64,000 nucleotides of DNA from Megamonas hypermegale (GTDB lineage Bacteria > Bacillota > Negativicutes > Selenomonadales > Selenomonadaceae): NCBI RefSeq assembly GCF_900187035.1, contig NZ_LT906446.1:1054001-1118000 (forward strand), written 5' to 3'. Of the stretch, positions 1 to 64,000 are shown in pieces. Below the pieces are notes generated by a model. It had not been told where the DNA came from and made no database searches. It was given only the letters and a program-made list of their open reading frames with translations. Each line of letters starts with the position of its first letter. Within the stretch, counting starts at the first letter, position 1. The translations under genes were made by a program, and so were the position numbers.

Positions 1-396
1 ATAATCTTTTACGTAAGCTTTATCCTTAGTAGTCAATGAATTAACTTTTTTACGTTCAATACCTGCTTTTTTCAAATTTTTTTCTACATCAGCAAATATT
101 TTATCTGCTTTTTGATTGAGTTTTTTTGTTGTTTCAAAAATTTTAGCAAGTTGTTGCTTTGGTGTCATGAAACTTTTATTATCAAATTCATGTGTTTCTA
201 TTGAAGCTAAATCCCAAAGACTGCCTACACGTACACGATAAAATTCATCTAAATTACTAGCATAAATAGCAACAAATTTTAATTTTTCATATAATGGCAC
301 ATTTTCATCAATAGCTTCTTCCAAAACACGTTCATTAAAACGAAGCCATGAAAGCTCTCTATTTTGTGTATATGTGGTATCAATTTTATTATCCAT
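1..396 (-). CDS. ppk1: polyphosphate kinase, N-terminal part (runs off window)
   Basis: This is the first 132 codons of a polyphosphate kinase, which makes inorganic polyphosphate from ATP. On the minus strand the reading frame opens with ATG at 396 and stays open to base 1, so the catalytic histidine region lies outside the window. The N-terminal motif [17 protein letters not shown] (residues about 12-28) is the Ppk1 family signature, followed by [21 protein letters not shown]. The start overlaps the end of the upstream ppx gene by eight bases, which implies translational coupling. A ppx-ppk pair makes one unit for polyphosphate turnover. Identification is by the N-terminal motif only, but that motif is distinctive. 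Confidence 0.9.
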
Positions 397-1330
397 TAAC
401 TTTTTCTTCCTCTTTTTTACTTAAAATTTGTCTATACAAAAATCCTTCACGCACACCAGCACGACTTACATAAATATTTTGTACTTTAAAATGTTTTACA
501 ATGGTGTTTAAAACTATCATACCTGGCATAATAGTGCGTACACGTTCTGGAACTACTTTTAAAAGTGTTTCCAAGGTATCAAGTGGGATAAATTTCTTAT
601 CTTCACGATTTTCTAATCGCTTAACCATTGCACGTAAATTTTCTGATGTTACGAAACGATTATTTGCACTTAAATTATAAAAATAACTGTTTAATTTATC
701 TACAGCACGAATTGTACCGCCAACCCCACAAACTGACGGGCAATCTCCAAGATTGCTAACTTCATATCTATCGAGCATATCTTCTACGCAATTTTCAATT
801 GCTTTACGTTCTTTTTTTGTAGGAAATAAACGACTTACAAATTTAGTATACATGCTAAGTGAACCGATTGGTAAACTTACAGCATGTTGTATTTCCATAT
901 CTTTATAGAAAACAAGTTCTGTACTACCACCACCGATATCGACCAAAAGACCAGTTTGTAAATCAACTGTTCTAGCAGCTCCTACAAAGTCATATTCTGC
1001 TTCTTGTGCCCCGCTTAAAAGCGAAATAGAAAGACCTGTACGGTCTTCAATTTCTGTAACAGCAGCTTGACTGTTAGAAATATTTCTAAGTGATGCAGTA
1101 GCAAAAACATGCATATCTGTAACGCCCAATTCTCGTGCCAATAAATTAAAACTATCTAAAATATAACAAGCACGATTTATGCCTTCAGCTACCATCATTC
1201 CATCTTTAATAAAAGATGCCAGTTCTGCCATTTCTTTTTTATTTAAAAGTGCACGTGGTCTACCACCTTCTACTTTATAAATAACTAAGCGCATTGTATT
1301 TGAACCAATATCTACAACTGCATACATCAT
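389..1330 (-). CDS. ppx: exopolyphosphatase / Ppx-GppA phosphatase
   Basis: Ppx/GppA phosphatase of the actin-like ATPase fold, which hydrolyses polyphosphate or pppGpp. The N-terminal phosphate loop [17 protein letters not shown] is at residues 3-19, and the second conserved loop [15 protein letters not shown] lies in the middle. The length, about 313 residues, fits the short two-domain form without the C-terminal HD domain. I chose ATG 1330, five bases after GGGAG; ATG 1327 and an upstream GTG at 1336 are alternatives. It overlaps ppk1, so one transcript probably encodes both the polymerase and the hydrolase. The sequence does not decide between the polyphosphatase and pppGpp phosphatase activities; the ppk1 neighbour favours the former. 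Confidence 0.88.
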
Positions 1331-1580
1331 AACCACTCCCTATTATATTGTAATATATGTTTTTTATACTAATATTAAATTTATGTAAAATATATGCAAA
1401 AATTTTCTATAAATCACCATTTAACTTATCATTCATATTATATATATCTTATCAGTTGAACAATAAAAATACAAGTTATAGAATAGTTTTTAAGCAATTT
1501 TTAATTTAAGCACTCTATCCTTTAAAATAAAGTCTTTTTTATTTTTATAATATAAATACTTTCTTTAAGGACGTGTTACA

Positions 1581-2443
1581 ATGTGGATTTTATTTGCCTT
1601 TGGTTCCGCCATTTTTTCTGGTCTTACGACAATTTTAGCAAAATGCGGTATTCAAAAAACAGATTCAACCATAGCTACTGCTATCCGAACAATCATCGTA
1701 TTGTATTTTCTTTAATTATGGTTTGTTTAGTAAATTCTCAAGCAATGATATTTACTTTATCCATTAAAACATGGATATTTTTAATTCTTTCAGGCATTGC
1801 TACAGGTGCTTCATGGCTTTGTTATTTTAAAGCTCTGCAACTAGGTGATGTCAATAAAGTAGTTCCAATTGATAAATCAAGCATCGTTTTGACCATGATA
1901 CTTGCCTTAATTATCTTTGATGAATATTTTTCTTATTTAAGTGGTATCGGTATCATTTTAATAACGCTTGGTACTTTTTTAATGATTCAAAAAACCGCAA
2001 GTTCAAGAGCTTCTACAAATAAAGCTTGGTTAATTTATGCTATATTATCTGCTATTTTTGCCAGTTTAACTTCTATCTTAGGTAAAATCGGCATAAGCGA
2101 TGTAGAAGCTAATTTAGGCACAGCAATTCGCACTGCAATCGTACTATTTATGGCTTGATTTATTGTCTTTTTTACCCATAAACAAAAAATGCTTTCAAAA
2201 ATTATGCCAAAAGAATTATTGTTTATATGTCTTTCTGGTGTAACTACAGGTGCCGCATGGCTTTGTTTCTATAAGGCATTACAAATTGGCCCCGCTAGCG
2301 TCATTGTACCTATCGATAAATTAAGCATATTAGTTAGTATTTTTTTCTCTTACTTTGTATTTAAAGAAAGATTATCTCTAAAAGCAAGTATAGGTCTTTT
2401 CCTAATTGTATTTGGTACTTTTTTAATGATACAACAACATTAA
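1581..2443 (+). pseudogene. EamA/DMT-family transporter, frameshifted and with an in-frame stop
   Basis: Remnant of a ten-helix drug/metabolite transporter with two EamA repeats. The start is ATG 1581, ten bases after an AAGG site, reading MWILFAFGSAIFSGLTTILAK. A one-base loss near 1695-1705 shifts the frame, after which IVFSLIMVCLVNSQ continues the protein. A second lesion is TGA at 2156-2158, where the repeat pattern expects Trp (FMA-stop-FIVFF). The two halves still match each other (TGASWLCYFKALQLG and TGAAWLCFYKALQIG; VVPIDKSS and IVPIDKLS), so decay is recent. Two separate lesions make a single sequencing error unlikely. Substrate unknown. Confidence 0.85.
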
Positions 2444-2563
2444 AAATCATTTCATCGTATAATTCGCCTCATTAGAGATATACAACTATACAATCACAAT
2501 ACGATATTATATATATTTTATCTCTTATCAATGGAACAATACATCGTTTTTGTAAATTTATCG

Positions 2564-2592
2564 TTGACAATTTTCTAAAAATATATTACACT
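2564..2592 (+). promoter_or_regulatory. sigma-70 type promoter of the ATP-grasp operon
   Basis: TTGACA (2564-2569) and TACACT (2587-2592) are separated by exactly 17 bases in the gap before the ATP-grasp gene. Transcription would start near 2599, just upstream of a strong terminator-like hairpin at 2607. Confidence 0.65.
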
Positions 2593-2606
2593 AATAGACG
2601 ACAAAG

Positions 2607-2638
2607 ACGTCCTATTCATTCGAATAGGACGTTTTTTA
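2607..2638 (+). terminator. terminator-like hairpin in the operon leader
   Basis: A perfect 11-bp stem (2607-2617 with 2622-2632) with a four-base loop is followed by a T run. It lies about 10 bases after the expected transcription start and 26 bases before the first gene of the operon. It cannot serve the broken EamA gene without also blocking the promoter at 2564, so it may act as an attenuator. Confidence 0.7.
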
Positions 2639-2663
2639 TTTTATAAAGTAAGAAGGGATATTT

Positions 2664-3977
2664 ATGGTAGAGCTTATCCGATATACAGAGAAAGTCAACG
2701 ATTTATTAAAGCGCTACGGCGTGAAATTCGGTATCTATAAAAACCACGAATTTCATGAACAACTTTTTCCATTTGATTGCTTGCCTCGCATAATCACTAA
2801 AGAGGAATTTGAATATTTAAGCATGGGATTAATCCAACGTGTCGATGCTTTAAATGCTTTTTTAAGTGATATATACGGCGAAAAAAACATCATCAAAGAC
2901 AATGTCATTCCACCAGAATTTGTTTATTCTTCTAGTGGTTACTCAGTAGAATGTGAAGGTATTGTGCCGCCTAAAAATATTCATTCTCATATTTCTGGTA
3001 TTGATTTAGTACAAGCTAAAAATGGAACATGGTATGTATTAGAAGACAATTTACGTGTGCCAAGCGGTGCATCTTATCCTATGATTGCTCGTTCTATATG
3101 CCGCCGTGCCAGCCCTATGACTTATGTGCACAATGAAGTAGCAGATAATAGAAACTACGCTAATATGCTCAAAGAAGTTATGGATTATGTAAATACTGGC
3201 GGTATCAATGCTGTATTTACACCTGGTAGAATGAACGCAGCTTATTTTGAACATGCTTATTTAGCAGAAAAAACAGGTGCTGCACTTGTCAGCACTGATG
3301 ATGTCATCGTAAAAGATGATTATTTATATTTTAAAAATTACACTGGTTCTTTAAAGAAAATTGGCGCACTTTATCGCCGTATTTCTGACGATTACTTAGA
3401 CCCAATGACATTCCGTGAAGATTCCTTAATCGGCATACCACATCTCATGGAAATCTACAAAAAAGGCAATGTTGCCATCATCAATGCACCTGGAAATGGA
3501 GTTGCTGATGACAAAGGCATTTATTACTTTGTACCAAAAATGATTAAATATTACTTAAATGAAGAACCTATTTTGAAAAATGCTCCTACTTATTTGCCAT
3601 ATTATGAAGATGACCTCAAATATGTCTTAAATAATTTCGACAAACTTGTAATCAAAGATGTTGCCGAAGCTGGAGGATATGGTGTATTTTTTGCTAATAC
3701 ACTCTCACCAGAAGAAAAGACAGCTTTTATCAATAAATTAAAACAAGAACCTCGTCGTTTCATTGCTCAAGAAGTCATTGATTTTAAAGGTCTAGAAATT
3801 TTAGATGGTGAACAGCTCATTGAACGTAAAGCAGATTTACGTGCTTTTGTTTTAAGTGGTGAAACCACTAGAGTATGGAAAAGTGGTTTAACACGTTTTT
3901 CTCGCAATCCAAATAGTTTTATTGTTAATTCATCACAAGGTGGAGGTTTTAAAGACACATGGATATTATCGCGTTAA
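2664..3977 (+). CDS. circularly permuted ATP-grasp ligase (DUF404/DUF407 type)
   Basis: A 437-residue protein of the circularly permuted ATP-grasp family, predicted to join an amine to a carboxylate using ATP. Family features seen are GIDLVQAKNGTWYVLEDNLRVPSG (about residues 112-135), the aspartate/asparagine-rich segment expected for Mg-ATP binding, and VIKDVAEAGGYGVFFA near residue 330, a glycine-rich nucleotide loop. The substrate is not known. The 3' end overlaps the alpha-E gene by 19 bases, and the gene heads a co-directional set with a transglutaminase and two deacylase-like proteins. Comparative work on amidoligases links ATP-grasp, alpha-E and transglutaminase genes in many bacteria. 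The start ATG follows AAGAAGGG. Confidence 0.85.
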   Translation: MVELIRYTEKVNDLLKRYGVKFGIYKNHEFHEQLFPFDCLPRIITKEEFEYLSMGLIQRVDALNAFLSDIYGEKNIIKDNVIPPEFVYSSSGYSVECEGIVPPKNIHSHISGIDLVQAKNGTWYVLEDNLRVPSGASYPMIARSICRRASPMTYVHNEVADNRNYANMLKEVMDYVNTGGINAVFTPGRMNAAYFEHAYLAEKTGAALVSTDDVIVKDDYLYFKNYTGSLKKIGALYRRISDDYLDPMTFREDSLIGIPHLMEIYKKGNVAIINAPGNGVADDKGIYYFVPKMIKYYLNEEPILKNAPTYLPYYEDDLKYVLNNFDKLVIKDVAEAGGYGVFFANTLSPEEKTAFINKLKQEPRRFIAQEVIDFKGLEILDGEQLIERKADLRAFVLSGETTRVWKSGLTRFSRNPNSFIVNSSQGGGFKDTWILSR

Positions 3978-4633
3978 ACAAGGTTGATAATTTAATATGG
4001 CTAGGACGTTATAGCGAACGCGTTTACAGCACTATTAAAGAATTTTTTATTAGTTACGACAAGATGTTAGAACATCCTAATTTCTACATCAAATACTGTA
4101 ATGATTTCAAAATTCCTAATATCTATAGCGATACAGAAGATTTTGTAAAACGATATATAAAAGATACAAATGACCCAAATTCCATCATTTCTAATTTATA
4201 TCGTGCTTATGATAATTGTGTTATTTTGCGCAATGAAATTGGCACACAGACAATGTCTTATTTAGAACTTGCTGTAAACGATTTAACTTCTCTAAAAGAT
4301 TTTGACTCCTGCATAATTGATTTACAGAATATCTTAGACCATATTCTCGCATTTTGGGCATCACTCGACGATGAAATAGAAAATTATGAAATACGCAATA
4401 TCATAAAACTAGGTAGACGACTTGAACGATTAGATATGTATCTTTATCTTCATAAAGATATGCATGAACTTGTAAAAGCTTGCGATATGCTAGAACATCG
4501 CTTGGACTACTCTCATATTCCTTATAATAAAGAAGCTTTTATCGAGCTACAATCCATGTTAAAAAATCCAAATACAAATCAAGATAATTTAGATTACAAT
4601 AAAGCAATATCATTAACAGAAAGTTTAATTTAA
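3959..4633 (+). CDS. alpha-E domain protein (DUF403)
   Basis: A 224-residue, largely helical protein of the alpha-E family, which nearly always accompanies circularly permuted ATP-grasp ligases. The N-terminus, LNKVDNLIWLGRYSERVYS, matches the family's conserved opening with WLGRY and ER. A second family motif, NIIKLGRRLERLDMYLYL, appears around residue 143. It is shorter than the roughly 300-residue versions found elsewhere. No catalytic residues are recognised; the family is presumed to be a partner of the ligase. ATG 3959 lies inside the ligase gene with GGAGG upstream, so the two are translationally coupled. Confidence 0.85.
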   Translation: MDIIALNKVDNLIWLGRYSERVYSTIKEFFISYDKMLEHPNFYIKYCNDFKIPNIYSDTEDFVKRYIKDTNDPNSIISNLYRAYDNCVILRNEIGTQTMSYLELAVNDLTSLKDFDSCIIDLQNILDHILAFWASLDDEIENYEIRNIIKLGRRLERLDMYLYLHKDMHELVKACDMLEHRLDYSHIPYNKEAFIELQSMLKNPNTNQDNLDYNKAISLTESLI

Positions 4634-4637
4634 TACC

Positions 4638-5426
4638 ATGAAAAATATGTATATGGATTATCATTTGAAAATTTCTTTTGATAATAAAATAAATCATCAT
4701 TTTTTTTCATTAAGATGTTTGCCCAAAACTGAACCGCGTCAAATCATAAGTGATGTGCGCATTAGTTTAGATGCAGATTATTTCTCGTTTAGCAAAGATA
4801 GTTTTGGCAATCGATTTTGGTATGGTTATAAAGAACAAGAATCTACCGAACTCAATTTACATGTAACAGCAAAAGCATTAGTAAATTGGCAGAAATACGA
4901 TTTTGACAATCATTTAAAAGATGTATTTTGTTTACCTACATCACAAACAACTATAGGTGAAAATCTACTACCTTTTTATCAAAGCTGTCTTATTAAAACA
5001 GAAAATATCTCTAATGATTATGACAAATGTCTATGTATCATGCAAATGGTACATAATACAATGTCTTATGTTCCCGAGATAACAAATATAAAAACGACAG
5101 CAGATGAAGCTTTTTCTTTAAAAAAAGGGGTATGTCAAGATTATGCTCAAATTATGCTGGCAATTACTCGTAAGATGAAAATTCCATCTCGATATGTAGC
5201 TGGTGTAATGTTAAATGAAAAATTCACCCATGCTTGGGTAGAAGTTTTCGTTAATAAGCGTTGGTATGGACTTGACCCTACGAATAATCTTCTCGTAAAT
5301 GATGCCTATATTGTTTTCTCTCGCGGTCGCGATTATAAAGATTGTCTAGTAAACAAAGGAATTTTTTTCAGTCCTGTAGCTGTCAAACAATCCCAAAACA
5401 TCATATTAAAAGTTGAGGAGGTATAA
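4638..5426 (+). CDS. transglutaminase-like cysteine protease
   Basis: A 262-residue transglutaminase-superfamily protein with an N-terminal beta-rich region (about residues 1-130) and a papain-like core. The catalytic triad is visible: Cys in KKGVCQDYAQIM, His in FTHAWVEVFV, and Asp in WYGLDPTNN. The enzyme may cut or transfer the amide bonds made by the ATP-grasp protein. There is no signal peptide, so it is probably cytosolic. It starts only four bases after the alpha-E stop, with a weak ribosome site, so it likely depends on coupling. The fold and triad are clear; the substrate is not. Confidence 0.87.
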   Translation: MKNMYMDYHLKISFDNKINHHFFSLRCLPKTEPRQIISDVRISLDADYFSFSKDSFGNRFWYGYKEQESTELNLHVTAKALVNWQKYDFDNHLKDVFCLPTSQTTIGENLLPFYQSCLIKTENISNDYDKCLCIMQMVHNTMSYVPEITNIKTTADEAFSLKKGVCQDYAQIMLAITRKMKIPSRYVAGVMLNEKFTHAWVEVFVNKRWYGLDPTNNLLVNDAYIVFSRGRDYKDCLVNKGIFFSPVAVKQSQNIILKVEEV

Positions 5427-5430
5427 TTTT

Positions 5431-6363
5431 ATGGAAATCACGGTAAGTAGTATTCCTTTACCGATAGATGAACATTACATGATAAAAAAACAACGTCTTA
5501 TAGGCGAAAATCAAGATACTCCCACTCGCCTTTGCATCGTCAGCGGTATACACGGCGACGAACTAGAAGGACAGTATGTTTGTTATCGCTTACAAGAAAA
5601 GTTGAAAGAATTAAAAGGTAAATGGAATGGCATTGTAGATATTTATCCTTGCTTAAACCCATTAGGAGTCGATTCTATCACTCGCAAAGTCCCAATGTTT
5701 GACCTAGATATGAACCGCATTTTCCCTGGTGATGCAGAAGGCTCTATGGTTGAATACGTATCCAGTTGTATCATTGATGATATACAAGGCGCTGATTTAG
5801 TCATAGATATTCATGCCAGCAATATTTATCTACGAGAAATTCCTCAAATCCGTATTAATGAACAGCAAAAAGAAAAATTATTGCCAATGGCAAAATGGCT
5901 GAATATGGATTATATTTGGATTCATTCCGCTTCCACTGTATTAGAAAGCACTTTTGCCTACTCATTAAACGAACGATGGACGCCTACTTTAGTCGTAGAA
6001 ATGGGCGTTGGTATGCGTTTAACACCTTCTTATGGCGATAGACTTTGCGATGGCATTTTAAACGCTATGATGCACCTTGGCATGATGAAAGTACAGAAAT
6101 TATCCATAAAAAAACCTATTATAAGTACAGATGGACAAGTACATTTTCTCAATGCACCTTGCTCCGGTCTGTTTATACCAACTGTTCATCATGAAAATCT
6201 CGTGCGTAAAGGCGATTTAATCGGTCATATTGTAAGTCCATTAGGTGGCGTCATAAAAAGCGAAATAATATCTCCATGTGATGGATTATTATTTACTTTA
6301 CGCGAATATCCAATTGTCAATGAAGGCAATTTACTCGGTCGTTTATTGGAGTGTACATTATGA
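5431..6363 (+). CDS. succinylglutamate desuccinylase/aspartoacylase-family deacylase, catalytically complete
   Basis: A 310-residue zinc-dependent deacylase of the M14-like AstE/AspA family. The zinc motif HxxE is in VSGIHGDELEG, the third ligand is the His of VIDIHAS, the substrate loop is DMNRIFPGD, and the catalytic Glu is in LVVEMGVG. A C-terminal biotinyl/lipoyl-like beta domain follows (GLFIPTVHHENLVRKGDLIGH). The family removes acyl groups from an amine, so here it could hydrolyse the product of the adjacent ligase. ATG 5431 is used because it sits nine bases after GAGGAGG, which itself overlaps the transglutaminase stop. It overlaps the next, paralogous gene by four bases. Confidence 0.88.
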   Translation: MEITVSSIPLPIDEHYMIKKQRLIGENQDTPTRLCIVSGIHGDELEGQYVCYRLQEKLKELKGKWNGIVDIYPCLNPLGVDSITRKVPMFDLDMNRIFPGDAEGSMVEYVSSCIIDDIQGADLVIDIHASNIYLREIPQIRINEQQKEKLLPMAKWLNMDYIWIHSASTVLESTFAYSLNERWTPTLVVEMGVGMRLTPSYGDRLCDGILNAMMHLGMMKVQKLSIKKPIISTDGQVHFLNAPCSGLFIPTVHHENLVRKGDLIGHIVSPLGGVIKSEIISPCDGLLFTLREYPIVNEGNLLGRLLECTL

Positions 6364-7292
6364 AGAAAAAATTAATTTATGAATTAAAATCCCTTTATAG
6401 AGATAGCCTACGCGTTTACGCCTATGAATTTGGTGAAGGTGAAGATAGCGTCTGTATAGTCGGAGCATTGAGAGGTAATGAAGTCCAGCAAATGTATATC
6501 TGCTCCTTACTTATCGAACGCTTAAAATCCTACGAAGAAAACAACTACATCACTAAAGGTAAAAAAATCGTTGTCATTCCTTGTGTAAATACTTATTCTA
6601 TGAACCAAGCAAAACGATTTTGGCCACAAGATGATACTGATATAAATCGCATGTTCCCTGGTTACTATGCAGGCGAAACAACTCAACGCATTGCTGAAAG
6701 CATTTTTGATGCAGTAAAAAATTTCCCTTACGGCATTCAATTCACTAGTTTTTATATTCCAGGACAATTTTCTACACATATTCGCATGATGAAAACAGGT
6801 CTTGAAGATATTGAAAACAGTAAATTATTCGGTTTGCCATATGTCATAGTCAGAGCGCCTCGTCCATATGATACGACTACGCTCAATTACAATTGGCAAA
6901 TATGGAATTGCAAAGCTTATTCTCTTTATACAAAAGCTTGTGATTTTATCGATAAACCTAGTGCCAAAGAAGCATGTCGCAGTGTATTGCGCTTCCTTCA
7001 TGAAAAAGAAATAACAACACTGCCTATACCAGGTGGTTTCCATAGTGAAGTAATCGAAGAAGACCGCATGCTCTCTATAAAATCCAAGACAGCAGGCTTT
7101 ATGGAACGCTTAGTTAAAGTAAATGAAGAAGTTCATAAAGGTGAAATTCTCGCTAAAATTTACGACCCATATGAACACACCGTCATTGAAGAATTAACTG
7201 CACCATGCAATGGAACAGTATTTTTTGTTCATGCTAAAGATATCGTTTATGCTCATACATCTGTCGTCAAATTAAAAATAAATAATATATAA
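6360..7292 (+). CDS. degenerate paralogue of the deacylase, zinc ligands lost
   Basis: A 310-residue protein, the same length as its upstream neighbour and of the same family. It keeps the substrate loop DINRMFPGY and the C-terminal beta domain (GFMERLVKVNEEVHKGEILAKI). The zinc motif HxxE has become RxxE (GALRGNEVQQ), the DIHAS motif aligns with QFTSF, and no VVExG catalytic glutamate is present. I infer a pseudoenzyme that may pair with or regulate the active copy, or a form with different chemistry. The frame is clean over its full length, so it is kept under selection. ATG 6360 overlaps the previous TGA after a TTGGAG site. Confidence 0.85.
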   Translation: MKKKLIYELKSLYRDSLRVYAYEFGEGEDSVCIVGALRGNEVQQMYICSLLIERLKSYEENNYITKGKKIVVIPCVNTYSMNQAKRFWPQDDTDINRMFPGYYAGETTQRIAESIFDAVKNFPYGIQFTSFYIPGQFSTHIRMMKTGLEDIENSKLFGLPYVIVRAPRPYDTTTLNYNWQIWNCKAYSLYTKACDFIDKPSAKEACRSVLRFLHEKEITTLPIPGGFHSEVIEEDRMLSIKSKTAGFMERLVKVNEEVHKGEILAKIYDPYEHTVIEELTAPCNGTVFFVHAKDIVYAHTSVVKLKINNI

Positions 7293-7298
7293 AAAAAG

Positions 7299-7327
7299 GC
7301 TGTAGCAAAATTTGCTACAGCTTTTTC
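7299..7327. terminator. bidirectional terminator between the deacylase operon and cca
   Basis: An 11-base inverted repeat, GCTGTAGCAAA with TTTGCTACAGC (7299-7321), has a T run after it on the plus strand and an A run before it. It can end transcripts of both converging units. Confidence 0.8.
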
Positions 7328-7329
7328 TC

Positions 7330-9668
7330 TTATTCTGCTTCTTGCGAAAATACTTTTATGCGCTGTTGTCTAATCCAATCGCCAATCTTTTTACCTTTGA
7401 TATCTTTAGGGCAATCCTTTATGGATACATCATGCAATTTTTTTAAATACGATTTATAATCAGCTAAATAATAAGGCAATCCCTTACTATCTGCTAAAAT
7501 TACACAGTTAAAACCTTCAAAACCTAAAGGATTTTTTTCTACATCTAATAATAAATCGACAATTTTAGATATTTTTTTTAATCTTCCCGCACGCATATGC
7601 TCTTTAATCACGAACAAACCACCCTGCAACCATTTTTTAGGCAAAGTCATTCGCTCATTCCATTTAAGCAAGATATTTTCTCCTATTCTTTCATGACCAT
7701 AATGATGTGGCAACATCTCTAGCGGCGTAGCTCCTTTGCCTATATCGTGCACTAAACCTGCAAAACGCACTGCTAAATCACTCGTCATGCCCGCTATTAA
7801 ATCGACAATTTCCATCGTATGTTCAAAAGCATCGCCTTCAGGATGAAAATATTCCGGCTGAGTCTTACCAATTAATGCATGAATTTCAGGAAAAAGTACT
7901 TCTAGCAAATTTGCCTGCTCTAACACGCGGAAAAATTTTGACGGATATTCAGTAGACAATGCTTTTTTCAGTTCCTGAACCTCCCACGACTAAAGTCGCG
8001 GGGTTCTCGGTCAAGTATTCTAACGAATACAGTATCTCCGAGCTATCCCCATAGTTCCTACGGTTCTTGTATATGTTATTCAAGATTAAGCTATGTTTAA
8101 TATTCTTAACCCTTCATCTCTAATATTTATAGCTGCATTTACATCTCTATCGTGATGTGTTTTACATTCAGGACAGTTCCACTCTCTAACATTTAAATCT
8201 TTTACTTCAATATTTTTATACCCACAAATATGACATAATTGGCTTGAAGGATAAAATTTATCTATTTTGACAATAACCCTGCCAAACCATTTGGCTTTAT
8301 ATTTTAGTTGTCTCATAAACTCTGACCAAGTGACATCAGCTATATTTCTTGCTAATTTATGATTTTTCATCATGTTTTCAACTTGCAAATCTTCAAGACA
8401 GATTACATCGTAATTTCTGATAAGTTGACATGTCACTTGATGTAGTAAATTGCGTCTTTGATTGGCAATTCTATCATGCAATTTAGCTACTTTTACTCTA
8501 GCCTTTTCCCAATTTGAATTACTTCCATACTATCATCTAATATAATCATGACATATGTATAGCAATATAGCAAGTGTTTATATATTAACTGCCTATTTTA
8601 AATAACATATACAAGAACTGTAGGTTCTTCTTTAGTCGTATTATGAGGTCTCGTTCATATAGAAACGCTACTTTCTATACAGTTCTCTTATGAACTTCCG
8701 TTACTTTCGTAACGGCACAGACTATATCTTATCCCTCAGCTTTACCTGTTAGAGTCTGTCCACTTCCTCAGTCAATAGCTTACTGAGTACTTCCCTCAAG
8801 AGGAATAGTCGTTGAACGTTCTCCTATTCGGAGCTTCGCTGCTGATTGTCCATTTTTCAACACTTAGGATTTAACCTTATGCTATATATCTGATTTTTTC
8901 TGCTTTCGCCACATTCACGTTTAACTTTATTTCATGTTTACGTTGTAGTTCAGATATCTTTAGGGCTTTCCAGCAATTCAAACAGTATTGGATAGATCTT
9001 AGTCTATCTCTACGTACATGTTTCTATATACGCTGACTATTTTGTTCGCCTAACTCATGATTAAAATCACAAGTGTGCGGCTCACAATAATCAAAAATTC
9101 TCTCTTGCGGTTCATAGAAAAATTCATCTTTGCATTTATACATTAAATCCAAAGTGTTTTTTGTAACTGTAAAATTAAATTCACTGGCTTGTCTAGCCGC
9201 TCTAAGTGCACGCACTGGGTCATCAGCAAAATGATTTGAAATAGCTTTTATCTGTTTTTTCTTAATATCTTCCAGACCATTATATGGGTCTAATATCTTT
9301 TCAGATAATATATCATACGCTATAGCGTTCATCGTTGTATCACGGCGATATAAATCTTCTTCAAGTGTTATTTTTTCATCACAAGTCGTTTCAAATCCTT
9401 TATAGCCATGTCCTGCTTTTTTCTCCTTGCGAGCAAAAGCAACTTCACAATTTTTGCCATCAATATTCAATAAATACACAGGAAAAGATTTTCCAATTCT
9501 TTTTGCCTCGGGAAAATTTTCTTTAAACGTCGCTTCTTTTAAATGACAAATCATATAGTCTTTATCTTTCGGTGGATAATCACGCAAAATATCGCGCATC
9601 CAACCTCCAACAATATATGCTCTACCACCTAAAGAAGCAATTTTATTTGCAAAATCAACTTCATTCAT
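7330..9668 (-). CDS. cca: tRNA CCA nucleotidyltransferase, split by an IStron; exons 9668-9090 and 7974-7330
   Basis: The enzyme adds or repairs the CCA end of tRNAs, an essential or near-essential task. Exon 1 (193 codons) carries [20 protein letters not shown] with the nucleotidyltransferase DxD, the [12 protein letters not shown] motif, and [15 protein letters not shown]. Exon 2 (214 codons) carries the HD-type domain ([17 protein letters not shown]). Between them lies a 1,115-base element. Removing 9089-7975 exactly joins GAT to GAA and gives [17 protein letters not shown], which matches the family pattern ER-[IV]-[FW]-x-E-x-x-x-AL. The product is 407 residues, close to the E. coli enzyme's length. 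Without splicing, translation reads 15 codons into the element and stops. The start follows GGAAGTGAG. Function therefore depends on RNA splicing (inferred, strongly supported by sequence). Confidence 0.9.
7975..8085 (-). ncRNA. right-end omega RNA (TnpB guide scaffold), cca copy
   Basis: The right end contains CCGTAGGAACTATGGGG, a long imperfect stem (CTCGG with CCGAG, GGGG with CCCC) and a terminal hairpin GCGACTTTAGTCGT followed by GGGAGGTTCAG. This is the usual architecture of an IS605-type omega RNA, whose guide is the flanking DNA. The guide here would start GAACTGAAAAAAGC in cca, so TTGAT plus this sequence is the element-free allele. The scaffold also overlaps the intron's 3' end. Confidence 0.8.
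8086..8518 (-). pseudogene. tnpB: tnpB, 5' two-thirds deleted
   Basis: Only the C-terminal part of the RNA-guided nuclease TnpB remains: an open stretch of about 131 codons with the RuvC glutamate (ICLEDLQ), the zinc finger (CHICG and CPEC) and the last aspartate ([11 protein letters not shown]). The start and the first RuvC aspartate are lost through the 727-bp deletion joined at 8518/8519. The remaining frame shows only a few residue differences from the intact copy at 19089, so the deletion is recent. Confidence 0.92.
8720..9089 (-). ncRNA. group I intron catalytic core, cca copy
   Basis: Read on the minus strand, the four conserved group I core elements appear in order: P (AATTGCTGGAAA, 8963-8978), Q (AATCAGCAGCGAAGC, 8833-8847), R (GTTCAACGACTA, 8806-8817) and S (AAGATATAGTC, 8720-8730). 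R and S pair as GACUA/UAGUC (P7); P and Q pair as GCUG/CAGC (P4). The 5' exon ends in U, as group I introns require, and the whole element ends in G. GUCAG at 9033-9037 is a candidate internal guide that pairs with exon UUGAU and places a U-G wobble at the splice site. Confidence 0.9.
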
Positions 9669-9699
9669 CTTATTTACTCACTTCCATTTTATATGATAC

Positions 9700-9736
9700 A
9701 AAAAAAGATATCCCTATTTTAAGAGATATCTTTTTA
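9700..9736 (-). terminator. terminator of the hom-thrB operon
   Basis: On the minus strand, AAAAAGATATCTC pairs with GGGATATCTTTTT (9702-9735) and is followed by a T run, just after the thrB stop and before the cca start. Confidence 0.8.
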
Positions 9737-9742
9737 TCTTTA

Positions 9743-10654
9743 TTAAACTATTTTAGCACCTTCACTATCGATATCAAGCACTAAATATTTTGCATTAATT
9801 TTGTGTTTCGCAAAAGCTTCTACCATTGCTTTACCGATTGCTTCATAATTTTCTACAGTATATGCAATAAGTGTTGGACCTGCTCCACTTATAGTCGTAC
9901 CAAGAGCGCCATTTTCATCAGCAACTTTAAATACATCATTCATACCTGGAATTAAATCAGCACGATATGGTTGATGTAATTTATCTTCAAATGCGCCTTT
10001 TAAGACATCTACTTTACCTTGACTAAGTGCTCCGATAATCATAGCTATATGACCAATATTAAAGATAGCATCTTTAAGCGGAATTTGTTGTTTTAAAACA
10101 GCACGTGCTTTTTTTGTTGGCAAATAAAAATCAGGTATCGCTACAACCATCTTTAATGGGAAATCAGGCAAAAACGATATATGTTTTAAATTTCCATGGA
10201 GAAAAGCACTGACTGTAATACCGCCAAATAATGCTGGAGCTACATTATCTGGATGACCTTCAATTGCTGTTGCCATCTCAAATATTTCCTGCACTGAATA
10301 TTTATTATCAAGGCAAGCATTTGCTGCTACAAGTCCTGCAACTATAGCAGTAGCACTACTACCTAAACCACGTGATAAAGGCACATTATTCGTCATTTTT
10401 ATATGAGCACCTTTATATTTTGCACCTGATTTTTTAACTAATTCTTCAATACAGCGCCAAACCATATTTCTATTATCTTTTGGTATATTTTCTGCTCCAT
10501 CGCCGTATATCTCTATCGTCAACTTTTTTTCTTCTAATAAAGTCAACTCTAATTCATTATAAATACTACAGGCGATACCCATTACGTCAAAACCTGGACC
10601 GCAATTAGCAGTAGTGCCTGGTACTTTAACTTTTACACATTTACTACTACTCAT
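9743..10654 (-). CDS. thrB: homoserine kinase
   Basis: A GHMP-family kinase that phosphorylates homoserine with ATP, the fourth step of threonine synthesis. The N-terminal VKVPGTTANCGPGFDVMG and the ATP loop PLSRGLGSSATAIVAGL (about residue 93) are characteristic, and GTTISGAGPTLIAY closes the active site near the C-terminus. It is 303 residues, the normal length. ATG 10654 lies seven bases after AGGGGG and two bases past the hom stop, so the two are coupled; an in-frame TTG at 10660 is less likely. It is the last gene of the ACT-hom-thrB operon, with a terminator directly after it. Confidence 0.95.
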   Translation of the reverse strand: MSSSKCVKVKVPGTTANCGPGFDVMGIACSIYNELELTLLEEKKLTIEIYGDGAENIPKDNRNMVWRCIEELVKKSGAKYKGAHIKMTNNVPLSRGLGSSATAIVAGLVAANACLDNKYSVQEIFEMATAIEGHPDNVAPALFGGITVSAFLHGNLKHISFLPDFPLKMVVAIPDFYLPTKKARAVLKQQIPLKDAIFNIGHIAMIIGALSQGKVDVLKGAFEDKLHQPYRADLIPGMNDVFKVADENGALGTTISGAGPTLIAYTVENYEAIGKAMVEAFAKHKINAKYLVLDIDSEGAKIV

Positions 10655-10656
10655 AT

Positions 10657-11952
10657 TCAATCCCCCTGAGGCATTATTACTCTAATCATATTGCTGATTT
10701 CACTGACAACATCGAGATTGTTCAAACGAACTTTTATATCTTCAATTTGACTATTATTGACATCGTGTGTAATCGCTACAATTTCTGAACGGTCAGCTAC
10801 TTTGCGTTTTTGAATTACAGAATGCAAACTGATTTCACTTTCGCCAAACGCTGTTGCAATAGCACCGAGTACACCTGGTTTATCTTCAACGAGCAAACGA
10901 ATATAATAACCAGATCTAACTTTATCAGGTGGACATAATTTCTTTTCTTCATAGCATGTGCAACGAATTCTGCCAAAACGGTCTTTGCCCATGTCACGAG
11001 CAACATCAATTATATCCGCTAAAACGGCTGAAGCTGTTGGTTTTTCGCCAGCACCTCTACCATAAAACATTGTATCACCAACGGCATTACCATGAATGAA
11101 TACAGCATTATACACATTTCTAACAGATGCCAATGGATGAGATTTTGGTAAAAATGTAGGATGAACTCTGACATCTATGCCATCTTTAGTATTTTTAGCC
11201 ACTGCTAATAATTTAACAGCAAAACCAAGCTCTTTAGCATAGCTGATGTCTTCTGGTGTGATTTTAGTTATACCTTCCACTTTTACATCATCAAGACTGA
11301 TACGTGTATTAAATGCAATAGAAGATAAAATAGCGACTTTTCGAGCAGCATCTAAACCTTCTACGTCAGCAGTTGGGTCTGCTTCAGCATATCCTTTTGC
11401 CTGTGCTCTCTGGAGTGCTGTTGCATAATCCATGCCTTGTTCTGCCATTTTAGTGAGCATGTAATTCGTCGTACCATTTACGATACCGATTAAATCTGTG
11501 ATTTTATTAGCAGTCAAGCTCTGTTTAAGCGGTGTGATAATTGGAATACCGCCACCTACGCTAGCTTCAAACATGAAATCAACATCATTTTTTTCTGCTG
11601 CATCAAACACATCTTTACCAAATTGTGCTACAACATCTTTATTAGCAGTAACGACATGCTTGCCATTATTCATCGCTTTAAGCATATATTCAAGTGCTGG
11701 ATGAATACCACCTAAAAGTTCTACAACAATATCGATTTCTTTATCTTCTAAAATATCATCAGCATTAGTAGTAAGTGTTACCATATCAGATAATGCGCGA
11801 TGTTTTTCTACATTGCGTACTAAAACTTTTGATACTTCAATATCGCAACCGATTTTTTCTTTTATATCGTGATAATTATCCTGTAAAACTTTTATTACAC
11901 CCGTGCCAACTGTTCCGCCACCGAGCAATCCCAATTTTATCTTCTTTACCAT
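10657..11952 (-). CDS. hom: homoserine dehydrogenase with C-terminal ACT domain
   Basis: Reduces aspartate semialdehyde to homoserine using NAD(P)H, at the branch to threonine and methionine. The Rossmann loop LGLLGGGTVGTGVIKVL is at the N-terminus, the catalytic region GIVNGTTNYMLTKM is near residue 160, and GYAEADPTADVEGLDAARK follows. The last 80 residues, YIRLLVEDKPGVLGAIATAFGE, form an ACT domain, which in this family allows threonine feedback. The 431-residue length is normal. The ATG follows AGAGGAATACAGT. It sits between an ACT-domain protein and thrB, with short gaps. Confidence 0.96.
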   Translation of the reverse strand: MVKKIKLGLLGGGTVGTGVIKVLQDNYHDIKEKIGCDIEVSKVLVRNVEKHRALSDMVTLTTNADDILEDKEIDIVVELLGGIHPALEYMLKAMNNGKHVVTANKDVVAQFGKDVFDAAEKNDVDFMFEASVGGGIPIITPLKQSLTANKITDLIGIVNGTTNYMLTKMAEQGMDYATALQRAQAKGYAEADPTADVEGLDAARKVAILSSIAFNTRISLDDVKVEGITKITPEDISYAKELGFAVKLLAVAKNTKDGIDVRVHPTFLPKSHPLASVRNVYNAVFIHGNAVGDTMFYGRGAGEKPTASAVLADIIDVARDMGKDRFGRIRCTCYEEKKLCPPDKVRSGYYIRLLVEDKPGVLGAIATAFGESEISLHSVIQKRKVADRSEIVAITHDVNNSQIEDIKVRLNNLDVVSEISNMIRVIMPQGD

Positions 11953-11978
11953 ACTGTATTCCTCTCTTCAATTAAAAA

Positions 11979-12425
11979 TTAAACTTGACCAATTACCTCT
12001 AAACGTCTTACGCCACTTATCATGCGCAATTTATCCAAAAGAGCTTCAAGGTCAATATCCATATTTTTAGTTTCAATTGAAACGGTAGCCACTGCTACTC
12101 CTTGTAAAGGAATACCCTGATTAATAGTTAACACATTTCCTTTATCTGCGGAAATCATATTCAATACATTGGACAATACACCCTGTTTATTGTCCAATAC
12201 AAAAGACACTGAAACAATTTTATTAATGCTCGCTTCATAGAAAGGAAGTACAAAATCTTTATATTTATAATAAGCACTACGGCTTAATCCCATCTTAGAA
12301 ACAGCTTCATTTATAGTCATATTATCGTGACGACGCAACATTTCTTTTACTTTTATTGTTTTTTTAATTGCAGACGGCAATATATCTTCCTTTACTAAAT
12401 AATATCCTGAATCTTTTTTTGTCAT
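11979..12425 (-). CDS. ACT domain protein, PheB/UPF0735 type
   Basis: A 148-residue protein with an N-terminal helix-turn-helix-like region (TINEAVSKMGLSRSAYYKYKDFV, about residues 35-58) and a C-terminal ACT domain (VSVSFVLDNKQGVLSNVLNMIS). This two-part form is the PheB-like family often found upstream of hom and thrB in Firmicutes. It probably senses an amino acid, but its output is unproven. ATG 12425 follows GGAGG by nine bases. As first gene of the threonine operon it is a plausible regulator of it. Confidence 0.85.
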   Translation of the reverse strand: MTKKDSGYYLVKEDILPSAIKKTIKVKEMLRRHDNMTINEAVSKMGLSRSAYYKYKDFVLPFYEASINKIVSVSFVLDNKQGVLSNVLNMISADKGNVLTINQGIPLQGVAVATVSIETKNMDIDLEALLDKLRMISGVRRLEVIGQV

Positions 12426-12477
12426 TATCAAAATCCTCCGTACTTGTGTAATGGATAATTTTCTTTATATAGTAGAC

Positions 12478-12506
12478 ATTATATCATCTTACAATTAGAA
12501 TAGCAA
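12478..12506 (-). promoter_or_regulatory. promoter of the ACT-hom-thrB operon
   Basis: On the minus strand, TTGCTA (12506-12501), 17 bases, then TATAAT (12483-12478), about 50 bases upstream of the first start codon. Confidence 0.6.
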
Positions 12507-12531
12507 AGGGAATTTTACAATTTTGCAAAAT

Positions 12532-13128
12532 TTATCGTTTACCAGCTTTTATTTTATTTTCTGTACCATTCATTAAACGTCCGATATTGGACTTATGGCG
12601 ATAAATGACAAATAAAGCTGCTACTACACCAAAAGCTACAAATTCAAATGGCATTCCTAATATAAAGGCAAAAATAGGTACACATATTGCCGCTATAATC
12701 GAAGCAAGTGATACATATTTACTAATCATTACAATTACAAGCCAAATGATAAAGACAATAGCCGATACAGTTGGCATGAGCATGATTATGACACCAAGAC
12801 CTGTCGCTACTCCTTTACCACCTTTAAATTTTAAAAATAAAGATAGCGAATGTCCAATGATTGCCACAATACCGCCAATTATCATGGCAGTAGAAGTCCC
12901 TACTAAAAGCATTCCAAGATATACACCTATCATGCCTTTCAGTAAATCCGCTACAAAAACAATAAAACCAGGCAATTTGCCTAAAGTACGCCAAGCATTT
13001 GTTGCACCAATATTTTTACTGCCGTATTCACGCAAATCAACATTCCAAAAAGTTTTTCCCAAAATCAATCCACTTGGAATAGAGCCTATTATATAACTAC
13101 AAAGAATTACTATAATATACGATAGCAT
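12532..13128 (-). CDS. plsY: acyl-phosphate glycerol-3-phosphate acyltransferase
   Basis: An integral membrane enzyme that acylates glycerol-3-phosphate from acyl-phosphate, the first step of phospholipid synthesis. Family motifs are IGSIPSGLILGK at residues 15-26, the GSKNIGATNAWRTLG loop around 37, and HSLSLFLKFKGGKGVATGLG near 92. It has five or more hydrophobic segments in 198 residues, as expected. The ATG overlaps the stop of der by one base (TAATG), so it is coupled to der. The downstream steps of lipid synthesis are represented by plsC in the neighbouring operon. Confidence 0.95.
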   Translation of the reverse strand: MLSYIIVILCSYIIGSIPSGLILGKTFWNVDLREYGSKNIGATNAWRTLGKLPGFIVFVADLLKGMIGVYLGMLLVGTSTAMIIGGIVAIIGHSLSLFLKFKGGKGVATGLGVIIMLMPTVSAIVFIIWLVIVMISKYVSLASIIAAICVPIFAFILGMPFEFVAFGVVAALFVIYRHKSNIGRLMNGTENKIKAGKR

Positions 13129-14468
13129 TATTCATCTTCCTCTTTTCGTCCACGCACGATTAATTTAAGTGGTGTACCTTCAAAACCAAATGATTCGCGC
13201 AATCTATTTTCTAAGAAACGCAAATAGGAAAAATGCATCAATTCTGGGTCATTAACAAATATCAAGAATTTTGGTGGTTTAATATCTGCTTGAGTCATAA
13301 AGTAAATCTTAAGCTGTTTACCTTTATGAGATGGTGGTGGATTTATAGAAACAGCATCCAATACAAGCTGGTTTAATACACTTGTCTGAACACGCATAGC
13401 TTGTTGTTCTGCTACGTATTTAACCAAATCAACTACGCGATGTACACGCTGTTTTGTGAGTGCTGAAGCATAAAGCACTGGTGCATATTGCAAAAATCCT
13501 AATTCATCACGGATATCTTCTGTATAACGCAAAGAGGTTTTATCATCTTTTTTTATTAAATCCCATTTATTTACAACGATAATGCAACCTTTACCAGACT
13601 CATGTGCATAACCTGCAATCTTTTTATCCTGTTCAGTTACGCCTTCTGGAGCTGAAAGAACCATTAAAACAACATCGGCTCTATCTACTGCACGCAAAGA
13701 ACGCATAACACTATAGCGTTCTACTGGCATATCTATTTTAGCTTTACGACGCATACCAGCAGTATCGATTAAAGTAAAATGCGTATCACCGTCTTCAAAT
13801 TGCGTATCAATAGCATCACGTGTTGTACCAGCTACATCACTTACGATTACACGTTCTTGACCTAAAAGCGCATTTACAAGTGAAGATTTACCTACATTTG
13901 GTCGACCGATTACAGCAATGCGAATTTCATCATGTTCTATATCATCATCTAAATCTTTCGGGAAGTTTTTAACGATTTCATCTAATAAATCCCCTACGTT
14001 AAGTGCATTTGCCGCAGAAATACCAATAGGGTCCCCTAATCCTAAATTATAAAATTCGAATACATCCATATGTTGTTTAGGACTATCGATTTTATTTACC
14101 GCCACAATAACAGGTTTTCGTGTATTGCGCAAAATATGAGCGATTTCTTCATCATCATGCGTAAGACCTGTACGACCATCTACCATAAATACAATTACAT
14201 CAGCTTCTTCAATAGCCAGACGAGCTTGCTGACGCATTGAAGCTAATATTTTTCCTTCACCATCATTTTCCAATTCGATACCACCTGTATCAATCATTGT
14301 AAATTGATGATTAAGCCATTCCGCATCCATATAAATGCGGTCGCGTGTAACACCTGGAAAATCTTCTACAATAGATACACGTTTTTTACCAATCTGATTA
14401 AAAAAAGTGGATTTACCAACATTTGGTCGTCCAACAATAGCAACTATAGGTTTAGCCAATTTATTCAC
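13128..14468 (-). CDS. der: ribosome biogenesis GTPase Der (EngA)
   Basis: An essential double GTPase that acts in 50S ribosome assembly. Two G domains are visible: AIVGRPNVGKSTFFNQIG with DTGGIE and NKID (residues 8-125), then AVIGRPNVGKSSLVNALLG with DTAGMRRK and NKWD (about 185-315). A C-terminal KH-like domain ends with GTPLKLIVRGRKEEDE. The length of 446 residues is typical. It lies upstream of plsY with a one-base overlap, and about 100 bases after the DUF512 gene. Confidence 0.97.
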   Translation of the reverse strand: MNKLAKPIVAIVGRPNVGKSTFFNQIGKKRVSIVEDFPGVTRDRIYMDAEWLNHQFTMIDTGGIELENDGEGKILASMRQQARLAIEEADVIVFMVDGRTGLTHDDEEIAHILRNTRKPVIVAVNKIDSPKQHMDVFEFYNLGLGDPIGISAANALNVGDLLDEIVKNFPKDLDDDIEHDEIRIAVIGRPNVGKSSLVNALLGQERVIVSDVAGTTRDAIDTQFEDGDTHFTLIDTAGMRRKAKIDMPVERYSVMRSLRAVDRADVVLMVLSAPEGVTEQDKKIAGYAHESGKGCIIVVNKWDLIKKDDKTSLRYTEDIRDELGFLQYAPVLYASALTKQRVHRVVDLVKYVAEQQAMRVQTSVLNQLVLDAVSINPPPSHKGKQLKIYFMTQADIKPPKFLIFVNDPELMHFSYLRFLENRLRESFGFEGTPLKLIVRGRKEEDE

Positions 14469-14566
14469 CTCGTAATTTATTTAATAATTTTTTACACTTA
14501 AAATTAAAACCCATGATAATATCAATTCTTCATATTCGTCAAATACAAAGACAATATTCATCAATA

Positions 14567-15946
14567 TTATTTTGTATATGCTGCATTAGATTGCCATGTA
14601 TAAATAGCTTTACTGCGACTACATTCTATATTATACCAATCAGTCAAAAGTTTTTTCAAATCAGTACCATCATCTGCAACTTTAACTTCTTCATCGCTGA
14701 AAGCTTTCTTTATATCATCTAAAGAATAATCATCTAAGAAAATATCCTCGCCTTCTCTAAGTGCACTAGAAGGAATTATTATACCACGGCGCGGACGATT
14801 TTGCTTTGATTTTTGAAGATTTTTTATGATATCTTGTCCTGTGAGAAGCCCCGTTACAGTTACTTCATGACCAAAGAAATCATTTTCTAAAGCAAGTACC
14901 TGCACATCTAAATTTTTAATAGGCATTTTCGCTACTAAATCTTTAATTATTTTCCCAACTGATTTACCACAGACAATATCTAAAGCAAGCGGCTTTTCAT
15001 AGTCCTTTGTATCAATCTCTGTATTTTTCCATTGCTCAACAAAATTGCGCACTAATCCAATACCATTATCTAATTGAGGAAAACCATCATATTCACTAGC
15101 ACTAGGAAGTTCTTCATTTGCTAATAAATAAAATTCATCACTTAAATAAACAAAAGCACTGCCTGTTTCTTCGCGCATTTTTTGTTGCCATTTACGAACC
15201 TGTGCGATAACTTTTTTAGCACCTTCACTGTCAAATGTTTCCAGTGGATAACAATTTTCTCTAAATTTTGTAAGACCAACAGGCACAACCCCTATACTTA
15301 AAGCATATGGTCGCATATTTATTATATCTGATATCGTCCTATCTAATTCTTCACCGTCATTATGTCCTGGGCAAAGTACAATCTGTGTATGATATTCTAC
15401 CTGCGCTTCATTTAAAGCTTTAAGCTGTTCCATTATCAATGCAGCTCTTTTTTGTCGAAGCATTTTTGCTCTAAGCTCTGGATTTGTCGTATGCACTGAA
15501 ACGTATAAAGGCGATAAATGCAATCTCTTTATACGCTCTAAATCCTGTTTAACTAAATTTGTCATGGTTATAAAATTGCCATATAAAAATGATAATCTAT
15601 AATCATCATCTTTAATATAAAGTGAAGAGCGCATATCTGGTGCAACTTGGTCTACAAAACAAAAATAACAATTATTAGCGCATTGGCGAATTTTATTGAA
15701 TACAGCAGACTCAAATTCTGCCCCTAATTCTTCATCGATATCCTTTTCAAAACCGATTACTTCTTGCTCACCGTCAGCGTGTTCTACTAACATCTCTATT
15801 TCTTCATCAGCTAATGCAAAACTCAAATCAATGATATCCATTAATTCTTGCCCATTAACAGATATAATTTTATCACCCGGTACAAGTTCTATTTCCTGTG
15901 CTAAAGAATTTTCATGTACTACGGAAATTATTCCACCCTTTGTCAA
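14567..15946 (-). CDS. DUF512 family radical SAM protein with N-terminal PDZ domain
   Basis: A 459-residue protein of the widespread DUF512 family. Residues 1-60 form a PDZ-like domain (VHENSLAQEIELVPGDKIIS). Near residue 90 CANNCYFCFVDQ supplies the CX3CX2C motif for a [4Fe-4S] radical SAM cluster, and the C-terminal DUF512 domain follows (DIVCGKSVGKIIKDLV). The reaction is not established. The start is TTG 15946, eight bases after GAGGTG, with no better ATG near it. In Firmicutes this gene commonly sits just upstream of der, as here. Confidence 0.9.
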   Translation of the reverse strand: MTKGGIISVVHENSLAQEIELVPGDKIISVNGQELMDIIDLSFALADEEIEMLVEHADGEQEVIGFEKDIDEELGAEFESAVFNKIRQCANNCYFCFVDQVAPDMRSSLYIKDDDYRLSFLYGNFITMTNLVKQDLERIKRLHLSPLYVSVHTTNPELRAKMLRQKRAALIMEQLKALNEAQVEYHTQIVLCPGHNDGEELDRTISDIINMRPYALSIGVVPVGLTKFRENCYPLETFDSEGAKKVIAQVRKWQQKMREETGSAFVYLSDEFYLLANEELPSASEYDGFPQLDNGIGLVRNFVEQWKNTEIDTKDYEKPLALDIVCGKSVGKIIKDLVAKMPIKNLDVQVLALENDFFGHEVTVTGLLTGQDIIKNLQKSKQNRPRRGIIIPSSALREGEDIFLDDYSLDDIKKAFSDEEVKVADDGTDLKKLLTDWYNIECSRSKAIYTWQSNAAYTK

Positions 15947-15988
15947 AATTAATTCACCTCTTCAATAAAATTTTGTTGGATAATCAGA

Positions 15989-16019
15989 AAAAAAGAGTGA
16001 TGAATTTCACCACTCTTTT
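15989..16019 (-). terminator. terminator after the rpsA-like gene
   Basis: AAAGAGTG and CACTCTTT (15992-16018) form a hairpin, and a T run follows on the minus strand. It separates the S1 gene from the DUF512 gene, which then needs its own promoter or readthrough. Confidence 0.75.
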
Positions 16020-16058
16020 ATCGTTTTTTATTAAACTAAAAACTAAATTCAAAAAATA

Positions 16059-17198
16059 TTATTCGTTAACTTCATCACTGATAGTTGTAGCTTTTTCTTC
16101 TTCTGCTTGTTTAGCTAAGAAATCCTGATATTCTTTCTTTTCAGCATCTTGTTGTACTCTAGTGATGCTAAGTGCAATTTTTTTGTTATCCATATCTACA
16201 TGAATAACTTTTACAGTAACTTCATCGCCTACATTTACAGCTTCGGAAGCTTTAGTGATATGTTTTGGAGAAAGTTCACGCATACGGATAAGGCCATCAA
16301 AACCTGGTTCAATTTCCATGAAAGCACCAAAATCAGTTAATTTAACGATTTTGCCTTTTACATAAGAACCTACAGGATATTTTTCAGCTTTATCGAACCA
16401 AGGGTCACGAACTGTATCTTTAATGCTTAAAGAAATACGACCTGTTTCAGCATCAAAAGCTTTAACAAGTACTTCTACTTCTTGTCCTACAGAAAGTACA
16501 TCGGATGGATTTTTTACATGTTCCCAAGAAAGGTCGGAAATATGAACAAGTCCATCAACACCGCCAATATCAATAAATGCACCGTAATCAACTAAACGTT
16601 TAACAATACCTTTACGTTTTTCACCTTCAACGATATTAGCAAGTACTTCTTTACGTTTTTCAGCACGTTCTTGTTCTAAAACAACACGACGAGAAAGTAC
16701 TAAACGCTGTTTTTTAGCATCTACTTCAATAACTTTTACACTTACTTTTTGACCTACAAATTCATTTAAGTCTTTTACAAAGTGAAGTGCAACTTGAGAA
16801 GCTGGAATGAAACCACGTAAACCACAAGCAGAAGTCAAAAGACCACCTTTTACAACTTGCTGAATTTCAACTTCAATAACTTGTTCGTTTTCTTTGATTT
16901 CTTCAACTTGTTTCCAAGCTACTAAACGGTCAGCGCGTGTTTTAGATAAGATAACACCATTTTCACCGCCAAGAGCTACTACATAAACGTCGATTTCATC
17001 GCCGACTTTTACAACATCTGTAGCATTATCCGGTTCTGGATATGCTAATTCTTTTTTAGGAATAGGAATTTCTGTTTTATAACCGATATCTACATACGCT
17101 TCATCACGGTTAACCAAAACCACAGTACCCTTTATAACTTCATGTGGATTAAATTCCTTCATAGATTCTTCTTTTAATAAGCTTGCCATGTCTTGCAC
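16059..17198 (-). CDS. rpsA: 30S ribosomal protein S1 / four-S1-domain RNA-binding protein
   Basis: A 379-residue protein with four S1 repeats. Clear ones start at [63 protein letters not shown] and [25 protein letters not shown]. It binds mRNA and helps the 30S subunit initiate. Four rather than six repeats is the Gram-positive form. The start GTG 17198 is preferred because a GGAGG lies ten bases upstream inside ispH; ATG 17189 would be 20 bases from it. It overlaps ispH by 25 bases; in some Clostridia and Negativicutes the two proteins are fused. Confidence 0.9.
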
Positions 17199-18010
17199 TT
17201 TTCATATACCTCCTTGATAATCCAGTCAGGCGTTGAGGCTCCGGCTGTAATACCAATTTTTTTAATATTATTGAACCAATCATCTTGTAGTTCATCAACT
17301 GTTTCAATATGATGCACAACGCAATGTTCGGCACAAATTTGCGCTAATCTAGTTGTGTTAGCACTATTACGTCCACCAATAACGATTACCATATCTACTT
17401 CTTTAGCTAATTTAATAGCAGCAGACTGTCGTTTGTTTGTAGCCGTACAAATCGTTCTTAATATCCTAATATCATAAGATTTATTCAATAAAATACTGAC
17501 AATTTTATTGAATTTATCTGCAGAAAAGGTTGTTTGTGCTACAATACCCAATCGTGGCACAAAGCTAATATTGCTAGCTTCTTCTTCTGTACAGAGCACT
17601 AGCGCATTTTCTCCTGCCCATTTTTTAATACTTATGACTTCTGGATGTTCTTTTTCGCCTATAATAATAACTTTGTAGCCTTCATCTGCCAACTTTTTAG
17701 CCGACATCTGGGCTTTTTTCACATGTGGACAAGTAGCATCTGCAAGCTCCAGCCCTCTTGCCTGTATTTTTTCATACACACTTGGGCCAACACCGTGAGA
17801 ACGTATAATTATTTTTCCACAATTCATATCTTCGACTTCTTCTACCACACCGATTCCTTTATCAGCCAAAGATTTGACCATTTGGGGATTATGAATTATT
17901 GGGCCTAAAGAACAAACTTTTTTTGATAAATCAGCACTATCTTTTGCTATTTTAATAGCTCGCTTTACGCCATAACAAAATCCATAATCGTCAGCTAAAA
18001 TTACTTCCAA
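17174..18010 (-). CDS. ispH: 4-hydroxy-3-methylbut-2-enyl diphosphate reductase
   Basis: The last enzyme of the MEP isoprenoid pathway; it reduces HMBPP to IPP and DMAPP with a [4Fe-4S] cluster. The three cluster cysteines are seen in [19 protein letters not shown] and [13 protein letters not shown]. The length is about 278 residues. I chose TTG 18010, seven bases after GGTG, because it gives the usual opening [15 protein letters not shown] 18016 is two codons earlier. Its 3' end overlaps the S1 gene. The 200-base gap to plsC holds an omega-RNA-like remnant. Confidence 0.95.
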
Positions 18011-18044
18011 AATCAATCACCATCAAAAATTATATTACTAAGCC

Positions 18045-18135
18045 TTTGAACTTTTTACGATAAAATCGCAAATTTCCTAGCTAAAATATTTAATTAAAAA
18101 TATATTGCTAGGCAAACCCCGCAGCTCCTACGGTT
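18045..18135 (-). ncRNA. decayed omega-RNA-like right end (third IStron/IS605 trace)
   Basis: Read on the minus strand, AACCGTAGGAGCTGCGGGG (18135-18117) matches the start of the omega RNA in both IStrons (AACCGTAGGAACTATGGGG), with mismatches only at G/A and GC/AT positions. It is followed by a stem (CCTAGC with GCTAGG) in the place of the CTCGG/CCGAG stem, then GCGATTTTATCGT and GTTCA, matching GCGACTTTAGTCGT and GTTCA. The order is the same and stems are kept by changed pairs. No left end or tnpB is present. It could be a relic or a solitary guide RNA. The similarity is seen by eye. Confidence 0.5.
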
Positions 18136-18218
18136 TTTTTATTACACAAATTATGACAAAAACCATAAAAGTGTACTTCTACTTACCAATTAGTATACCA
18201 TATATTACTATCTATATT

Positions 18219-18800
18219 CTACTGTATTTTTAACATAGAGGAAATTTCTTGCATTATTTTTTCGGTAAATTCTTGTAAATTTTCTTTATCAGCCTTTTCA
18301 GCTTCAAAATACATTGGTTTTCCATAAGATACTTTCAATCGACGAAACGGTCTTAATTTAAAAGTCCCTTCAATAGCAACTGGCACCACAACAGCTTTTG
18401 ATTTAGCTGCAATCAATGCAACACCCGGTGCCCCCTTATGCAATTTTCCATCACGACTTCTCGTTCCTTCAGGAAACATACAGATACATTCTTTTGCTTT
18501 AAGCATAGTTAATGCTGTTTTTATCGCTGCTCTATCAGAAGCGCCACGGCGTACTGGAAAAGTATGCACATTACATAATATATTTTTAAGAATTGGCACA
18601 TGGAATAATTCTTCTTTCGCCATATAAGCCAAATGGCGTGGAATAAAAGTCCCTACAAGTGGTGGGTCCCAATTACTTAAATGATTAGATGCTAAAATTA
18701 CAGCACCTTCTTTCGGTACATTTTCTGCCCCCACAACCTTTGTCGGAAAAATAACCGAATAAATAAACATAAACATTAATTTTAATATTTTATACAGCAT
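18219..18800 (-). CDS. plsC: 1-acyl-sn-glycerol-3-phosphate acyltransferase
   Basis: Acylates lysophosphatidic acid to phosphatidic acid at the membrane. The catalytic HX4D motif is NHLSNWDPPLVG at about residue 38, and FPEGTRSRDGKLHKGAPGVALIA is the substrate-binding block. An N-terminal hydrophobic segment anchors it. The 193-residue length is usual for this Firmicute form. It starts 18 bases after the end of cmk exon 2, so it is on the same transcript as the IStron-interrupted cmk. Confidence 0.93.
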   Translation of the reverse strand: MLYKILKLMFMFIYSVIFPTKVVGAENVPKEGAVILASNHLSNWDPPLVGTFIPRHLAYMAKEELFHVPILKNILCNVHTFPVRRGASDRAAIKTALTMLKAKECICMFPEGTRSRDGKLHKGAPGVALIAAKSKAVVVPVAIEGTFKLRPFRRLKVSYGKPMYFEAEKADKENLQEFTEKIMQEISSMLKIQ

Positions 18801-18818
18801 AATTTACCATTCCTATAA

Positions 18819-21326
<2,508 letters not shown>

Positions 21327-21343
21327 AATAATCACCTATACCA

Positions 21344-22645
21344 TTATTCAAAATGAGTTAGAATTTCATAAAATGTAGGATAAGAAATATTTACACATTC
21401 ACTATTTTCTATTTCTACCCCTACTCCTGCTGCACCTAAAATAGCAAGTGCCATGGCAATTCTATGGTCATCATGGGAATTACATCTTGCAAATTTCAAA
21501 TTATCTTTCTGACCACCTGTAATAACCATGCCATCTTCTAAGCCCTCAATGCACGGACATACTTTATTGAATTCATCAGTTATAACCTGCAAACGGTCTG
21601 TTTCTTTTACACGTAATTCGCCTGCACCTGTAATTTTTGTCGTTCCTTCTGCAAACATAGCGGCAACTGCAATAATTGGAATTTCATCAATCAAACGTGG
21701 CATAATATCTGCGCCAAAAGTTGTACCGTGCAATTTTGCATAACGCACACGAATGTCAGCTAATGGTTCTACTTCATCACGAACATTTAAAAGCTGTATA
21801 TCTGCACCCATGTCTTTTAAGACATCAATAATACCTGTACGTGTTTCATTAATGCCAACATCTTTTAAAATCACATCACTGCCTTCAATAATAGAAGCGG
21901 CTACAAGCCAGAAAGCAGCAGAAGAAATATCACCTGGTACATGAATTTCTGCTGGTGGAGTCATTTTATTTACTCTAGAAATAGTTATGCTAGTACCAGA
22001 TTTTTTCAATTTAACGCCAAAACCAGTCAACATACGTTCTGTATGGTCGCGTGATGTATATGGTTCAGTTACGGTAGTTTCATCATCAGCATTCATACCA
22101 GCGAGTAATATTGCAGATTTTACCTGTGCACTTGCCATTGGCATTTTATAGGATATACCATGTAAATTTTCTTTTGTTGGAATTACTGTGATTGGCAAAT
22201 ATTTATTATTTTGACGACCTACAATATTAGCTCCCATTTGAGATAATGGATTTATTACTCTGCCCATAGGGCGACGACTAAGTGAAGCATCACCTGTAAA
22301 TGTCGTCAAAAATTTCTGACCAGATAAAATGCCCATCATTAAGCGAAGTGTTGTACCAGAGTTACCTGCATCGATAATGCCTGCTGGTTCTTTAAGACCA
22401 TCTAAACCATTGCCTTTTACAATTAAAGTATTTTCATCTAATTCTTTTACACTTACGCCCAATGCTCGCATGCAATTTACAGTTGACATACAATCAGCGG
22501 CGTGCAAAAAATTAGTAATTTTTACTTCTCTATCGCATAAACCTGAAAACATTACACTGCGATGTGAAACAGATTTATCGCCTGGAATTAAAATTTCACC
22601 AGACAAACCTTTTTTTATAGGTTGAATTGCTTTTAATTTATCCAT
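21344..22645 (-). CDS. aroA: 3-phosphoshikimate 1-carboxyvinyltransferase (EPSP synthase)
   Basis: Joins shikimate-3-phosphate and phosphoenolpyruvate in aromatic amino acid synthesis. Conserved blocks are GDKSVSHRSVMFSGL (residues 22-36), DAGNSGTTLRLMMGILSG (about 91), GDASLSRRPMGRVI, and ELRVKETDRL near residue 345. A length of 433 residues is usual. It lies 17 bases upstream of cmk, a known Firmicute arrangement, so the two are co-transcribed. The upstream region of about 180 bases contains no hairpin I could assign to it. Confidence 0.96.
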   Translation of the reverse strand: MDKLKAIQPIKKGLSGEILIPGDKSVSHRSVMFSGLCDREVKITNFLHAADCMSTVNCMRALGVSVKELDENTLIVKGNGLDGLKEPAGIIDAGNSGTTLRLMMGILSGQKFLTTFTGDASLSRRPMGRVINPLSQMGANIVGRQNNKYLPITVIPTKENLHGISYKMPMASAQVKSAILLAGMNADDETTVTEPYTSRDHTERMLTGFGVKLKKSGTSITISRVNKMTPPAEIHVPGDISSAAFWLVAASIIEGSDVILKDVGINETRTGIIDVLKDMGADIQLLNVRDEVEPLADIRVRYAKLHGTTFGADIMPRLIDEIPIIAVAAMFAEGTTKITGAGELRVKETDRLQVITDEFNKVCPCIEGLEDGMVITGGQKDNLKFARCNSHDDHRIAMALAILGAAGVGVEIENSECVNISYPTFYEILTHFE

Positions 22646-22829
22646 TACTTCAAACCTTTCTTAATTAATATTTTATTTTTGGAATAATTATAACACTATC
22701 TACTTAAATTGAAAATCATCTTACAATTTTGCTCTAACTAAACTTTTAAATAAAATTTCTAATCCATTACAATACTTAAAAATACTATATTAAAACACTC
22801 TCATAAAATCTCGTTTTCTAAAAAAACAC

Positions 22830-22858
22830 TTGACAAATTATACTGAATAGTTTAAGGT
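22830..22858 (+). promoter_or_regulatory. possible promoter of the T-box leader
   Basis: TTGACA at 22830-22835, then after 17 bases TAAGGT at 22853-22858; TATACA five bases further on is an alternative -10 with poor spacing. It lies about 45 bases before the T-box stem I. Confidence 0.4.
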
Positions 22859-22904
22859 ATACATAACGTAAAGTTGTAAACATGAAATTAGATATAATAA
22901 ATCC

Positions 22905-23176
22905 TATGAACAGACAAGTAATTCATAGTAAAAAGCTGCAGAGAGCTGATGGTTGGTGCGAATCAGTGTGATACTATAATGAACATCATCTGGGAGGATT
23001 TTAGTTGAAAAGTATTTACTTAGTAGATTAAAACGATTTTTCCTCGTTATCGGAAAATACATTTGTATATAAAATATGAGTGTAGTCTGAGTGTTGTCAT
23101 CAATTGACAAAATTTGGGTGGTACCACGGCTTATAATAGTCCGTCCCTTAATTATTAAGGGACGGATTTTTTATTA
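22905..23176 (+). promoter_or_regulatory. T-box riboswitch (isoleucine specifier) controlling ilvC
   Basis: The leader has stem I landmarks AGAGAGCTGATGG and GGTTGGTGCGAATC, a specifier loop GAAC-ATC-ATC at 22981-22990, the T-box AATTTGGGTGGTACCACGG (23111-23129) and a terminator (23141-23165, CCGTCCCTTAA with TTAAGGGACGG, then T6). The specifier triplet reads ATC, isoleucine; shifting by one codon also gives ATC. Uncharged tRNA-Ile would stabilise the antiterminator and allow ilvC expression. Seen directly except for the pairing with tRNA. Confidence 0.93.
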
Positions 23177-23218
23177 TATTTATTAAATGCATGTTTGCAT
23201 TAATAATACGTATACTAA

Positions 23219-24256
<1,038 letters not shown>

Positions 24257-24285
24257 TATATGCGGCGATTTTTAAAGCTGAAAAA

Positions 24286-24315
24286 GAGAGATGCTGCTTA
24301 GCGTCTCTTTTTTTC
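24286..24315 (+). terminator. terminator after ilvC
   Basis: AGAGATGC and GCGTCTCT (24287-24308) pair around a six-base loop and a run of seven T follows. Confidence 0.85.
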
Positions 24316-24372
24316 ACTATAAAAAATTCTAATAATTTATAAAAATATTTATATATATATGAAGGAGGAAAT

Positions 24373-26067
24373 ATGAGAATGAACGGTGCTCAGGCAGTTA
24401 TTGAATGTCTGAAAAAAGAAAATGTTGACCTTGTTTTTGGTTATCCGGGCGGAGCTGTATTAACATTATATGATGCTTTATATCAAAGCAGTTTACGCCA
24501 TATCCTGACAAAACACGAACAGGGTGCAGTTCATGCAGCCGATGGTTATGCTCGTTCTACGGGCAAAGTAGGCGTATGTTTTGCAACTTCTGGCCCTGGT
24601 GCTGCAAACTTAGTTACAGGTATTGCTACAGCAAATATTGACTCTATACCACTTGTCTGCATCACAGGACAGGTAGCAACACACCTTATCGGACGCGACG
24701 CTTTCCAAGAAGCTGATGTTTGTGGTATCACTGCTCCGGTTACTAAACACAATTATTTAATAAAAAAAGTTGAAGATTTACCTAGAGTATTTAAAGAAGC
24801 TTTTTATATAGCATCTAGTGGCAGACCAGGCCCTGTCGTAATTGATATTGCTAAAAATGTATTTGAAGCTGAAATTGACTTTTCCTATCCAACTGAAGTT
24901 AATCTTCCAGGCTATCATCCTAAAAAAGAAGGCAATACTCATGACATTGATGATTTAATCATAGCAATGCAAGAAGCAGAAAAACCTGTCATCTTCGTCG
25001 GTGGTGGTGTTATTCTTTCTGATACAGCACCATATATACGCCAAATTGCGGAAGCAACTGGTATCCCTGTTGTTGAAAGCTTAATGGGCAGAGGTTCTCT
25101 CCCTTGCGATATGCCTGAATCTCTCGGCATGGTTGGTATGCACGGTACATATTTTGCCAATACTGCTGTAATGGAATCTGATTTATTAATCGGTATTGGT
25201 GCCCGCTTTGATGACCGTGTTACAAGCAAAACTTCTGATTTTGCACCAAATGCTAAAATAGCTCATTTTGATATTGATAGTGCAGAAATCAATAAAAATG
25301 TTATGGTTGACTATCCTGTTGTCGGTGACCTTCGTTGGTCTTTACCACTTTTTGCTGCTAAACTCTCTGTAATCGGCAATAAACTCAAAAAACTCTATCA
25401 GCCATGGCGTGACTATATTTTTGATGTTAAGAAAAACAATCCATTACTCTTCCGCAAAAATAGTGAATATATCATGCCAGAAGAAGTTATCACTGCTGTA
25501 AGTGATGTATCTGATGAAAATACAATCATCGTTACTGACGTTGGACAACATCAAATGTGGGCAGCACAGTATTATAACTTCCAAAAAGCGCGTACACTCA
25601 TCACATCAGGTGGTCTTGGCACTATGGGCTTTGGTCTTCCTGCTGCTATTGGTGCAAAACTCGCTAATCCAGATAAAAAAGTTGTATTATTCACCGGTGA
25701 TGGTAGTATCATGATGAATTGTCAAGAATTTGCTACCCTCGCTGATAATGATTTAGATATAAAAGTTGTCGTTTTAAATAATCATATGCTCGGCATGGTT
25801 GCACAGTGGCAACGTATGTTCTATAACCGTCATTATGCACATTCAGTTTTACGTGGTAAAACCGACTTAGTAAAATTAGCTGAAGCTATGGGAGTTAAAG
25901 GTTATCGTTTAGATAACAAAGCTGCATTTAATGAACATTTTGCTGAAATATTAAAATCTGAAGGTGCCGCTTTAATCGATGTATTAATTCCTGATGAAGA
26001 AAATGTATTTCCAATGGTTCCGGCCGGCGGACGACTTGACCAAATGGTATTGGAGGCAGAACAATGA
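24373..26067 (+). CDS. ilvB: acetolactate synthase, large (catalytic) subunit
   Basis: A thiamine-diphosphate enzyme that makes acetolactate or acetohydroxybutyrate. Seen are the N-terminal FGYPGGAVLTLYDAL with the catalytic Glu in THEQ-like TKHEQGAVHAADGYAR, the central FAD/nucleotide domain, and the C-terminal ThDP motif GDGSIMMNCQEFATLADNDLDIKVVVLNN. The length of 564 residues is normal for the anabolic form. The ATG follows AAGGAGG. It overlaps ilvN by four bases. With ilvC in its own unit upstream, the cluster covers two shared steps of branched-chain amino acid synthesis. Confidence 0.96.
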   Translation: MRMNGAQAVIECLKKENVDLVFGYPGGAVLTLYDALYQSSLRHILTKHEQGAVHAADGYARSTGKVGVCFATSGPGAANLVTGIATANIDSIPLVCITGQVATHLIGRDAFQEADVCGITAPVTKHNYLIKKVEDLPRVFKEAFYIASSGRPGPVVIDIAKNVFEAEIDFSYPTEVNLPGYHPKKEGNTHDIDDLIIAMQEAEKPVIFVGGGVILSDTAPYIRQIAEATGIPVVESLMGRGSLPCDMPESLGMVGMHGTYFANTAVMESDLLIGIGARFDDRVTSKTSDFAPNAKIAHFDIDSAEINKNVMVDYPVVGDLRWSLPLFAAKLSVIGNKLKKLYQPWRDYIFDVKKNNPLLFRKNSEYIMPEEVITAVSDVSDENTIIVTDVGQHQMWAAQYYNFQKARTLITSGGLGTMGFGLPAAIGAKLANPDKKVVLFTGDGSIMMNCQEFATLADNDLDIKVVVLNNHMLGMVAQWQRMFYNRHYAHSVLRGKTDLVKLAEAMGVKGYRLDNKAAFNEHFAEILKSEGAALIDVLIPDEENVFPMVPAGGRLDQMVLEAEQ

Positions 26068-26561
26068 ACTATCAATTAACTTTATTAGCTGAAGATACTC
26101 CTGGCGTATTAAGCCATATCGTTTCTTTAATCAGCCGTCGCTCATTTAATATCAACACATTATCTGTAGGTTACACAGAAGAAAAAAATGTCACTCGCAT
26201 GAGTTTTGTTGTAACTGCTGATAGTGAAAATGAAGTAGAACAAGTTATGAAACAGATTAATAAATTAATCAACGTAATTAAAATTGAAAATTTAACTCAT
26301 GTTGATTCTATTAATCGTGAACTTGTAATGATAAAAGTAAAAGCTAATCCAGTAAACCGCAATGATATCGTTAATATCGTAAATATTTTCCGTGCAAAAA
26401 TCGTTGATGTAAATCGCGAAACACTCGTTATTGAATCTACAGGTAGCCATACAAAAATAGATGCAATTTGCGAAATGCTCAAAGACTATGGCATTATCGA
26501 AGTTGCTCGTACTGGTACATTATCCATGTCTCGTGGCCCCGTTCCTTTAAAAGATATGTAA
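26064..26561 (+). CDS. ilvN: acetolactate synthase, small regulatory subunit
   Basis: The ACT-domain subunit that activates IlvB and gives valine feedback. The opening YQLTLLAEDTPGVLSHIVSLISRRSFNINTL is the family's ACT domain, with a second domain from about residue 78 (ELVMIKVKANPVNR). At 165 residues it is the usual length. ATG 26064 sits inside the ilvB end (ATGA) with GGAGG upstream. Some bacteria call this gene ilvH. Confidence 0.95.
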   Translation: MNYQLTLLAEDTPGVLSHIVSLISRRSFNINTLSVGYTEEKNVTRMSFVVTADSENEVEQVMKQINKLINVIKIENLTHVDSINRELVMIKVKANPVNRNDIVNIVNIFRAKIVDVNRETLVIESTGSHTKIDAICEMLKDYGIIEVARTGTLSMSRGPVPLKDM

Positions 26562-26872
26562 TTCATCTATTAATACTAATCAAGTTAATAGATGTTAAAC
26601 TTTATAAAAACTTTTCTCTTGTGCTTGCATCTAATAGATGCTCGAATAATTTATAATCATATTTTTTTACTGGTAAAGTCCCAATTTGGGGCTTTATTTT
26701 TTTACCTTATTTGCCCCTCTCATCGCTTATATGCGTTTTTATATTATTGCAGGTTATTTTATACATCCAATTTATTTAACGCACTATACGCTTTATCATG
26801 CCATTTTAACAATAAAAAAATAGGTAGAAAATATATATTCCTACCTATTTATATTAATTAATCATTCATTTA
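26562..26872. other. intergenic region with a terminator and two inverted repeats
   Basis: After ilvN there are two short inverted repeats built on ATCTA/TAGAT (26565-26594 and 26627-26641), then a terminator: AAAGTCCC with GGGGCTTT (26675-26695) and a T run, in plus direction. The rest is AT-rich with no supported gene. Near 26815-26860 a loose inverted repeat (AATAGGTAGAA with TTCCTACCTATT) may end the converging minus-strand operon. Confidence 0.6.
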
Positions 26873-27193
26873 TTAAACTACTGCTTTTATCACTTTCTTG
26901 GAATGCTTCCAATATAGTTTTTCACAACGAGGTGAACAAAACACTGTCCTTCTATCCTCTTTATTTACGATTGTTACTAACTTCTGACATTTTTTACATT
27001 TAAACTGCCTTATTATATGTGCTTCATTATCATCATTTAAATGTTCACTTAGATTTTCTACAATTCTATTTTTACTATAATATGTTTGTTTATGATGTTT
27101 TTTTCGACAATAGCAACTGCAATACACTTGATTTCTTCTTTTGGCCGTAAAAAAATGATGACAAACAGGACATTCTCTATTCATTTCTATCAT
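26873..27193 (-). CDS. small zinc-ribbon protein, function unknown
   Basis: A 106-residue basic protein with four cysteine pairs: CPVC, CSCYC, CKKC and CSPRC. The first and last pairs look like treble-clef or zinc-ribbon knuckles (QVYCSCYCRKKHH and TVFCSPRCEKLYWKH). I do not recognise a named family. It overlaps the upstream exported-protein gene by four bases (ATGA), so it is the last gene of a three-gene unit downstream of the adhesin. Nucleic-acid binding is possible but not shown. Confidence 0.7.
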   Translation of the reverse strand: MIEMNRECPVCHHFFTAKRRNQVYCSCYCRKKHHKQTYYSKNRIVENLSEHLNDDNEAHIIRQFKCKKCQKLVTIVNKEDRRTVFCSPRCEKLYWKHSKKVIKAVV

Positions 27194-27669
27194 CTTTTCA
27201 TCATCTTTTGAAAACGCTGTTTTGATTCTAATACTTTCAGAGATGCTGTATATACCTGTGTCAAGATTTTTTCATCAATGCCTCTAAATTGCATATCGCT
27301 ACCTAAATCAACACATACTTTGCCTTCATTATCAATAAGATATCTCTGTGGCATACAGTAAAATCTACCATCATTAGTAAACATATATAGACAAAGAGTA
27401 CTTACAACATTTTGCATATTTTCACCCTGGCGAAGTTCTGCTAAAAACTGTTTATCAGTATAACGGTCTTCTGCCGAAACAACGACATAATATCTCCCAT
27501 CCTTTTTAACAGCTTCTACTGTATCTGGATATATATACATAATGCCATAATCACTATTTCCAATTCTTTGCTCTGTAGCTGCCTCTGCTACATTATTTGA
27601 ACCAACTCCATATGTCATACCACAGACTCCCATCAATAAACCCATTACTATAAGAATATATTTTTTCAT
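27190..27669 (-). CDS. small exported protein, function unknown
   Basis: A 159-residue protein with a signal peptide (MKKYILIVMGLLMGVCGMTYG, cleavage probably near NVAEAA-T). The mature part has alternating beta-strand patterns such as DGRYYVVVSAED and GKVCVDLGSDMQFRG. No family recognised. It lies eight bases after another exported-protein gene. It is likely in the space between the two membranes, or surface attached. Confidence 0.72.
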   Translation of the reverse strand: MKKYILIVMGLLMGVCGMTYGVGSNNVAEAATEQRIGNSDYGIMYIYPDTVEAVKKDGRYYVVVSAEDRYTDKQFLAELRQGENMQNVVSTLCLYMFTNDGRFYCMPQRYLIDNEGKVCVDLGSDMQFRGIDEKILTQVYTASLKVLESKQRFQKMMKR

Positions 27670-27677
27670 AATTTATC

Positions 27678-28100
27678 TTATTCACTCTGTTGTTGTGTAT
27701 TTATAGGTTGTACAGCAACATTAACGAGTTTTTGGTCTTTATCAAATACAAAAATTAATTGAGCTTGTTTATTGCTGTCAAAAGTAACATTATATGCAAC
27801 TATATCATTTTGTTCTTGACGCTGATAAATATAAAATTTATCTTCTGTTAATGTACCAAATGTATTTTTTATATTTCTCTGTAAGCCACTGTAATTAGCT
27901 TCTTTAAACTGATTTTTCAATCCATCAGAAAAATTACGACTTAAAACATCATATGCTGGTACTTTTTCCCCTTTAAACGCGTCTATAAAGAGCTGTGCCG
28001 TTTTTTGTTCACTACTTAAGTCACTACTATCTGATGCATTACAAATGCTTCCAAAAGCCATCATCATAGTTGCTACCAATATACATATAATCTTTTTCAT
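27678..28100 (-). CDS. small exported protein, NTF2-like size, function unknown
   Basis: A 140-residue protein with a signal peptide (MKKIICILVATMMMAFGSICNAS). The mature part, with AQLFIDAFKGEKVPAYDVLS near the start and IVAYNVTFDSNKQAQLIFVFDKD near the end, resembles the DUF3887/NTF2-like fold, but I cannot confirm this. ATG 28100 follows AAGGTGA. It lies 90 bases after the adhesin gene, across a hairpin, and may be partly co-transcribed with it. Confidence 0.7.
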   Translation of the reverse strand: MKKIICILVATMMMAFGSICNASDSSDLSSEQKTAQLFIDAFKGEKVPAYDVLSRNFSDGLKNQFKEANYSGLQRNIKNTFGTLTEDKFYIYQRQEQNDIVAYNVTFDSNKQAQLIFVFDKDQKLVNVAVQPINTQQQSE

Positions 28101-28140
28101 TTTAATCACCTTTACTCTATTTTTAAATATTAAAGCATAA

Positions 28141-28162
28141 GCGGCAAATATTAATTTGCCGC
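28141..28162 (-). terminator. hairpin after the adhesin gene
   Basis: GCGGCAAAT and ATTTGCCGC form a nine-base stem with a four-base loop just past the adhesin stop. The T run after it on the minus strand is poor, so termination may be partial. Confidence 0.5.
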
Positions 28163-28189
28163 CTATTACTTATTAGATTAAATTTTTAA

Positions 28190-31100
28190 TCAAGCTTGTG
28201 CTTGTTCTGCGCTTTCTTCAACCGGTACAATTGGTTCGCCTTTTGCTTCTCTTTCAGCTAAGAGTTTAGCATGTCTTTCTGCTTGTTCTTTTACTTCAGC
28301 GCGTTTTGCTGCCTGTTTAATTTCTTCAGCTTTAGCGAGAATACGTTCTTCTTCGTCTTTAGCTTTTTCTTCAGCAGTTTTACGACCAATTCTCCAAGTA
28401 GCACCGATACCGCCCATTACTTCATCGCCGGAAGTAGAGATACTTGCACTGAGCATGAAGTCTTGGTTTGGATAATGGAAGATACCAAGAGCAATACCTG
28501 TTTCGCTCTTATACTGACCAACGCCAACAGCAACTTCAGTTGGAGCTTCTGGGTCATATCCCATAGTTCTGAGGTTTGCGATAGCTGCAGCCATAGCACC
28601 TACTTTATCAATACGTTCTTCAACATCGCCTAAACGACTTTCAACGTTATCAATACGATTGCTTAAAATCATATCATTAGCATAGCTAGTATTTGCAACA
28701 TCTTGAACTGCATGGTCAAGAGCAACGTCTGCATCAACCATAGTTTCAGAATCAGTGATATATTCAGTAGTTGCATTGCCATCTTTATCAGCATCTTTAT
28801 AAGCATCTTTAAGATCTTCTTTGCTTGTAGCACCGATAGTATCTTTAACAGTTCCGATATCATTTTTACTTGCAATGCCACTTACAGTTACAGAGCTTGT
28901 TCCTTTGTTATATTTGTCTTGACTTGTAATTGTTAAAGTACCAGTTTCTCCATCAAATTTAGTACCATCCTGAACAACGCCACTATCTGTAAGTTTGCCA
29001 TCTAAAGCTACTGTACCGCCGTCTTTTTGCGTTAAGGAAATTGTACCGTCATCTTTAATAGTACCACCAGTTACAGTGTTATTAGCTGCATCTGTTGCTG
29101 TACCACTGATATTTTCAATCTTGTTATCAAGTTTACCAATAGCAGTAGTTACGCTATCGCCATTTATAAGTTTATCGCCAGTTACTTTGTCATAGTTAAG
29201 ATCACCAACATTAGTTTTCAAACTATCAAGTTCAGTTTTACTTGCAACGTCGCCAATAGTTACAGTACTACTATTACCTTTTTCATCAGAAACAATTAAG
29301 TTTACATTACCTTCAGCATTTGGTTTATATACACCGTTAGAACCTTCTGCTGTATTAGCAACAAGATGTTTATCACTATTAGAAATAGAGCCACCAGCTT
29401 CAACAGCTTTATTAATAGTATCTTTGAGGTAATCAACGTTTACAGCTTCACTACCATCAGTACCAGAAGCATATGCTACATTATTGAGTACTGTACCACC
29501 TTCATGTGTATCTTGGTCATAACTTGTTCTGCCACCACCTAAAGTAACAGTACCATAATTAACACCATTTGTATCAACATTATAACCAACAACTGTGCCA
29601 TATAAGTCATTTAATTGTGCTTCTGTTGCTGCTCTACTTGTTTCAGTTCCTTCATTTGCGAAAGTAGCTACTGGTGCTGGTGGAGTCCATGTTGTATTTT
29701 CTAAACCTGTAATTGTAGCAACATTATTACCATCATCATCAATTTCAGCATTAATTCTAATACCATTATCAGTGAAGTCATCACCTTTAATAGTAGCACC
29801 AATAAGCACTGCACCGTCATCACGAAGAGCTAATGGGATATCACGAGTTGCATTTTCATCTACAGTTGCAAATGGATTATCCTTCTCTGCTTCATTAAGA
29901 TAATGAGAGAATACAGTATAACTATGTTCAAGATTTCCTTCTTTGTCTTTTTTATAATAAGTTGCCATTTGTGATACAGTATCACCAATTTCATTTAAGC
30001 TATATCTTACTTCATCCTTAACAGTTGGGTCTGGACTTGCTGTATAAGATACAAAGTCTTTTGCATGTGCCATACCATCTGTTGTTACACCAAATAATCC
30101 AGTTCCTGCACTATTAGTTGCATAGAACATAAATCCACCGTGTTCATCAATGAAGTCTTTTGCTCCTTCAGTATCTTCATTATATATATCAGGAACATAT
30201 CCTTTTTCAGTTGTATTAAGTGTAATACTTGTAGCACTTTCACCATTTTTAACATCTGCTTTTGGATTACCCAAAGTAATATTATCATTTAATGTTACTT
30301 GATAATTTGTTCCACCATTTTCATTTACTGATGATTTTACTGTTAAGTTATCATCGCCAGATACTGTAGTATGTTGTTTGGCAGCTTCAGTTGCTACCGC
30401 ACTAACAGCTTGTTGCAACTGACCTTGAGTTGCAGCTGTACCTTGAAGCTCTTCACTATTTGCTACTTGTGTTGCAAGTTCATCATCCCAAGTAGTATTA
30501 GAAAGACCTTTAACTGTATCTGTTGTAATAATATCACCATTAATATTTGTAGTTTCACCAGTATTTGTATTAGTAAATGTTGTTCCATTAAATCTATCTA
30601 CAGTTACTGCACTTCCATTAGCATTTAATGTAATTCCTTCATTAGATATTGCTACACCATTTCCACTAGCATTTAAAGCTACACTATCATCATTCATCAT
30701 AATAGCTGAACCATTACTATTCACAGCATTTATATTACCAGTTTCAGCGTCTACATTAAATTTATCACTTACTGATAAGCTACCATCTTGTCCTACTACA
30801 AATTTATCAGTACCTACACTCAATGCTGGATCATCAGCTTTTGGAGCACCATTGATCTTAATTTGGTTTTCTCCTTCACCTGCCGTGATATTAGCACCAT
30901 TTATATTTGTAGACTCTGTTGTATTAGTATTAGTAAATGTTGCTCCATTAAATCTATCTACAGTTACTGCACTTCCATTAGTATTTAATGTAATTCCTTC
31001 ATCAGATACTACTACACCATTTCCACTAGCATTTAAAGCCACACTATCGTCATTCATCATAATAGCAGAACCACTACTATTTACAGCATTTACATTACCA

Positions 31101-34100
31101 GTTTCAGCATCTACATTAAATGAACTATTTTTTCCACTTATTTCTAAATCGCCATCTGGTCTAACGCTGAATGTACCTGTTTCATTACCAGTTGCAAGTC
31201 CACCATCTTTATAGAATTTTAATTTGCCATCGCCTACAGCTAAATATGGTCCATCAACATTTGTTACATCAATACCACCAATACTTATAGAACCATTTCC
31301 TTTGTCTTCTACAGCAAATATAGATTCTTCTTTAGATGTATCGCCAGATTTTATATCAATAATTGTGTTATTTCCTTCTGCTGGTTTTCCATTGATATAA
31401 ACTCTATTATTTAGATTAATGTTATCATTAAGATTTACTTGATAATCAACATGTCCATCAATTGGATCTGTCTTAGATGTTACATTAGTATTTATACCAT
31501 TAGATAATGTTGTCTTAGAAGCTGCTGTTGCTTGTTGTAATTGTTCTTCTGTTGCAGCTCTTCCTTCTGTAGCAAAGCCTTCATATTTTATTGTTGTATT
31601 TTTAAGTCCTTTAACTGTACCTGTTGTAATGGTAGCTCCGTTAATATTTGTAGATTCTGTTGTATTAGTATTAGTAAATGTTGCTCCATTAAATCTATCT
31701 ACAGTTACTGCACTTCCATTAGTGTTTAATGTAATTCCTTCATCAGATATTGCTACACCATTTCCACTAGCATTTAAAGCCACACTATCGTCATTCATCA
31801 TAATAGCAGAACCACTACTATTTACAGCATTTACATTACCAGTTTCAGCATCTACATTAAATGAACTATTTTTTCCACTTATTTCTAAATCGCCATCTGG
31901 TCTAACGCTGAATGTACCTGTTTCATTACCAGTTGCAAGTCCACCATCTTTATAGAATTTTAATTTGCCATCGCCTACAGCTAAATATGGTCCATCAACA
32001 TTTGTTACATCAATACCACCAATACTTATAGAACCATTTCCTTTGTCTTCTACAGCAAATATAGATTCTTCTTTAGATGTATCGCCAGATTTTATATCAA
32101 TAATTGTGTTATTTCCTTCTGCTGGTTTTCCATTGATATAAACTCTATTATTTAGATTAATGTTATCATTAAGATTTACTTGATAATCAACATGTCCATC
32201 AATTGGATCTGTCTTAGATGTTACATTAGTATTTATACCATTAGATAATGTTGTCTTAGAAGCTGCTGTTGCTTGTTGTAATTGTTCTTCTGTTGCAGCT
32301 CTTCCTTCTGTAGCAAAGCCTTCATATTTTATTGTTGTATTTTTAAGTCCTTTAACTGTACCTGTTGTAATGGTAGCTCCGTTAATATTTGTAGATTCTG
32401 TTGTATTAGTATTAGTAAATGTTGCTCCATTAAATCTATCTACAGTTACTGCACTTCCATTAGTGTTTAATGTAATTCCTTCATCAGATACTACTACACC
32501 ATTTCCACTAGCATTTAAAGCCACACTATCGTCATTCATCATAATAGCAGAACCACTACTATTTACAGCATTTACATTACCAGTTTCAGCATCTACATTA
32601 AATGAACTATTTTTTCCACTTATTTCTAAATCGCCATCTGGTCTAACGCTGAATGTACCTGTTTCATTACCAGTTGCAAGTCCACCATCTTTATAGAATT
32701 TTAATTTGCCATCGCCTACAGCTAAATATGGTCCATCAACATTTGTTACATCAATACCACCAATACTTATAGAACCATTTCCTTTGTCTTCTACAGCAAA
32801 TATAGATTCTTCTTTAGATGTATCGCCAGATTTTATATCAACAATTGTGTTATTTCCTTCTGCTGGTTTTCCATTGATATAAACTCTATTATTTAGATTA
32901 ATGTTATCATTAAGATTTACTTGATAATCAACATGTCCATCAATTGGATCTGTCTTAGATGTTACATTAGTATTTATACCATTAGATAATGTTGTCTTAG
33001 AAGCTGCTGCTGCTTGTTGTAATTGTTCTTCTGTTGCAGCTTTTCCTTCTGTAGCAAAACCTTCATAATTTGTTGTGGTATTTTTAAGTCCTTTAACTGT
33101 ACCTGTTGTAATGGTAGCTCCATTAATATTTGTAGATTCTGTTGTATTAGTATTAGTAAATGTTGCTCCATTAAATCTATCTACAGTTACTGCACTTCCA
33201 TTAGTATTTAATGTAATTCCTTCGTCAGATATTGCTACACCATTTCCACTAGCATTCAAAGCTACACTATCATCATTCATCATAATAGCAGAACCACTAC
33301 TATTTATAGCATTTACATTACCAGTTTCAGCATCTACATTAAATGAACTATTTTTTCCACTTATTTCTAAATCGCCATCTGGTCTAACGCTGAATGTACC
33401 TGTTTCATTACCAGTTGCAAGTCCACCATCTTCATAAAATTTTAATTTGCCATTACCTACAGCTAAATATGGTCCATTTTCATTTGTTATATCAATGCCA
33501 CCGATACTTACTGTAGCCGTATTTCCATCTACAACAACACGTTTATCTGCCGTTCCTTCAGCCGGTGCCGTTCCTAATTCAATTCTGTCATTCAGTTTTA
33601 CATCATATTGAATTTTACCATCATTATTTGTCTGTTTTAATTGTAAATTACCGTCAGTATAATCACTTTCTGTTTCACCTTCTGGAACAGCTGGAGCAGG
33701 TGTACCACCATTAACAGTCATAGTAGTGTGTTTTCCAGCTAATGTTTCCACTTTTTTTAACTGAGAAACATTTACCGCATCATTAAGGCCTACACCATTA
33801 GCTACATTATGAATTGCTACAGGATCTTTTGAAGGTTCTCCATCTTCTCCAAGCCCACCAAGTGTAATTTCATCTTTGTTTTTATCATCATATTTAACAG
33901 CTAAATCATCTAATTTATCTAATGCTGTTTTGCTGGCTACATCTTTAATTTGAAGAGTATTTTCTGTAGCTTTTCCTGTTCCGTCTACTTCAGTCAATTC
34001 TACAGTTCCATCAGCATCTGCAGTATATACTCCTGTATATGGCTTGTTTTCATTATCTGGATCTGTATCTCCGCTTGTAGCTATATGTTTTTCACCACTA

Positions 34101-35587
34101 GTCGTTATTAAATCAATATCGGTAGTATCGCCTTCTGTAATATTAACCGTATCGCCATCTTCTGAAACAGTAACTTCTGGTACAGTATAGTACTGACCAT
34201 TAATAGTCAAACCGGTAAGCGAACCCTGATTAACTGATGTTTCTGACGGAGCAGAACCTATTCCTTCTACACGAGAACCGGTATTTATTGTAAATACAGA
34301 ATTTGGAATATCTTCACCTGTTTCATCTTTTTGAGAGAATTTAATACCTGTATCATCGCCACCGGTTCCGCCTACACCTTCTACAGTTATAGCACCTTCA
34401 ACAGGCTCATCATTTTCATCGGTACCGTTTCTGAGCAGACCTAATGTTCCGCCGCCGTTTTGACCAGGTTTTACGGTAATTTCCTTAATATCGTTGTTAT
34501 ACAGTCGTTCATCGTTTGTTTCAAGTGTATCAAAAGCTTTATTAAGTTCACCAACGGTTAAATTACTGTCTTTTAAATAAATATCATCCGCGTTTGCAAC
34601 TGCAGACCAATATGTTTTTAAACCGTCGCCATCTTGAGCAGTAGTAAGTATTTCACCTGTTGCACCCCATACTGTTCCTTCATATAAATATCCTTGATCA
34701 TTAACGAATACACCCGCAACTGGTTTTTCTTCACCGACATCAATATAATAAATATTATCAAAATCTACAACCTTTTTTTCGCCATTTGGATTTGTATAAT
34801 AATATTTACCGGTATGTTCGTCATAATCTAACCCATTATCTACCGTCTTAAAATTATTGTAAAAATCAGTTGGATTGTGTTTTAATCCTACATTTACCCA
34901 TTGGCCTCTACTATTTTGTATATAATAGCTGTAATCCATTGGAACTTTTGCTGCATTTGGACCCACCGCATTCGTTGAACCTACTAGATTTCCTAAATTA
35001 ACCTGATTTAATGCTTGACCAATATTTGTCTGTACCTTCTGTCCTTCTATTTCGGTACCATCATTTCTATGCGCCTGCATTCCTTCTTCAACTACGGTTG
35101 AATTTGTCAATACCTCATTAAAAACACCTTTATCTCCCGGTGCATAAACATTCGTAATACCATATGAAGTACCCGTTCCGTCTTGAGTTTTTATTTGACC
35201 AAGATCAATGGTAAAACCATCACGAACCCAGTATTTTATACTTGCATTATCAGGATCAGTATATAAATAATAACCATCCGGCGGATTATTTGGATCAGCA
35301 TTAGACTCTGCTTTATAAGCAACATAATCCTCAATATTAGCAAGAGCTCCAGGTAAAGGAGCAGTAGAAACTGTTTCATCTCCTTCTGCCGCAAATGCCT
35401 GTTGCGTAGGCAGTGCTCCATACACTCCGAATGCCGCAATCGCCCCGCATACTACGAGCGCCGCAATACGGCTGCGCAAACTTTTTCTTGCCGTTCTGCT
35501 TTGTTTGCCGCTACTATGGGCAAGTTCTGAAACAACAACGTATTGATGTTTTACCTTACTCCATATGACTTTATAGATCTTATTCAT
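28190..35587 (-). CDS. giant trimeric autotransporter adhesin (YadA/Hag-like)
   Basis: A 2,465-residue type Vc secreted adhesin. Residues 1-66 are an extended signal peptide (MNKIYKVIWSKVKHQYVVVSE, then a hydrophobic stretch ending QQAFAAE). The passenger is threonine- and asparagine-rich, with neck motifs such as NVANGVGLNDAVNVSQLKK and NVAYASGTDGSEAVNVDYLK. Three complete 247-residue repeats and flanking partial ones fill residues of roughly 690-1570. The membrane anchor, with helix ERIDKVGAMAAAIANL and four strands ending GGIGATWRIG, lies near residues 2330-2400. About 64 charged residues follow it, which is unusual. ATG follows AGGAGGG. The protein implies an outer membrane. Binding target unknown. 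Confidence 0.93.
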   Translation of the reverse strand: MNKIYKVIWSKVKHQYVVVSELAHSSGKQSRTARKSLRSRIAALVVCGAIAAFGVYGALPTQQAFAAEGDETVSTAPLPGALANIEDYVAYKAESNADPNNPPDGYYLYTDPDNASIKYWVRDGFTIDLGQIKTQDGTGTSYGITNVYAPGDKGVFNEVLTNSTVVEEGMQAHRNDGTEIEGQKVQTNIGQALNQVNLGNLVGSTNAVGPNAAKVPMDYSYYIQNSRGQWVNVGLKHNPTDFYNNFKTVDNGLDYDEHTGKYYYTNPNGEKKVVDFDNIYYIDVGEEKPVAGVFVNDQGYLYEGTVWGATGEILTTAQDGDGLKTYWSAVANADDIYLKDSNLTVGELNKAFDTLETNDERLYNNDIKEITVKPGQNGGGTLGLLRNGTDENDEPVEGAITVEGVGGTGGDDTGIKFSQKDETGEDIPNSVFTINTGSRVEGIGSAPSETSVNQGSLTGLTINGQYYTVPEVTVSEDGDTVNITEGDTTDIDLITTSGEKHIATSGDTDPDNENKPYTGVYTADADGTVELTEVDGTGKATENTLQIKDVASKTALDKLDDLAVKYDDKNKDEITLGGLGEDGEPSKDPVAIHNVANGVGLNDAVNVSQLKKVETLAGKHTTMTVNGGTPAPAVPEGETESDYTDGNLQLKQTNNDGKIQYDVKLNDRIELGTAPAEGTADKRVVVDGNTATVSIGGIDITNENGPYLAVGNGKLKFYEDGGLATGNETGTFSVRPDGDLEISGKNSSFNVDAETGNVNAINSSGSAIMMNDDSVALNASGNGVAISDEGITLNTNGSAVTVDRFNGATFTNTNTTESTNINGATITTGTVKGLKNTTTNYEGFATEGKAATEEQLQQAAAASKTTLSNGINTNVTSKTDPIDGHVDYQVNLNDNINLNNRVYINGKPAEGNNTIVDIKSGDTSKEESIFAVEDKGNGSISIGGIDVTNVDGPYLAVGDGKLKFYKDGGLATGNETGTFSVRPDGDLEISGKNSSFNVDAETGNVNAVNSSGSAIMMNDDSVALNASGNGVVVSDEGITLNTNGSAVTVDRFNGATFTNTNTTESTNINGATITTGTVKGLKNTTIKYEGFATEGRAATEEQLQQATAASKTTLSNGINTNVTSKTDPIDGHVDYQVNLNDNINLNNRVYINGKPAEGNNTIIDIKSGDTSKEESIFAVEDKGNGSISIGGIDVTNVDGPYLAVGDGKLKFYKDGGLATGNETGTFSVRPDGDLEISGKNSSFNVDAETGNVNAVNSSGSAIMMNDDSVALNASGNGVAISDEGITLNTNGSAVTVDRFNGATFTNTNTTESTNINGATITTGTVKGLKNTTIKYEGFATEGRAATEEQLQQATAASKTTLSNGINTNVTSKTDPIDGHVDYQVNLNDNINLNNRVYINGKPAEGNNTIIDIKSGDTSKEESIFAVEDKGNGSISIGGIDVTNVDGPYLAVGDGKLKFYKDGGLATGNETGTFSVRPDGDLEISGKNSSFNVDAETGNVNAVNSSGSAIMMNDDSVALNASGNGVVVSDEGITLNTNGSAVTVDRFNGATFTNTNTTESTNINGANITAGEGENQIKINGAPKADDPALSVGTDKFVVGQDGSLSVSDKFNVDAETGNINAVNSNGSAIMMNDDSVALNASGNGVAISNEGITLNANGSAVTVDRFNGTTFTNTNTGETTNINGDIITTDTVKGLSNTTWDDELATQVANSEELQGTAATQGQLQQAVSAVATEAAKQHTTVSGDDNLTVKSSVNENGGTNYQVTLNDNITLGNPKADVKNGESATSITLNTTEKGYVPDIYNEDTEGAKDFIDEHGGFMFYATNSAGTGLFGVTTDGMAHAKDFVSYTASPDPTVKDEVRYSLNEIGDTVSQMATYYKKDKEGNLEHSYTVFSHYLNEAEKDNPFATVDENATRDIPLALRDDGAVLIGATIKGDDFTDNGIRINAEIDDDGNNVATITGLENTTWTPPAPVATFANEGTETSRAATEAQLNDLYGTVVGYNVDTNGVNYGTVTLGGGRTSYDQDTHEGGTVLNNVAYASGTDGSEAVNVDYLKDTINKAVEAGGSISNSDKHLVANTAEGSNGVYKPNAEGNVNLIVSDEKGNSSTVTIGDVASKTELDSLKTNVGDLNYDKVTGDKLINGDSVTTAIGKLDNKIENISGTATDAANNTVTGGTIKDDGTISLTQKDGGTVALDGKLTDSGVVQDGTKFDGETGTLTITSQDKYNKGTSSVTVSGIASKNDIGTVKDTIGATSKEDLKDAYKDADKDGNATTEYITDSETMVDADVALDHAVQDVANTSYANDMILSNRIDNVESRLGDVEERIDKVGAMAAAIANLRTMGYDPEAPTEVAVGVGQYKSETGIALGIFHYPNQDFMLSASISTSGDEVMGGIGATWRIGRKTAEEKAKDEEERILAKAEEIKQAAKRAEVKEQAERHAKLLAEREAKGEPIVPVEESAEQAQA
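30893..33505 (-). repeat. tandem 741-bp repeats inside the adhesin gene
   Basis: The landmark GCTAAATATGG recurs at 31239, 31980, 32721 and 33462, an exact spacing of 741 bases (247 codons). Three full units lie between these points and partial units flank both ends. The copies differ by only a few bases, for example AI or VV in the ASGNGV-SDEG segment. Each unit encodes a head-like stretch (TFSVRPDGDLEISGKNSS) and a coiled segment (AATEEQLQQA). Copy number could change by recombination. Confidence 0.93.
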
Positions 35588-35687
35588 ACAAAATCCCTCC
35601 TATAGATAAATTTATTAAATAATAAAAATATAAAAAAATTTCTAATAAAATATAAATAAATTTATATTTTATTTATAAACTATATTT

Positions 35688-35972
35688 TTAAATCCACCAT
35701 TTTGAAAACAAATTTAAATTTTTATCTGCAACGCTGTTATAATATGTAGTACGACTAGAGTGTTTATTACTAAACAAATATTTCAAATTCATTTCATTAT
35801 TAAAAATTTGTTCATTAATTTTTATGGCTTCTAAAAAAGTAAATTCCTCCGTATTTTGCAATTTATTCTTTATTATCTTTTTTGAACAATCTAAGGAATT
35901 AGCTAAAACACATGGTATATCTTTTAACTTATATCCTTTTTTTACCATTTCTAGTATCAAATTATTATACAT
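35688..35972 (-). CDS. small Cro/CI-like HTH regulator (degenerate)
   Basis: A 94-residue protein whose pattern, LEMVKKGYKLKDIPCVLAN then KKIIKNKLQNTEEFTFLEAIKI, follows the phage-type small regulator fold (EMxxKGxxxKDIAxxLxxS...NKLxGxxxFTLxEAxKI). The helix-turn-helix is divergent and I give moderate weight to it. ATG 35972 is chosen because AAGGAAGTGA lies just upstream; a longer frame opens at 36038. It is transcribed toward the adhesin and divergently from another HTH gene, with operator-like sequences near both. Confidence 0.65.
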   Translation of the reverse strand: MYNNLILEMVKKGYKLKDIPCVLANSLDCSKKIIKNKLQNTEEFTFLEAIKINEQIFNNEMNLKYLFSNKHSSRTTYYNSVADKNLNLFSKWWI

Positions 35973-36016
35973 AGCATCACTTCCTTTCCAAAAGTGGTAT
36001 TTTAGAATTATTTTAC

Positions 36017-36030
36017 TTCCATTTATGGAA
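36017..36030. promoter_or_regulatory. operator-like palindrome in the divergent HTH region
   Basis: TTCCAT-TT-ATGGAA is a perfect 6+6 inverted repeat between the two HTH genes. A related half-site pair, TTCCA-AAAG-TGG, is at 35986-35997, just upstream of the ribosome site of the small gene. The spacing suits a dimeric HTH repressor. Confidence 0.55.
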
Positions 36031-36084
36031 AAAGTCAAATTTTAAAACTAGATTTTTTGGTATAAATAAAAAAAATTTGTCAAC

Positions 36085-36113
36085 TTTACACTAAAAATCA
36101 TAAATGCTATACT
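36085..36113 (+). promoter_or_regulatory. promoter of the XRE gene
   Basis: TTTACA (36085-36090), 17 bases, TATACT (36108-36113), ending 33 bases before the start codon. Confidence 0.65.
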
Positions 36114-36146
36114 ATTTCATAATCATAATAGGAGGAATAGTACATT

Positions 36147-36665
36147 ATGGAATCCTTTAAACCCATATTAGAAAAAATAAAAAAAATTAAACAAGAAAAA
36201 GGCTATACAAATGAAATATTAGCCCAAAAATCAGGCATTCCCCTCAGTACTTTAAATAAGATATTATCTTCAATTATTAAAGACCCTAAAATCGGTACAC
36301 TTATAGCTATTACTGATGCACTAGATGTCGATATAAATTCTCTAATTTACGATAATAAAAATGTAAATAATGAATCTACAACAAAAATAAATAATAGCTT
36401 AGAAAAATTAGCCGATGATTATAATTTAAATGTAGATGATATATCTTTTATTACTAAATATATCAGTTTACCAGCAAATTCCCGTCATAATTTTCTTTCC
36501 TTATTAAAAATATTAACCTCAGAAAATATTAATACTTCGCCTATCTTAACTAAACCAGACCATAAATTGAGCGTAGAAGAAAAACGAAAAATTGTTGAAT
36601 ACGAATTAGATTTAGAAGAAAAAAAACAAACATCATCAGTTTCCATTTCTTCAAGTGGTTCTTAA
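36147..36665 (+). CDS. XRE-family transcriptional regulator
   Basis: A 172-residue protein with an N-terminal helix-turn-helix (residues 8-65: KIKKIKQEKGYTNEILAQKSGIPLSTLNKIL and GTLIAITDALDVDINSLIYD) and a less conserved C-terminal region that ends in a serine-rich tail. It is probably a repressor of its own divergent region. The GGAGG site is ten bases upstream of ATG. The neighbour on the other strand is a small Cro-like gene, so the pair looks like a domesticated phage switch. Confidence 0.82.
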   Translation: MESFKPILEKIKKIKQEKGYTNEILAQKSGIPLSTLNKILSSIIKDPKIGTLIAITDALDVDINSLIYDNKNVNNESTTKINNSLEKLADDYNLNVDDISFITKYISLPANSRHNFLSLLKILTSENINTSPILTKPDHKLSVEEKRKIVEYELDLEEKKQTSSVSISSSGS

Positions 36666-36979
36666 GAATATATTAAAAAGAATATTTTATAAACAAATCT
36701 TTACTATATACCCAAAATATTAAAAATATTACTGCAACTGTTAATTAACATATATCTCGTATACATTATTATTATTTAATTGAATTTGCTTCTGCTTAAA
36801 TTACTCAATAAAAATATTGTGCTTTTTATTTTCTATAGTTAATATCTTTTATTTCTGTTATTTAAATATTTAATTAAATATTTTTGATATTAAATATTTA
36901 CATAAAAAAACTGCACCCTAAAAGTCATTTATTTAACCTTTAAAGTGCAGTTTTATTTTTTATTTTTTTATAAAGTTTT
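36666..36979. other. intergenic region with AT palindrome and bidirectional terminator
   Basis: A perfect 20-base AT palindrome (AAATATTTAATTAAATATTT) lies at 36864-36883. At 36907-36954, AAAACTGCAC pairs with GTGCAGTTTT, flanked by A and T runs, a two-way terminator for the XRE gene and the permease. No gene is seen in the rest. Confidence 0.7.
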
Positions 36980-38320
36980 TTATTTTTTCTTTTTCAAACT
37001 ATAACCAATAGCAAGTACAATAATCCAAACTGGTAAAATATACAATGCTAATTGCGTATCTGGAATTTGATACATCATAAATGCAATAAAAATTAAGAAA
37101 GCAATACAGAAATAATTTATAATAGGATAACCAATGGATTTAAAATGCAATTTATCTGCTACCCCTTCACGCTGTTTCGCTTTTTTAAATTTCAAATGAG
37201 TTACAACTATGATAAACCAACTTACAAGTACAGCTGCTACAGCAATTGATACGAGATACATAAATACTTTTCCTGGGAAAAGGTAATTAAGCACTACAGC
37301 AATTAAAGTTATACCTGAAGAAACAAAAATACCAATCATCGGTACACCATTACGAGATAACGATGTTAAAATCTTCGGTGCATTGCCTTGTGTCGCTAAA
37401 CCGTAGAGCATACGCGAATTACTGTAAATAGCACTATTATATACTGATACTGCTGCTGTGAGCACTACGATATTAAGTAAATGAGCTGCTGCTGGTATGC
37501 CGATATTAGAAAAAATCTGTACAAATGGACTAGCCTGCATACCCACTTCATTCCATGGATATAAAATCATGAGTACGACAAGTGTACCAATATAGAATAA
37601 TAATATACGCCAAATAACTTGATTTATTGCTTTTGGAATAGATTTTTGCGGTTCGTCTGCTTCACCTGCTGTAATACCGATTAATTCAATTCCCCCGAAA
37701 GAAAACATTACAACTACTAAAGAAAGTGCTAATCCCCACCAGCCATTTGGCAAATATCCGCCATGTGACCAAAGATTGCTCAAATTATTTGGAAATGTTC
37801 CCATATCCGTACATATAATATATATACCGAAAATTATCATACAACATATAGCTACTACTTTTATTATAGCTGTGAAAAATTCAAATTCACCGTATATGCG
37901 AACATTGATTAAATTTATTGCTGTAATAACAATTAAACAAACAAGTGCAGATAACCATTGTGGTACATCAGGAAACCAATAATTTATATAAATTCCTACA
38001 GCAGTAAGTTCAACCATACTTACAATTACATAATTCATCCAATAATTCCAGCCAGATAAAAATCCGACAAATTCATGCCAATATGTATTAGCATATTCAC
38101 TAAAAGAACCCGAAACAGGATTATCTACTGCCATTTCGCCTAGCATTCGCATTATAAAAAATATAACACAACCACCAATCAAATATGACAGTGAAATAGC
38201 TGGTCCTGCAAGTTGTATTGTTGCTGCTGAACCATAAAAAAGCCCTGTACCGATAGCTCCACCAAGTGCAATCATTTGTAAGTGGCGATTTTTCAAACCA
38301 CGTCTAAGCTTTTTATCCAT
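36980..38320 (-). CDS. amino acid permease, APC superfamily (AAT family)
   Basis: A 446-residue, twelve-helix transporter. The N-terminal KNRHLQMIALGGAIGTGLFYGSA is the hallmark of the AAT group (CycA, GabP, LysP), and GIELIGITAGEADEPQKSIPKAI in helix 6-7 is another. It probably imports an amino acid by proton symport. The substrate cannot be set from sequence; it is not in an operon with a metabolic gene that would tell. RBS is GTAGGAGG. The gene is flanked by terminators on both sides, so it is a single-gene unit. Confidence 0.9.
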   Translation of the reverse strand: MDKKLRRGLKNRHLQMIALGGAIGTGLFYGSAATIQLAGPAISLSYLIGGCVIFFIMRMLGEMAVDNPVSGSFSEYANTYWHEFVGFLSGWNYWMNYVIVSMVELTAVGIYINYWFPDVPQWLSALVCLIVITAINLINVRIYGEFEFFTAIIKVVAICCMIIFGIYIICTDMGTFPNNLSNLWSHGGYLPNGWWGLALSLVVVMFSFGGIELIGITAGEADEPQKSIPKAINQVIWRILLFYIGTLVVLMILYPWNEVGMQASPFVQIFSNIGIPAAAHLLNIVVLTAAVSVYNSAIYSNSRMLYGLATQGNAPKILTSLSRNGVPMIGIFVSSGITLIAVVLNYLFPGKVFMYLVSIAVAAVLVSWFIIVVTHLKFKKAKQREGVADKLHFKSIGYPIINYFCIAFLIFIAFMMYQIPDTQLALYILPVWIIVLAIGYSLKKKK

Positions 38321-38340
38321 AAAAAAACCTCCTACTAAGT

Positions 38341-38376
38341 GAAAAACCCTGTAGGCTCTCTATTCCTACAGGGTTT
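38341..38376 (-). terminator. terminator after the EIIA gene
   Basis: AAACCCTGTAGG (38344-38355) pairs with CCTACAGGGTTT (38365-38376), a perfect 12-base stem with T run on the minus strand. Confidence 0.85.
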
Positions 38377-38412
38377 GATATAGTACAAATAGATGTTACT
38401 ATTATACACATT

Positions 38413-38895
38413 TTATTCATAATTTAAAAGACCTTTTTCACCAGCAATGACATTTTGTCCAATTTTAAAAACTTCTACTTTTTCATTGCCAGTAAAAGCA
38501 ATCGGTGAAACGAGTGATTTTCCTGCCTGTCTTACTATATCTAAATCAACTACAACTAAAACATCACCTTGTTTTACTTTATCGCCTTTTCTTATATTTG
38601 TATCAAAGCCTTCGCCTTCTAAATCCACAGTATCAATTCCTATATGAATTAAAATTTCTGTTCCATCTTCTTCTGATTTTAAACCGAAAGCGTGTCCAGT
38701 AGGATAAGCTGCTGTAACTTCCGCATCAAAAGGTGCTACTATTGTACCATCTGATAAATCTATACCACAGCCTTCACCCATCATTTTTTGTGCAAAAGCA
38801 GGGTCTGGAACATTTTCCATAGCAATCACTTTTCCTGTCATCGGTGATACAAAATTTTTCTCCCCACTACTAAATAATTTAGAAAATAAACCCAT
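38413..38895 (-). CDS. PTS glucose-type EIIA protein
   Basis: A 160-residue EIIA of the glucose family (Crr-like). Seen are FVSPMTGKVIAMENVPDPAFAQKMMGEG, DGTIVAPFDAEV and the phosphorylation site block EILIHIGIDTVDLEGEGF, with its active His near residue 82. It takes phosphate from HPr and passes it to an EIIBC permease. No EIIBC gene is near, so it may serve a transporter elsewhere. ATG 38895 follows GGAGG; a longer frame to 38919 has no better site. Confidence 0.92.
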   Translation of the reverse strand: MGLFSKLFSSGEKNFVSPMTGKVIAMENVPDPAFAQKMMGEGCGIDLSDGTIVAPFDAEVTAAYPTGHAFGLKSEEDGTEILIHIGIDTVDLEGEGFDTNIRKGDKVKQGDVLVVVDLDIVRQAGKSLVSPIAFTGNEKVEVFKIGQNVIAGEKGLLNYE

Positions 38896-39018
38896 TACTA
38901 TTCCTCCAAAGCAAATCAAATTTCTATTATGTTCAATTATACACTAAATACATAAATTATTACAATAAAACTCCTTAATTATTGCCAATTTTTATAATTT
39001 ATTATCTTTTATTAAAAA

Positions 39019-39048
39019 AAAAGATGACTTGCTTCATGCAAGCCATCA
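39019..39048 (-). terminator. terminator after the DUF2680 gene
   Basis: GATGACTTGC with GCAAGCCATC (39023-39047) form a stem with a five-base loop, with a T run on the minus strand. Confidence 0.8.
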
Positions 39049-39069
39049 AATAATCATCAATAAAATTTT

Positions 39070-39498
39070 TTACCATCTGCAACCATTTCCACCGTTGCGC
39101 CAGCCATGGCCATGACCATGTCCGTCACCCCAGCCACCGCCACAATGATATCCATTGCCACAGTTATAACCAGTACCATCACAATTTGCTAAATTATCTT
39201 CCATACGAGCAATAATTCTATCTGCTCTCTCTTGTGTCATGTATCCATCAGCAACACGCTGTGCTAATTGTTCTTTACGCATTTCTAATATGCCGGATTT
39301 ATATTCGTCCAATTTGCCAGCTTCATTAGCAATAACGCAAAACGGTTTGCCATCTTGGCGTTCTTGTACAACACTATCCACACTGCGATTTGTAATCGCT
39401 GCTACAAGTTCAGCAGGATTATTATATGAGCCTGCTGCAAAACCGCTGACTGCTATAGCCACAATAAGTAATGTTAACATCATAATTTTCTTCAACAT
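39070..39498 (-). CDS. exported DUF2680-like protein with Gly/His/Cys-rich tail
   Basis: A 142-residue exported protein. A signal peptide (MLKKIMMLTLLIVAIAVSGFAAG) is followed by helical AELVAAITNRSVDSVVQER and YMTQERADRIIARMEDNL, a pattern of the DUF2680 family. The tail from about residue 105 is rich in glycine, with CDGTGYNCGNGYHCGGGW and the repeat GHGHGHG. It could bind a metal such as zinc, copper or nickel outside the inner membrane (inference). It lies 110 bases after the histidine kinase gene in the same direction. Confidence 0.78.
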   Translation of the reverse strand: MLKKIMMLTLLIVAIAVSGFAAGSYNNPAELVAAITNRSVDSVVQERQDGKPFCVIANEAGKLDEYKSGILEMRKEQLAQRVADGYMTQERADRIIARMEDNLANCDGTGYNCGNGYHCGGGWGDGHGHGHGWRNGGNGCRW

Positions 39499-39607
39499 GA
39501 TAAACCCTCCCAAAATTTATTTTTAATTATTTTTTATTCACCATTTCTTATTTCAATTATATTGTAGCAGTAAAATTTGTCAAAATTATGTCTTTTTTTG
39601 TGCAAAA

Positions 39608-41053
39608 TTAAGGCAATTTAAAATTAAATTCTGCTCCACCTTTAGCATGATTTTTAGCAGTCAATAAAATATCATGTCTTTGTGCAATCTGTTTAGCAAT
39701 AGCCAAGCCAAGACCTGTACCCGTCTTATTTTTTTCTCCTTTTGTCTTATAAAAACGCTCGAAGATATGTTCTAAATCTTCTTGTTTTATACCAATGCCA
39801 TAATCTCGAACAGTTATGTCTTTACCTTTAACAATAACTTCCACTTTACCACCTACATGAGAAAATTTAATCGCATTATCTAATATTACTAAAAACATTT
39901 GGCGCAATCTACCATAATCGCCTTCCATTTTTAAATTCGCTTCATTTGAAATAAAATCGACTTTAACATCTTTTGCCTTAGCAATTTGCCTAGCACTGCG
40001 CAATACATCTGATAATACATCATTTAAGTATAACGGCTGTTTTTCTATCGCAAAATCTGGATTTTGCAAACGCGATAAATCAAGCAAATCTCCCACAAGT
40101 CTTTGCAAAAATTTTGCTTCATTTAGCATTTGCTGATGATATTGCTCCACCTTTTCAGGTTCTGTAACAATTTTATCACATAGTGCCTCTAATGAACCGC
40201 GAATTACCGTTACAGGTGTTCTAAGCTCATGCGATATATTTGAAATAAAATCCTTACGCATTTTTTCTAATTTTAAACTTTCTTGGCTAGCATCATCTAA
40301 ACGCATTGCCAATAAATCCAGCACCTTAGCAAGTTCGCCTATTTCATCATTTTGCATGACATCACAACGCGTTTTATAATCGCCTTGTGCTAATTTTAAA
40401 GCTACTTCTTTCATTTTATTAAGTGGTTTTGTAAATAAATAAACTAATCCCAATGATAAGATGAATACAACTGTAAGTGCAAGAGCAATACTAACGCTTA
40501 AAATAAATAATCCTTGTTTTAAGGCGTTTTCCATACCAGCTACAGGAGAATGTAATAATACTGCTCCTATAACTTTGCCTGTATCATCTTTTATTGGCAC
40601 ACCAGCTGTCAATGTGAGCTGTGATAAAACATCACTAAAACCTTCACTGAAAACAGTTTTATCTTCAAATACTTCATTTATGACTTCACTAGCATTTGGT
40701 GGAAGGTCAGCAAATTTATATTGATAAGCCATATTATGACGCATACCATGACGTGTATTTGGCATTATTAAATTTAAATTTTCATCAACTATCCAAATTC
40801 CTACATTCATACTATCGCAAAGATATGGAATGCACATCATCATACCACCACGGCCGTGACGATTGTGCATTGTATCTGTCGATAATAGTGCTGCCATTGA
40901 TTGCGCATATTTTTGTAATTGTATTTTATGAATTTCAACGGTATAATCTTTGAATAATACGAAAAATACACCGCTTAAAATCACAGAAAATATTATCAAT
41001 GCTAAAGCAAAATTCACTGCTAATTTTAAGGCAATTTTACTTTTAAACATCAT
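39608..41053 (-). CDS. sensor histidine kinase, possible metal sensor
   Basis: A 481-residue kinase. TM1 (residues 10-34) and TM2 (about 178-205) enclose an outer domain with a striking MHNRHGRGGMMMC segment at 62-74 and RHGMRHNMAY at 101-110, both rich in His and Met. A HAMP domain, the H-box FISNISHELRTPVTVIRGS, and N, G1 (DYGIGIKQEDLEHIFERF) and G2 (GTGLGLAIAK) boxes follow. It phosphorylates the response regulator encoded just upstream (ATGA overlap). The His/Met-rich loop suggests copper, silver or similar metals as the signal. Confidence 0.9.
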   Translation of the reverse strand: MMFKSKIALKLAVNFALALIIFSVILSGVFFVLFKDYTVEIHKIQLQKYAQSMAALLSTDTMHNRHGRGGMMMCIPYLCDSMNVGIWIVDENLNLIMPNTRHGMRHNMAYQYKFADLPPNASEVINEVFEDKTVFSEGFSDVLSQLTLTAGVPIKDDTGKVIGAVLLHSPVAGMENALKQGLFILSVSIALALTVVFILSLGLVYLFTKPLNKMKEVALKLAQGDYKTRCDVMQNDEIGELAKVLDLLAMRLDDASQESLKLEKMRKDFISNISHELRTPVTVIRGSLEALCDKIVTEPEKVEQYHQQMLNEAKFLQRLVGDLLDLSRLQNPDFAIEKQPLYLNDVLSDVLRSARQIAKAKDVKVDFISNEANLKMEGDYGRLRQMFLVILDNAIKFSHVGGKVEVIVKGKDITVRDYGIGIKQEDLEHIFERFYKTKGEKNKTGTGLGLAIAKQIAQRHDILLTAKNHAKGGAEFNFKLP

Positions 41054-41733
41054 GCTTTAACCTCAAATTTATAACCTACACCCCAAATGGTTTTGATTTC
41101 CCAATTATCATGCGAAACAGTATCTATTTTTGCTCTAAGTCTTTTTATATGACTATCAACTGTTCTACTATCGCCAAAATAATCATATCCCCATAATTTA
41201 TTTAAAAGATTATCACGCGAAAAGACTTTATCTTTATACGTTGCTAGCGTCCATAAAATTTCAATTTCTTTTTTAGTCAGTGGCAATACTTTATCATCGA
41301 CTGATGCTGTATAATCGTCTAAATTTATTTTTAAATTGTCATAAGCAAAAATTTGCTGTTCTTGTTTATAACTTTTTATGCGACGCATTATAGCTTTAAT
41401 TCTAGCCATAACTTCACCAGGTGAAAACGGTTTTACAATATAATCATCAGCGCCTATTTCAAGCCCCATAATTTTTTCAAAGTCTTCACCACGCGCTGTA
41501 ATCATGATTATCGGCACATTAGAAGATTTCCTTATCTGTCTACACACTGAAAAACCGTCTATTTTCGGCATCATCACATCAAGCAATAAAATATCTGGAT
41601 TTTCATTTTTAAATTTTTGCAGGGCTTCTTCCCCATCAGTTGCCACAATAGGCATATATCCTTCTTTTTTGGCATATTCCGCTAAAATAGAAGTTATCTG
41701 TTCATTATCATCTACTATTAAAACTTTAACCAT
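41050..41733 (-). CDS. OmpR/PhoB-family response regulator
   Basis: A 227-residue regulator. The receiver domain has VLIVDDNEQ (acidic pair), the phosphorylated Asp in ILLLDVMMPKIDGF and the Lys in YIVKPFSPGE. The winged helix domain (TKKEIEILWTLATYKDKVFSRDNLLNKLWGYDYFGDSRTVDSHIKRLRAKI) is the OmpR type. It is first in the two-gene operon with the kinase. Its target could be the nearby DUF2680-like gene (inference). The ribosome site is GAGGATG. Confidence 0.95.
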   Translation of the reverse strand: MVKVLIVDDNEQITSILAEYAKKEGYMPIVATDGEEALQKFKNENPDILLLDVMMPKIDGFSVCRQIRKSSNVPIIMITARGEDFEKIMGLEIGADDYIVKPFSPGEVMARIKAIMRRIKSYKQEQQIFAYDNLKINLDDYTASVDDKVLPLTKKEIEILWTLATYKDKVFSRDNLLNKLWGYDYFGDSRTVDSHIKRLRAKIDTVSHDNWEIKTIWGVGYKFEVKA

Positions 41734-41857
41734 AAAACACCATCCTCAATCTATGTATTATATAGAACATCAATCTCGTAAATCATCATTTTAATGCTAT
41801 CATAAACATGTATTTTTTATCTATATTATACTAAATATTTCATTATATATAAAAATA

Positions 41858-41886
41858 AAAAGGCACAGACTTAATAGCCTGTGCTT
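41858..41886 (-). terminator. terminator after ftsH
   Basis: GCACAG with CTGTGC (41863-41884) plus two inner pairs form a stem, followed on the minus strand by TTTTTATTTTT. Confidence 0.75.
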
Positions 41887-41899
41887 ATATTTTATAACC

Positions 41900-43855
41900 T
41901 TATACTTTATTTAATGTAGAATTTATATCTTCACTATTCACTTTGATGTCTTTATTTTCATCTTCTTGAACAGCTTCTGTTTTTTCTACTGTATTTGCTT
42001 CATCAGCAGTTTCAGTTGCTTCTTCTTGTTTCGTATCGCAAATACCTTCAAGATTGCCTGTTTTCATAATATGCTGCAAGTCTTTTTCTTCCAAAGTTTC
42101 TTTTTCCATAAGTGCTTGAGCAATTAAATGCAATTTGTCGATATTTTCTACGATAAGACGACGACATTCTTCATAAGCTTCTTCAATATAGCGACGAACT
42201 TCTTTATCGATTTCACAAGCTATATCTTCACTGTAATTGCGCTGATTGTTAAAATCACGACCTAAGAATACCTGATGGTCTTGACCTTCACCGAAAGATA
42301 TTGGACCTAAAACATCACTCATACCGTATTGAGTAATCATACTGCGAACGAGGCGAGAAGCCTGCTGAATATCATTGGAAGCACCTGTACTGATTTCTTT
42401 CAATACAACTTCTTCTGCTACACGACCACCTAACATGGTTTTAAGTCTATCTAAAAGTTCACCGCGTGTTGCATAAGAACGGTCTTCTTTTGGAAGCATC
42501 AACGTATAACCGCCAGCTCTTCCACGTGGAATTATTGTAACCTTATGCACTGGGTCTGCATTAGGCAATAAAAGTCCCACAAGAGCATGACCGCCTTCAT
42601 GGTAAGCTGTAAGGCGTTTTTCTCTATCGCTGATAACTTTTGATTTACGTTCTGGACCTGCGATTACGCGTTCAATAGATTCTTCTAAAGCGTTCATAGA
42701 AATGGTTTTTTTATTGCGACGTGCTGATAAAAGAGCTGCTTCATTTACGAGGTTGCTCAAATCTGCACCTGTAAAACCTGGTGTACGGCGAGCCAATACA
42801 TCTAAGTTTACATCAGCATCAACTGGTTTACCTTTTGTATGAACTTTTAATATAGCTTCACGACCGCGTACATCTGGTCTATCAACAACAATCTGTCTAT
42901 CAAAACGACCTGGACGCAAGAGCGCTGGGTCTAAGATATCTGGTCTATTTGTAGCTGCGATAATGATAATACCTTCATTAGCAGCGAAACCATCCATTTC
43001 AACGAGCAATTGGTTGAGTGTCTGTTCGCGTTCATCATGACCGCCACCTAAACCTGCACCACGTTGACGACCTACGGCATCAATTTCATCGATAAATACG
43101 ATACATGGAGCATTTTTCTTTGCTTGTTCAAACAAATCACGCACACGGGAAGCACCGACACCGACGAACATTTCAACGAAATCAGAACCGCTGATAGTGA
43201 AAAATGGAACGCCAGCTTCACCTGCTACAGCTTTAGCAAGTAAAGTCTTACCTGTACCTGGAGGGCCAAACAGTAAAACACCTTTTGGAATTCTTGCACC
43301 AAGGTCATTGAATTTCTTTGGATGTTTTAAGAATTCAACAACTTCTGCAAGTTCCTGTTTAGCTTCATCAGCACCAGCAACATCACTAAATGTCACTTTT
43401 ACTTTACCATCGCCCATCATTTTAGCACGGCTTTTGCCAAAGCTCATTACTCGGCTACCACCGCCTTGCGATTGTTGCATAATAAAGAACCACACACCGA
43501 TAAGCAATAACATCGGCAATAAAGAGGAGAATAATGTTGTCCACCATGGGGTTTCTGGTGGATTTTCTGCTTTAATATCTACACCATTTGCCTGTAAATC
43601 CTTTACGAGATTTTCATCTCCATTAGGAAAACCTGGCGTTATTGTTGTAAATTCTGTACCATCTTTTAAGGTTCCTCTGATATTGTTGTTCTGAATTACA
43701 ACCTTGTCTACGTTTTTGTCATCTACTTGTTTTATAAATTCTGTGTAGTTTATTTCTTGTTTATCCGTAGTATCCATTGAAAAATGGTCTATTACTGTGA
43801 TTGCAATAAGGATTATCAACAAGTAAAAACCCACATTACGTAAAAATTTATTCAA
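41900..43855 (-). CDS. ftsH: ATP-dependent zinc metalloprotease FtsH
   Basis: A membrane AAA+ protease that degrades damaged or short-lived membrane and cytosolic proteins. Two N-terminal transmembrane segments (residues 7-24 and about 107-126) surround an outer domain. The AAA domain has GPPGTGKT (Walker A), VFIDEID (Walker B) and the second region of homology [19 protein letters not shown]. The zinc site is [10 protein letters not shown] (HEXXH). The tail past residue 600 is acidic and threonine-rich. At 651 residues it is of normal length. It follows hpt and tilS, a conserved Firmicute order. Confidence 0.97.
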
Positions 43856-43945
43856 TCCATTGCCTCCTCATAAGCAAATATCTATCTGCAAATTATAGTT
43901 CTTAATTATAACATATAACTGCTTTATTTAACAGTCTACCCCTCA

Positions 43946-44494
43946 TTATTTCGTGTATACTTCTGGTTTTAAGATACCGATATAAGGAAGATTGCGATAT
44001 TTGCTAGCATAATCAAGACCATAACCTACCAAAAATTCATTTGGCACGTCATATCCTACATAATCTACTTTTACATCAACTTCTCTGCGTTCTGGTTTAT
44101 TTAATAATGCGCAAAGTTTAATGCTTGCTGGATGACGAGATTGTAATACTCTAAGCAAATAAGATAATGTAAGACCAGAGTCTACTATATCTTCTATTAC
44201 AATTACGTGTTTTCCTTCTATGCTAAAGTCGAGGTCTTTTAAAATTTTTACTTCACCGCTGCTACTAGCACCTTTGCCATAACTGGAAGCTGCCATAAAA
44301 TCAAATGCAACTGGCACATTTATAGCACGTACTAAATCAGCATAAAAAATCATTGCGCCTTTTAAAATACCAATGGCATAAATTTCTTTGCCTTCATAAT
44401 CCTTATTGATTTTATCAGCAATTTTTTGCACACATTCTTTTAACTGCTCTTCTGTATAGAGTACAGATTGAATATCGTCTTGCATTGTTTTCAT
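43946..44494 (-). CDS. hpt: hypoxanthine phosphoribosyltransferase
   Basis: Salvages hypoxanthine and guanine with PRPP. The PRPP motif VIVIEDIVDSGLTLSYLL is at about residue 96, and the substrate segment VDYVGYDVPNEFLVGYGLDYASKYRNLPYIG follows. The length, about 182 residues, is normal. ATG 44494 is eight bases after AGGTGG. It is in the tilS-hpt-ftsH order found across Firmicutes. Confidence 0.95.
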   Translation of the reverse strand: MKTMQDDIQSVLYTEEQLKECVQKIADKINKDYEGKEIYAIGILKGAMIFYADLVRAINVPVAFDFMAASSYGKGASSSGEVKILKDLDFSIEGKHVIVIEDIVDSGLTLSYLLRVLQSRHPASIKLCALLNKPERREVDVKVDYVGYDVPNEFLVGYGLDYASKYRNLPYIGILKPEVYTK

Positions 44495-44509
44495 TTTTTT
44501 AACCACCTA

Positions 44510-45886
44510 TTATAATTTTTTTAAACTTAAATATACTATACTTTTGCTATTTTCATCAATTGTATAATAACTATCCTGTTGAACACCTGCTATCCAAATA
44601 ATACCACGCTCGTCACATACAAGTGGCACAGTATCACGCAATTTTGCGGGAATTTTTCTATCGATAAAAATATCCTTAACCTTTTTTGTGCCATTTAAAC
44701 CTTTTGGCATCATCTTATCTCCTGCCAAACGATTTCGTACGTGTACAGTACCAGTTAATTTATCACCATCAATAAAACACTCATTATTTCCCTTTATCTT
44801 AAAAGGCTTATCAACTTGTTTCATTTCAATGATGCTGTTATCTGGCAAAACGATAGTACTATTCATTTCTATTTTAAAATTGTAATTACCTAATAATACG
44901 ATATCTTCACAGCTTTTTTGAAAAATTAAGTTACCATAGCTTTGTTCTATCCGTAAATTATGTGGTAATTGTAAAATCGACCCAGTATGTCCATTGTATA
45001 AAAACTTATCGATTTTATCAATATGCTTAAAGCCAATATTTTCCAAATTACCTTGCATTTTTTTGATAATTAAACGATATAATGCCGATTTAAGTGCAAT
45101 ATGCTCTTTTTTTATCGCTTCACTTTTTAACACAATCGTATTTTTTTCTTGCTTGCAATTTTCATCATATAATTTTTGAGCGCAACAATTTATATAATCA
45201 TTCTGTTCAGCAATAATTTTTGCACTATTGCAAATAGATTTTACTACATTAATATTATATCGCTCAAGCTCAGGTAAAAGTTCCAATCTAATTTTATTGC
45301 GTTCATAATCAAGACTTAAATTGGTCTCATCAAGGCGCGGTTTTAAATCGTACTGTTCGCAATATGTCTCGATTTCTCGGCGATATAAGCATAAAAAAGG
45401 TCTTATGATATCACCATTTACAGGTTTTATACCACTTAACCCTTCACTGCCAGCACCGCGAATTAAATGTTGCAAAAAAGTCTCAGCTTGGTCATTTAAA
45501 TGATGTGCTGTTGCTATTTTCACTGCACCAGTTTGTTCTTTAATCTTGCGCAAAAAACGATATCGCAAAACTCTTGCTGCCGTTTCCATAGATAGTTTAT
45601 TTTCTCTAGCAAATGAAGGTACCTTCAAATGTTCTAAATAAAACGGCAAATCGTATTTAATACAATACTCTTTTACATATTGAGCATCCATTAATGAACT
45701 TTCTTGTCTAATGCCATGTTCTGCATGAGCTATGATTATCTTTAAATTATATTTATTTTGCAAACGACGCATTATATCAGCAAGTGCTATAGAATCTGGC
45801 CCTCCAGAACAAGCAATAATTAAGCAATCATTTACTTTAAACAAATTATTATTTAAACAAAATTTTTCAACTTTTTCTATCATCAT
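44510..45886 (-). CDS. tilS: tRNA(Ile)-lysidine synthase
   Basis: Modifies C34 of the tRNA-Ile CAU anticodon to lysidine, which lets it read AUA. The PP-loop LIIACSGGPDSIALADIM is at residue 22, followed by AHAEHGIRQESSLMDAQYV and ATAHHLNDQAETFLQHLIRGAGSEGLSG. The C-terminal TilS domain has VRNRLAGDKMMPKGLNGTKKVKDIFIDRKIP. The length of 458 residues is typical. ATG is at 45886; a few bases either way are possible because of repeated ATG codons. Confidence 0.94.
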   Translation of the reverse strand: MMIEKVEKFCLNNNLFKVNDCLIIACSGGPDSIALADIMRRLQNKYNLKIIIAHAEHGIRQESSLMDAQYVKEYCIKYDLPFYLEHLKVPSFARENKLSMETAARVLRYRFLRKIKEQTGAVKIATAHHLNDQAETFLQHLIRGAGSEGLSGIKPVNGDIIRPFLCLYRREIETYCEQYDLKPRLDETNLSLDYERNKIRLELLPELERYNINVVKSICNSAKIIAEQNDYINCCAQKLYDENCKQEKNTIVLKSEAIKKEHIALKSALYRLIIKKMQGNLENIGFKHIDKIDKFLYNGHTGSILQLPHNLRIEQSYGNLIFQKSCEDIVLLGNYNFKIEMNSTIVLPDNSIIEMKQVDKPFKIKGNNECFIDGDKLTGTVHVRNRLAGDKMMPKGLNGTKKVKDIFIDRKIPAKLRDTVPLVCDERGIIWIAGVQQDSYYTIDENSKSIVYLSLKKL

Positions 45887-45915
45887 CGATTAAACCTTTA
45901 AAGAAAACTAACCAC

Positions 45916-45950
45916 AAAAAGCACTCCTTAATTACTTAAAGAGTGCTTTT
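45916..45950 (-). terminator. terminator after the S1-domain gene
   Basis: AAAAAGCACTC with GAGTGCTTTT (45916-45950), and T5 on the minus strand. Confidence 0.8.
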
Positions 45951-45953
45951 ATT

Positions 45954-46412
45954 TTATTCATATTTACGAGAACCGCCACCACGGCCGCCACGTTTAGAAT
46001 CCGTCTTACGACGCAAATCTGTGAGTTTTTCATCGCTATCTTTTAAAAACTTAGATAATTTATCTTCAAAAGAAACGCTATTGTTTCTACGAAAATCATT
46101 ATTAAACTGTTTGCGTGGAGTCGGGCGATGATAATTTCCACTTTGTTCTGAACGAGTATTTCTTTCTTCGCTCTTCTTTTCTTGTAATTGTTTAATGGAT
46201 AATCCGATTTTTCCCTGTTCATCAACGCTTAGTACTTTTACTTTCACTTTGTCTTTTTCTTTGAGAAAATCGTTTACATCTTTGACATAAACATCAGCTA
46301 CTTCTGAAATATGTACCAAACCAACTTTTCCACCAGGTAATTCTACGAATGCACCAAATTTAGTAATACCAGTTACAACACCTTCTAAGATATTGCCCAC
46401 TTCGATTGACAT
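45954..46412 (-). CDS. S1 domain RNA-binding protein (YabR-like)
   Basis: A 152-residue protein with one S1 domain at the N-terminus (EVGNILEGVVTGITKFGAFVELPGGKVGLVHISEVADVYV) and a long basic, glycine- and arginine-rich tail ending KRGGRGGGSRKYE. Homologues near divIC and tilS are called YabR or general stress protein 13 and bind RNA or the ribosome. The exact role is not known. The gene neighbourhood, divIC then S1 then tilS then hpt then ftsH, is the classic Firmicute one. Confidence 0.9.
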   Translation of the reverse strand: MSIEVGNILEGVVTGITKFGAFVELPGGKVGLVHISEVADVYVKDVNDFLKEKDKVKVKVLSVDEQGKIGLSIKQLQEKKSEERNTRSEQSGNYHRPTPRKQFNNDFRRNNSVSFEDKLSKFLKDSDEKLTDLRRKTDSKRGGRGGGSRKYE

Positions 46413-46498
46413 ACTGTTTTTATGTCCTCCTTAAGATAAATAACTATGACTTTTATTATTATACCCTTGCATAATAATTAGTGTCAACATAAGTTTTA

Positions 46499-46786
46499 TT
46501 ATTTATTTTCATTTGAAATATACGGTACTTCTCCAGGCTTTGTCATTCCCAACTCTTCTCGAGCTACTTTTTCTATATATTCATTTTTTTCTAAGTTACT
46601 TTTTTCTGTTTTCAAACTTTCGTTTATTTTTTTAGCTTTATCTAAACGGGTCTGTGTTACAACCGTTTCTTGATGCAATTCTGTAAGATACATTTCTTGT
46701 TTTATAATAATAAAACCTAAATATCCTATTATTACTACAAAAGATAATATCACAAATCGCTCTATTATTTTTTTTATTATTGTCAT
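46499..46786 (-). CDS. divIC: septum formation initiator, DivIC/FtsB family
   Basis: A 95-residue bitopic membrane protein. One N-terminal transmembrane segment (FVILSFVVIIGYLGFIII, residues 11-28) is followed by a coiled coil (TRLDKAKKINESLKTEKSNLEKN) and the family's conserved end YIEKVAREELGMTKPGEVPYI. It takes part in the divisome with DivIB/FtsQ and FtsL. Located upstream of the S1 gene in the conserved order. Confidence 0.92.
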   Translation of the reverse strand: MTIIKKIIERFVILSFVVIIGYLGFIIIKQEMYLTELHQETVVTQTRLDKAKKINESLKTEKSNLEKNEYIEKVAREELGMTKPGEVPYISNENK

Positions 46787-46805
46787 TATTTTTCACCCAA
46801 AAGGA

Positions 46806-47933
46806 TTAATCTAAACCTAGCATATCCGAAACAATATCTGCTATATTGTCAGCAGCATTGACTCGTTTCAATCGTTTAGCATTATTTTTAAGACGTGGCA
46901 AAATCGTCGTATCCGACAGAATTTCCCTAATAGCTGCGCCAAAAGTATCTTGATGCTTAATCCAAATTGCCGCACCATTTTGCGATACAAATTTGGCATT
47001 ATCAGCTTCTGGTCCTGGAATTGGATTTTGCAATATCATCGGAAGTTCCATCGCCAATGCTTCACTAATTGTTAAAGCTCCTGGTTTACTAATTAAAAAT
47101 GTAGAAATAGCCATGAGTTCTTGTACATTGTGTGAATATCCCCAAACAATAATCTTATGTTTAGAGTGCTGTGCATATTCATTAAGTTCTGACCACAACG
47201 ATACATTTGCTCCTGTTATAACTAGAATTTGCATTTCATTTTCTAATTTTTCTAATTGAAACAAAGCATCCTTTACGCCACCTAAACCTAAACCACCACC
47301 CATGAGTAGTGCCACAGGTTTAGTCTTATCTAACTTAAATTTATTCATCAATTCATCTTTATCGTATTCTAACGAAAAACTATAGCCAATTGGAATACCT
47401 GTAGCAAAAATTTTCTGTTCTAATAAACCTTGTTTCACAAAATCTTGTTTTAAAGCTTCACTAGCTACAAAATAAATATCTATATTCTTATAAAACCAAA
47501 ATTGATGAAAACAAAAATCTGTAACGACTGTAATTATAGGAATATTAATTCCACCAGTCTGCTTTAAATATGATGCTGCTGCACAAGGGAAAGGATGTGT
47601 ACAAATAAGCATATCTGCTTCATACTTATCAATCAATTCTTTCATATCTTTTTTCATAGCATGCGCAAATACGGTTTGTAACATACTTCCTTTTCCTGCA
47701 TCTGCTGTAAATTTATAAAAAAACTCATATACACTAGGTGTATGGTCAAGCATTTTTAAATAAATATCTTTTACCAAGCTGTTAAAATATGCCGTTTCTG
47801 TGGACATAAAATCAATTACATCTATTTTATTGGCAGGATATTTTCTCTTAATCGCCTCTGCAACAGCATTAGCAGCTTTATTGTGTCCCGACCCCATCGA
47901 AGCCGTAACAATAAGAATATTTTTTCCTGACAT
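46806..47933 (-). CDS. MGDG synthase-like glycosyltransferase (UgtP/MurG fold)
   Basis: A 375-residue GT28-type glycosyltransferase. It opens ILIVTASMGSGHNKAANAVAEAIKRKYP, the MGDG synthase N-terminal domain, and has MGGGLGLGG and the donor-binding SKPGALTISEALAMELPMILQNPIPGPEADNA near residue 280. The family moves a sugar to diacylglycerol or a related lipid. The acceptor here is unknown. The internal ATG 47933 is chosen since GGAGG lies eight bases before it. It is divergent from recJ. Confidence 0.88.
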   Translation of the reverse strand: MSGKNILIVTASMGSGHNKAANAVAEAIKRKYPANKIDVIDFMSTETAYFNSLVKDIYLKMLDHTPSVYEFFYKFTADAGKGSMLQTVFAHAMKKDMKELIDKYEADMLICTHPFPCAAASYLKQTGGINIPIITVVTDFCFHQFWFYKNIDIYFVASEALKQDFVKQGLLEQKIFATGIPIGYSFSLEYDKDELMNKFKLDKTKPVALLMGGGLGLGGVKDALFQLEKLENEMQILVITGANVSLWSELNEYAQHSKHKIIVWGYSHNVQELMAISTFLISKPGALTISEALAMELPMILQNPIPGPEADNAKFVSQNGAAIWIKHQDTFGAAIREILSDTTILPRLKNNAKRLKRVNAADNIADIVSDMLGLD

Positions 47934-48156
47934 AATTTGGTCCTCCAGCATTTAATTTCATAATATGTATTACTCATTAATTTATTTTACATTTTATCAT
48001 ATTCAATTTATACTGTAAAACAAATATAATTAATACAGCTTTATATTTAATTCATCTTTTTTACTATTTATCTATATGATAGTCTGTTCTTTATAATACC
48101 ATTTTTAAATAAAAAAACCATTAATTTTTTGTAAAATATTTTATTGGAGGTTTTAT

Positions 48157-50148
48157 ATGAAAAAACATTGGGAAATCTCCCCTATAGACGAGAAAAAACA
48201 ACAAACCCTTGCAAAAACCTTGCATATTTCACCTATATTAGCACAAATTTTAGTACACAAAAATTTTTCACTCGAAGAAGCTACTTTATTCTTAAATTCT
48301 GAACAAATCACCTATCACAATCCTTTTTTATTAAAAGACATGGACAAAGCTTGCAAAAGACTTCAAATAGCTTTAAAAAATCAAGAAAAAATCTGTATTT
48401 ATGGTGATTACGATGTCGATGGCATTTCCTCTACAGCACTTCTTGTCACTGTATTAAAAAAACTCGGTTTTATTGTCGATTATTATTTACCTGACCGCCA
48501 TAGCGAAGGATATGGTTTACACATTGAATCACTTGATAAATTAATACCTAAGTATAATTTAATCATCACAGTAGATTGTGGCATTACAGCTATTGAAGAA
48601 ATCGCCTATGCTAAAGATAAAATTGATATCATAATCACAGACCATCACCTACCACGTGAAAATCTACCTGACGCTTTAGCCATTGTAAATCCCAACCAGC
48701 AAAATTGTTCCTATCCTTTTAAAAGCCTTTGCGGTGTCGGCGTAGCTTTTAAATTATGTCAAGCATTATATCAAACATTAAATAAAGATAACGTCGATTT
48801 AGAACAATATCTCGATATAGTGGCACTCGGTACCGTTGCCGATATTGTTCCCCTAATTGATGAAAATCGTCGCTTCGTAAAAAAAGGCTTAACTCATATA
48901 CAAAATCTTGGCATTTTGGAATTACTTCACATTTGTAATTATCAAACAGATACAATAAATACAGGTCATATCGGTTTTGGTGTTGCACCACGCTTAAATG
49001 CTGCAGGCAGACTGACTCATGCTAGTAATGCTGTAGAATTATTGCTTACAAAAGATAAACAAACAGCTATAGACAAAAGCCAATATTTAGATGAAGAAAA
49101 TAAAAAACGACAAGATATCGTGGAAGATATTTTCAATCAAGCTGTTGAAAAAGTAGAAAGTTCTAATTTAGATAAAGACAATATAATTGTCGTTGTCGGT
49201 GAAAATTGGCATGAAGGCGTAATCGGAATTGCTGCTTCTCGCCTACAAGAAAAATATTATCGACCAATCATCATCATAGCTATAAATGAAGGCATTGGCA
49301 AAGCTTCTTGTCGTAGCATTGAAGGTTTCCATATAAAAAATGCTCTTGATTTTTGTGCTGATGATTTTGTAGTTTATGGTGGTCATTCCATGGCAGCTGG
49401 TTTTACTATCGAAGTGAATAAAATTCCTACATTCTTATCACATATTCACACTTATGCTAATGAAAATATATCTGAAGATATTTTGATACCTACTTGCAAA
49501 ATCGAAGCCGTCGTTTATCCTCAAGATATCACACTTGATTTCATATCTGAACTTACAAAACTTGAACCTTTTGGCATGGGCAATACTAAACCACAATTTG
49601 TCTGCCAACACGTATATGTAAGTCAAGCTAAAGCTATCGGACGAGAACAAAATCATCTTCATTTTATTTTTGAATACCACAGTAACAGATACACTGCTAT
49701 TGGCTGGAATATGGCTGAATATGTGGATAAAATTGCCTATAAATACATTGATATTTTATTTCAACCAGAAATAAATCACTGGAATGATAAAGATTACATT
49801 CAATTTAAAATAAATGACATTCGCCTTAGTGATAATTCACCTACATTTTTAGAAAAATATCCTAATTACGATACTGTAGGCAAAGTTTATTTGACTTTAA
49901 GAAAATTATCCATGCAAACAAAAACAGATAAATTAAATATTTCTTCTATTAATAATGGATTAAAGCAATTTTACAATATAGACATAACTGAATATGCTAT
50001 AAAAACTTGTTTAAAAATCATGCAAGAAATAAATGTATTAACTATACTAGATGAAAATACTATTATTTTAAATACTATGCTACAAGGCAAAATGGATATA
50101 AATGCTTCTTTGACATTTGCTCAAAGATTTAATGTTAAAAGGCTGTAA
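48157..50148 (+). CDS. recJ: single-stranded-DNA-specific exonuclease RecJ
   Basis: A 663-residue DHH-family 5'-3' exonuclease for DNA repair and recombination. Conserved blocks are ICIYGDYDVDGISSTALL, LIITVDCGITAIEE, IIITDHHLP (the DHH motif), GVGVAFKLCQAL, DIVALGTVADIVPL and the DHHA1 motif YGGHSMAAGFTIE. Residues after about 560 are an extra C-terminal region as in Firmicute RecJ. Its ATG follows GGAGG. It ends shortly before the alaS promoter; a seven-base stem (GGCTGTA/TACAGCC) at 50140-50164 may slow transcription. Confidence 0.94.
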   Translation: MKKHWEISPIDEKKQQTLAKTLHISPILAQILVHKNFSLEEATLFLNSEQITYHNPFLLKDMDKACKRLQIALKNQEKICIYGDYDVDGISSTALLVTVLKKLGFIVDYYLPDRHSEGYGLHIESLDKLIPKYNLIITVDCGITAIEEIAYAKDKIDIIITDHHLPRENLPDALAIVNPNQQNCSYPFKSLCGVGVAFKLCQALYQTLNKDNVDLEQYLDIVALGTVADIVPLIDENRRFVKKGLTHIQNLGILELLHICNYQTDTINTGHIGFGVAPRLNAAGRLTHASNAVELLLTKDKQTAIDKSQYLDEENKKRQDIVEDIFNQAVEKVESSNLDKDNIIVVVGENWHEGVIGIAASRLQEKYYRPIIIIAINEGIGKASCRSIEGFHIKNALDFCADDFVVYGGHSMAAGFTIEVNKIPTFLSHIHTYANENISEDILIPTCKIEAVVYPQDITLDFISELTKLEPFGMGNTKPQFVCQHVYVSQAKAIGREQNHLHFIFEYHSNRYTAIGWNMAEYVDKIAYKYIDILFQPEINHWNDKDYIQFKINDIRLSDNSPTFLEKYPNYDTVGKVYLTLRKLSMQTKTDKLNISSINNGLKQFYNIDITEYAIKTCLKIMQEINVLTILDENTIILNTMLQGKMDINASLTFAQRFNVKRL

Positions 50149-50174
50149 ATGACTATCATACAGCCCCTATTTAA

Positions 50175-50204
50175 TTGACTTTAGTCTGTAAATTAAGATA
50201 TAAT
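50175..50204 (+). promoter_or_regulatory. promoter of alaS
   Basis: TTGACT (50175-50180), 18 bases, TATAAT (50199-50204). The leader to the start codon is about 35 bases, too short for a T-box, unlike ilvC. Confidence 0.7.
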
Positions 50205-50244
50205 TAGATAAGTTTTTTCATTTTTATATTGGAGGTTGATTAGT

Positions 50245-52863
50245 TTGAAGTATATGAGCGGTAAAGAAATCCGCAGAAAATACCTAGACTTTTTTGTAAA
50301 AAATGGACATTTAGAACTTCCTAGCGCATCTTTAATTCCAAAAGATGACCCTAGCTTACTTATGATAGGTGCCGGCATGGCTCCTTTTAAAGCTTATTTC
50401 ACAGGTAAAATGAAACCACCTTGCACACGCATCACTACAAGTCAGCGTTGCGTACGTACTGGTGATATTGAAAACGTTGGTCATACAGCTCGTCATCATA
50501 CCTTTTTTGAAATGCTCGGCAATTTCTCTTTTGGCGATTATTTCAAATATGATGCCATTCGCTGGGCTTGGCAGTTTTTAACTGAAGAACTCGATTTACC
50601 AAAAGATAAACTTTGGGCAACAATCTATCCTGATGATGAAGAAGCATACAAAATTTGGACTACTGAAACAGATATCAACCCAGACCATATCGTTAAACTC
50701 GATGATAACTTCTGGGAAATCGGCAGTGGCCCATGCGGTCCTGACTCTGAAATCTTCATTGACCTCGGTGAAGAACGTGGTTGCGGTTCTCCTACTTGTG
50801 GCGTTGGCTGCGATTGCGACCGTTTCCTTGAAATTTGGAACCTCGTATTCACTCAATTCGACCGCACTGAAGATGGTAAATACAATCCACTCGTTCATAA
50901 AAACATTGATACAGGCTGTGGTTTGGAACGTGTTGCTTCCGTATTACAAAATAAACCATCCAACTTTGAAACTGATTTAATGTTCCCTATCATTGAATAT
51001 GCAAGCAAAGTTGCTGGTGTTGAATATGGCAAAAACAAAGAAACTGATGTTTCCTTAAAAGTTATCGCTGACCATGCTAGAAGCATTTCCTTCATGGTTA
51101 TGGATGGAATTCTTCCTTCTAACGAAGGTCGTGGCTATGTACTTCGTCGTCTTTTACGTCGTGCTGTTCGCCATGCTCGCACACTCGGCATTCAAGAAAA
51201 ATTCCTTGCTGGTGCTGTAGATGTCGTTGCTGAAATTTACAGCGGTGTTTATGATGAACTCACAAATCGCAAAGATTATATCAAAAAAGTTATCACTCTT
51301 GAAGAAGAACGCTTTGCTACTACATTAAATCAAGGTATGGAACTTTTAAATGCTGAAATCGAAAGCTTAAAAGCTGAAAACAAAACTGTACTTGATGGTG
51401 AAGTTGGCTTCAAATTATATGATACTTACGGTTTCCCTTGGGAACTCACTGATGAAATCTTACACGAAAACAATATGACACTTGACAAAGATTCCTTTGA
51501 TAAAGCAATGGAACAACAACGTACTCGTGCTCGTAATGCTCGTGGCGAAAATAAACGCATGGATATTCCTGATTTACGTGACAGCAATATCGGCGAACTT
51601 AAAATCGATGAAAATGCTCGTCAAGCAAAAATCGTTTGCATTTGGAAAAACGCTCAAATCACAGATGCTCTTAAAGATGGCGATGAAGCTGGCGTTATCT
51701 TAGATGTTACTCCATTTTATGCTGAAGGTGGCGGACAAGAAGGCGATATCGGTAGCTTAAAATCTGATATGGGTAGTGCTACAGTAATTGATACTAAAAA
51801 ATTACCAGATGGCACAGTATACAATATCGTTCATGTAACAGAAGGTAGCCTTCATACTGGCGATGCTGTAGAAATCACTGTTGATATGACAAATAAACTC
51901 GCTTCTGCTCGTAACCATACAGCTACACATCTTTTACAGGCAGCCTTAAAACGCGTTGTTGGCGACCATATCAATCAGGCTGGTTCTTTTGTTAACGCTG
52001 ACCACTTACGTTTTGACTTCTCTAGCTTTGAACCAATCACTGACGAACAATTAGCTGAAGTTGAAGCTATGGTTAATGCTGAAATCTTAACTGGTCAAGA
52101 TGTAAACATTTCCTTCATGAAACAAGATGAAGCTAAAGAAATGGGCGCTATGGCTTTATTCGGTGAAAAATATGGTGATATCGTTCGCGTTGTAACTGTT
52201 CCTGGTTTCAGTATGGAACTTTGCGGTGGTAGCCATGTTAAAAACGTTGGCCAAATTGGCATGTTCAAAATTGTCAGTGAAACAGGCGTAGCTGCTGGTG
52301 TAAGACGTATTGAAGCTTTAACTGGTAAAGCTGCTATTGATTACATGAACAATAAAGCAAAACTCTTATCTGAAGCTGTTTCAACACTTAAAACAAATGA
52401 AACAAATCTTTTAGATAAAATCAACACTGTTCTCACTGAAAATAAAGAAATGAAACAAGAACTCACTAAAGTTCAAGCAGCTCGCGCTAAAGCTGATTCT
52501 CAAAAACTCTTAATGGGTCTTGAAGAATACAATGGCGTAAATGTAATCGTTGGTAAAGTTCAAGCTGCTACTATGGATGAATTGCGTAATTCTGCTGACC
52601 TCATTTGCAGTAAATACGAAAAAGCTGGCGTTGTTGTTTTAGGCGCTGTTATCGGCGATAAAGTAAACTTTGTTGTAAAAGCCAATAAAGACGCTGTAGC
52701 TCGTGGCATTCATGCTGGTAAAATCGTTAAAGAAGTTGCTCAAGTTGCAGGTGGTAACGGTGGCGGTCGTCCTGATATGGCTCAAGCTGGTGCTAAACAG
52801 GCAGAAAAATTACCAGAAGCATTCGATAAAGCTCATCAAATTATCCAAGCTCAAATTAAATAA
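50245..52863 (+). CDS. alaS: alanyl-tRNA synthetase
   Basis: Charges tRNA-Ala. Class II motifs are seen in FVKNGHLELPSASLIPKDDPSLL, GMAPFKAYFTGKMKPP and RHHTFFEMLGNFSFGDYFK; the editing domain has NHTATHLLQAALKRVVGDHINQAGS, and the zinc ligand block is CGGSHVKNVGQIG. The C-Ala tail has GGNGGGRPDMAQAGAK. The length of 873 residues is normal. The start is TTG 50245, nine bases after GGAGG, giving MKYMSGKEIRRKYLDFF, the usual beginning. Confidence 0.97.
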   Translation: MKYMSGKEIRRKYLDFFVKNGHLELPSASLIPKDDPSLLMIGAGMAPFKAYFTGKMKPPCTRITTSQRCVRTGDIENVGHTARHHTFFEMLGNFSFGDYFKYDAIRWAWQFLTEELDLPKDKLWATIYPDDEEAYKIWTTETDINPDHIVKLDDNFWEIGSGPCGPDSEIFIDLGEERGCGSPTCGVGCDCDRFLEIWNLVFTQFDRTEDGKYNPLVHKNIDTGCGLERVASVLQNKPSNFETDLMFPIIEYASKVAGVEYGKNKETDVSLKVIADHARSISFMVMDGILPSNEGRGYVLRRLLRRAVRHARTLGIQEKFLAGAVDVVAEIYSGVYDELTNRKDYIKKVITLEEERFATTLNQGMELLNAEIESLKAENKTVLDGEVGFKLYDTYGFPWELTDEILHENNMTLDKDSFDKAMEQQRTRARNARGENKRMDIPDLRDSNIGELKIDENARQAKIVCIWKNAQITDALKDGDEAGVILDVTPFYAEGGGQEGDIGSLKSDMGSATVIDTKKLPDGTVYNIVHVTEGSLHTGDAVEITVDMTNKLASARNHTATHLLQAALKRVVGDHINQAGSFVNADHLRFDFSSFEPITDEQLAEVEAMVNAEILTGQDVNISFMKQDEAKEMGAMALFGEKYGDIVRVVTVPGFSMELCGGSHVKNVGQIGMFKIVSETGVAAGVRRIEALTGKAAIDYMNNKAKLLSEAVSTLKTNETNLLDKINTVLTENKEMKQELTKVQAARAKADSQKLLMGLEEYNGVNVIVGKVQAATMDELRNSADLICSKYEKAGVVVLGAVIGDKVNFVVKANKDAVARGIHAGKIVKEVAQVAGGNGGGRPDMAQAGAKQAEKLPEAFDKAHQIIQAQIK

Positions 52864-52895
52864 TTTTCTTTACTAATACCGATTTTTTAGATTTT

Positions 52896-52920
52896 AAGGA
52901 GGCATTTGCCTCCTTTTATT
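52896..52920 (+). terminator. terminator after alaS
   Basis: AAGGAGGC-ATTT-GCCTCCTT (52896-52915) followed by TTATTTT. Confidence 0.85.
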
Positions 52921-52952
52921 TTAATAGTATTTTTGCCTTATAATATTTTGGC

Positions 52953-52981
52953 TGTCTTTAGATTAAAACTTTTGATATAAT
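52953..52981 (+). promoter_or_regulatory. extended -10 promoter upstream of ireB
   Basis: TGATATAAT at 52973-52981 is an extended -10 (TGN-TATAAT), with a weak -35, TGTCTT, 17 bases upstream. Confidence 0.55.
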
Positions 52982-53052
52982 TAGGATATGTAGTTAAAAC
53001 ATTCTAACAACTTTTAACTACTTTAAATAAATATTATGTAGAGGTGATTATG

Positions 53053-53331
53053 ATGTCCAATATTAAAGATGAAACTGTAATGTTTAATTTTGGCGCAGAT
53101 GACGATAAAGCAGCAAAAGCACTCTGCCTTTCTTGCCGTGCTATGCTCGAAAAAGGTTATAGTCCTATAAACCAACTCGTCGGTTATTTATTATCCGATG
53201 ACCCAGCTTATATTACCAGCAATAGAAACGCTAGAAATGAAATTCGTCGCCTCGGACGTGATGAACTCTTAGAAGAACTCGTACGTTTCTATTTAGAAAA
53301 CAATGAAAATATCAAGAAGGGAACAGAATAA
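53053..53331 (+). CDS. IreB family regulatory phosphoprotein (UPF0297)
   Basis: A 92-residue protein of the IreB/YrzL family, conserved next to ruvX in Firmicutes. In Enterococcus IreB is phosphorylated by the kinase IreK and affects cephalosporin resistance. The opening TVMFNFGADDDKAAKALCLSCRAMLEKGYSPINQLVGYLLSDDPAYITSNRNARNEIRRL is the whole family motif. ATG 53053 is eight bases after GAGG; an earlier ATG (53050) and GTG (53044) are alternatives. Confidence 0.93.
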   Translation: MSNIKDETVMFNFGADDDKAAKALCLSCRAMLEKGYSPINQLVGYLLSDDPAYITSNRNARNEIRRLGRDELLEELVRFYLENNENIKKGTE

Positions 53332-53334
53332 TTC

Positions 53335-53748
53335 ATGCGCATTATGTCCCTTGATGTAGGCGACCGCACTGTAGGCATAGCTGTAAGTGATGAACTTTTA
53401 TTTACAGCACAAGGTGTTGAAACAATCCGTCGCAAATCTTATAAAAACGATTTAGGACGAATTAAAGAACTTTGTCGCCAATTCGAAACCACAAAATTTG
53501 TAGTTGGATTGCCTAAAAATATGAATGGCACCATGGGTGAACGCTGTGAAATTGTAAAACAATTCGCTACAAAATTAAAAGAAGATATACCTGAAGCAGA
53601 AATAATCTTCTGGGATGAACGCTTATCCACAGTGGCAGCTGACCGCTATTTATTAGAAGCTGATATCAGCCGTGCAAAACGCAAAAAAGTAATTGATAAA
53701 ATGGCAGCCGTATTCATTCTGCAAGGATATCTTGACAGTTTAAAATAA
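53335..53748 (+). CDS. ruvX: putative Holliday junction resolvase / pre-16S rRNA nuclease RuvX
   Basis: A 137-residue RNase H-fold nuclease (YqgF). The first catalytic Asp is in [17 protein letters not shown], the Glu in [12 protein letters not shown] and the last Asp in [18 protein letters not shown]. Homologues process the 5' end of 16S rRNA or resolve Holliday junctions. It starts three bases after ireB stops. Confidence 0.94.
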
Positions 53749-53767
53749 TTGGAGAGATTTTATATAT

Positions 53768-54514
53768 ATGACTAGAATTGACAGACGTGAAGCTGACCAA
53801 ATGCGTCGTTTTAAAATAACAAAATATTTTCAGAAGTATCCTGCTGGTTCCGTATTGATTGAAACTGGTAATACTAAAGTTATTTGTGCCGCTAGTATTC
53901 AAGATGGTGTCCCACCATTTTTGCGTGGCAATGGCATAGGCTGGCTCAACGCTGAATATTCACTTTTACCTTCATCTACACTTACTCGTTCTCAACGTGA
54001 AGCAACTCGAGGTCGTCAAAATGGTAGAACACAAGAAATTCAGCGTTTAATCGGACGTTGTCTTCGCAGTGTTATGGATTTTAAAGCGCTTGGCGAACGA
54101 ACTATCACTATTGACTGTGATGTAATTCAAGCTGATGGTGGTACTCGTACAGCTTCTATTACAGGAGCATTTGTGGCACTTGCACTTGCTCTTGATACTA
54201 TTTATGACCCTAAGAAACCTTTTCCTTTAAAAGATTTCCTAGCTGCTGTAAGCGTTGGTTTATCAAAAGAAAATAAACCTATTTTAGATTTATGTTATGA
54301 TGAAGATTCTACTGCTGTTGCTGATATGAATATCGTAATGACTGGCAATGGTGAATTTGTTGAAATCCAAGGAACAGGTGAAAAACATCCTTTTACCCAT
54401 AAACAATTTTCTCAAATGCTTAGTTTTGCTGAAAAAGGTATTGATGAATTGATTTCTTATCAAAAAGATATTTTAGGTAATGATTTAGTTTGGAAAATAG
54501 GAAGGATTCCTTAA
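53768..54514 (+). CDS. rph: ribonuclease PH
   Basis: A phosphorolytic 3'-5' exoribonuclease for tRNA 3' ends. Conserved segments are [81 protein letters not shown] and [20 protein letters not shown]. At 248 residues it is complete. The XTP pyrophosphatase gene follows at once. Confidence 0.96.
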
Positions 54515-54519
54515 TACTA

Positions 54520-55116
54520 ATGAAAAAAATTATTGTTGCAACTAAAAATCAAGGCAAAATCAAAGAAATGATAACTGCCTTTAAAAACTTAGATGTAGAA
54601 CTCCACTCTTTAAGCGAATTTGGCAATTTACCAGATGCTATAGAAGATGGTTCAACCTTTGCTGAAAATGCTTTGAAAAAAGCTTCATTTTATGCCAAAC
54701 AAACAAATTGTGCTTGCCTTGCTGACGATTCTGGTTTAGAGATAGATGTACTCGGCGGCGCACCTGGCATTTATTCCGCTCGTTTTGCAGGCTACCATGC
54801 AGATGATAGTGCTAATAATAAAAAAATGGTAGAAGAACTCGCGAAAAAAAATGTTTCATCTTCTCCTGCCCATTATGTTTGTGCTTTGGCATTCGTCGAT
54901 ACTGATGGTTCATCTCTTTCTTGTGAAGGTAGATGTTCCGGCATAATTCGCAATTTTGCTTGCGGTGAAGGTGGTTTTGGCTATGACCCATATTTTTATT
55001 TACCTAACCTCGACAAAACTATGGCTGAAATTACCCTTACAGAAAAAAATGCCATCAGTCATCGCGGTTTAGCACTTAAAAATATGGAAAATATATTACG
55101 AGGCTATTTAAAATGA
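54520..55116 (+). CDS. rdgB: XTP/dITP diphosphatase (RdgB/HAM1)
   Basis: Removes non-canonical purine triphosphates. It begins KKIIVATKNQGKIKEMITAF, with ADDSGLEIDVLGGAPGIYSARFAG in the middle and GFGYDPYFYLPNLDKTMAEIT and KNAISHRGLAL near the end, all family motifs. ATG 54520 is taken because the longer frame lies inside rph. It overlaps the phosphodiesterase gene by four bases. In Firmicutes rph and rdgB are usual neighbours. Confidence 0.95.
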   Translation: MKKIIVATKNQGKIKEMITAFKNLDVELHSLSEFGNLPDAIEDGSTFAENALKKASFYAKQTNCACLADDSGLEIDVLGGAPGIYSARFAGYHADDSANNKKMVEELAKKNVSSSPAHYVCALAFVDTDGSSLSCEGRCSGIIRNFACGEGGFGYDPYFYLPNLDKTMAEITLTEKNAISHRGLALKNMENILRGYLK

Positions 55117-55589
55117 AAATAGGAATAATGAGCGACAGTCATTATAATTTAGATGCTATTGATAATGCTATCTGTTTAGCTGATGATGTAGACTGTTGGC
55201 TTCATGCTGGCGACAGTATTGAAGATAGTAAATATCTTGAAAAAGTATCAGGCAAAAAGGTATACGGTGTTATCGGCAATGTTGATTGGACTTATGAAAA
55301 ACCTAACGATCTTCTTCTAAAATTAGCTGATATAAATATTTTCTTGACACACGGTCACACTTACAACGTGAAAACTTCTTTAGAAGAATTAAGTGATATG
55401 GCTCGTTGCGTTAATGCTCATTTAATTGTATATGGACACAGTCATATCGGTGCACAAAAAACAATTGATAATAGATTATTCATAAATCCTGGTAGCATTT
55501 CTGAACCACGTGATGGACTTTTACCTTCATTTATGATTGCCACTATAAAAAATAAAAAAATAGATATCCAACGGATATTTATAAAATAA
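55113..55589 (+). CDS. YfcE/MJ0936-family metallophosphodiesterase
   Basis: A 158-residue calcineurin-like phosphoesterase. Metal-binding motifs are MSDSHYN (D-x-H), LHAGDSIED (GD), VIGNVDW (GN[HV]), FLTHGH and YGHSHIG (GHSH). It acts on phosphodiesters; the natural substrate is unclear. It starts inside the end of the rdgB gene and closes the ireB-ruvX-rph-rdgB operon. Confidence 0.93.
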   Translation: MKIGIMSDSHYNLDAIDNAICLADDVDCWLHAGDSIEDSKYLEKVSGKKVYGVIGNVDWTYEKPNDLLLKLADINIFLTHGHTYNVKTSLEELSDMARCVNAHLIVYGHSHIGAQKTIDNRLFINPGSISEPRDGLLPSFMIATIKNKKIDIQRIFIK

Positions 55590-56252
55590 AAAATTTTTAT
55601 AGTAGATATATTTTCTTATAATAATCTTCTATTTCTATTTATCATCTTTATGATTTAATTAAAATAAAGTTTTGCTGGTTTTTATCTATAAATAAATTTT
55701 ATTTATAAAAATGAATGCGCTTCAACTTTAATAATATTAAGGCTTTACGGCTTTTTTAATTGTTGAAACACATTTAAAAATATGCTAAAATTTTCTTTAC
55801 ACAAGGATATTTTTATTCCTTAAAATGTAACGACAATCTATTATATACTGAATGATATTTTTCTATCATTCAGTATATAATATTAATAAATGAGATATAA
55901 ACCTTCTCTTTGCGAATACATTATATCAATACATAACAATTATAATATGTATTAAATATATCAAATTTTGCTAAATTTTATCCTAAATATCGTAAAAACT
56001 ATGATTTATTCTAATTTTTACGTATGAGGAATTATTACTAATGAAATAATTTCATTTTTTATATAAACGATATTATTTCATTAGATAAGAATAAGTTTTT
56101 TACTTATTCAAAGACAATACAAACACAATTATAAATAAAAAGTGTTCAATATTGCCTTAACCGTCAAATTCATGAACGGGGATTGCCTATAATACTTAGG
56201 AAGTTTAATATACACAATTAAACAATGAATAAATTTATCTATTGGAGGGGTT
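55590..56252. other. 663-bp AT-rich intergenic region with three inverted repeats
   Basis: No gene is supported here. An 18-bp perfect inverted repeat (55840-55857 with 55864-55881, loop TTTTTC) is the strongest hairpin in the window. Two more follow: AATGAAATAAT with ATTATTTCATT (56040-56082) and GAATAAG with CTTATTC (56088-56109). The last 95 bases hold the fumarase leader motif, listed separately. The region may contain the end of the upstream operon, an sRNA, or a small inverted-repeat element. Confidence 0.6.
56159..56193 (+). promoter_or_regulatory. shared hairpin/promoter motif upstream of fumarase
   Basis: AACCGT (56159-56164), 12 bases, CGGGGATTGC (56177-56186), then CTATAAT. The same two blocks occur upstream of sdhC at 57750. 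CCGT and ACGG can pair. TATAAT at 56188-56193 is a good -10 without a clear -35, so the blocks may be an activator site or the foot of a leader RNA. Confidence 0.5.
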
Positions 56253-57098
56253 ATGGTGCGTACAATCCAAGCAGAAACAATTACCCAAGAAGTAGCGCAG
56301 ATGTGTAAAGAAGCTGCCTACTATTTACCAGGAGACGTTTTCGCCGCATTAGAAAGAGGCAGACTTAGTGAACAGTCTCCAGTTGGCCGAGACGTACTCG
56401 ACCAAATCATTCAGAATGCCAAAATCGCTAAAGCAGAAGATAGACCAATCTGCCAAGATACAGGCATGACTATCGTGTTCGTCGAATTAGGTCAAGACGT
56501 TCATATCGAAGGTGGCAACTTAAATGATGCTATTAATGCTGGTGTAGCAAAAGGCTATACTGAAGGATACCTTCGTAAATCCGTTGTTGAAGAACCACTT
56601 TTCAACCGCAAAAATACTGGAAATAACACTCCTGCTGTTATTTATACTGAAGTTGTTCCTGGTGATAAACTTACAATTCAAGTTGAACCAAAAGGCTTCG
56701 GTAGCGAAAATAAATCAGGCCTTAAAATGCTTGTACCTGCTGATGGTGTAAAAGGCGTTAAAAAAGCTGTTATGGAAATTATTCTCCATGCAAGCTGCAA
56801 CCCTTGCCCACCTATGGTTGTAGGTATCGGTATCGGTGGTACTATGGACCGTGCTGCTGTAATGTCTAAAAAAGCATTACTTCGTCCAACAAACGTTCGC
56901 AATCCACATCCTGAATATGCAAAATTAGAAGAAGAACTTTTAGAAATGATTAATCAGACAGGCATTGGCCCACAGCTCGGTGGTACTACAAGCGCTCTTG
57001 CTGTAAATATTGAATGGGGCCCAACTCATATTGCTGGCCTTCCTGTTGCAGTAACTATTTGCTGCCATGCATGCCGTCATTCTAAACGTGTATTATAA
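56253..57098 (+). CDS. fumA: fumarate hydratase, alpha subunit (class I, Fe-S)
   Basis: The N-terminal, cluster-binding half of a two-subunit iron-sulfur fumarase that interconverts malate and fumarate. Family segments are DRPICQDTGMTIVFVELGQDVH with one cluster cysteine, LFNRKNTGNNTPAVIYTE, ILHASCNPCPPMVVGIGIGGTMDRA, and QTGIGPQLGGTTSALAVNIEWGPTHIAGLPVAVTICCHACRHSK. It is 281 residues. ATG follows GGAGGGG. In Negativicutes this step works in the reductive direction, feeding fumarate to the reductase encoded downstream. Confidence 0.95.
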   Translation: MVRTIQAETITQEVAQMCKEAAYYLPGDVFAALERGRLSEQSPVGRDVLDQIIQNAKIAKAEDRPICQDTGMTIVFVELGQDVHIEGGNLNDAINAGVAKGYTEGYLRKSVVEEPLFNRKNTGNNTPAVIYTEVVPGDKLTIQVEPKGFGSENKSGLKMLVPADGVKGVKKAVMEIILHASCNPCPPMVVGIGIGGTMDRAAVMSKKALLRPTNVRNPHPEYAKLEEELLEMINQTGIGPQLGGTTSALAVNIEWGPTHIAGLPVAVTICCHACRHSKRVL

Positions 57099-57119
57099 TT
57101 ATTCGGGAGGTATATTTAA

Positions 57120-57695
57120 ATGGCTGAAAAAATTCGCATTACCACACCTTTAACTGAAGAACAATCTCGCAAATTAAAAGTAGGCGATAGCGTTCTTATC
57201 AGCGGCGTCATTTACAGTGCACGTGATGCTGCTCATAAAGTTATGACAGAAGCTCTCGCTCGCGGAGAAAAACTTCCTATTGATTGGCATAACCAAATCG
57301 TTTATTACCTTGGACCGACTCCTGCTAAACCTGGTAATCCGATTGGTTCTTGCGGTCCTACTACATCTGGTCGTATGGACGCTTACACTCCTACAATGCT
57401 CGAACAGGGAATTAAAGGTATGATTGGTAAAGGTTCCCGCGATAAAGCAGTTGTTGACTCCATGAAGAAAAATGGCGTTACTTATTTCGCTGCTGTTGGC
57501 GGTGCTGCTGCCCTCATTTCCAAATGTGTAAAAAAATATGAAGTAATTGCTTATCCTGAACTCGGACCTGAAGCACTTGCTGCTCTTACGGTTGAAGATT
57601 TCCCAGCTATCGTTGTTATTGATTCTGAAGGAAATAATTTCTACGAAATCGGTCAAGCACCATATCGCAAATTTGATATGGACCAAATTAAATAA
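57120..57695 (+). CDS. fumB: fumarate hydratase, beta subunit
   Basis: The C-terminal half of the class I fumarase as a separate 191-residue protein. It starts RITTPLTEEQSRKLKVGDSVLISGVIYSARDAAHKVM and contains GPTTSGRMDAYTPTMLEQGIKGMIGKG and YFAAVGGAAALISKCVKKYEVIAYPELGPEALAALTVEDFPAIV, all expected. It lies 21 bases after the alpha subunit with GGGAGG, and is followed by a terminator. Confidence 0.95.
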   Translation: MAEKIRITTPLTEEQSRKLKVGDSVLISGVIYSARDAAHKVMTEALARGEKLPIDWHNQIVYYLGPTPAKPGNPIGSCGPTTSGRMDAYTPTMLEQGIKGMIGKGSRDKAVVDSMKKNGVTYFAAVGGAAALISKCVKKYEVIAYPELGPEALAALTVEDFPAIVVIDSEGNNFYEIGQAPYRKFDMDQIK

Positions 57696-57706
57696 TTAAA
57701 CAAAAT

Positions 57707-57746
57707 CCTGAGCTCCTTTTTTTTGGAGAGGGGCTCAGTTTATTTT
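57707..57746 (+). terminator. terminator after fumarase genes
   Basis: CTGAGC (57708-57713) pairs with GCTCAG (57733-57738), extended by TCC/GGA with a bulge, followed by TTTATTTT. Confidence 0.75.
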
Positions 57747-57749
57747 GTC

Positions 57750-57780
57750 AACCGTGAGACACCCGGGGATTGCTATTTTT
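57750..57780 (+). promoter_or_regulatory. shared hairpin/promoter motif upstream of sdhCAB
   Basis: AACCGT (57750-57755), 8 bases, CGGGGATTGC (57764-57773), then TATTTT. It repeats the motif before fumarase at 56159 with a shorter centre. CCG and CGG can pair. TGC-TATTTT could act as an extended -10. It stands 95 bases before sdhC. Confidence 0.5.
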
Positions 57781-57868
57781 ATTTTAAAAATTTAAATAGA
57801 AGCTTTTTGGCATGTCATAAGTGTGTAAATTTTCCCTATGAAAATTAAAATGTACAGGAGGTTCAAGG

Positions 57869-58486
57869 ATGATTCACACAACATTTTACATTCGCAGACT
57901 TCATTCTCTCTGCGGTATCGTTCCTGTAGGTTTATTCTTACTCGAACATATCTTAACAAACTCAATGGTATTGGGTGGCCCTGCTCCATTCAATGCAGCA
58001 GTTGAGCGATTAGCAGCTATTCCACACGAAATTATGCTTCCTATGGAAATCTGCTTCATTTTAGTACCATTCCTTTTCCATGGTCTTTATGGTATCTACA
58101 TTTTAATGCAAGCTAAAAACAATCCAAGAAGCTATGGCTTCGCTCGCAACTGGAACTTCTTCTTCCAGAGAATAACTGCAATTCTTATTTTCCTTTTCTT
58201 GATTTGGCATGTTGTTTATCTCCGCATTATGGTAAAAGGTGGCGGCACTCCAATTTCCTATGAATTATTACAGGCTTACTTCTCTAATCCTGTAATTTGG
58301 GCTGCTTACACAATTGGCATGATTGCAGCAATTTTCCACTTCTTCAATGGTCTTACTACATTTACAATGACTTGGGGTATTGCTAAAGGTCCTCGCATTC
58401 AGACTTTCTTCTCCCGCTTATTCATGCTTGTATTTGTAGTATTATCCCTTTTAACTATTGCTTTCATGAGCATGTATTGGTTTTAA
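57869..58486 (+). CDS. sdhC: succinate dehydrogenase/fumarate reductase, cytochrome b subunit
   Basis: A 205-residue, five-helix membrane anchor of the B. subtilis/Wolinella type. Histidines that could bind two hemes lie in the helices: RRLHSLCG, LLEHILTNS, LFHGLYGIYI, LIWHVVYLR and AIFHFFNGL. It links the flavoprotein to menaquinone. It has no separate SdhD, as is usual in this class. The ATG follows CAGGAGG. Confidence 0.93.
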   Translation: MIHTTFYIRRLHSLCGIVPVGLFLLEHILTNSMVLGGPAPFNAAVERLAAIPHEIMLPMEICFILVPFLFHGLYGIYILMQAKNNPRSYGFARNWNFFFQRITAILIFLFLIWHVVYLRIMVKGGGTPISYELLQAYFSNPVIWAAYTIGMIAAIFHFFNGLTTFTMTWGIAKGPRIQTFFSRLFMLVFVVLSLLTIAFMSMYWF

Positions 58487-58517
58487 TGTATAATTTTAGA
58501 TATAAGGAGAGACTCAC

Positions 58518-60317
58518 GTGAAATCTACCAAAAAAATCATCGTTGTCGGCGGCGGTTTGTCCGGTCTTATGGCTACGATTAAAATTTGCGAAGCTGGCGG
58601 TATTGTAGATTTATTCTCTTATTGCCCAGTAAAACGTTCTCACTCCCTCTGCGCACAGGGTGGTATTAACGCTTGCATGGACTCCAAAGGTGAACATGAC
58701 ACTATTTGGGACCATATCGACGATACAATCTATGGTGGCGACTTCTTAGCTGACCAATTAGCTGTAAAAGGCATGTGCGAAAACGCTCCAAAACTTATCA
58801 AAATGTTTGACCGCATGGGCGTTCCTTTCACTCGTACTCCAGAAGGTAACCTTGACCTTCGTAACTTCGGTGGTGCAAAACATAAACGTACTTGCTTCGC
58901 TGGTGCTACTACTGGTCAACAGCTTCTTTACGCTCTTGATGAACAAGTTCGTAAACTTGAAGTAAAAGGTAAAGTTAAAAAATACGAATTCTGGGAATTC
59001 GTTCATATCATCAGAAATAAACAAGGCGTTTGCCGTGGTATCACAGCTCAGAACATGAACTCCATGGAAATCGTAGCATTCCCTGCTGACGCTGTAATCC
59101 TCGCAACTGGTGGCCCTGGTGTTATCTATGGTAAATGCACAGCTTCCACTATCTGCAATGGTTCCGCTGTTTCCGATGTTTACCAAGAAGGTGCTTACCT
59201 CGGTAACGTTGAATTCATTCAGATTCACCCAACAGCTATTCCAGGCGAAGACAAAAACCGCTTAATGTCTGAAGCTGCTCGTGGTGAAGGTGGTCGTGTA
59301 TGGACTTATAAAGACGGCAAACCTTGGTACTTCCTCGAAGAAAAATATCCAGCTTACGGTAACCTCGTACCTCGTGATATTGCAGCTCGTGAAATTTACA
59401 AAGTTTGCGTTCATATGGGCCTCGGCATCAACGGTGAAAACCGCGTATACCTCGACCTTTCCCATATCGATGCTGATTACTTAAATCGTAAACTTGCTGG
59501 TATCATGGAAATCTATGAAGAATTCGTAGGCGATGACCCACGTAAAGTTCCTATGCAGATTTTCCCTTCTATCCACTATTCCATGGGTGGTATTTGGGTT
59601 GACCGCAAACATAAAACTAATATTCCTGGTCTTTTTGCTTCCGGCGAATGTGACTATCAGTACCACGGTGCTAACCGTCTTGGTGCAAACTCCCTTCTTT
59701 CTGCAGCTCATTCTGGTACAATTTCTGGTCCAGAAGCTCTTCGCTGGGCAAATGGCGATACTGTTTGGGATATTGAAGGCAAAGTTCTTGCTGAAGACAA
59801 TGGTGACCCATTAACTGAAGAAGAACTCGCAGCTGCTAAACAGAAAACAGTTGACGAATTCGAAAAAATCATGAGCATGGATGGCGATGTAAACGCTCAT
59901 ATGCTTCATAAAGAATTATCCGATTTAATGCTTCGTTATTGCTTCGTTGAACGTATTAACAAAAACCTTGCTTATTGCTACGAAGAAATCAAAAAAGTAT
60001 TGAAAAAATGGGATCATATCGGTCTTACAGATAAAGGTCGTTGGGCTAACCAAGAAGCAATGTTTGTACGTCAGCTCCGTAACATGATCATCTATGCTAT
60101 GGCTATTTGTAAAGCAGCTCTCATGCGTAATGAAAGCCGTGGTGCTCATTACAAAGAAGAATACCCTAACCGTGATGACGAACATTTCTTAAAGACAACT
60201 CTCGTTAAAATAGACCCAGAAACTTGTGAACCACAAATCACTTATATTGATTTTGATCACTCCTTAGTTAAACCTCGTCCACGTCGTTATGATATCGCTA
60301 AAGGAGGCAAAAAATAA
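58518..60317 (+). CDS. sdhA: succinate dehydrogenase/fumarate reductase, flavoprotein subunit
   Basis: The 599-residue FAD subunit that reduces fumarate or oxidises succinate. The FAD loop is KKIIVVGGGLSGLMATIKICEAGG, the FAD-linked histidine is in RSHSLCAQGGINACM, and active-site segments HPTAIPGEDKNRLMSEAARGEGGRVW and SGECDYQYHGANRLGANSLLSAAHSG are present. The start is GTG 58518 after AAGGAGAG. It overlaps sdhB by one base. In a fermentative Negativicute, fumarate reduction is the probable direction. Confidence 0.96.
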   Translation: MKSTKKIIVVGGGLSGLMATIKICEAGGIVDLFSYCPVKRSHSLCAQGGINACMDSKGEHDTIWDHIDDTIYGGDFLADQLAVKGMCENAPKLIKMFDRMGVPFTRTPEGNLDLRNFGGAKHKRTCFAGATTGQQLLYALDEQVRKLEVKGKVKKYEFWEFVHIIRNKQGVCRGITAQNMNSMEIVAFPADAVILATGGPGVIYGKCTASTICNGSAVSDVYQEGAYLGNVEFIQIHPTAIPGEDKNRLMSEAARGEGGRVWTYKDGKPWYFLEEKYPAYGNLVPRDIAAREIYKVCVHMGLGINGENRVYLDLSHIDADYLNRKLAGIMEIYEEFVGDDPRKVPMQIFPSIHYSMGGIWVDRKHKTNIPGLFASGECDYQYHGANRLGANSLLSAAHSGTISGPEALRWANGDTVWDIEGKVLAEDNGDPLTEEELAAAKQKTVDEFEKIMSMDGDVNAHMLHKELSDLMLRYCFVERINKNLAYCYEEIKKVLKKWDHIGLTDKGRWANQEAMFVRQLRNMIIYAMAICKAALMRNESRGAHYKEEYPNRDDEHFLKTTLVKIDPETCEPQITYIDFDHSLVKPRPRRYDIAKGGKK

Positions 60318-61072
60318 TGGCAGATACTCAGAAAACTGTTCATCTCATCATTGAACGTCAGGACAGTCCTACTAGCAAACCATATACTGAAGAATTTGAA
60401 ATTCCTTATCGTCCAGCACTTAACGTTGTTGCAGCTTTAATGGAAATCCAGAAAAACCCTGTAACAAAAGACGGTAAAAAAACTACTCCTGTAGTTTGGG
60501 AATGCAACTGCTTGGAAAAAGTTTGCGGTGCCTGCATGATGGTTATCAATGGCCGTGCTCGTCAGGCTTGTGCTGCTCTTATCGATAAACTCCCACAGCC
60601 AATTCGTATCGCTCCAGCTCGTACTTTCCCTGTAATCCGTGACCTCTTAATCGACCGTAGCGTTATGTTTGAAAGCCTCAAACGTATCCAAGGTTGGATT
60701 AATGTTGATGGTAGCTGGGAAAACCGTGAAGCTCCTATTCAGAACCCATATACAGCTGCTACTGCATATGAAATTTCTCACTGCATGACTTGCGGCTGCT
60801 GCTTAGAAGCTTGCCCTAACGTTGGTCCACAATCCGACTTCATCGGACCTGCTCCAACTGTACAGGCTTATCTTTTCAACCTTCATCCATTTGGTAAATT
60901 CGACAAAGAAAAACGTCTCAATGCTCTTATGGAAAAAGGCGGTATCACTAGCTGCGGTAACAGCCAGAACTGTGTAGAAGTTTGTCCAAAACACATCAAA
61001 TTAACTACTTATCTCGCTCAGTTAAACCGTGATGTAAATAAACAAGCTCTCAGAAATATCTTCGATAAATAA
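60317..61072 (+). CDS. sdhB: succinate dehydrogenase/fumarate reductase, iron-sulfur subunit
   Basis: A 251-residue electron-transfer subunit. The [2Fe-2S] cysteines are in CNCLEKVCGACMMVINGRARQAC, and the [4Fe-4S]/[3Fe-4S] ones in CMTCGCCLEACPNVG and CGNSQNCVEVCPKHIK. It passes electrons between the SdhC hemes and the flavin of SdhA. Its ATG shares one base with the sdhA stop (TAATG), after AAAGGAGG. Confidence 0.96.
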   Translation: MADTQKTVHLIIERQDSPTSKPYTEEFEIPYRPALNVVAALMEIQKNPVTKDGKKTTPVVWECNCLEKVCGACMMVINGRARQACAALIDKLPQPIRIAPARTFPVIRDLLIDRSVMFESLKRIQGWINVDGSWENREAPIQNPYTAATAYEISHCMTCGCCLEACPNVGPQSDFIGPAPTVQAYLFNLHPFGKFDKEKRLNALMEKGGITSCGNSQNCVEVCPKHIKLTTYLAQLNRDVNKQALRNIFDK

Positions 61073-61083
61073 TCAAAGATTAC

Positions 61084-61121
61084 AAAAAGCTATCTCTCTT
61101 CATCGAGGGATAGCTTTTTTT
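61084..61121. terminator. bidirectional terminator between sdhB and metY
   Basis: GCTATCTCTC and GAGGGATAGC (61089-61114) make a stem with A run before and T run after, able to end both converging units. Confidence 0.87.
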
Positions 61122-61145
61122 ATTTTTAATATACAGTTTTAAATC

Positions 61146-62438
61146 TTAAATAAATGCTTGATTTAAATCATCAATGATATCTTTTATATTTTCAATGCCA
61201 ATTGATAATCGTATTGTATTAGGTTTAATGCCTGATGATAATAACTCATCTTCTGTCATCTGTGAATGTGTCGTCGTCGCTGGGTGAATGACCAGTGATT
61301 TAGCATCTGCTACATTTGCCAATAGCGAGAATAATTGCAGTCTATCAATAAATGCTTGTGCATCTTTAGCATCGCCTTCAATTTCGAAAGTAAAAATTGA
61401 ACCGCCACCATTTGGCAAATATTTTTTATATAAATCATGGTCAAATCTACTTTCTATAGCTGGATGATTTACTGCTTTTACCTTAGGATGATTTTGCAAA
61501 AATTCTACTACTTTTAAAGCATTTTCTACATGACGCTCTACGCGAAGTGACAAAGTTTCAAGTCCTTGTAATAATAAAAACGCATTAAATGGTGAAATAC
61601 ATGCGCCTAAATCACGTAAAAGTATAGCTCTAACCTTCGTTATAAAAGCTAAATTTCCAACAGCTTTATAAAAAGATATGCCATGATAACTAGGATTTGG
61701 CTCTACAAGCGATTTAAATTTTCCACTTTCTTCCCAATTAAATTTACCGCTATCAACTATTATTCCACCTAAACTCGTTCCATGTCCGCCAATAAATTTA
61801 GTAGCAGAATGTATGACGATATCCGCACCGTATTCAATAGGACGAATTAAATACGGCGTTGCAAAAGTATTATCAACGACTGCTGGTATTTTATAACGAT
61901 GAGCTAATTCAGCAATTGCTTCAATATCAGCTACATCGCTGTTTGGATTTCCTAAAGTTTCAAAATATAAGCATTTAGTATTATCTTTAATAGCTTTTTC
62001 TACTTCTTGTAAATCATGAATATCTACAAAAGTCGTCGTTATTCCAAAATCTGGCAAAGTATGCTCTAATAAATTATATGTACCACCATATAAAGTCTTT
62101 GAAGCGACAATATGGTCGCCAACTTTGGCAAGTGCTTGCAAAGTATAAGCAATTGCCGCTGCTCCTGAAGCGAGTGCTAAAGCTCCTGCGCCACCTTCTA
62201 GTGCTGCCATGCGTTTTTCAAAAACTTCTTGCGTTGAATTTGTAAGCCTTCCATATATATTGCCACCTTCTTTTAGTGCAAATCTATCTGCTGCTGACTC
62301 ACAATTATCAAATACGTATGAAGTCGTTTGATAAATCGGTACAGCTCTTGAATTAGTAGCTATATCAGCACTCTCTTGTCCTATGTGTAATTGTTTAGTT
62401 TCAAAGCTCCATTTACTTATATCCAAAACTTTTCCCAT
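61146..62438 (-). CDS. metY: O-acetylhomoserine aminocarboxypropyltransferase (sulfhydrylase)
   Basis: A PLP enzyme that makes homocysteine from O-acetylhomoserine and sulfide. Family signs are FETKQLHIGQESADIATNSRAVPIYQTTSYVF, the PLP lysine in VIHSATKFIGGHGTSLGG, and LVIHPATTTHSQMTEDEL near the C-terminus. The 430-residue length separates it from the shorter cystathionine enzymes. Together with the nearby cysK it suggests direct sulfhydrylation of homoserine esters and serine esters. No S-box was seen in the 150-base region before it. Confidence 0.95.
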   Translation of the reverse strand: MGKVLDISKWSFETKQLHIGQESADIATNSRAVPIYQTTSYVFDNCESAADRFALKEGGNIYGRLTNSTQEVFEKRMAALEGGAGALALASGAAAIAYTLQALAKVGDHIVASKTLYGGTYNLLEHTLPDFGITTTFVDIHDLQEVEKAIKDNTKCLYFETLGNPNSDVADIEAIAELAHRYKIPAVVDNTFATPYLIRPIEYGADIVIHSATKFIGGHGTSLGGIIVDSGKFNWEESGKFKSLVEPNPSYHGISFYKAVGNLAFITKVRAILLRDLGACISPFNAFLLLQGLETLSLRVERHVENALKVVEFLQNHPKVKAVNHPAIESRFDHDLYKKYLPNGGGSIFTFEIEGDAKDAQAFIDRLQLFSLLANVADAKSLVIHPATTTHSQMTEDELLSSGIKPNTIRLSIGIENIKDIIDDLNQAFI

Positions 62439-62590
62439 AATATTTCTCCCTTTTATTATTTAAAATATAATTTTAATATGAATTATTGATAATAATATTC
62501 GCCATTTTAAACATCAGCAGTATAATATATCGAAAATCGTTAAATATAATCAATATATTATACCGCTAATCTTATTTATTAAAGCAAATA

Positions 62591-63520
62591 TTATTCTTCA
62601 AATAATTTTGTTGATAAATATCTTTCACCTGTGTCAGGTAAAAGCACTACGATATTTTTACCTGCATTTTCTGGTCGTTTTGCCAACTGTGTTGCAGCCC
62701 AAAGCGCAGCTCCTGAAGAAATACCTGTGAGCAAACCTTCTGTTTTTGTAAGCTGTTTACTCGTTGGATATGTCACCTCATTTGGCACGGCAATCACTTC
62801 ATCATAAACAGTAGTATCTAATGTATCAGGTATAAAACCAGCACCAATACCTTGAATTTCATGCGCTCCTGCTTTGCCTGTAGTTATTACGGCTGATGTA
62901 GCAGGTTCAACACCTACAACTTTAATATCAGGATTTTGTTCTTTCAAATACTTACCTGTTCCACTAATAGTGCCACCTGTACCAATACCAGCAACGAAAA
63001 TATCTACCTTGCCATCAGTATCGTTCCAAATTTCTGGACCCGTTGTATCATAATGAGCTTTGCGGTTAACTAAATTAGTGAACTGACCTGGTATAAAGCT
63101 ATTTTGTATTTCTTTTGCCAATTCTTCAGCTTTATCAATAGCACCTTTCATGCCTTTAGCACCTTCAGTGAGCACGAGTTCTGCACCGTAAATCTGCATC
63201 AATTTGCGTCGTTCAACACTCATAGTTTCTGGCATCGTTATGATGATTTTATAACCCTTTGAAGCTGCTACTGCACAAAGTCCAATACCTGTATTGCCAC
63301 TTGTCGGTTCAATAATAACTGAGTCTGGTTTTAAAAGACCTTTTGCTTCAGCGTCTTCAATCATAGCTTTAGCAATTCTATCTTTAGCACTTCCAGCAGG
63401 ATTAAAGTATTCTAATTTTACTAAAATATTTGCCTTTAAATCATTGGCTTTCATATAATTACTGACTTGAACAAGCGGTGTATTTCCCACGAGTTCCATA
63501 AAATTTTTATATACTTTCAT
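62591..63520 (-). CDS. cysK: cysteine synthase A (O-acetylserine sulfhydrylase)
   Basis: A PLP enzyme that makes cysteine from O-acetylserine and sulfide. PLP Lys lies in NPAGSAKDRIAKAMI, the phosphate loop is VEPTSGNTGIGLCAVAASKGYK, and the C-terminal SSGAALWAATQLAKRPENAGKNIVVLLPDTGERYLS is typical. The 309-residue length fits CysK. ATG 63520 is eight bases after GAGG and gives MKVYKNFMELVGNTPLV; the longer frame to 63556 is less likely. It shares direction with metY but has its own promoter. Confidence 0.95.
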   Translation of the reverse strand: MKVYKNFMELVGNTPLVQVSNYMKANDLKANILVKLEYFNPAGSAKDRIAKAMIEDAEAKGLLKPDSVIIEPTSGNTGIGLCAVAASKGYKIIITMPETMSVERRKLMQIYGAELVLTEGAKGMKGAIDKAEELAKEIQNSFIPGQFTNLVNRKAHYDTTGPEIWNDTDGKVDIFVAGIGTGGTISGTGKYLKEQNPDIKVVGVEPATSAVITTGKAGAHEIQGIGAGFIPDTLDTTVYDEVIAVPNEVTYPTSKQLTKTEGLLTGISSGAALWAATQLAKRPENAGKNIVVLLPDTGERYLSTKLFEE

Positions 63521-63575
63521 TCTCTTCGCCTCTTTAGTTAACATTTTTACAATCATAGCAAATAAGTATGGATTA

Positions 63576-63604
63576 ATTATATATTACCTTTATCTATATG
63601 TCAA
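63576..63604 (-). promoter_or_regulatory. promoter of cysK
   Basis: On the minus strand, TTGACA (63604-63599), 17 bases, TATAAT (63581-63576): a perfect consensus pair about 55 bases before the start codon. Confidence 0.8.
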
Positions 63605-63616
63605 CAAAGTATTTCA

Positions 63617-63655
63617 TAAAAAATCTAGCACAATCAATCATTGTACTAGATTTTT
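63617..63655 (-). terminator. terminator after the MupG-like gene
   Basis: AAAATCTAG and CTAGATTTT flank a further ACAAT/ATTGT pairing (63619-63655), giving a stem of about 15 pairs with T run on the minus strand. Confidence 0.85.
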
Positions 63656-63670
63656 ACTATAATCTCACGA

Positions 63671-64000
63671 TTACATTAATTCTATTTTAAATTTACTGCC
63701 TGGTTTTAAATATTTAAGCAAAATCATATCACTATCCAATATTTTACCGATAATGTTAACAGCTTTATATTGCTTTTGCTCTTTTAATATTATCTGCAAT
63801 TCTCCCATATAGCGACCACTATTTATATTATCCATAGTAATCATGCCCACATCACGATTTGATATATACTCAGGATAAATCTTCTCATTTTTGCAAAGTA
63901 AGCGACTTTCCTGTGTTCTAATAGCCATAAAAGCAGCATCTTGACGTGTTGTAAATACATTTTTCGCCAATAAATCTTTTATAAATTGATTTTGCGTCAA
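63671..64000 (-). CDS. MupG/DUF871 family protein, C-terminal part (runs off window)
   Basis: The last 109 codons of an open frame that continues past base 64000. The segment NRDVGMITMDNINSGRYMGELQII followed by VNIIGKILDSDMILLKYLKPGSKFKI matches the cyclophilin-like C-terminal domain of the DUF871 family (RxxGDIxIDNxxYxRYxGELQI, then NVVGxIxxxDLxLLDLIxPG). Family members such as MupG are 6-phospho-N-acetylmuramidases that recycle peptidoglycan sugars. Only the C-terminal domain is in view, so the catalytic barrel is not checked. Confidence 0.75.
   Translation of the reverse strand: MTQNQFIKDLLAKNVFTTRQDAAFMAIRTQESRLLCKNEKIYPEYISNRDVGMITMDNINSGRYMGELQIILKEQKQYKAVNIIGKILDSDMILLKYLKPGSKFKIELM

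Follow-up and report, generated by a model that had tools for sequence, protein, structure and literature searches.

Megamonas hypermegale encodes, directly behind an AstE/AspA-type zinc amidohydrolase, a paralogue of that enzyme from which the catalytic residues have gone, and the evidence assembled here supports well the view that this second protein is a selected pseudo-deacylase. It is real, conserved and, as far as literature searches reach, undescribed. The window, i.e., the whole stretch of 64,000 nucleotides that was analysed, carries five plus-strand genes in tandem. These encode a circularly permuted (CP) ATP-grasp ligase (2664..3977; CP_ATPgrasp_2, 447.1 bits), a short Alpha-E protein of 224 residues (3959..4633; Alpha-E, 57.3 bits over profile positions 6-166 of 294), a transglutaminase-fold protein (4638..5426; Transglut_core, 70.6 bits), and two deacylase-like proteins, hereafter U (upstream gene, 5431-6363) and D (downstream gene, 6360-7292). 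The putative transglutaminase triad C166, H198 and D213 was intact in 63 of 63 aligned rows. Pfam matches, residue counts and a structural model identify U as a zinc amidohydrolase with a full catalytic set. D starts with an ATG at 6360, its start codon overlapping the U stop by 4 bases, and continues as the clean full-length frame of 310 residues that a preliminary description of this DNA had reported, closed by a stop. That description had also stressed the equal length of the two products of one operon. U and D are indeed both of 310 residues here, but the exact equality is incidental, as 8 of 75 pairs elsewhere were equal (lengths trimmed by script), and we dropped it as a sign of constraint.

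Terminator-like hairpins, each with a 15-pair stem and a T run by consensus scan, lie on the plus strand 5' of the operon (2603..2636) and directly 3' of D (7294..7326); both strands of the region held 8 such sites vs. 2.5 expected. The top promoter-like site, TTGACA-17-TACACT (10/12), is followed immediately by the hairpin 5' of the first gene (window 2564-2636), an arrangement that resembles a leader attenuator; promoter-like sites overall were not enriched (30 vs. 29.2 in shuffles). A sixth operon member was sought in the 25 largest clusters of neighbouring genes at 80 related loci and rejected: the four largest clusters resemble shadow frames of the five operon genes, and beyond them none occurred in more than nine loci. 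Elsewhere in the window, the gene of the CCA-adding enzyme is in two parts on the minus strand (7330-9668), a head (9024-9668) and an HD part (7330-7959), separated by a TnpB/OrfB_IS605-like fragment (8086-8481); this head is the only match to the PolyA_pol head domain in the whole genome. An EamA-type transporter gene on the plus strand (1569-2443) also looks broken, with pieces at 1586-2155 and 2159-2440, a stop codon between them, and, in another frame, a start piece of similar appearance at 1569-1715.

The homology of U and D was evident from BLASTP (22% identity over 282 columns, E 1e-16) and from the Pfam family AstE_AspA_cat (PF24827), which matched U with 84.0 bits over profile positions 4-191 and D with 39.9 bits (cut-off 25) over positions 4-93 of 192 only. 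Together with the fold match described below, these place D in the AstE/AspA family. As the preliminary description had read them, the motifs HxxE, DIHAS and VVExG are present in U as HGDE (H41, 5551-5553; E44, 5560-5562), DIHAS (H128, 5812-5814) and VVEMG (E190, 5998-6000). The corresponding places in D hold RGNE (R38 to E41, 6471..6482), QFTSF, with T129 (6744..6746) at the position of the second zinc His, and Y190 (6927..6929) at that of the catalytic Glu, again in agreement with that reading. NR-FPG is common to both proteins and in D takes the form N96-R97-M-F-P-G (6645..6662), where F99, P100 and G101 were invariant in 80 rows.

To set these differences in a wider frame, relatives were taken as the best 80 of 127 from a scan of genome contigs, with 79 of the 80 loci in the D alignment (L011, with a D frame of 274 residues, was omitted) and 73 of 75 in the U alignment (L009 and L038, with short U, were omitted). 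U kept its zinc, catalytic and substrate-site residues in every row covering each site (97-100 of 100, the rest gaps): H41, E44 and R85 in 97 with three gaps, N95 and R96 in 98 with two, H128 in 99 with one, and E190 in all 100. Among 104 rows of D, the first zinc His was replaced by R38 (R 102, K 1, gap 1), position 129 was never His (A 71, T 15, P 12, S 4, C 2), and position 190 was aromatic (Y 97, F 6, gap 1), whereas R86, N96 and R97 were present in all 104. D had been described as being without zinc ligands; this holds for the two His, but the Glu of HxxE is kept (E41: E 103, gap 1), so what has gone is the catalytic Glu together with two zinc ligands out of three. U thus has both the three-ligand set (HxxE plus H) and the catalytic Glu, D has neither, and D retains the substrate-site Arg and Asn-Arg (R86, N96, R97). 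In aspartoacylase (ASPA), according to the available text of PMC5412892, the zinc ligands are His21, Glu24 and His116, and the catalytic site comprises Arg63, Asn70, Arg71, Tyr164, Arg168, Glu178 and Tyr288. Residues of U and D were matched to this numbering by motif order rather than by alignment with ASPA, a match that covers Arg63, Asn70, Arg71, Glu178 and the zinc ligands. R86, N96 and R97 of D are therefore probable substrate-binding residues. Judged from sequence, the chemistry has gone from D, and what is left is the substrate-binding side plus a single zinc ligand.

Loss of catalytic residues is also what a decaying copy of U would display, and two related operons (L011 and L081) do carry a truncated D. 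This explanation is extremely improbable. Median dN/dS was 0.28 for D and 0.25 for U among 195 locus pairs, i.e., those of 2775 possible pairs with dS of 0.1-1.5 in both genes, by a simple counting method; the ranges reached 0.71 and 0.69, respectively. By this measure D is under purifying selection of roughly the strength seen for U, and the dN values of both genes were correlated (0.88; 2760 pairs). The same replacements occurred in all readable rows of D, and in both decayed loci U is missing too. The D alignment contained 36 invariant columns with a mean column identity of 56% (80 rows). Of the 13 positions of the segment DTTTLNYNWQIWN (residues 171-183, 6870..6908), 7 were invariant in the same rows and a further 4 were at least 90% conserved. 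Random decay in the homologues, the outcome that would have spoken against a selected pseudoenzyme, was therefore ruled out by the selection and conservation data. The proposal of a selected pseudoenzyme, by contrast, is well supported by the absence of the zinc His and of Glu190 throughout the 104 rows, by a dN/dS near that of U, by conserved residues of D's own and by the finding of U and D together.

The tree of U and D was built from 14 loci, the window, the D of locus L079 and 11 chosen AstE-like outgroups. It recovered a U clade (support 99/100) and a D clade (100/100) as sisters vs. the 11 other AstE-like proteins (98.6/100), with a stem twice as long for D (1.70) as for U (0.84). A D profile scored full-length U at 89-110 bits and other AstE-like proteins at no more than 51 bits; a U profile scored some other AstE-like proteins at up to 84 bits and many D at 63-114 bits. 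By profile score, D is thus clearly nearest to U, while U lies about equally near to some other AstE-like proteins and to many D. A single duplication, much change in D, and then constraint is the simplest reading of these data; the tree supports one ancient duplication of an AstE/AspA-type zinc amidohydrolase gene, before the sampled U and D sequences diverged.

Predicted structures agreed with the family assignment. The AlphaFold model of D (mean pLDDT 88.8, pTM 0.87) matched 3cdx with Z 25.4 (rmsd 3.1, 282 residues aligned, model range 1-308), EutE/DoeB 6twm with 25.0, 3na6 with 24.8 and CphZ 8eip with 23.9, and that of U (mean pLDDT 90.7, pTM 0.89) matched EutE/DoeB 6twm with Z 29.8 (rmsd 2.6, 295 aligned), 3na6 with 29.2, 3cdx with 29.1 and CphZ 8ein with 27.9; Z values within 1 of each other are ties. 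The D model matched the family fold from end to end. U and D therefore share the fold of the AstE/AspA zinc amidohydrolases (EutE/DoeB 6twm, 3cdx, CphZ 8ein/8eip, aspartoacylase), and D has the NR-FPG of these enzymes and the Arg preceding it, but unlike them it lacks the catalytic Glu and two of the three zinc ligands and carries a conserved segment of its own, DTTTLNYNWQIWN. Within that segment, the block 171-180 of D had a mean pLDDT of 56 vs. 92 in U, in which the region is predicted with confidence to form helices; confidence also dropped over blocks 81-100, to 60 and 69 in D and, for part of them, in U (61, 80). A segment that is conserved yet of low pLDDT would suit ordering by a partner or ligand.

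The conserved residues of D also raise the possibility that it is an enzyme with a repurposed pocket, working by metal-free or other-metal chemistry through residues such as E41, E106, H140, D171, Y190 and the LNYNWQIWN segment. H140 was found in 100 and D171 in 103 of 104 rows, and E106, D91 and E59 in all 104; H140, D171, E106, D91 or E59 might contribute to an alternative metal site, and the many invariant polar residues of D, with its 36 invariant columns, would fit another kind of catalysis equally well. An orphan D, described below, is also in keeping with a D that acts by itself. Since every readable row of D has lost the general base of the family and two zinc ligands, we regard this alternative as rather unlikely, though it deserves serious consideration.

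In 75 of the 80 loci, U lay directly 5' of D; the two genes overlapped in 41 of these 75 and were spaced by 16 bases or fewer in 66. The complete five-gene order was present in 65 of the 80, including one locus whose ATP-grasp frame is split. Five loci were without U directly before D. At two (L025 and L080), contig ends interrupt the locus and pieces of U are visible. Two others (L011, 4271-6768, and L081, 4943-6798) look like deletion-cut operons in which the transglutaminase and U are absent and D has lost its first 40-55 residues, L081 being additionally without Alpha-E and the end of the ATP-grasp gene; U was not found in the genomes of either. The fifth (L079, 6010-6924) carries an intact D that has the signature residues but is flanked by neither U nor core genes, and a genome search found neither U nor CP ATP-grasp. 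Clostridia, Lachnospiraceae, Erysipelotrichaceae and Bacteroidales appear in the record titles of these 80 loci, as do a single Treponema and a single Mailhella; we take them to represent four phyla. Since these titles span distant bacteria, the U-D pair is widely spread, presumably in part by transfer. Isolate names of many D loci indicate gut sources, and most are metagenome assemblies in which mis-binning is possible.

Sampling of genomes gave a similar picture. Among 300 genomes of the window's class, 25 carried D and exactly these carried U, in each case next to D, with D of one genome (G252) split over two contigs. The 25 best D matches scored at least 338 bits, followed by U at up to 92.5 and others at up to 31; the best U matches scored at least 329 bits, followed by D at up to 75 and others at up to 68. 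The 24 U sequences of this sample besides that of the window were new relative to the 80-locus set. The sole genome of the same genus in the class sample (G101) gave no match to D, U or CP ATP-grasp. In the order of another D-carrying genome (G301; 196 genomes), D occurred in 18 and U in 17 of those at E up to 1e-30, and the eighteenth was the seed genome G301 itself, in which U is split over contig ends. U without D was found in neither sample (300 and 196 genomes). A search for D only in the class of a genome with a Prevotellaceae title (G305; 198 genomes) found D in the seed alone. To the question of whether the pair always co-occurs, the 43 sampled D genomes answer yes, with one contig-cut U, and the orphan L079 answers no. 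That orphan, and the retention of R86, N96 and R97 in 104 of 104 rows, would suit a D that is a free-standing ligand-binding or sensor protein, using the old substrate pocket independently of U; with U adjoining D in all 43 D genomes (the contig-cut U included), and given the close spacing of the two genes, we consider this distinctly unlikely. Kept intact and nearly always beside U in many bacteria, D very probably has a function of its own.

We also asked how closely the pair is tied to the three genes preceding it. CP ATP-grasp was present in 43 of the 300 class-sample genomes at E up to 1e-20, including 24 of the 25 pair genomes; the twenty-fifth (G225) is 73% complete and has the pair at a contig end. 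The remaining 19 of the 43, several of them incomplete (down to 60%), had CP ATP-grasp without the U-D pair, and neither U nor D was found in the stretches around it. The core thus exists without the pair: 19 of the 43 CP ATP-grasp genomes have neither U nor D, so these two genes behave as a unit. ATP-grasp, Alpha-E and transglutaminase were all present in 16 of these 19 stretches (Alpha-E by Pfam in two); in one of the others (L149) Alpha-E was not picked out, and two (L151 and L152) end at contig ends. Alpha-E was full-length in two distant cores (L153 and L154), unlike the 224-residue protein of the window. A check of nine proteins beside pair-less cores, taken from 6 of 20 stretches, revealed no Anbu; Alpha-E accounted for two of the nine, and another two (one each from L153 and L155) had no Pfam match.

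Two further arrangements were observed around the pair. In a single case it was found without the core: at the Mailhella locus (L082, 1128-5570), it lies 131 bases downstream of a complete ABC uptake system on the same strand, consisting of a permease, an ATPase and an NMT1/THI5-like binding protein, and CP ATP-grasp had no match in that genome; the locus is a single assembled contig, for which mis-binning is possible. This arrangement hints that U may act on a small amide and not on a protein tag. In seven related Lachnospiraceae loci from rabbit gut (L016, 4279-4985, in two overlapping frames; L023, 4274-4921; and five more), a kinase-like open reading frame, recognized by a motif seen by eye and without a Pfam match at 1e-5, lies upstream of U, with the transglutaminase on its other side in four of the seven (L016, L023, L028 and L029).

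The explanation that we consider best, and in which we have moderate confidence, is duplication and loss followed by selection of a D that assembles with and tunes U. The catalytic Glu and two zinc ligands disappeared from D, which, as its dN/dS and conservation indicate, strong selection then maintained as a protein in its own right. By motif order, D keeps the Arg and Asn-Arg through which related enzymes bind the carboxylate of the substrate, and the Arg-Glu pair R38-E41 occupies the place of the zinc ligands, where the guanidinium may stand in for the charge of zinc. D and U would form a hetero-oligomer with D as the non-catalytic half, binding the family of acyl-amino-acid or peptide-like ligands of U without cutting them and so activating U or setting its specificity. 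The substrate of the pair would at most loci be the compound that the ATP-grasp/Alpha-E/transglutaminase core produces, and at the Mailhella locus perhaps an imported one. The pair is of the dead-paralogue kind, i.e., two paralogues, one without catalytic residues, both under selection, and binding and tuning of U is the likeliest reading of what D does. Against a U-D complex count the orphan D, the precedent of the Anbu operon (see below) and the distance correlations, which are unspecific. Among 62 loci and the window, the highest partial distance correlation of D was with U (0.35), but raw correlations were alike for all five genes (0.83-0.91) and the partial correlation of ATP-grasp with Alpha-E (0.52) was above that of U with D; these values are therefore weak evidence for specific U-D coevolution. 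A bolder version, in which U and D are an obligate hetero-oligomer with Arg replacing zinc, taking the place of Anbu in a form of the amide-making ATP-grasp/Alpha-E system that many gut bacteria share, and also serving an uptake transporter alone, seems to us doubtful.

PMC5666114 and PMC6376114 cite Iyer 2009 for the prediction that the operon of ATP-grasp, Alpha-E, transglutaminase and Anbu is a system for peptide synthesis. The ATP-grasp, Alpha-E and transglutaminase-like genes have the same order here as is listed in the accessible text of PMC6376114. The present operon differs in that its Alpha-E is short and in that the U-D pair, not Anbu, follows the transglutaminase; the Proteasome family (Anbu) was absent from the Pfam matches of all five window proteins at E up to 10. 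In the portion of PMC6376114 available, specific interactions between co-expressed proteins of the Anbu operon were not detected, and the roles proposed for the ATP-grasp/Alpha-E/transglutaminase system were unconfirmed as of that paper. These operon domains fall in one co-occurrence network, according to PMC3597751.

Enzymes with dead-paralogue activators are described in trypanosomes in the accessible parts of PMC5201418 (AdoMetDC/prozyme) and PMC3663545 (deoxyhypusine synthase). Like U and D, these pairs join an active enzyme to a dead paralogue and are a possible analogue of mechanism; they differ in being other enzymes, while U and D are bacterial neighbour genes known here from sequence. 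The trypanosome enzymes have folds other than that of U and D. AEBP1, CPX-1 and CPX-2 are inactive M14 carboxypeptidase-like proteins of the wider carboxypeptidase fold that have lost active-site residues. These differ from D in being animal proteins with other domains and not of the AstE/AspA type. Our literature search, aimed at the operon and at aspartoacylase pseudoenzymes (for one query on the latter, the best 15 of 90 matches), judged largely by title and with subscription papers mostly outside its reach, found no description of the U-D pair.

A dead deacylase is thus conserved across distant bacteria, nearly always beside its living twin. Its retained, probable carboxylate-binding residues and its new conserved segment offer concrete sites for mutation, and the ligand of D could point to the compound made by the ATP-grasp/Alpha-E/transglutaminase system.
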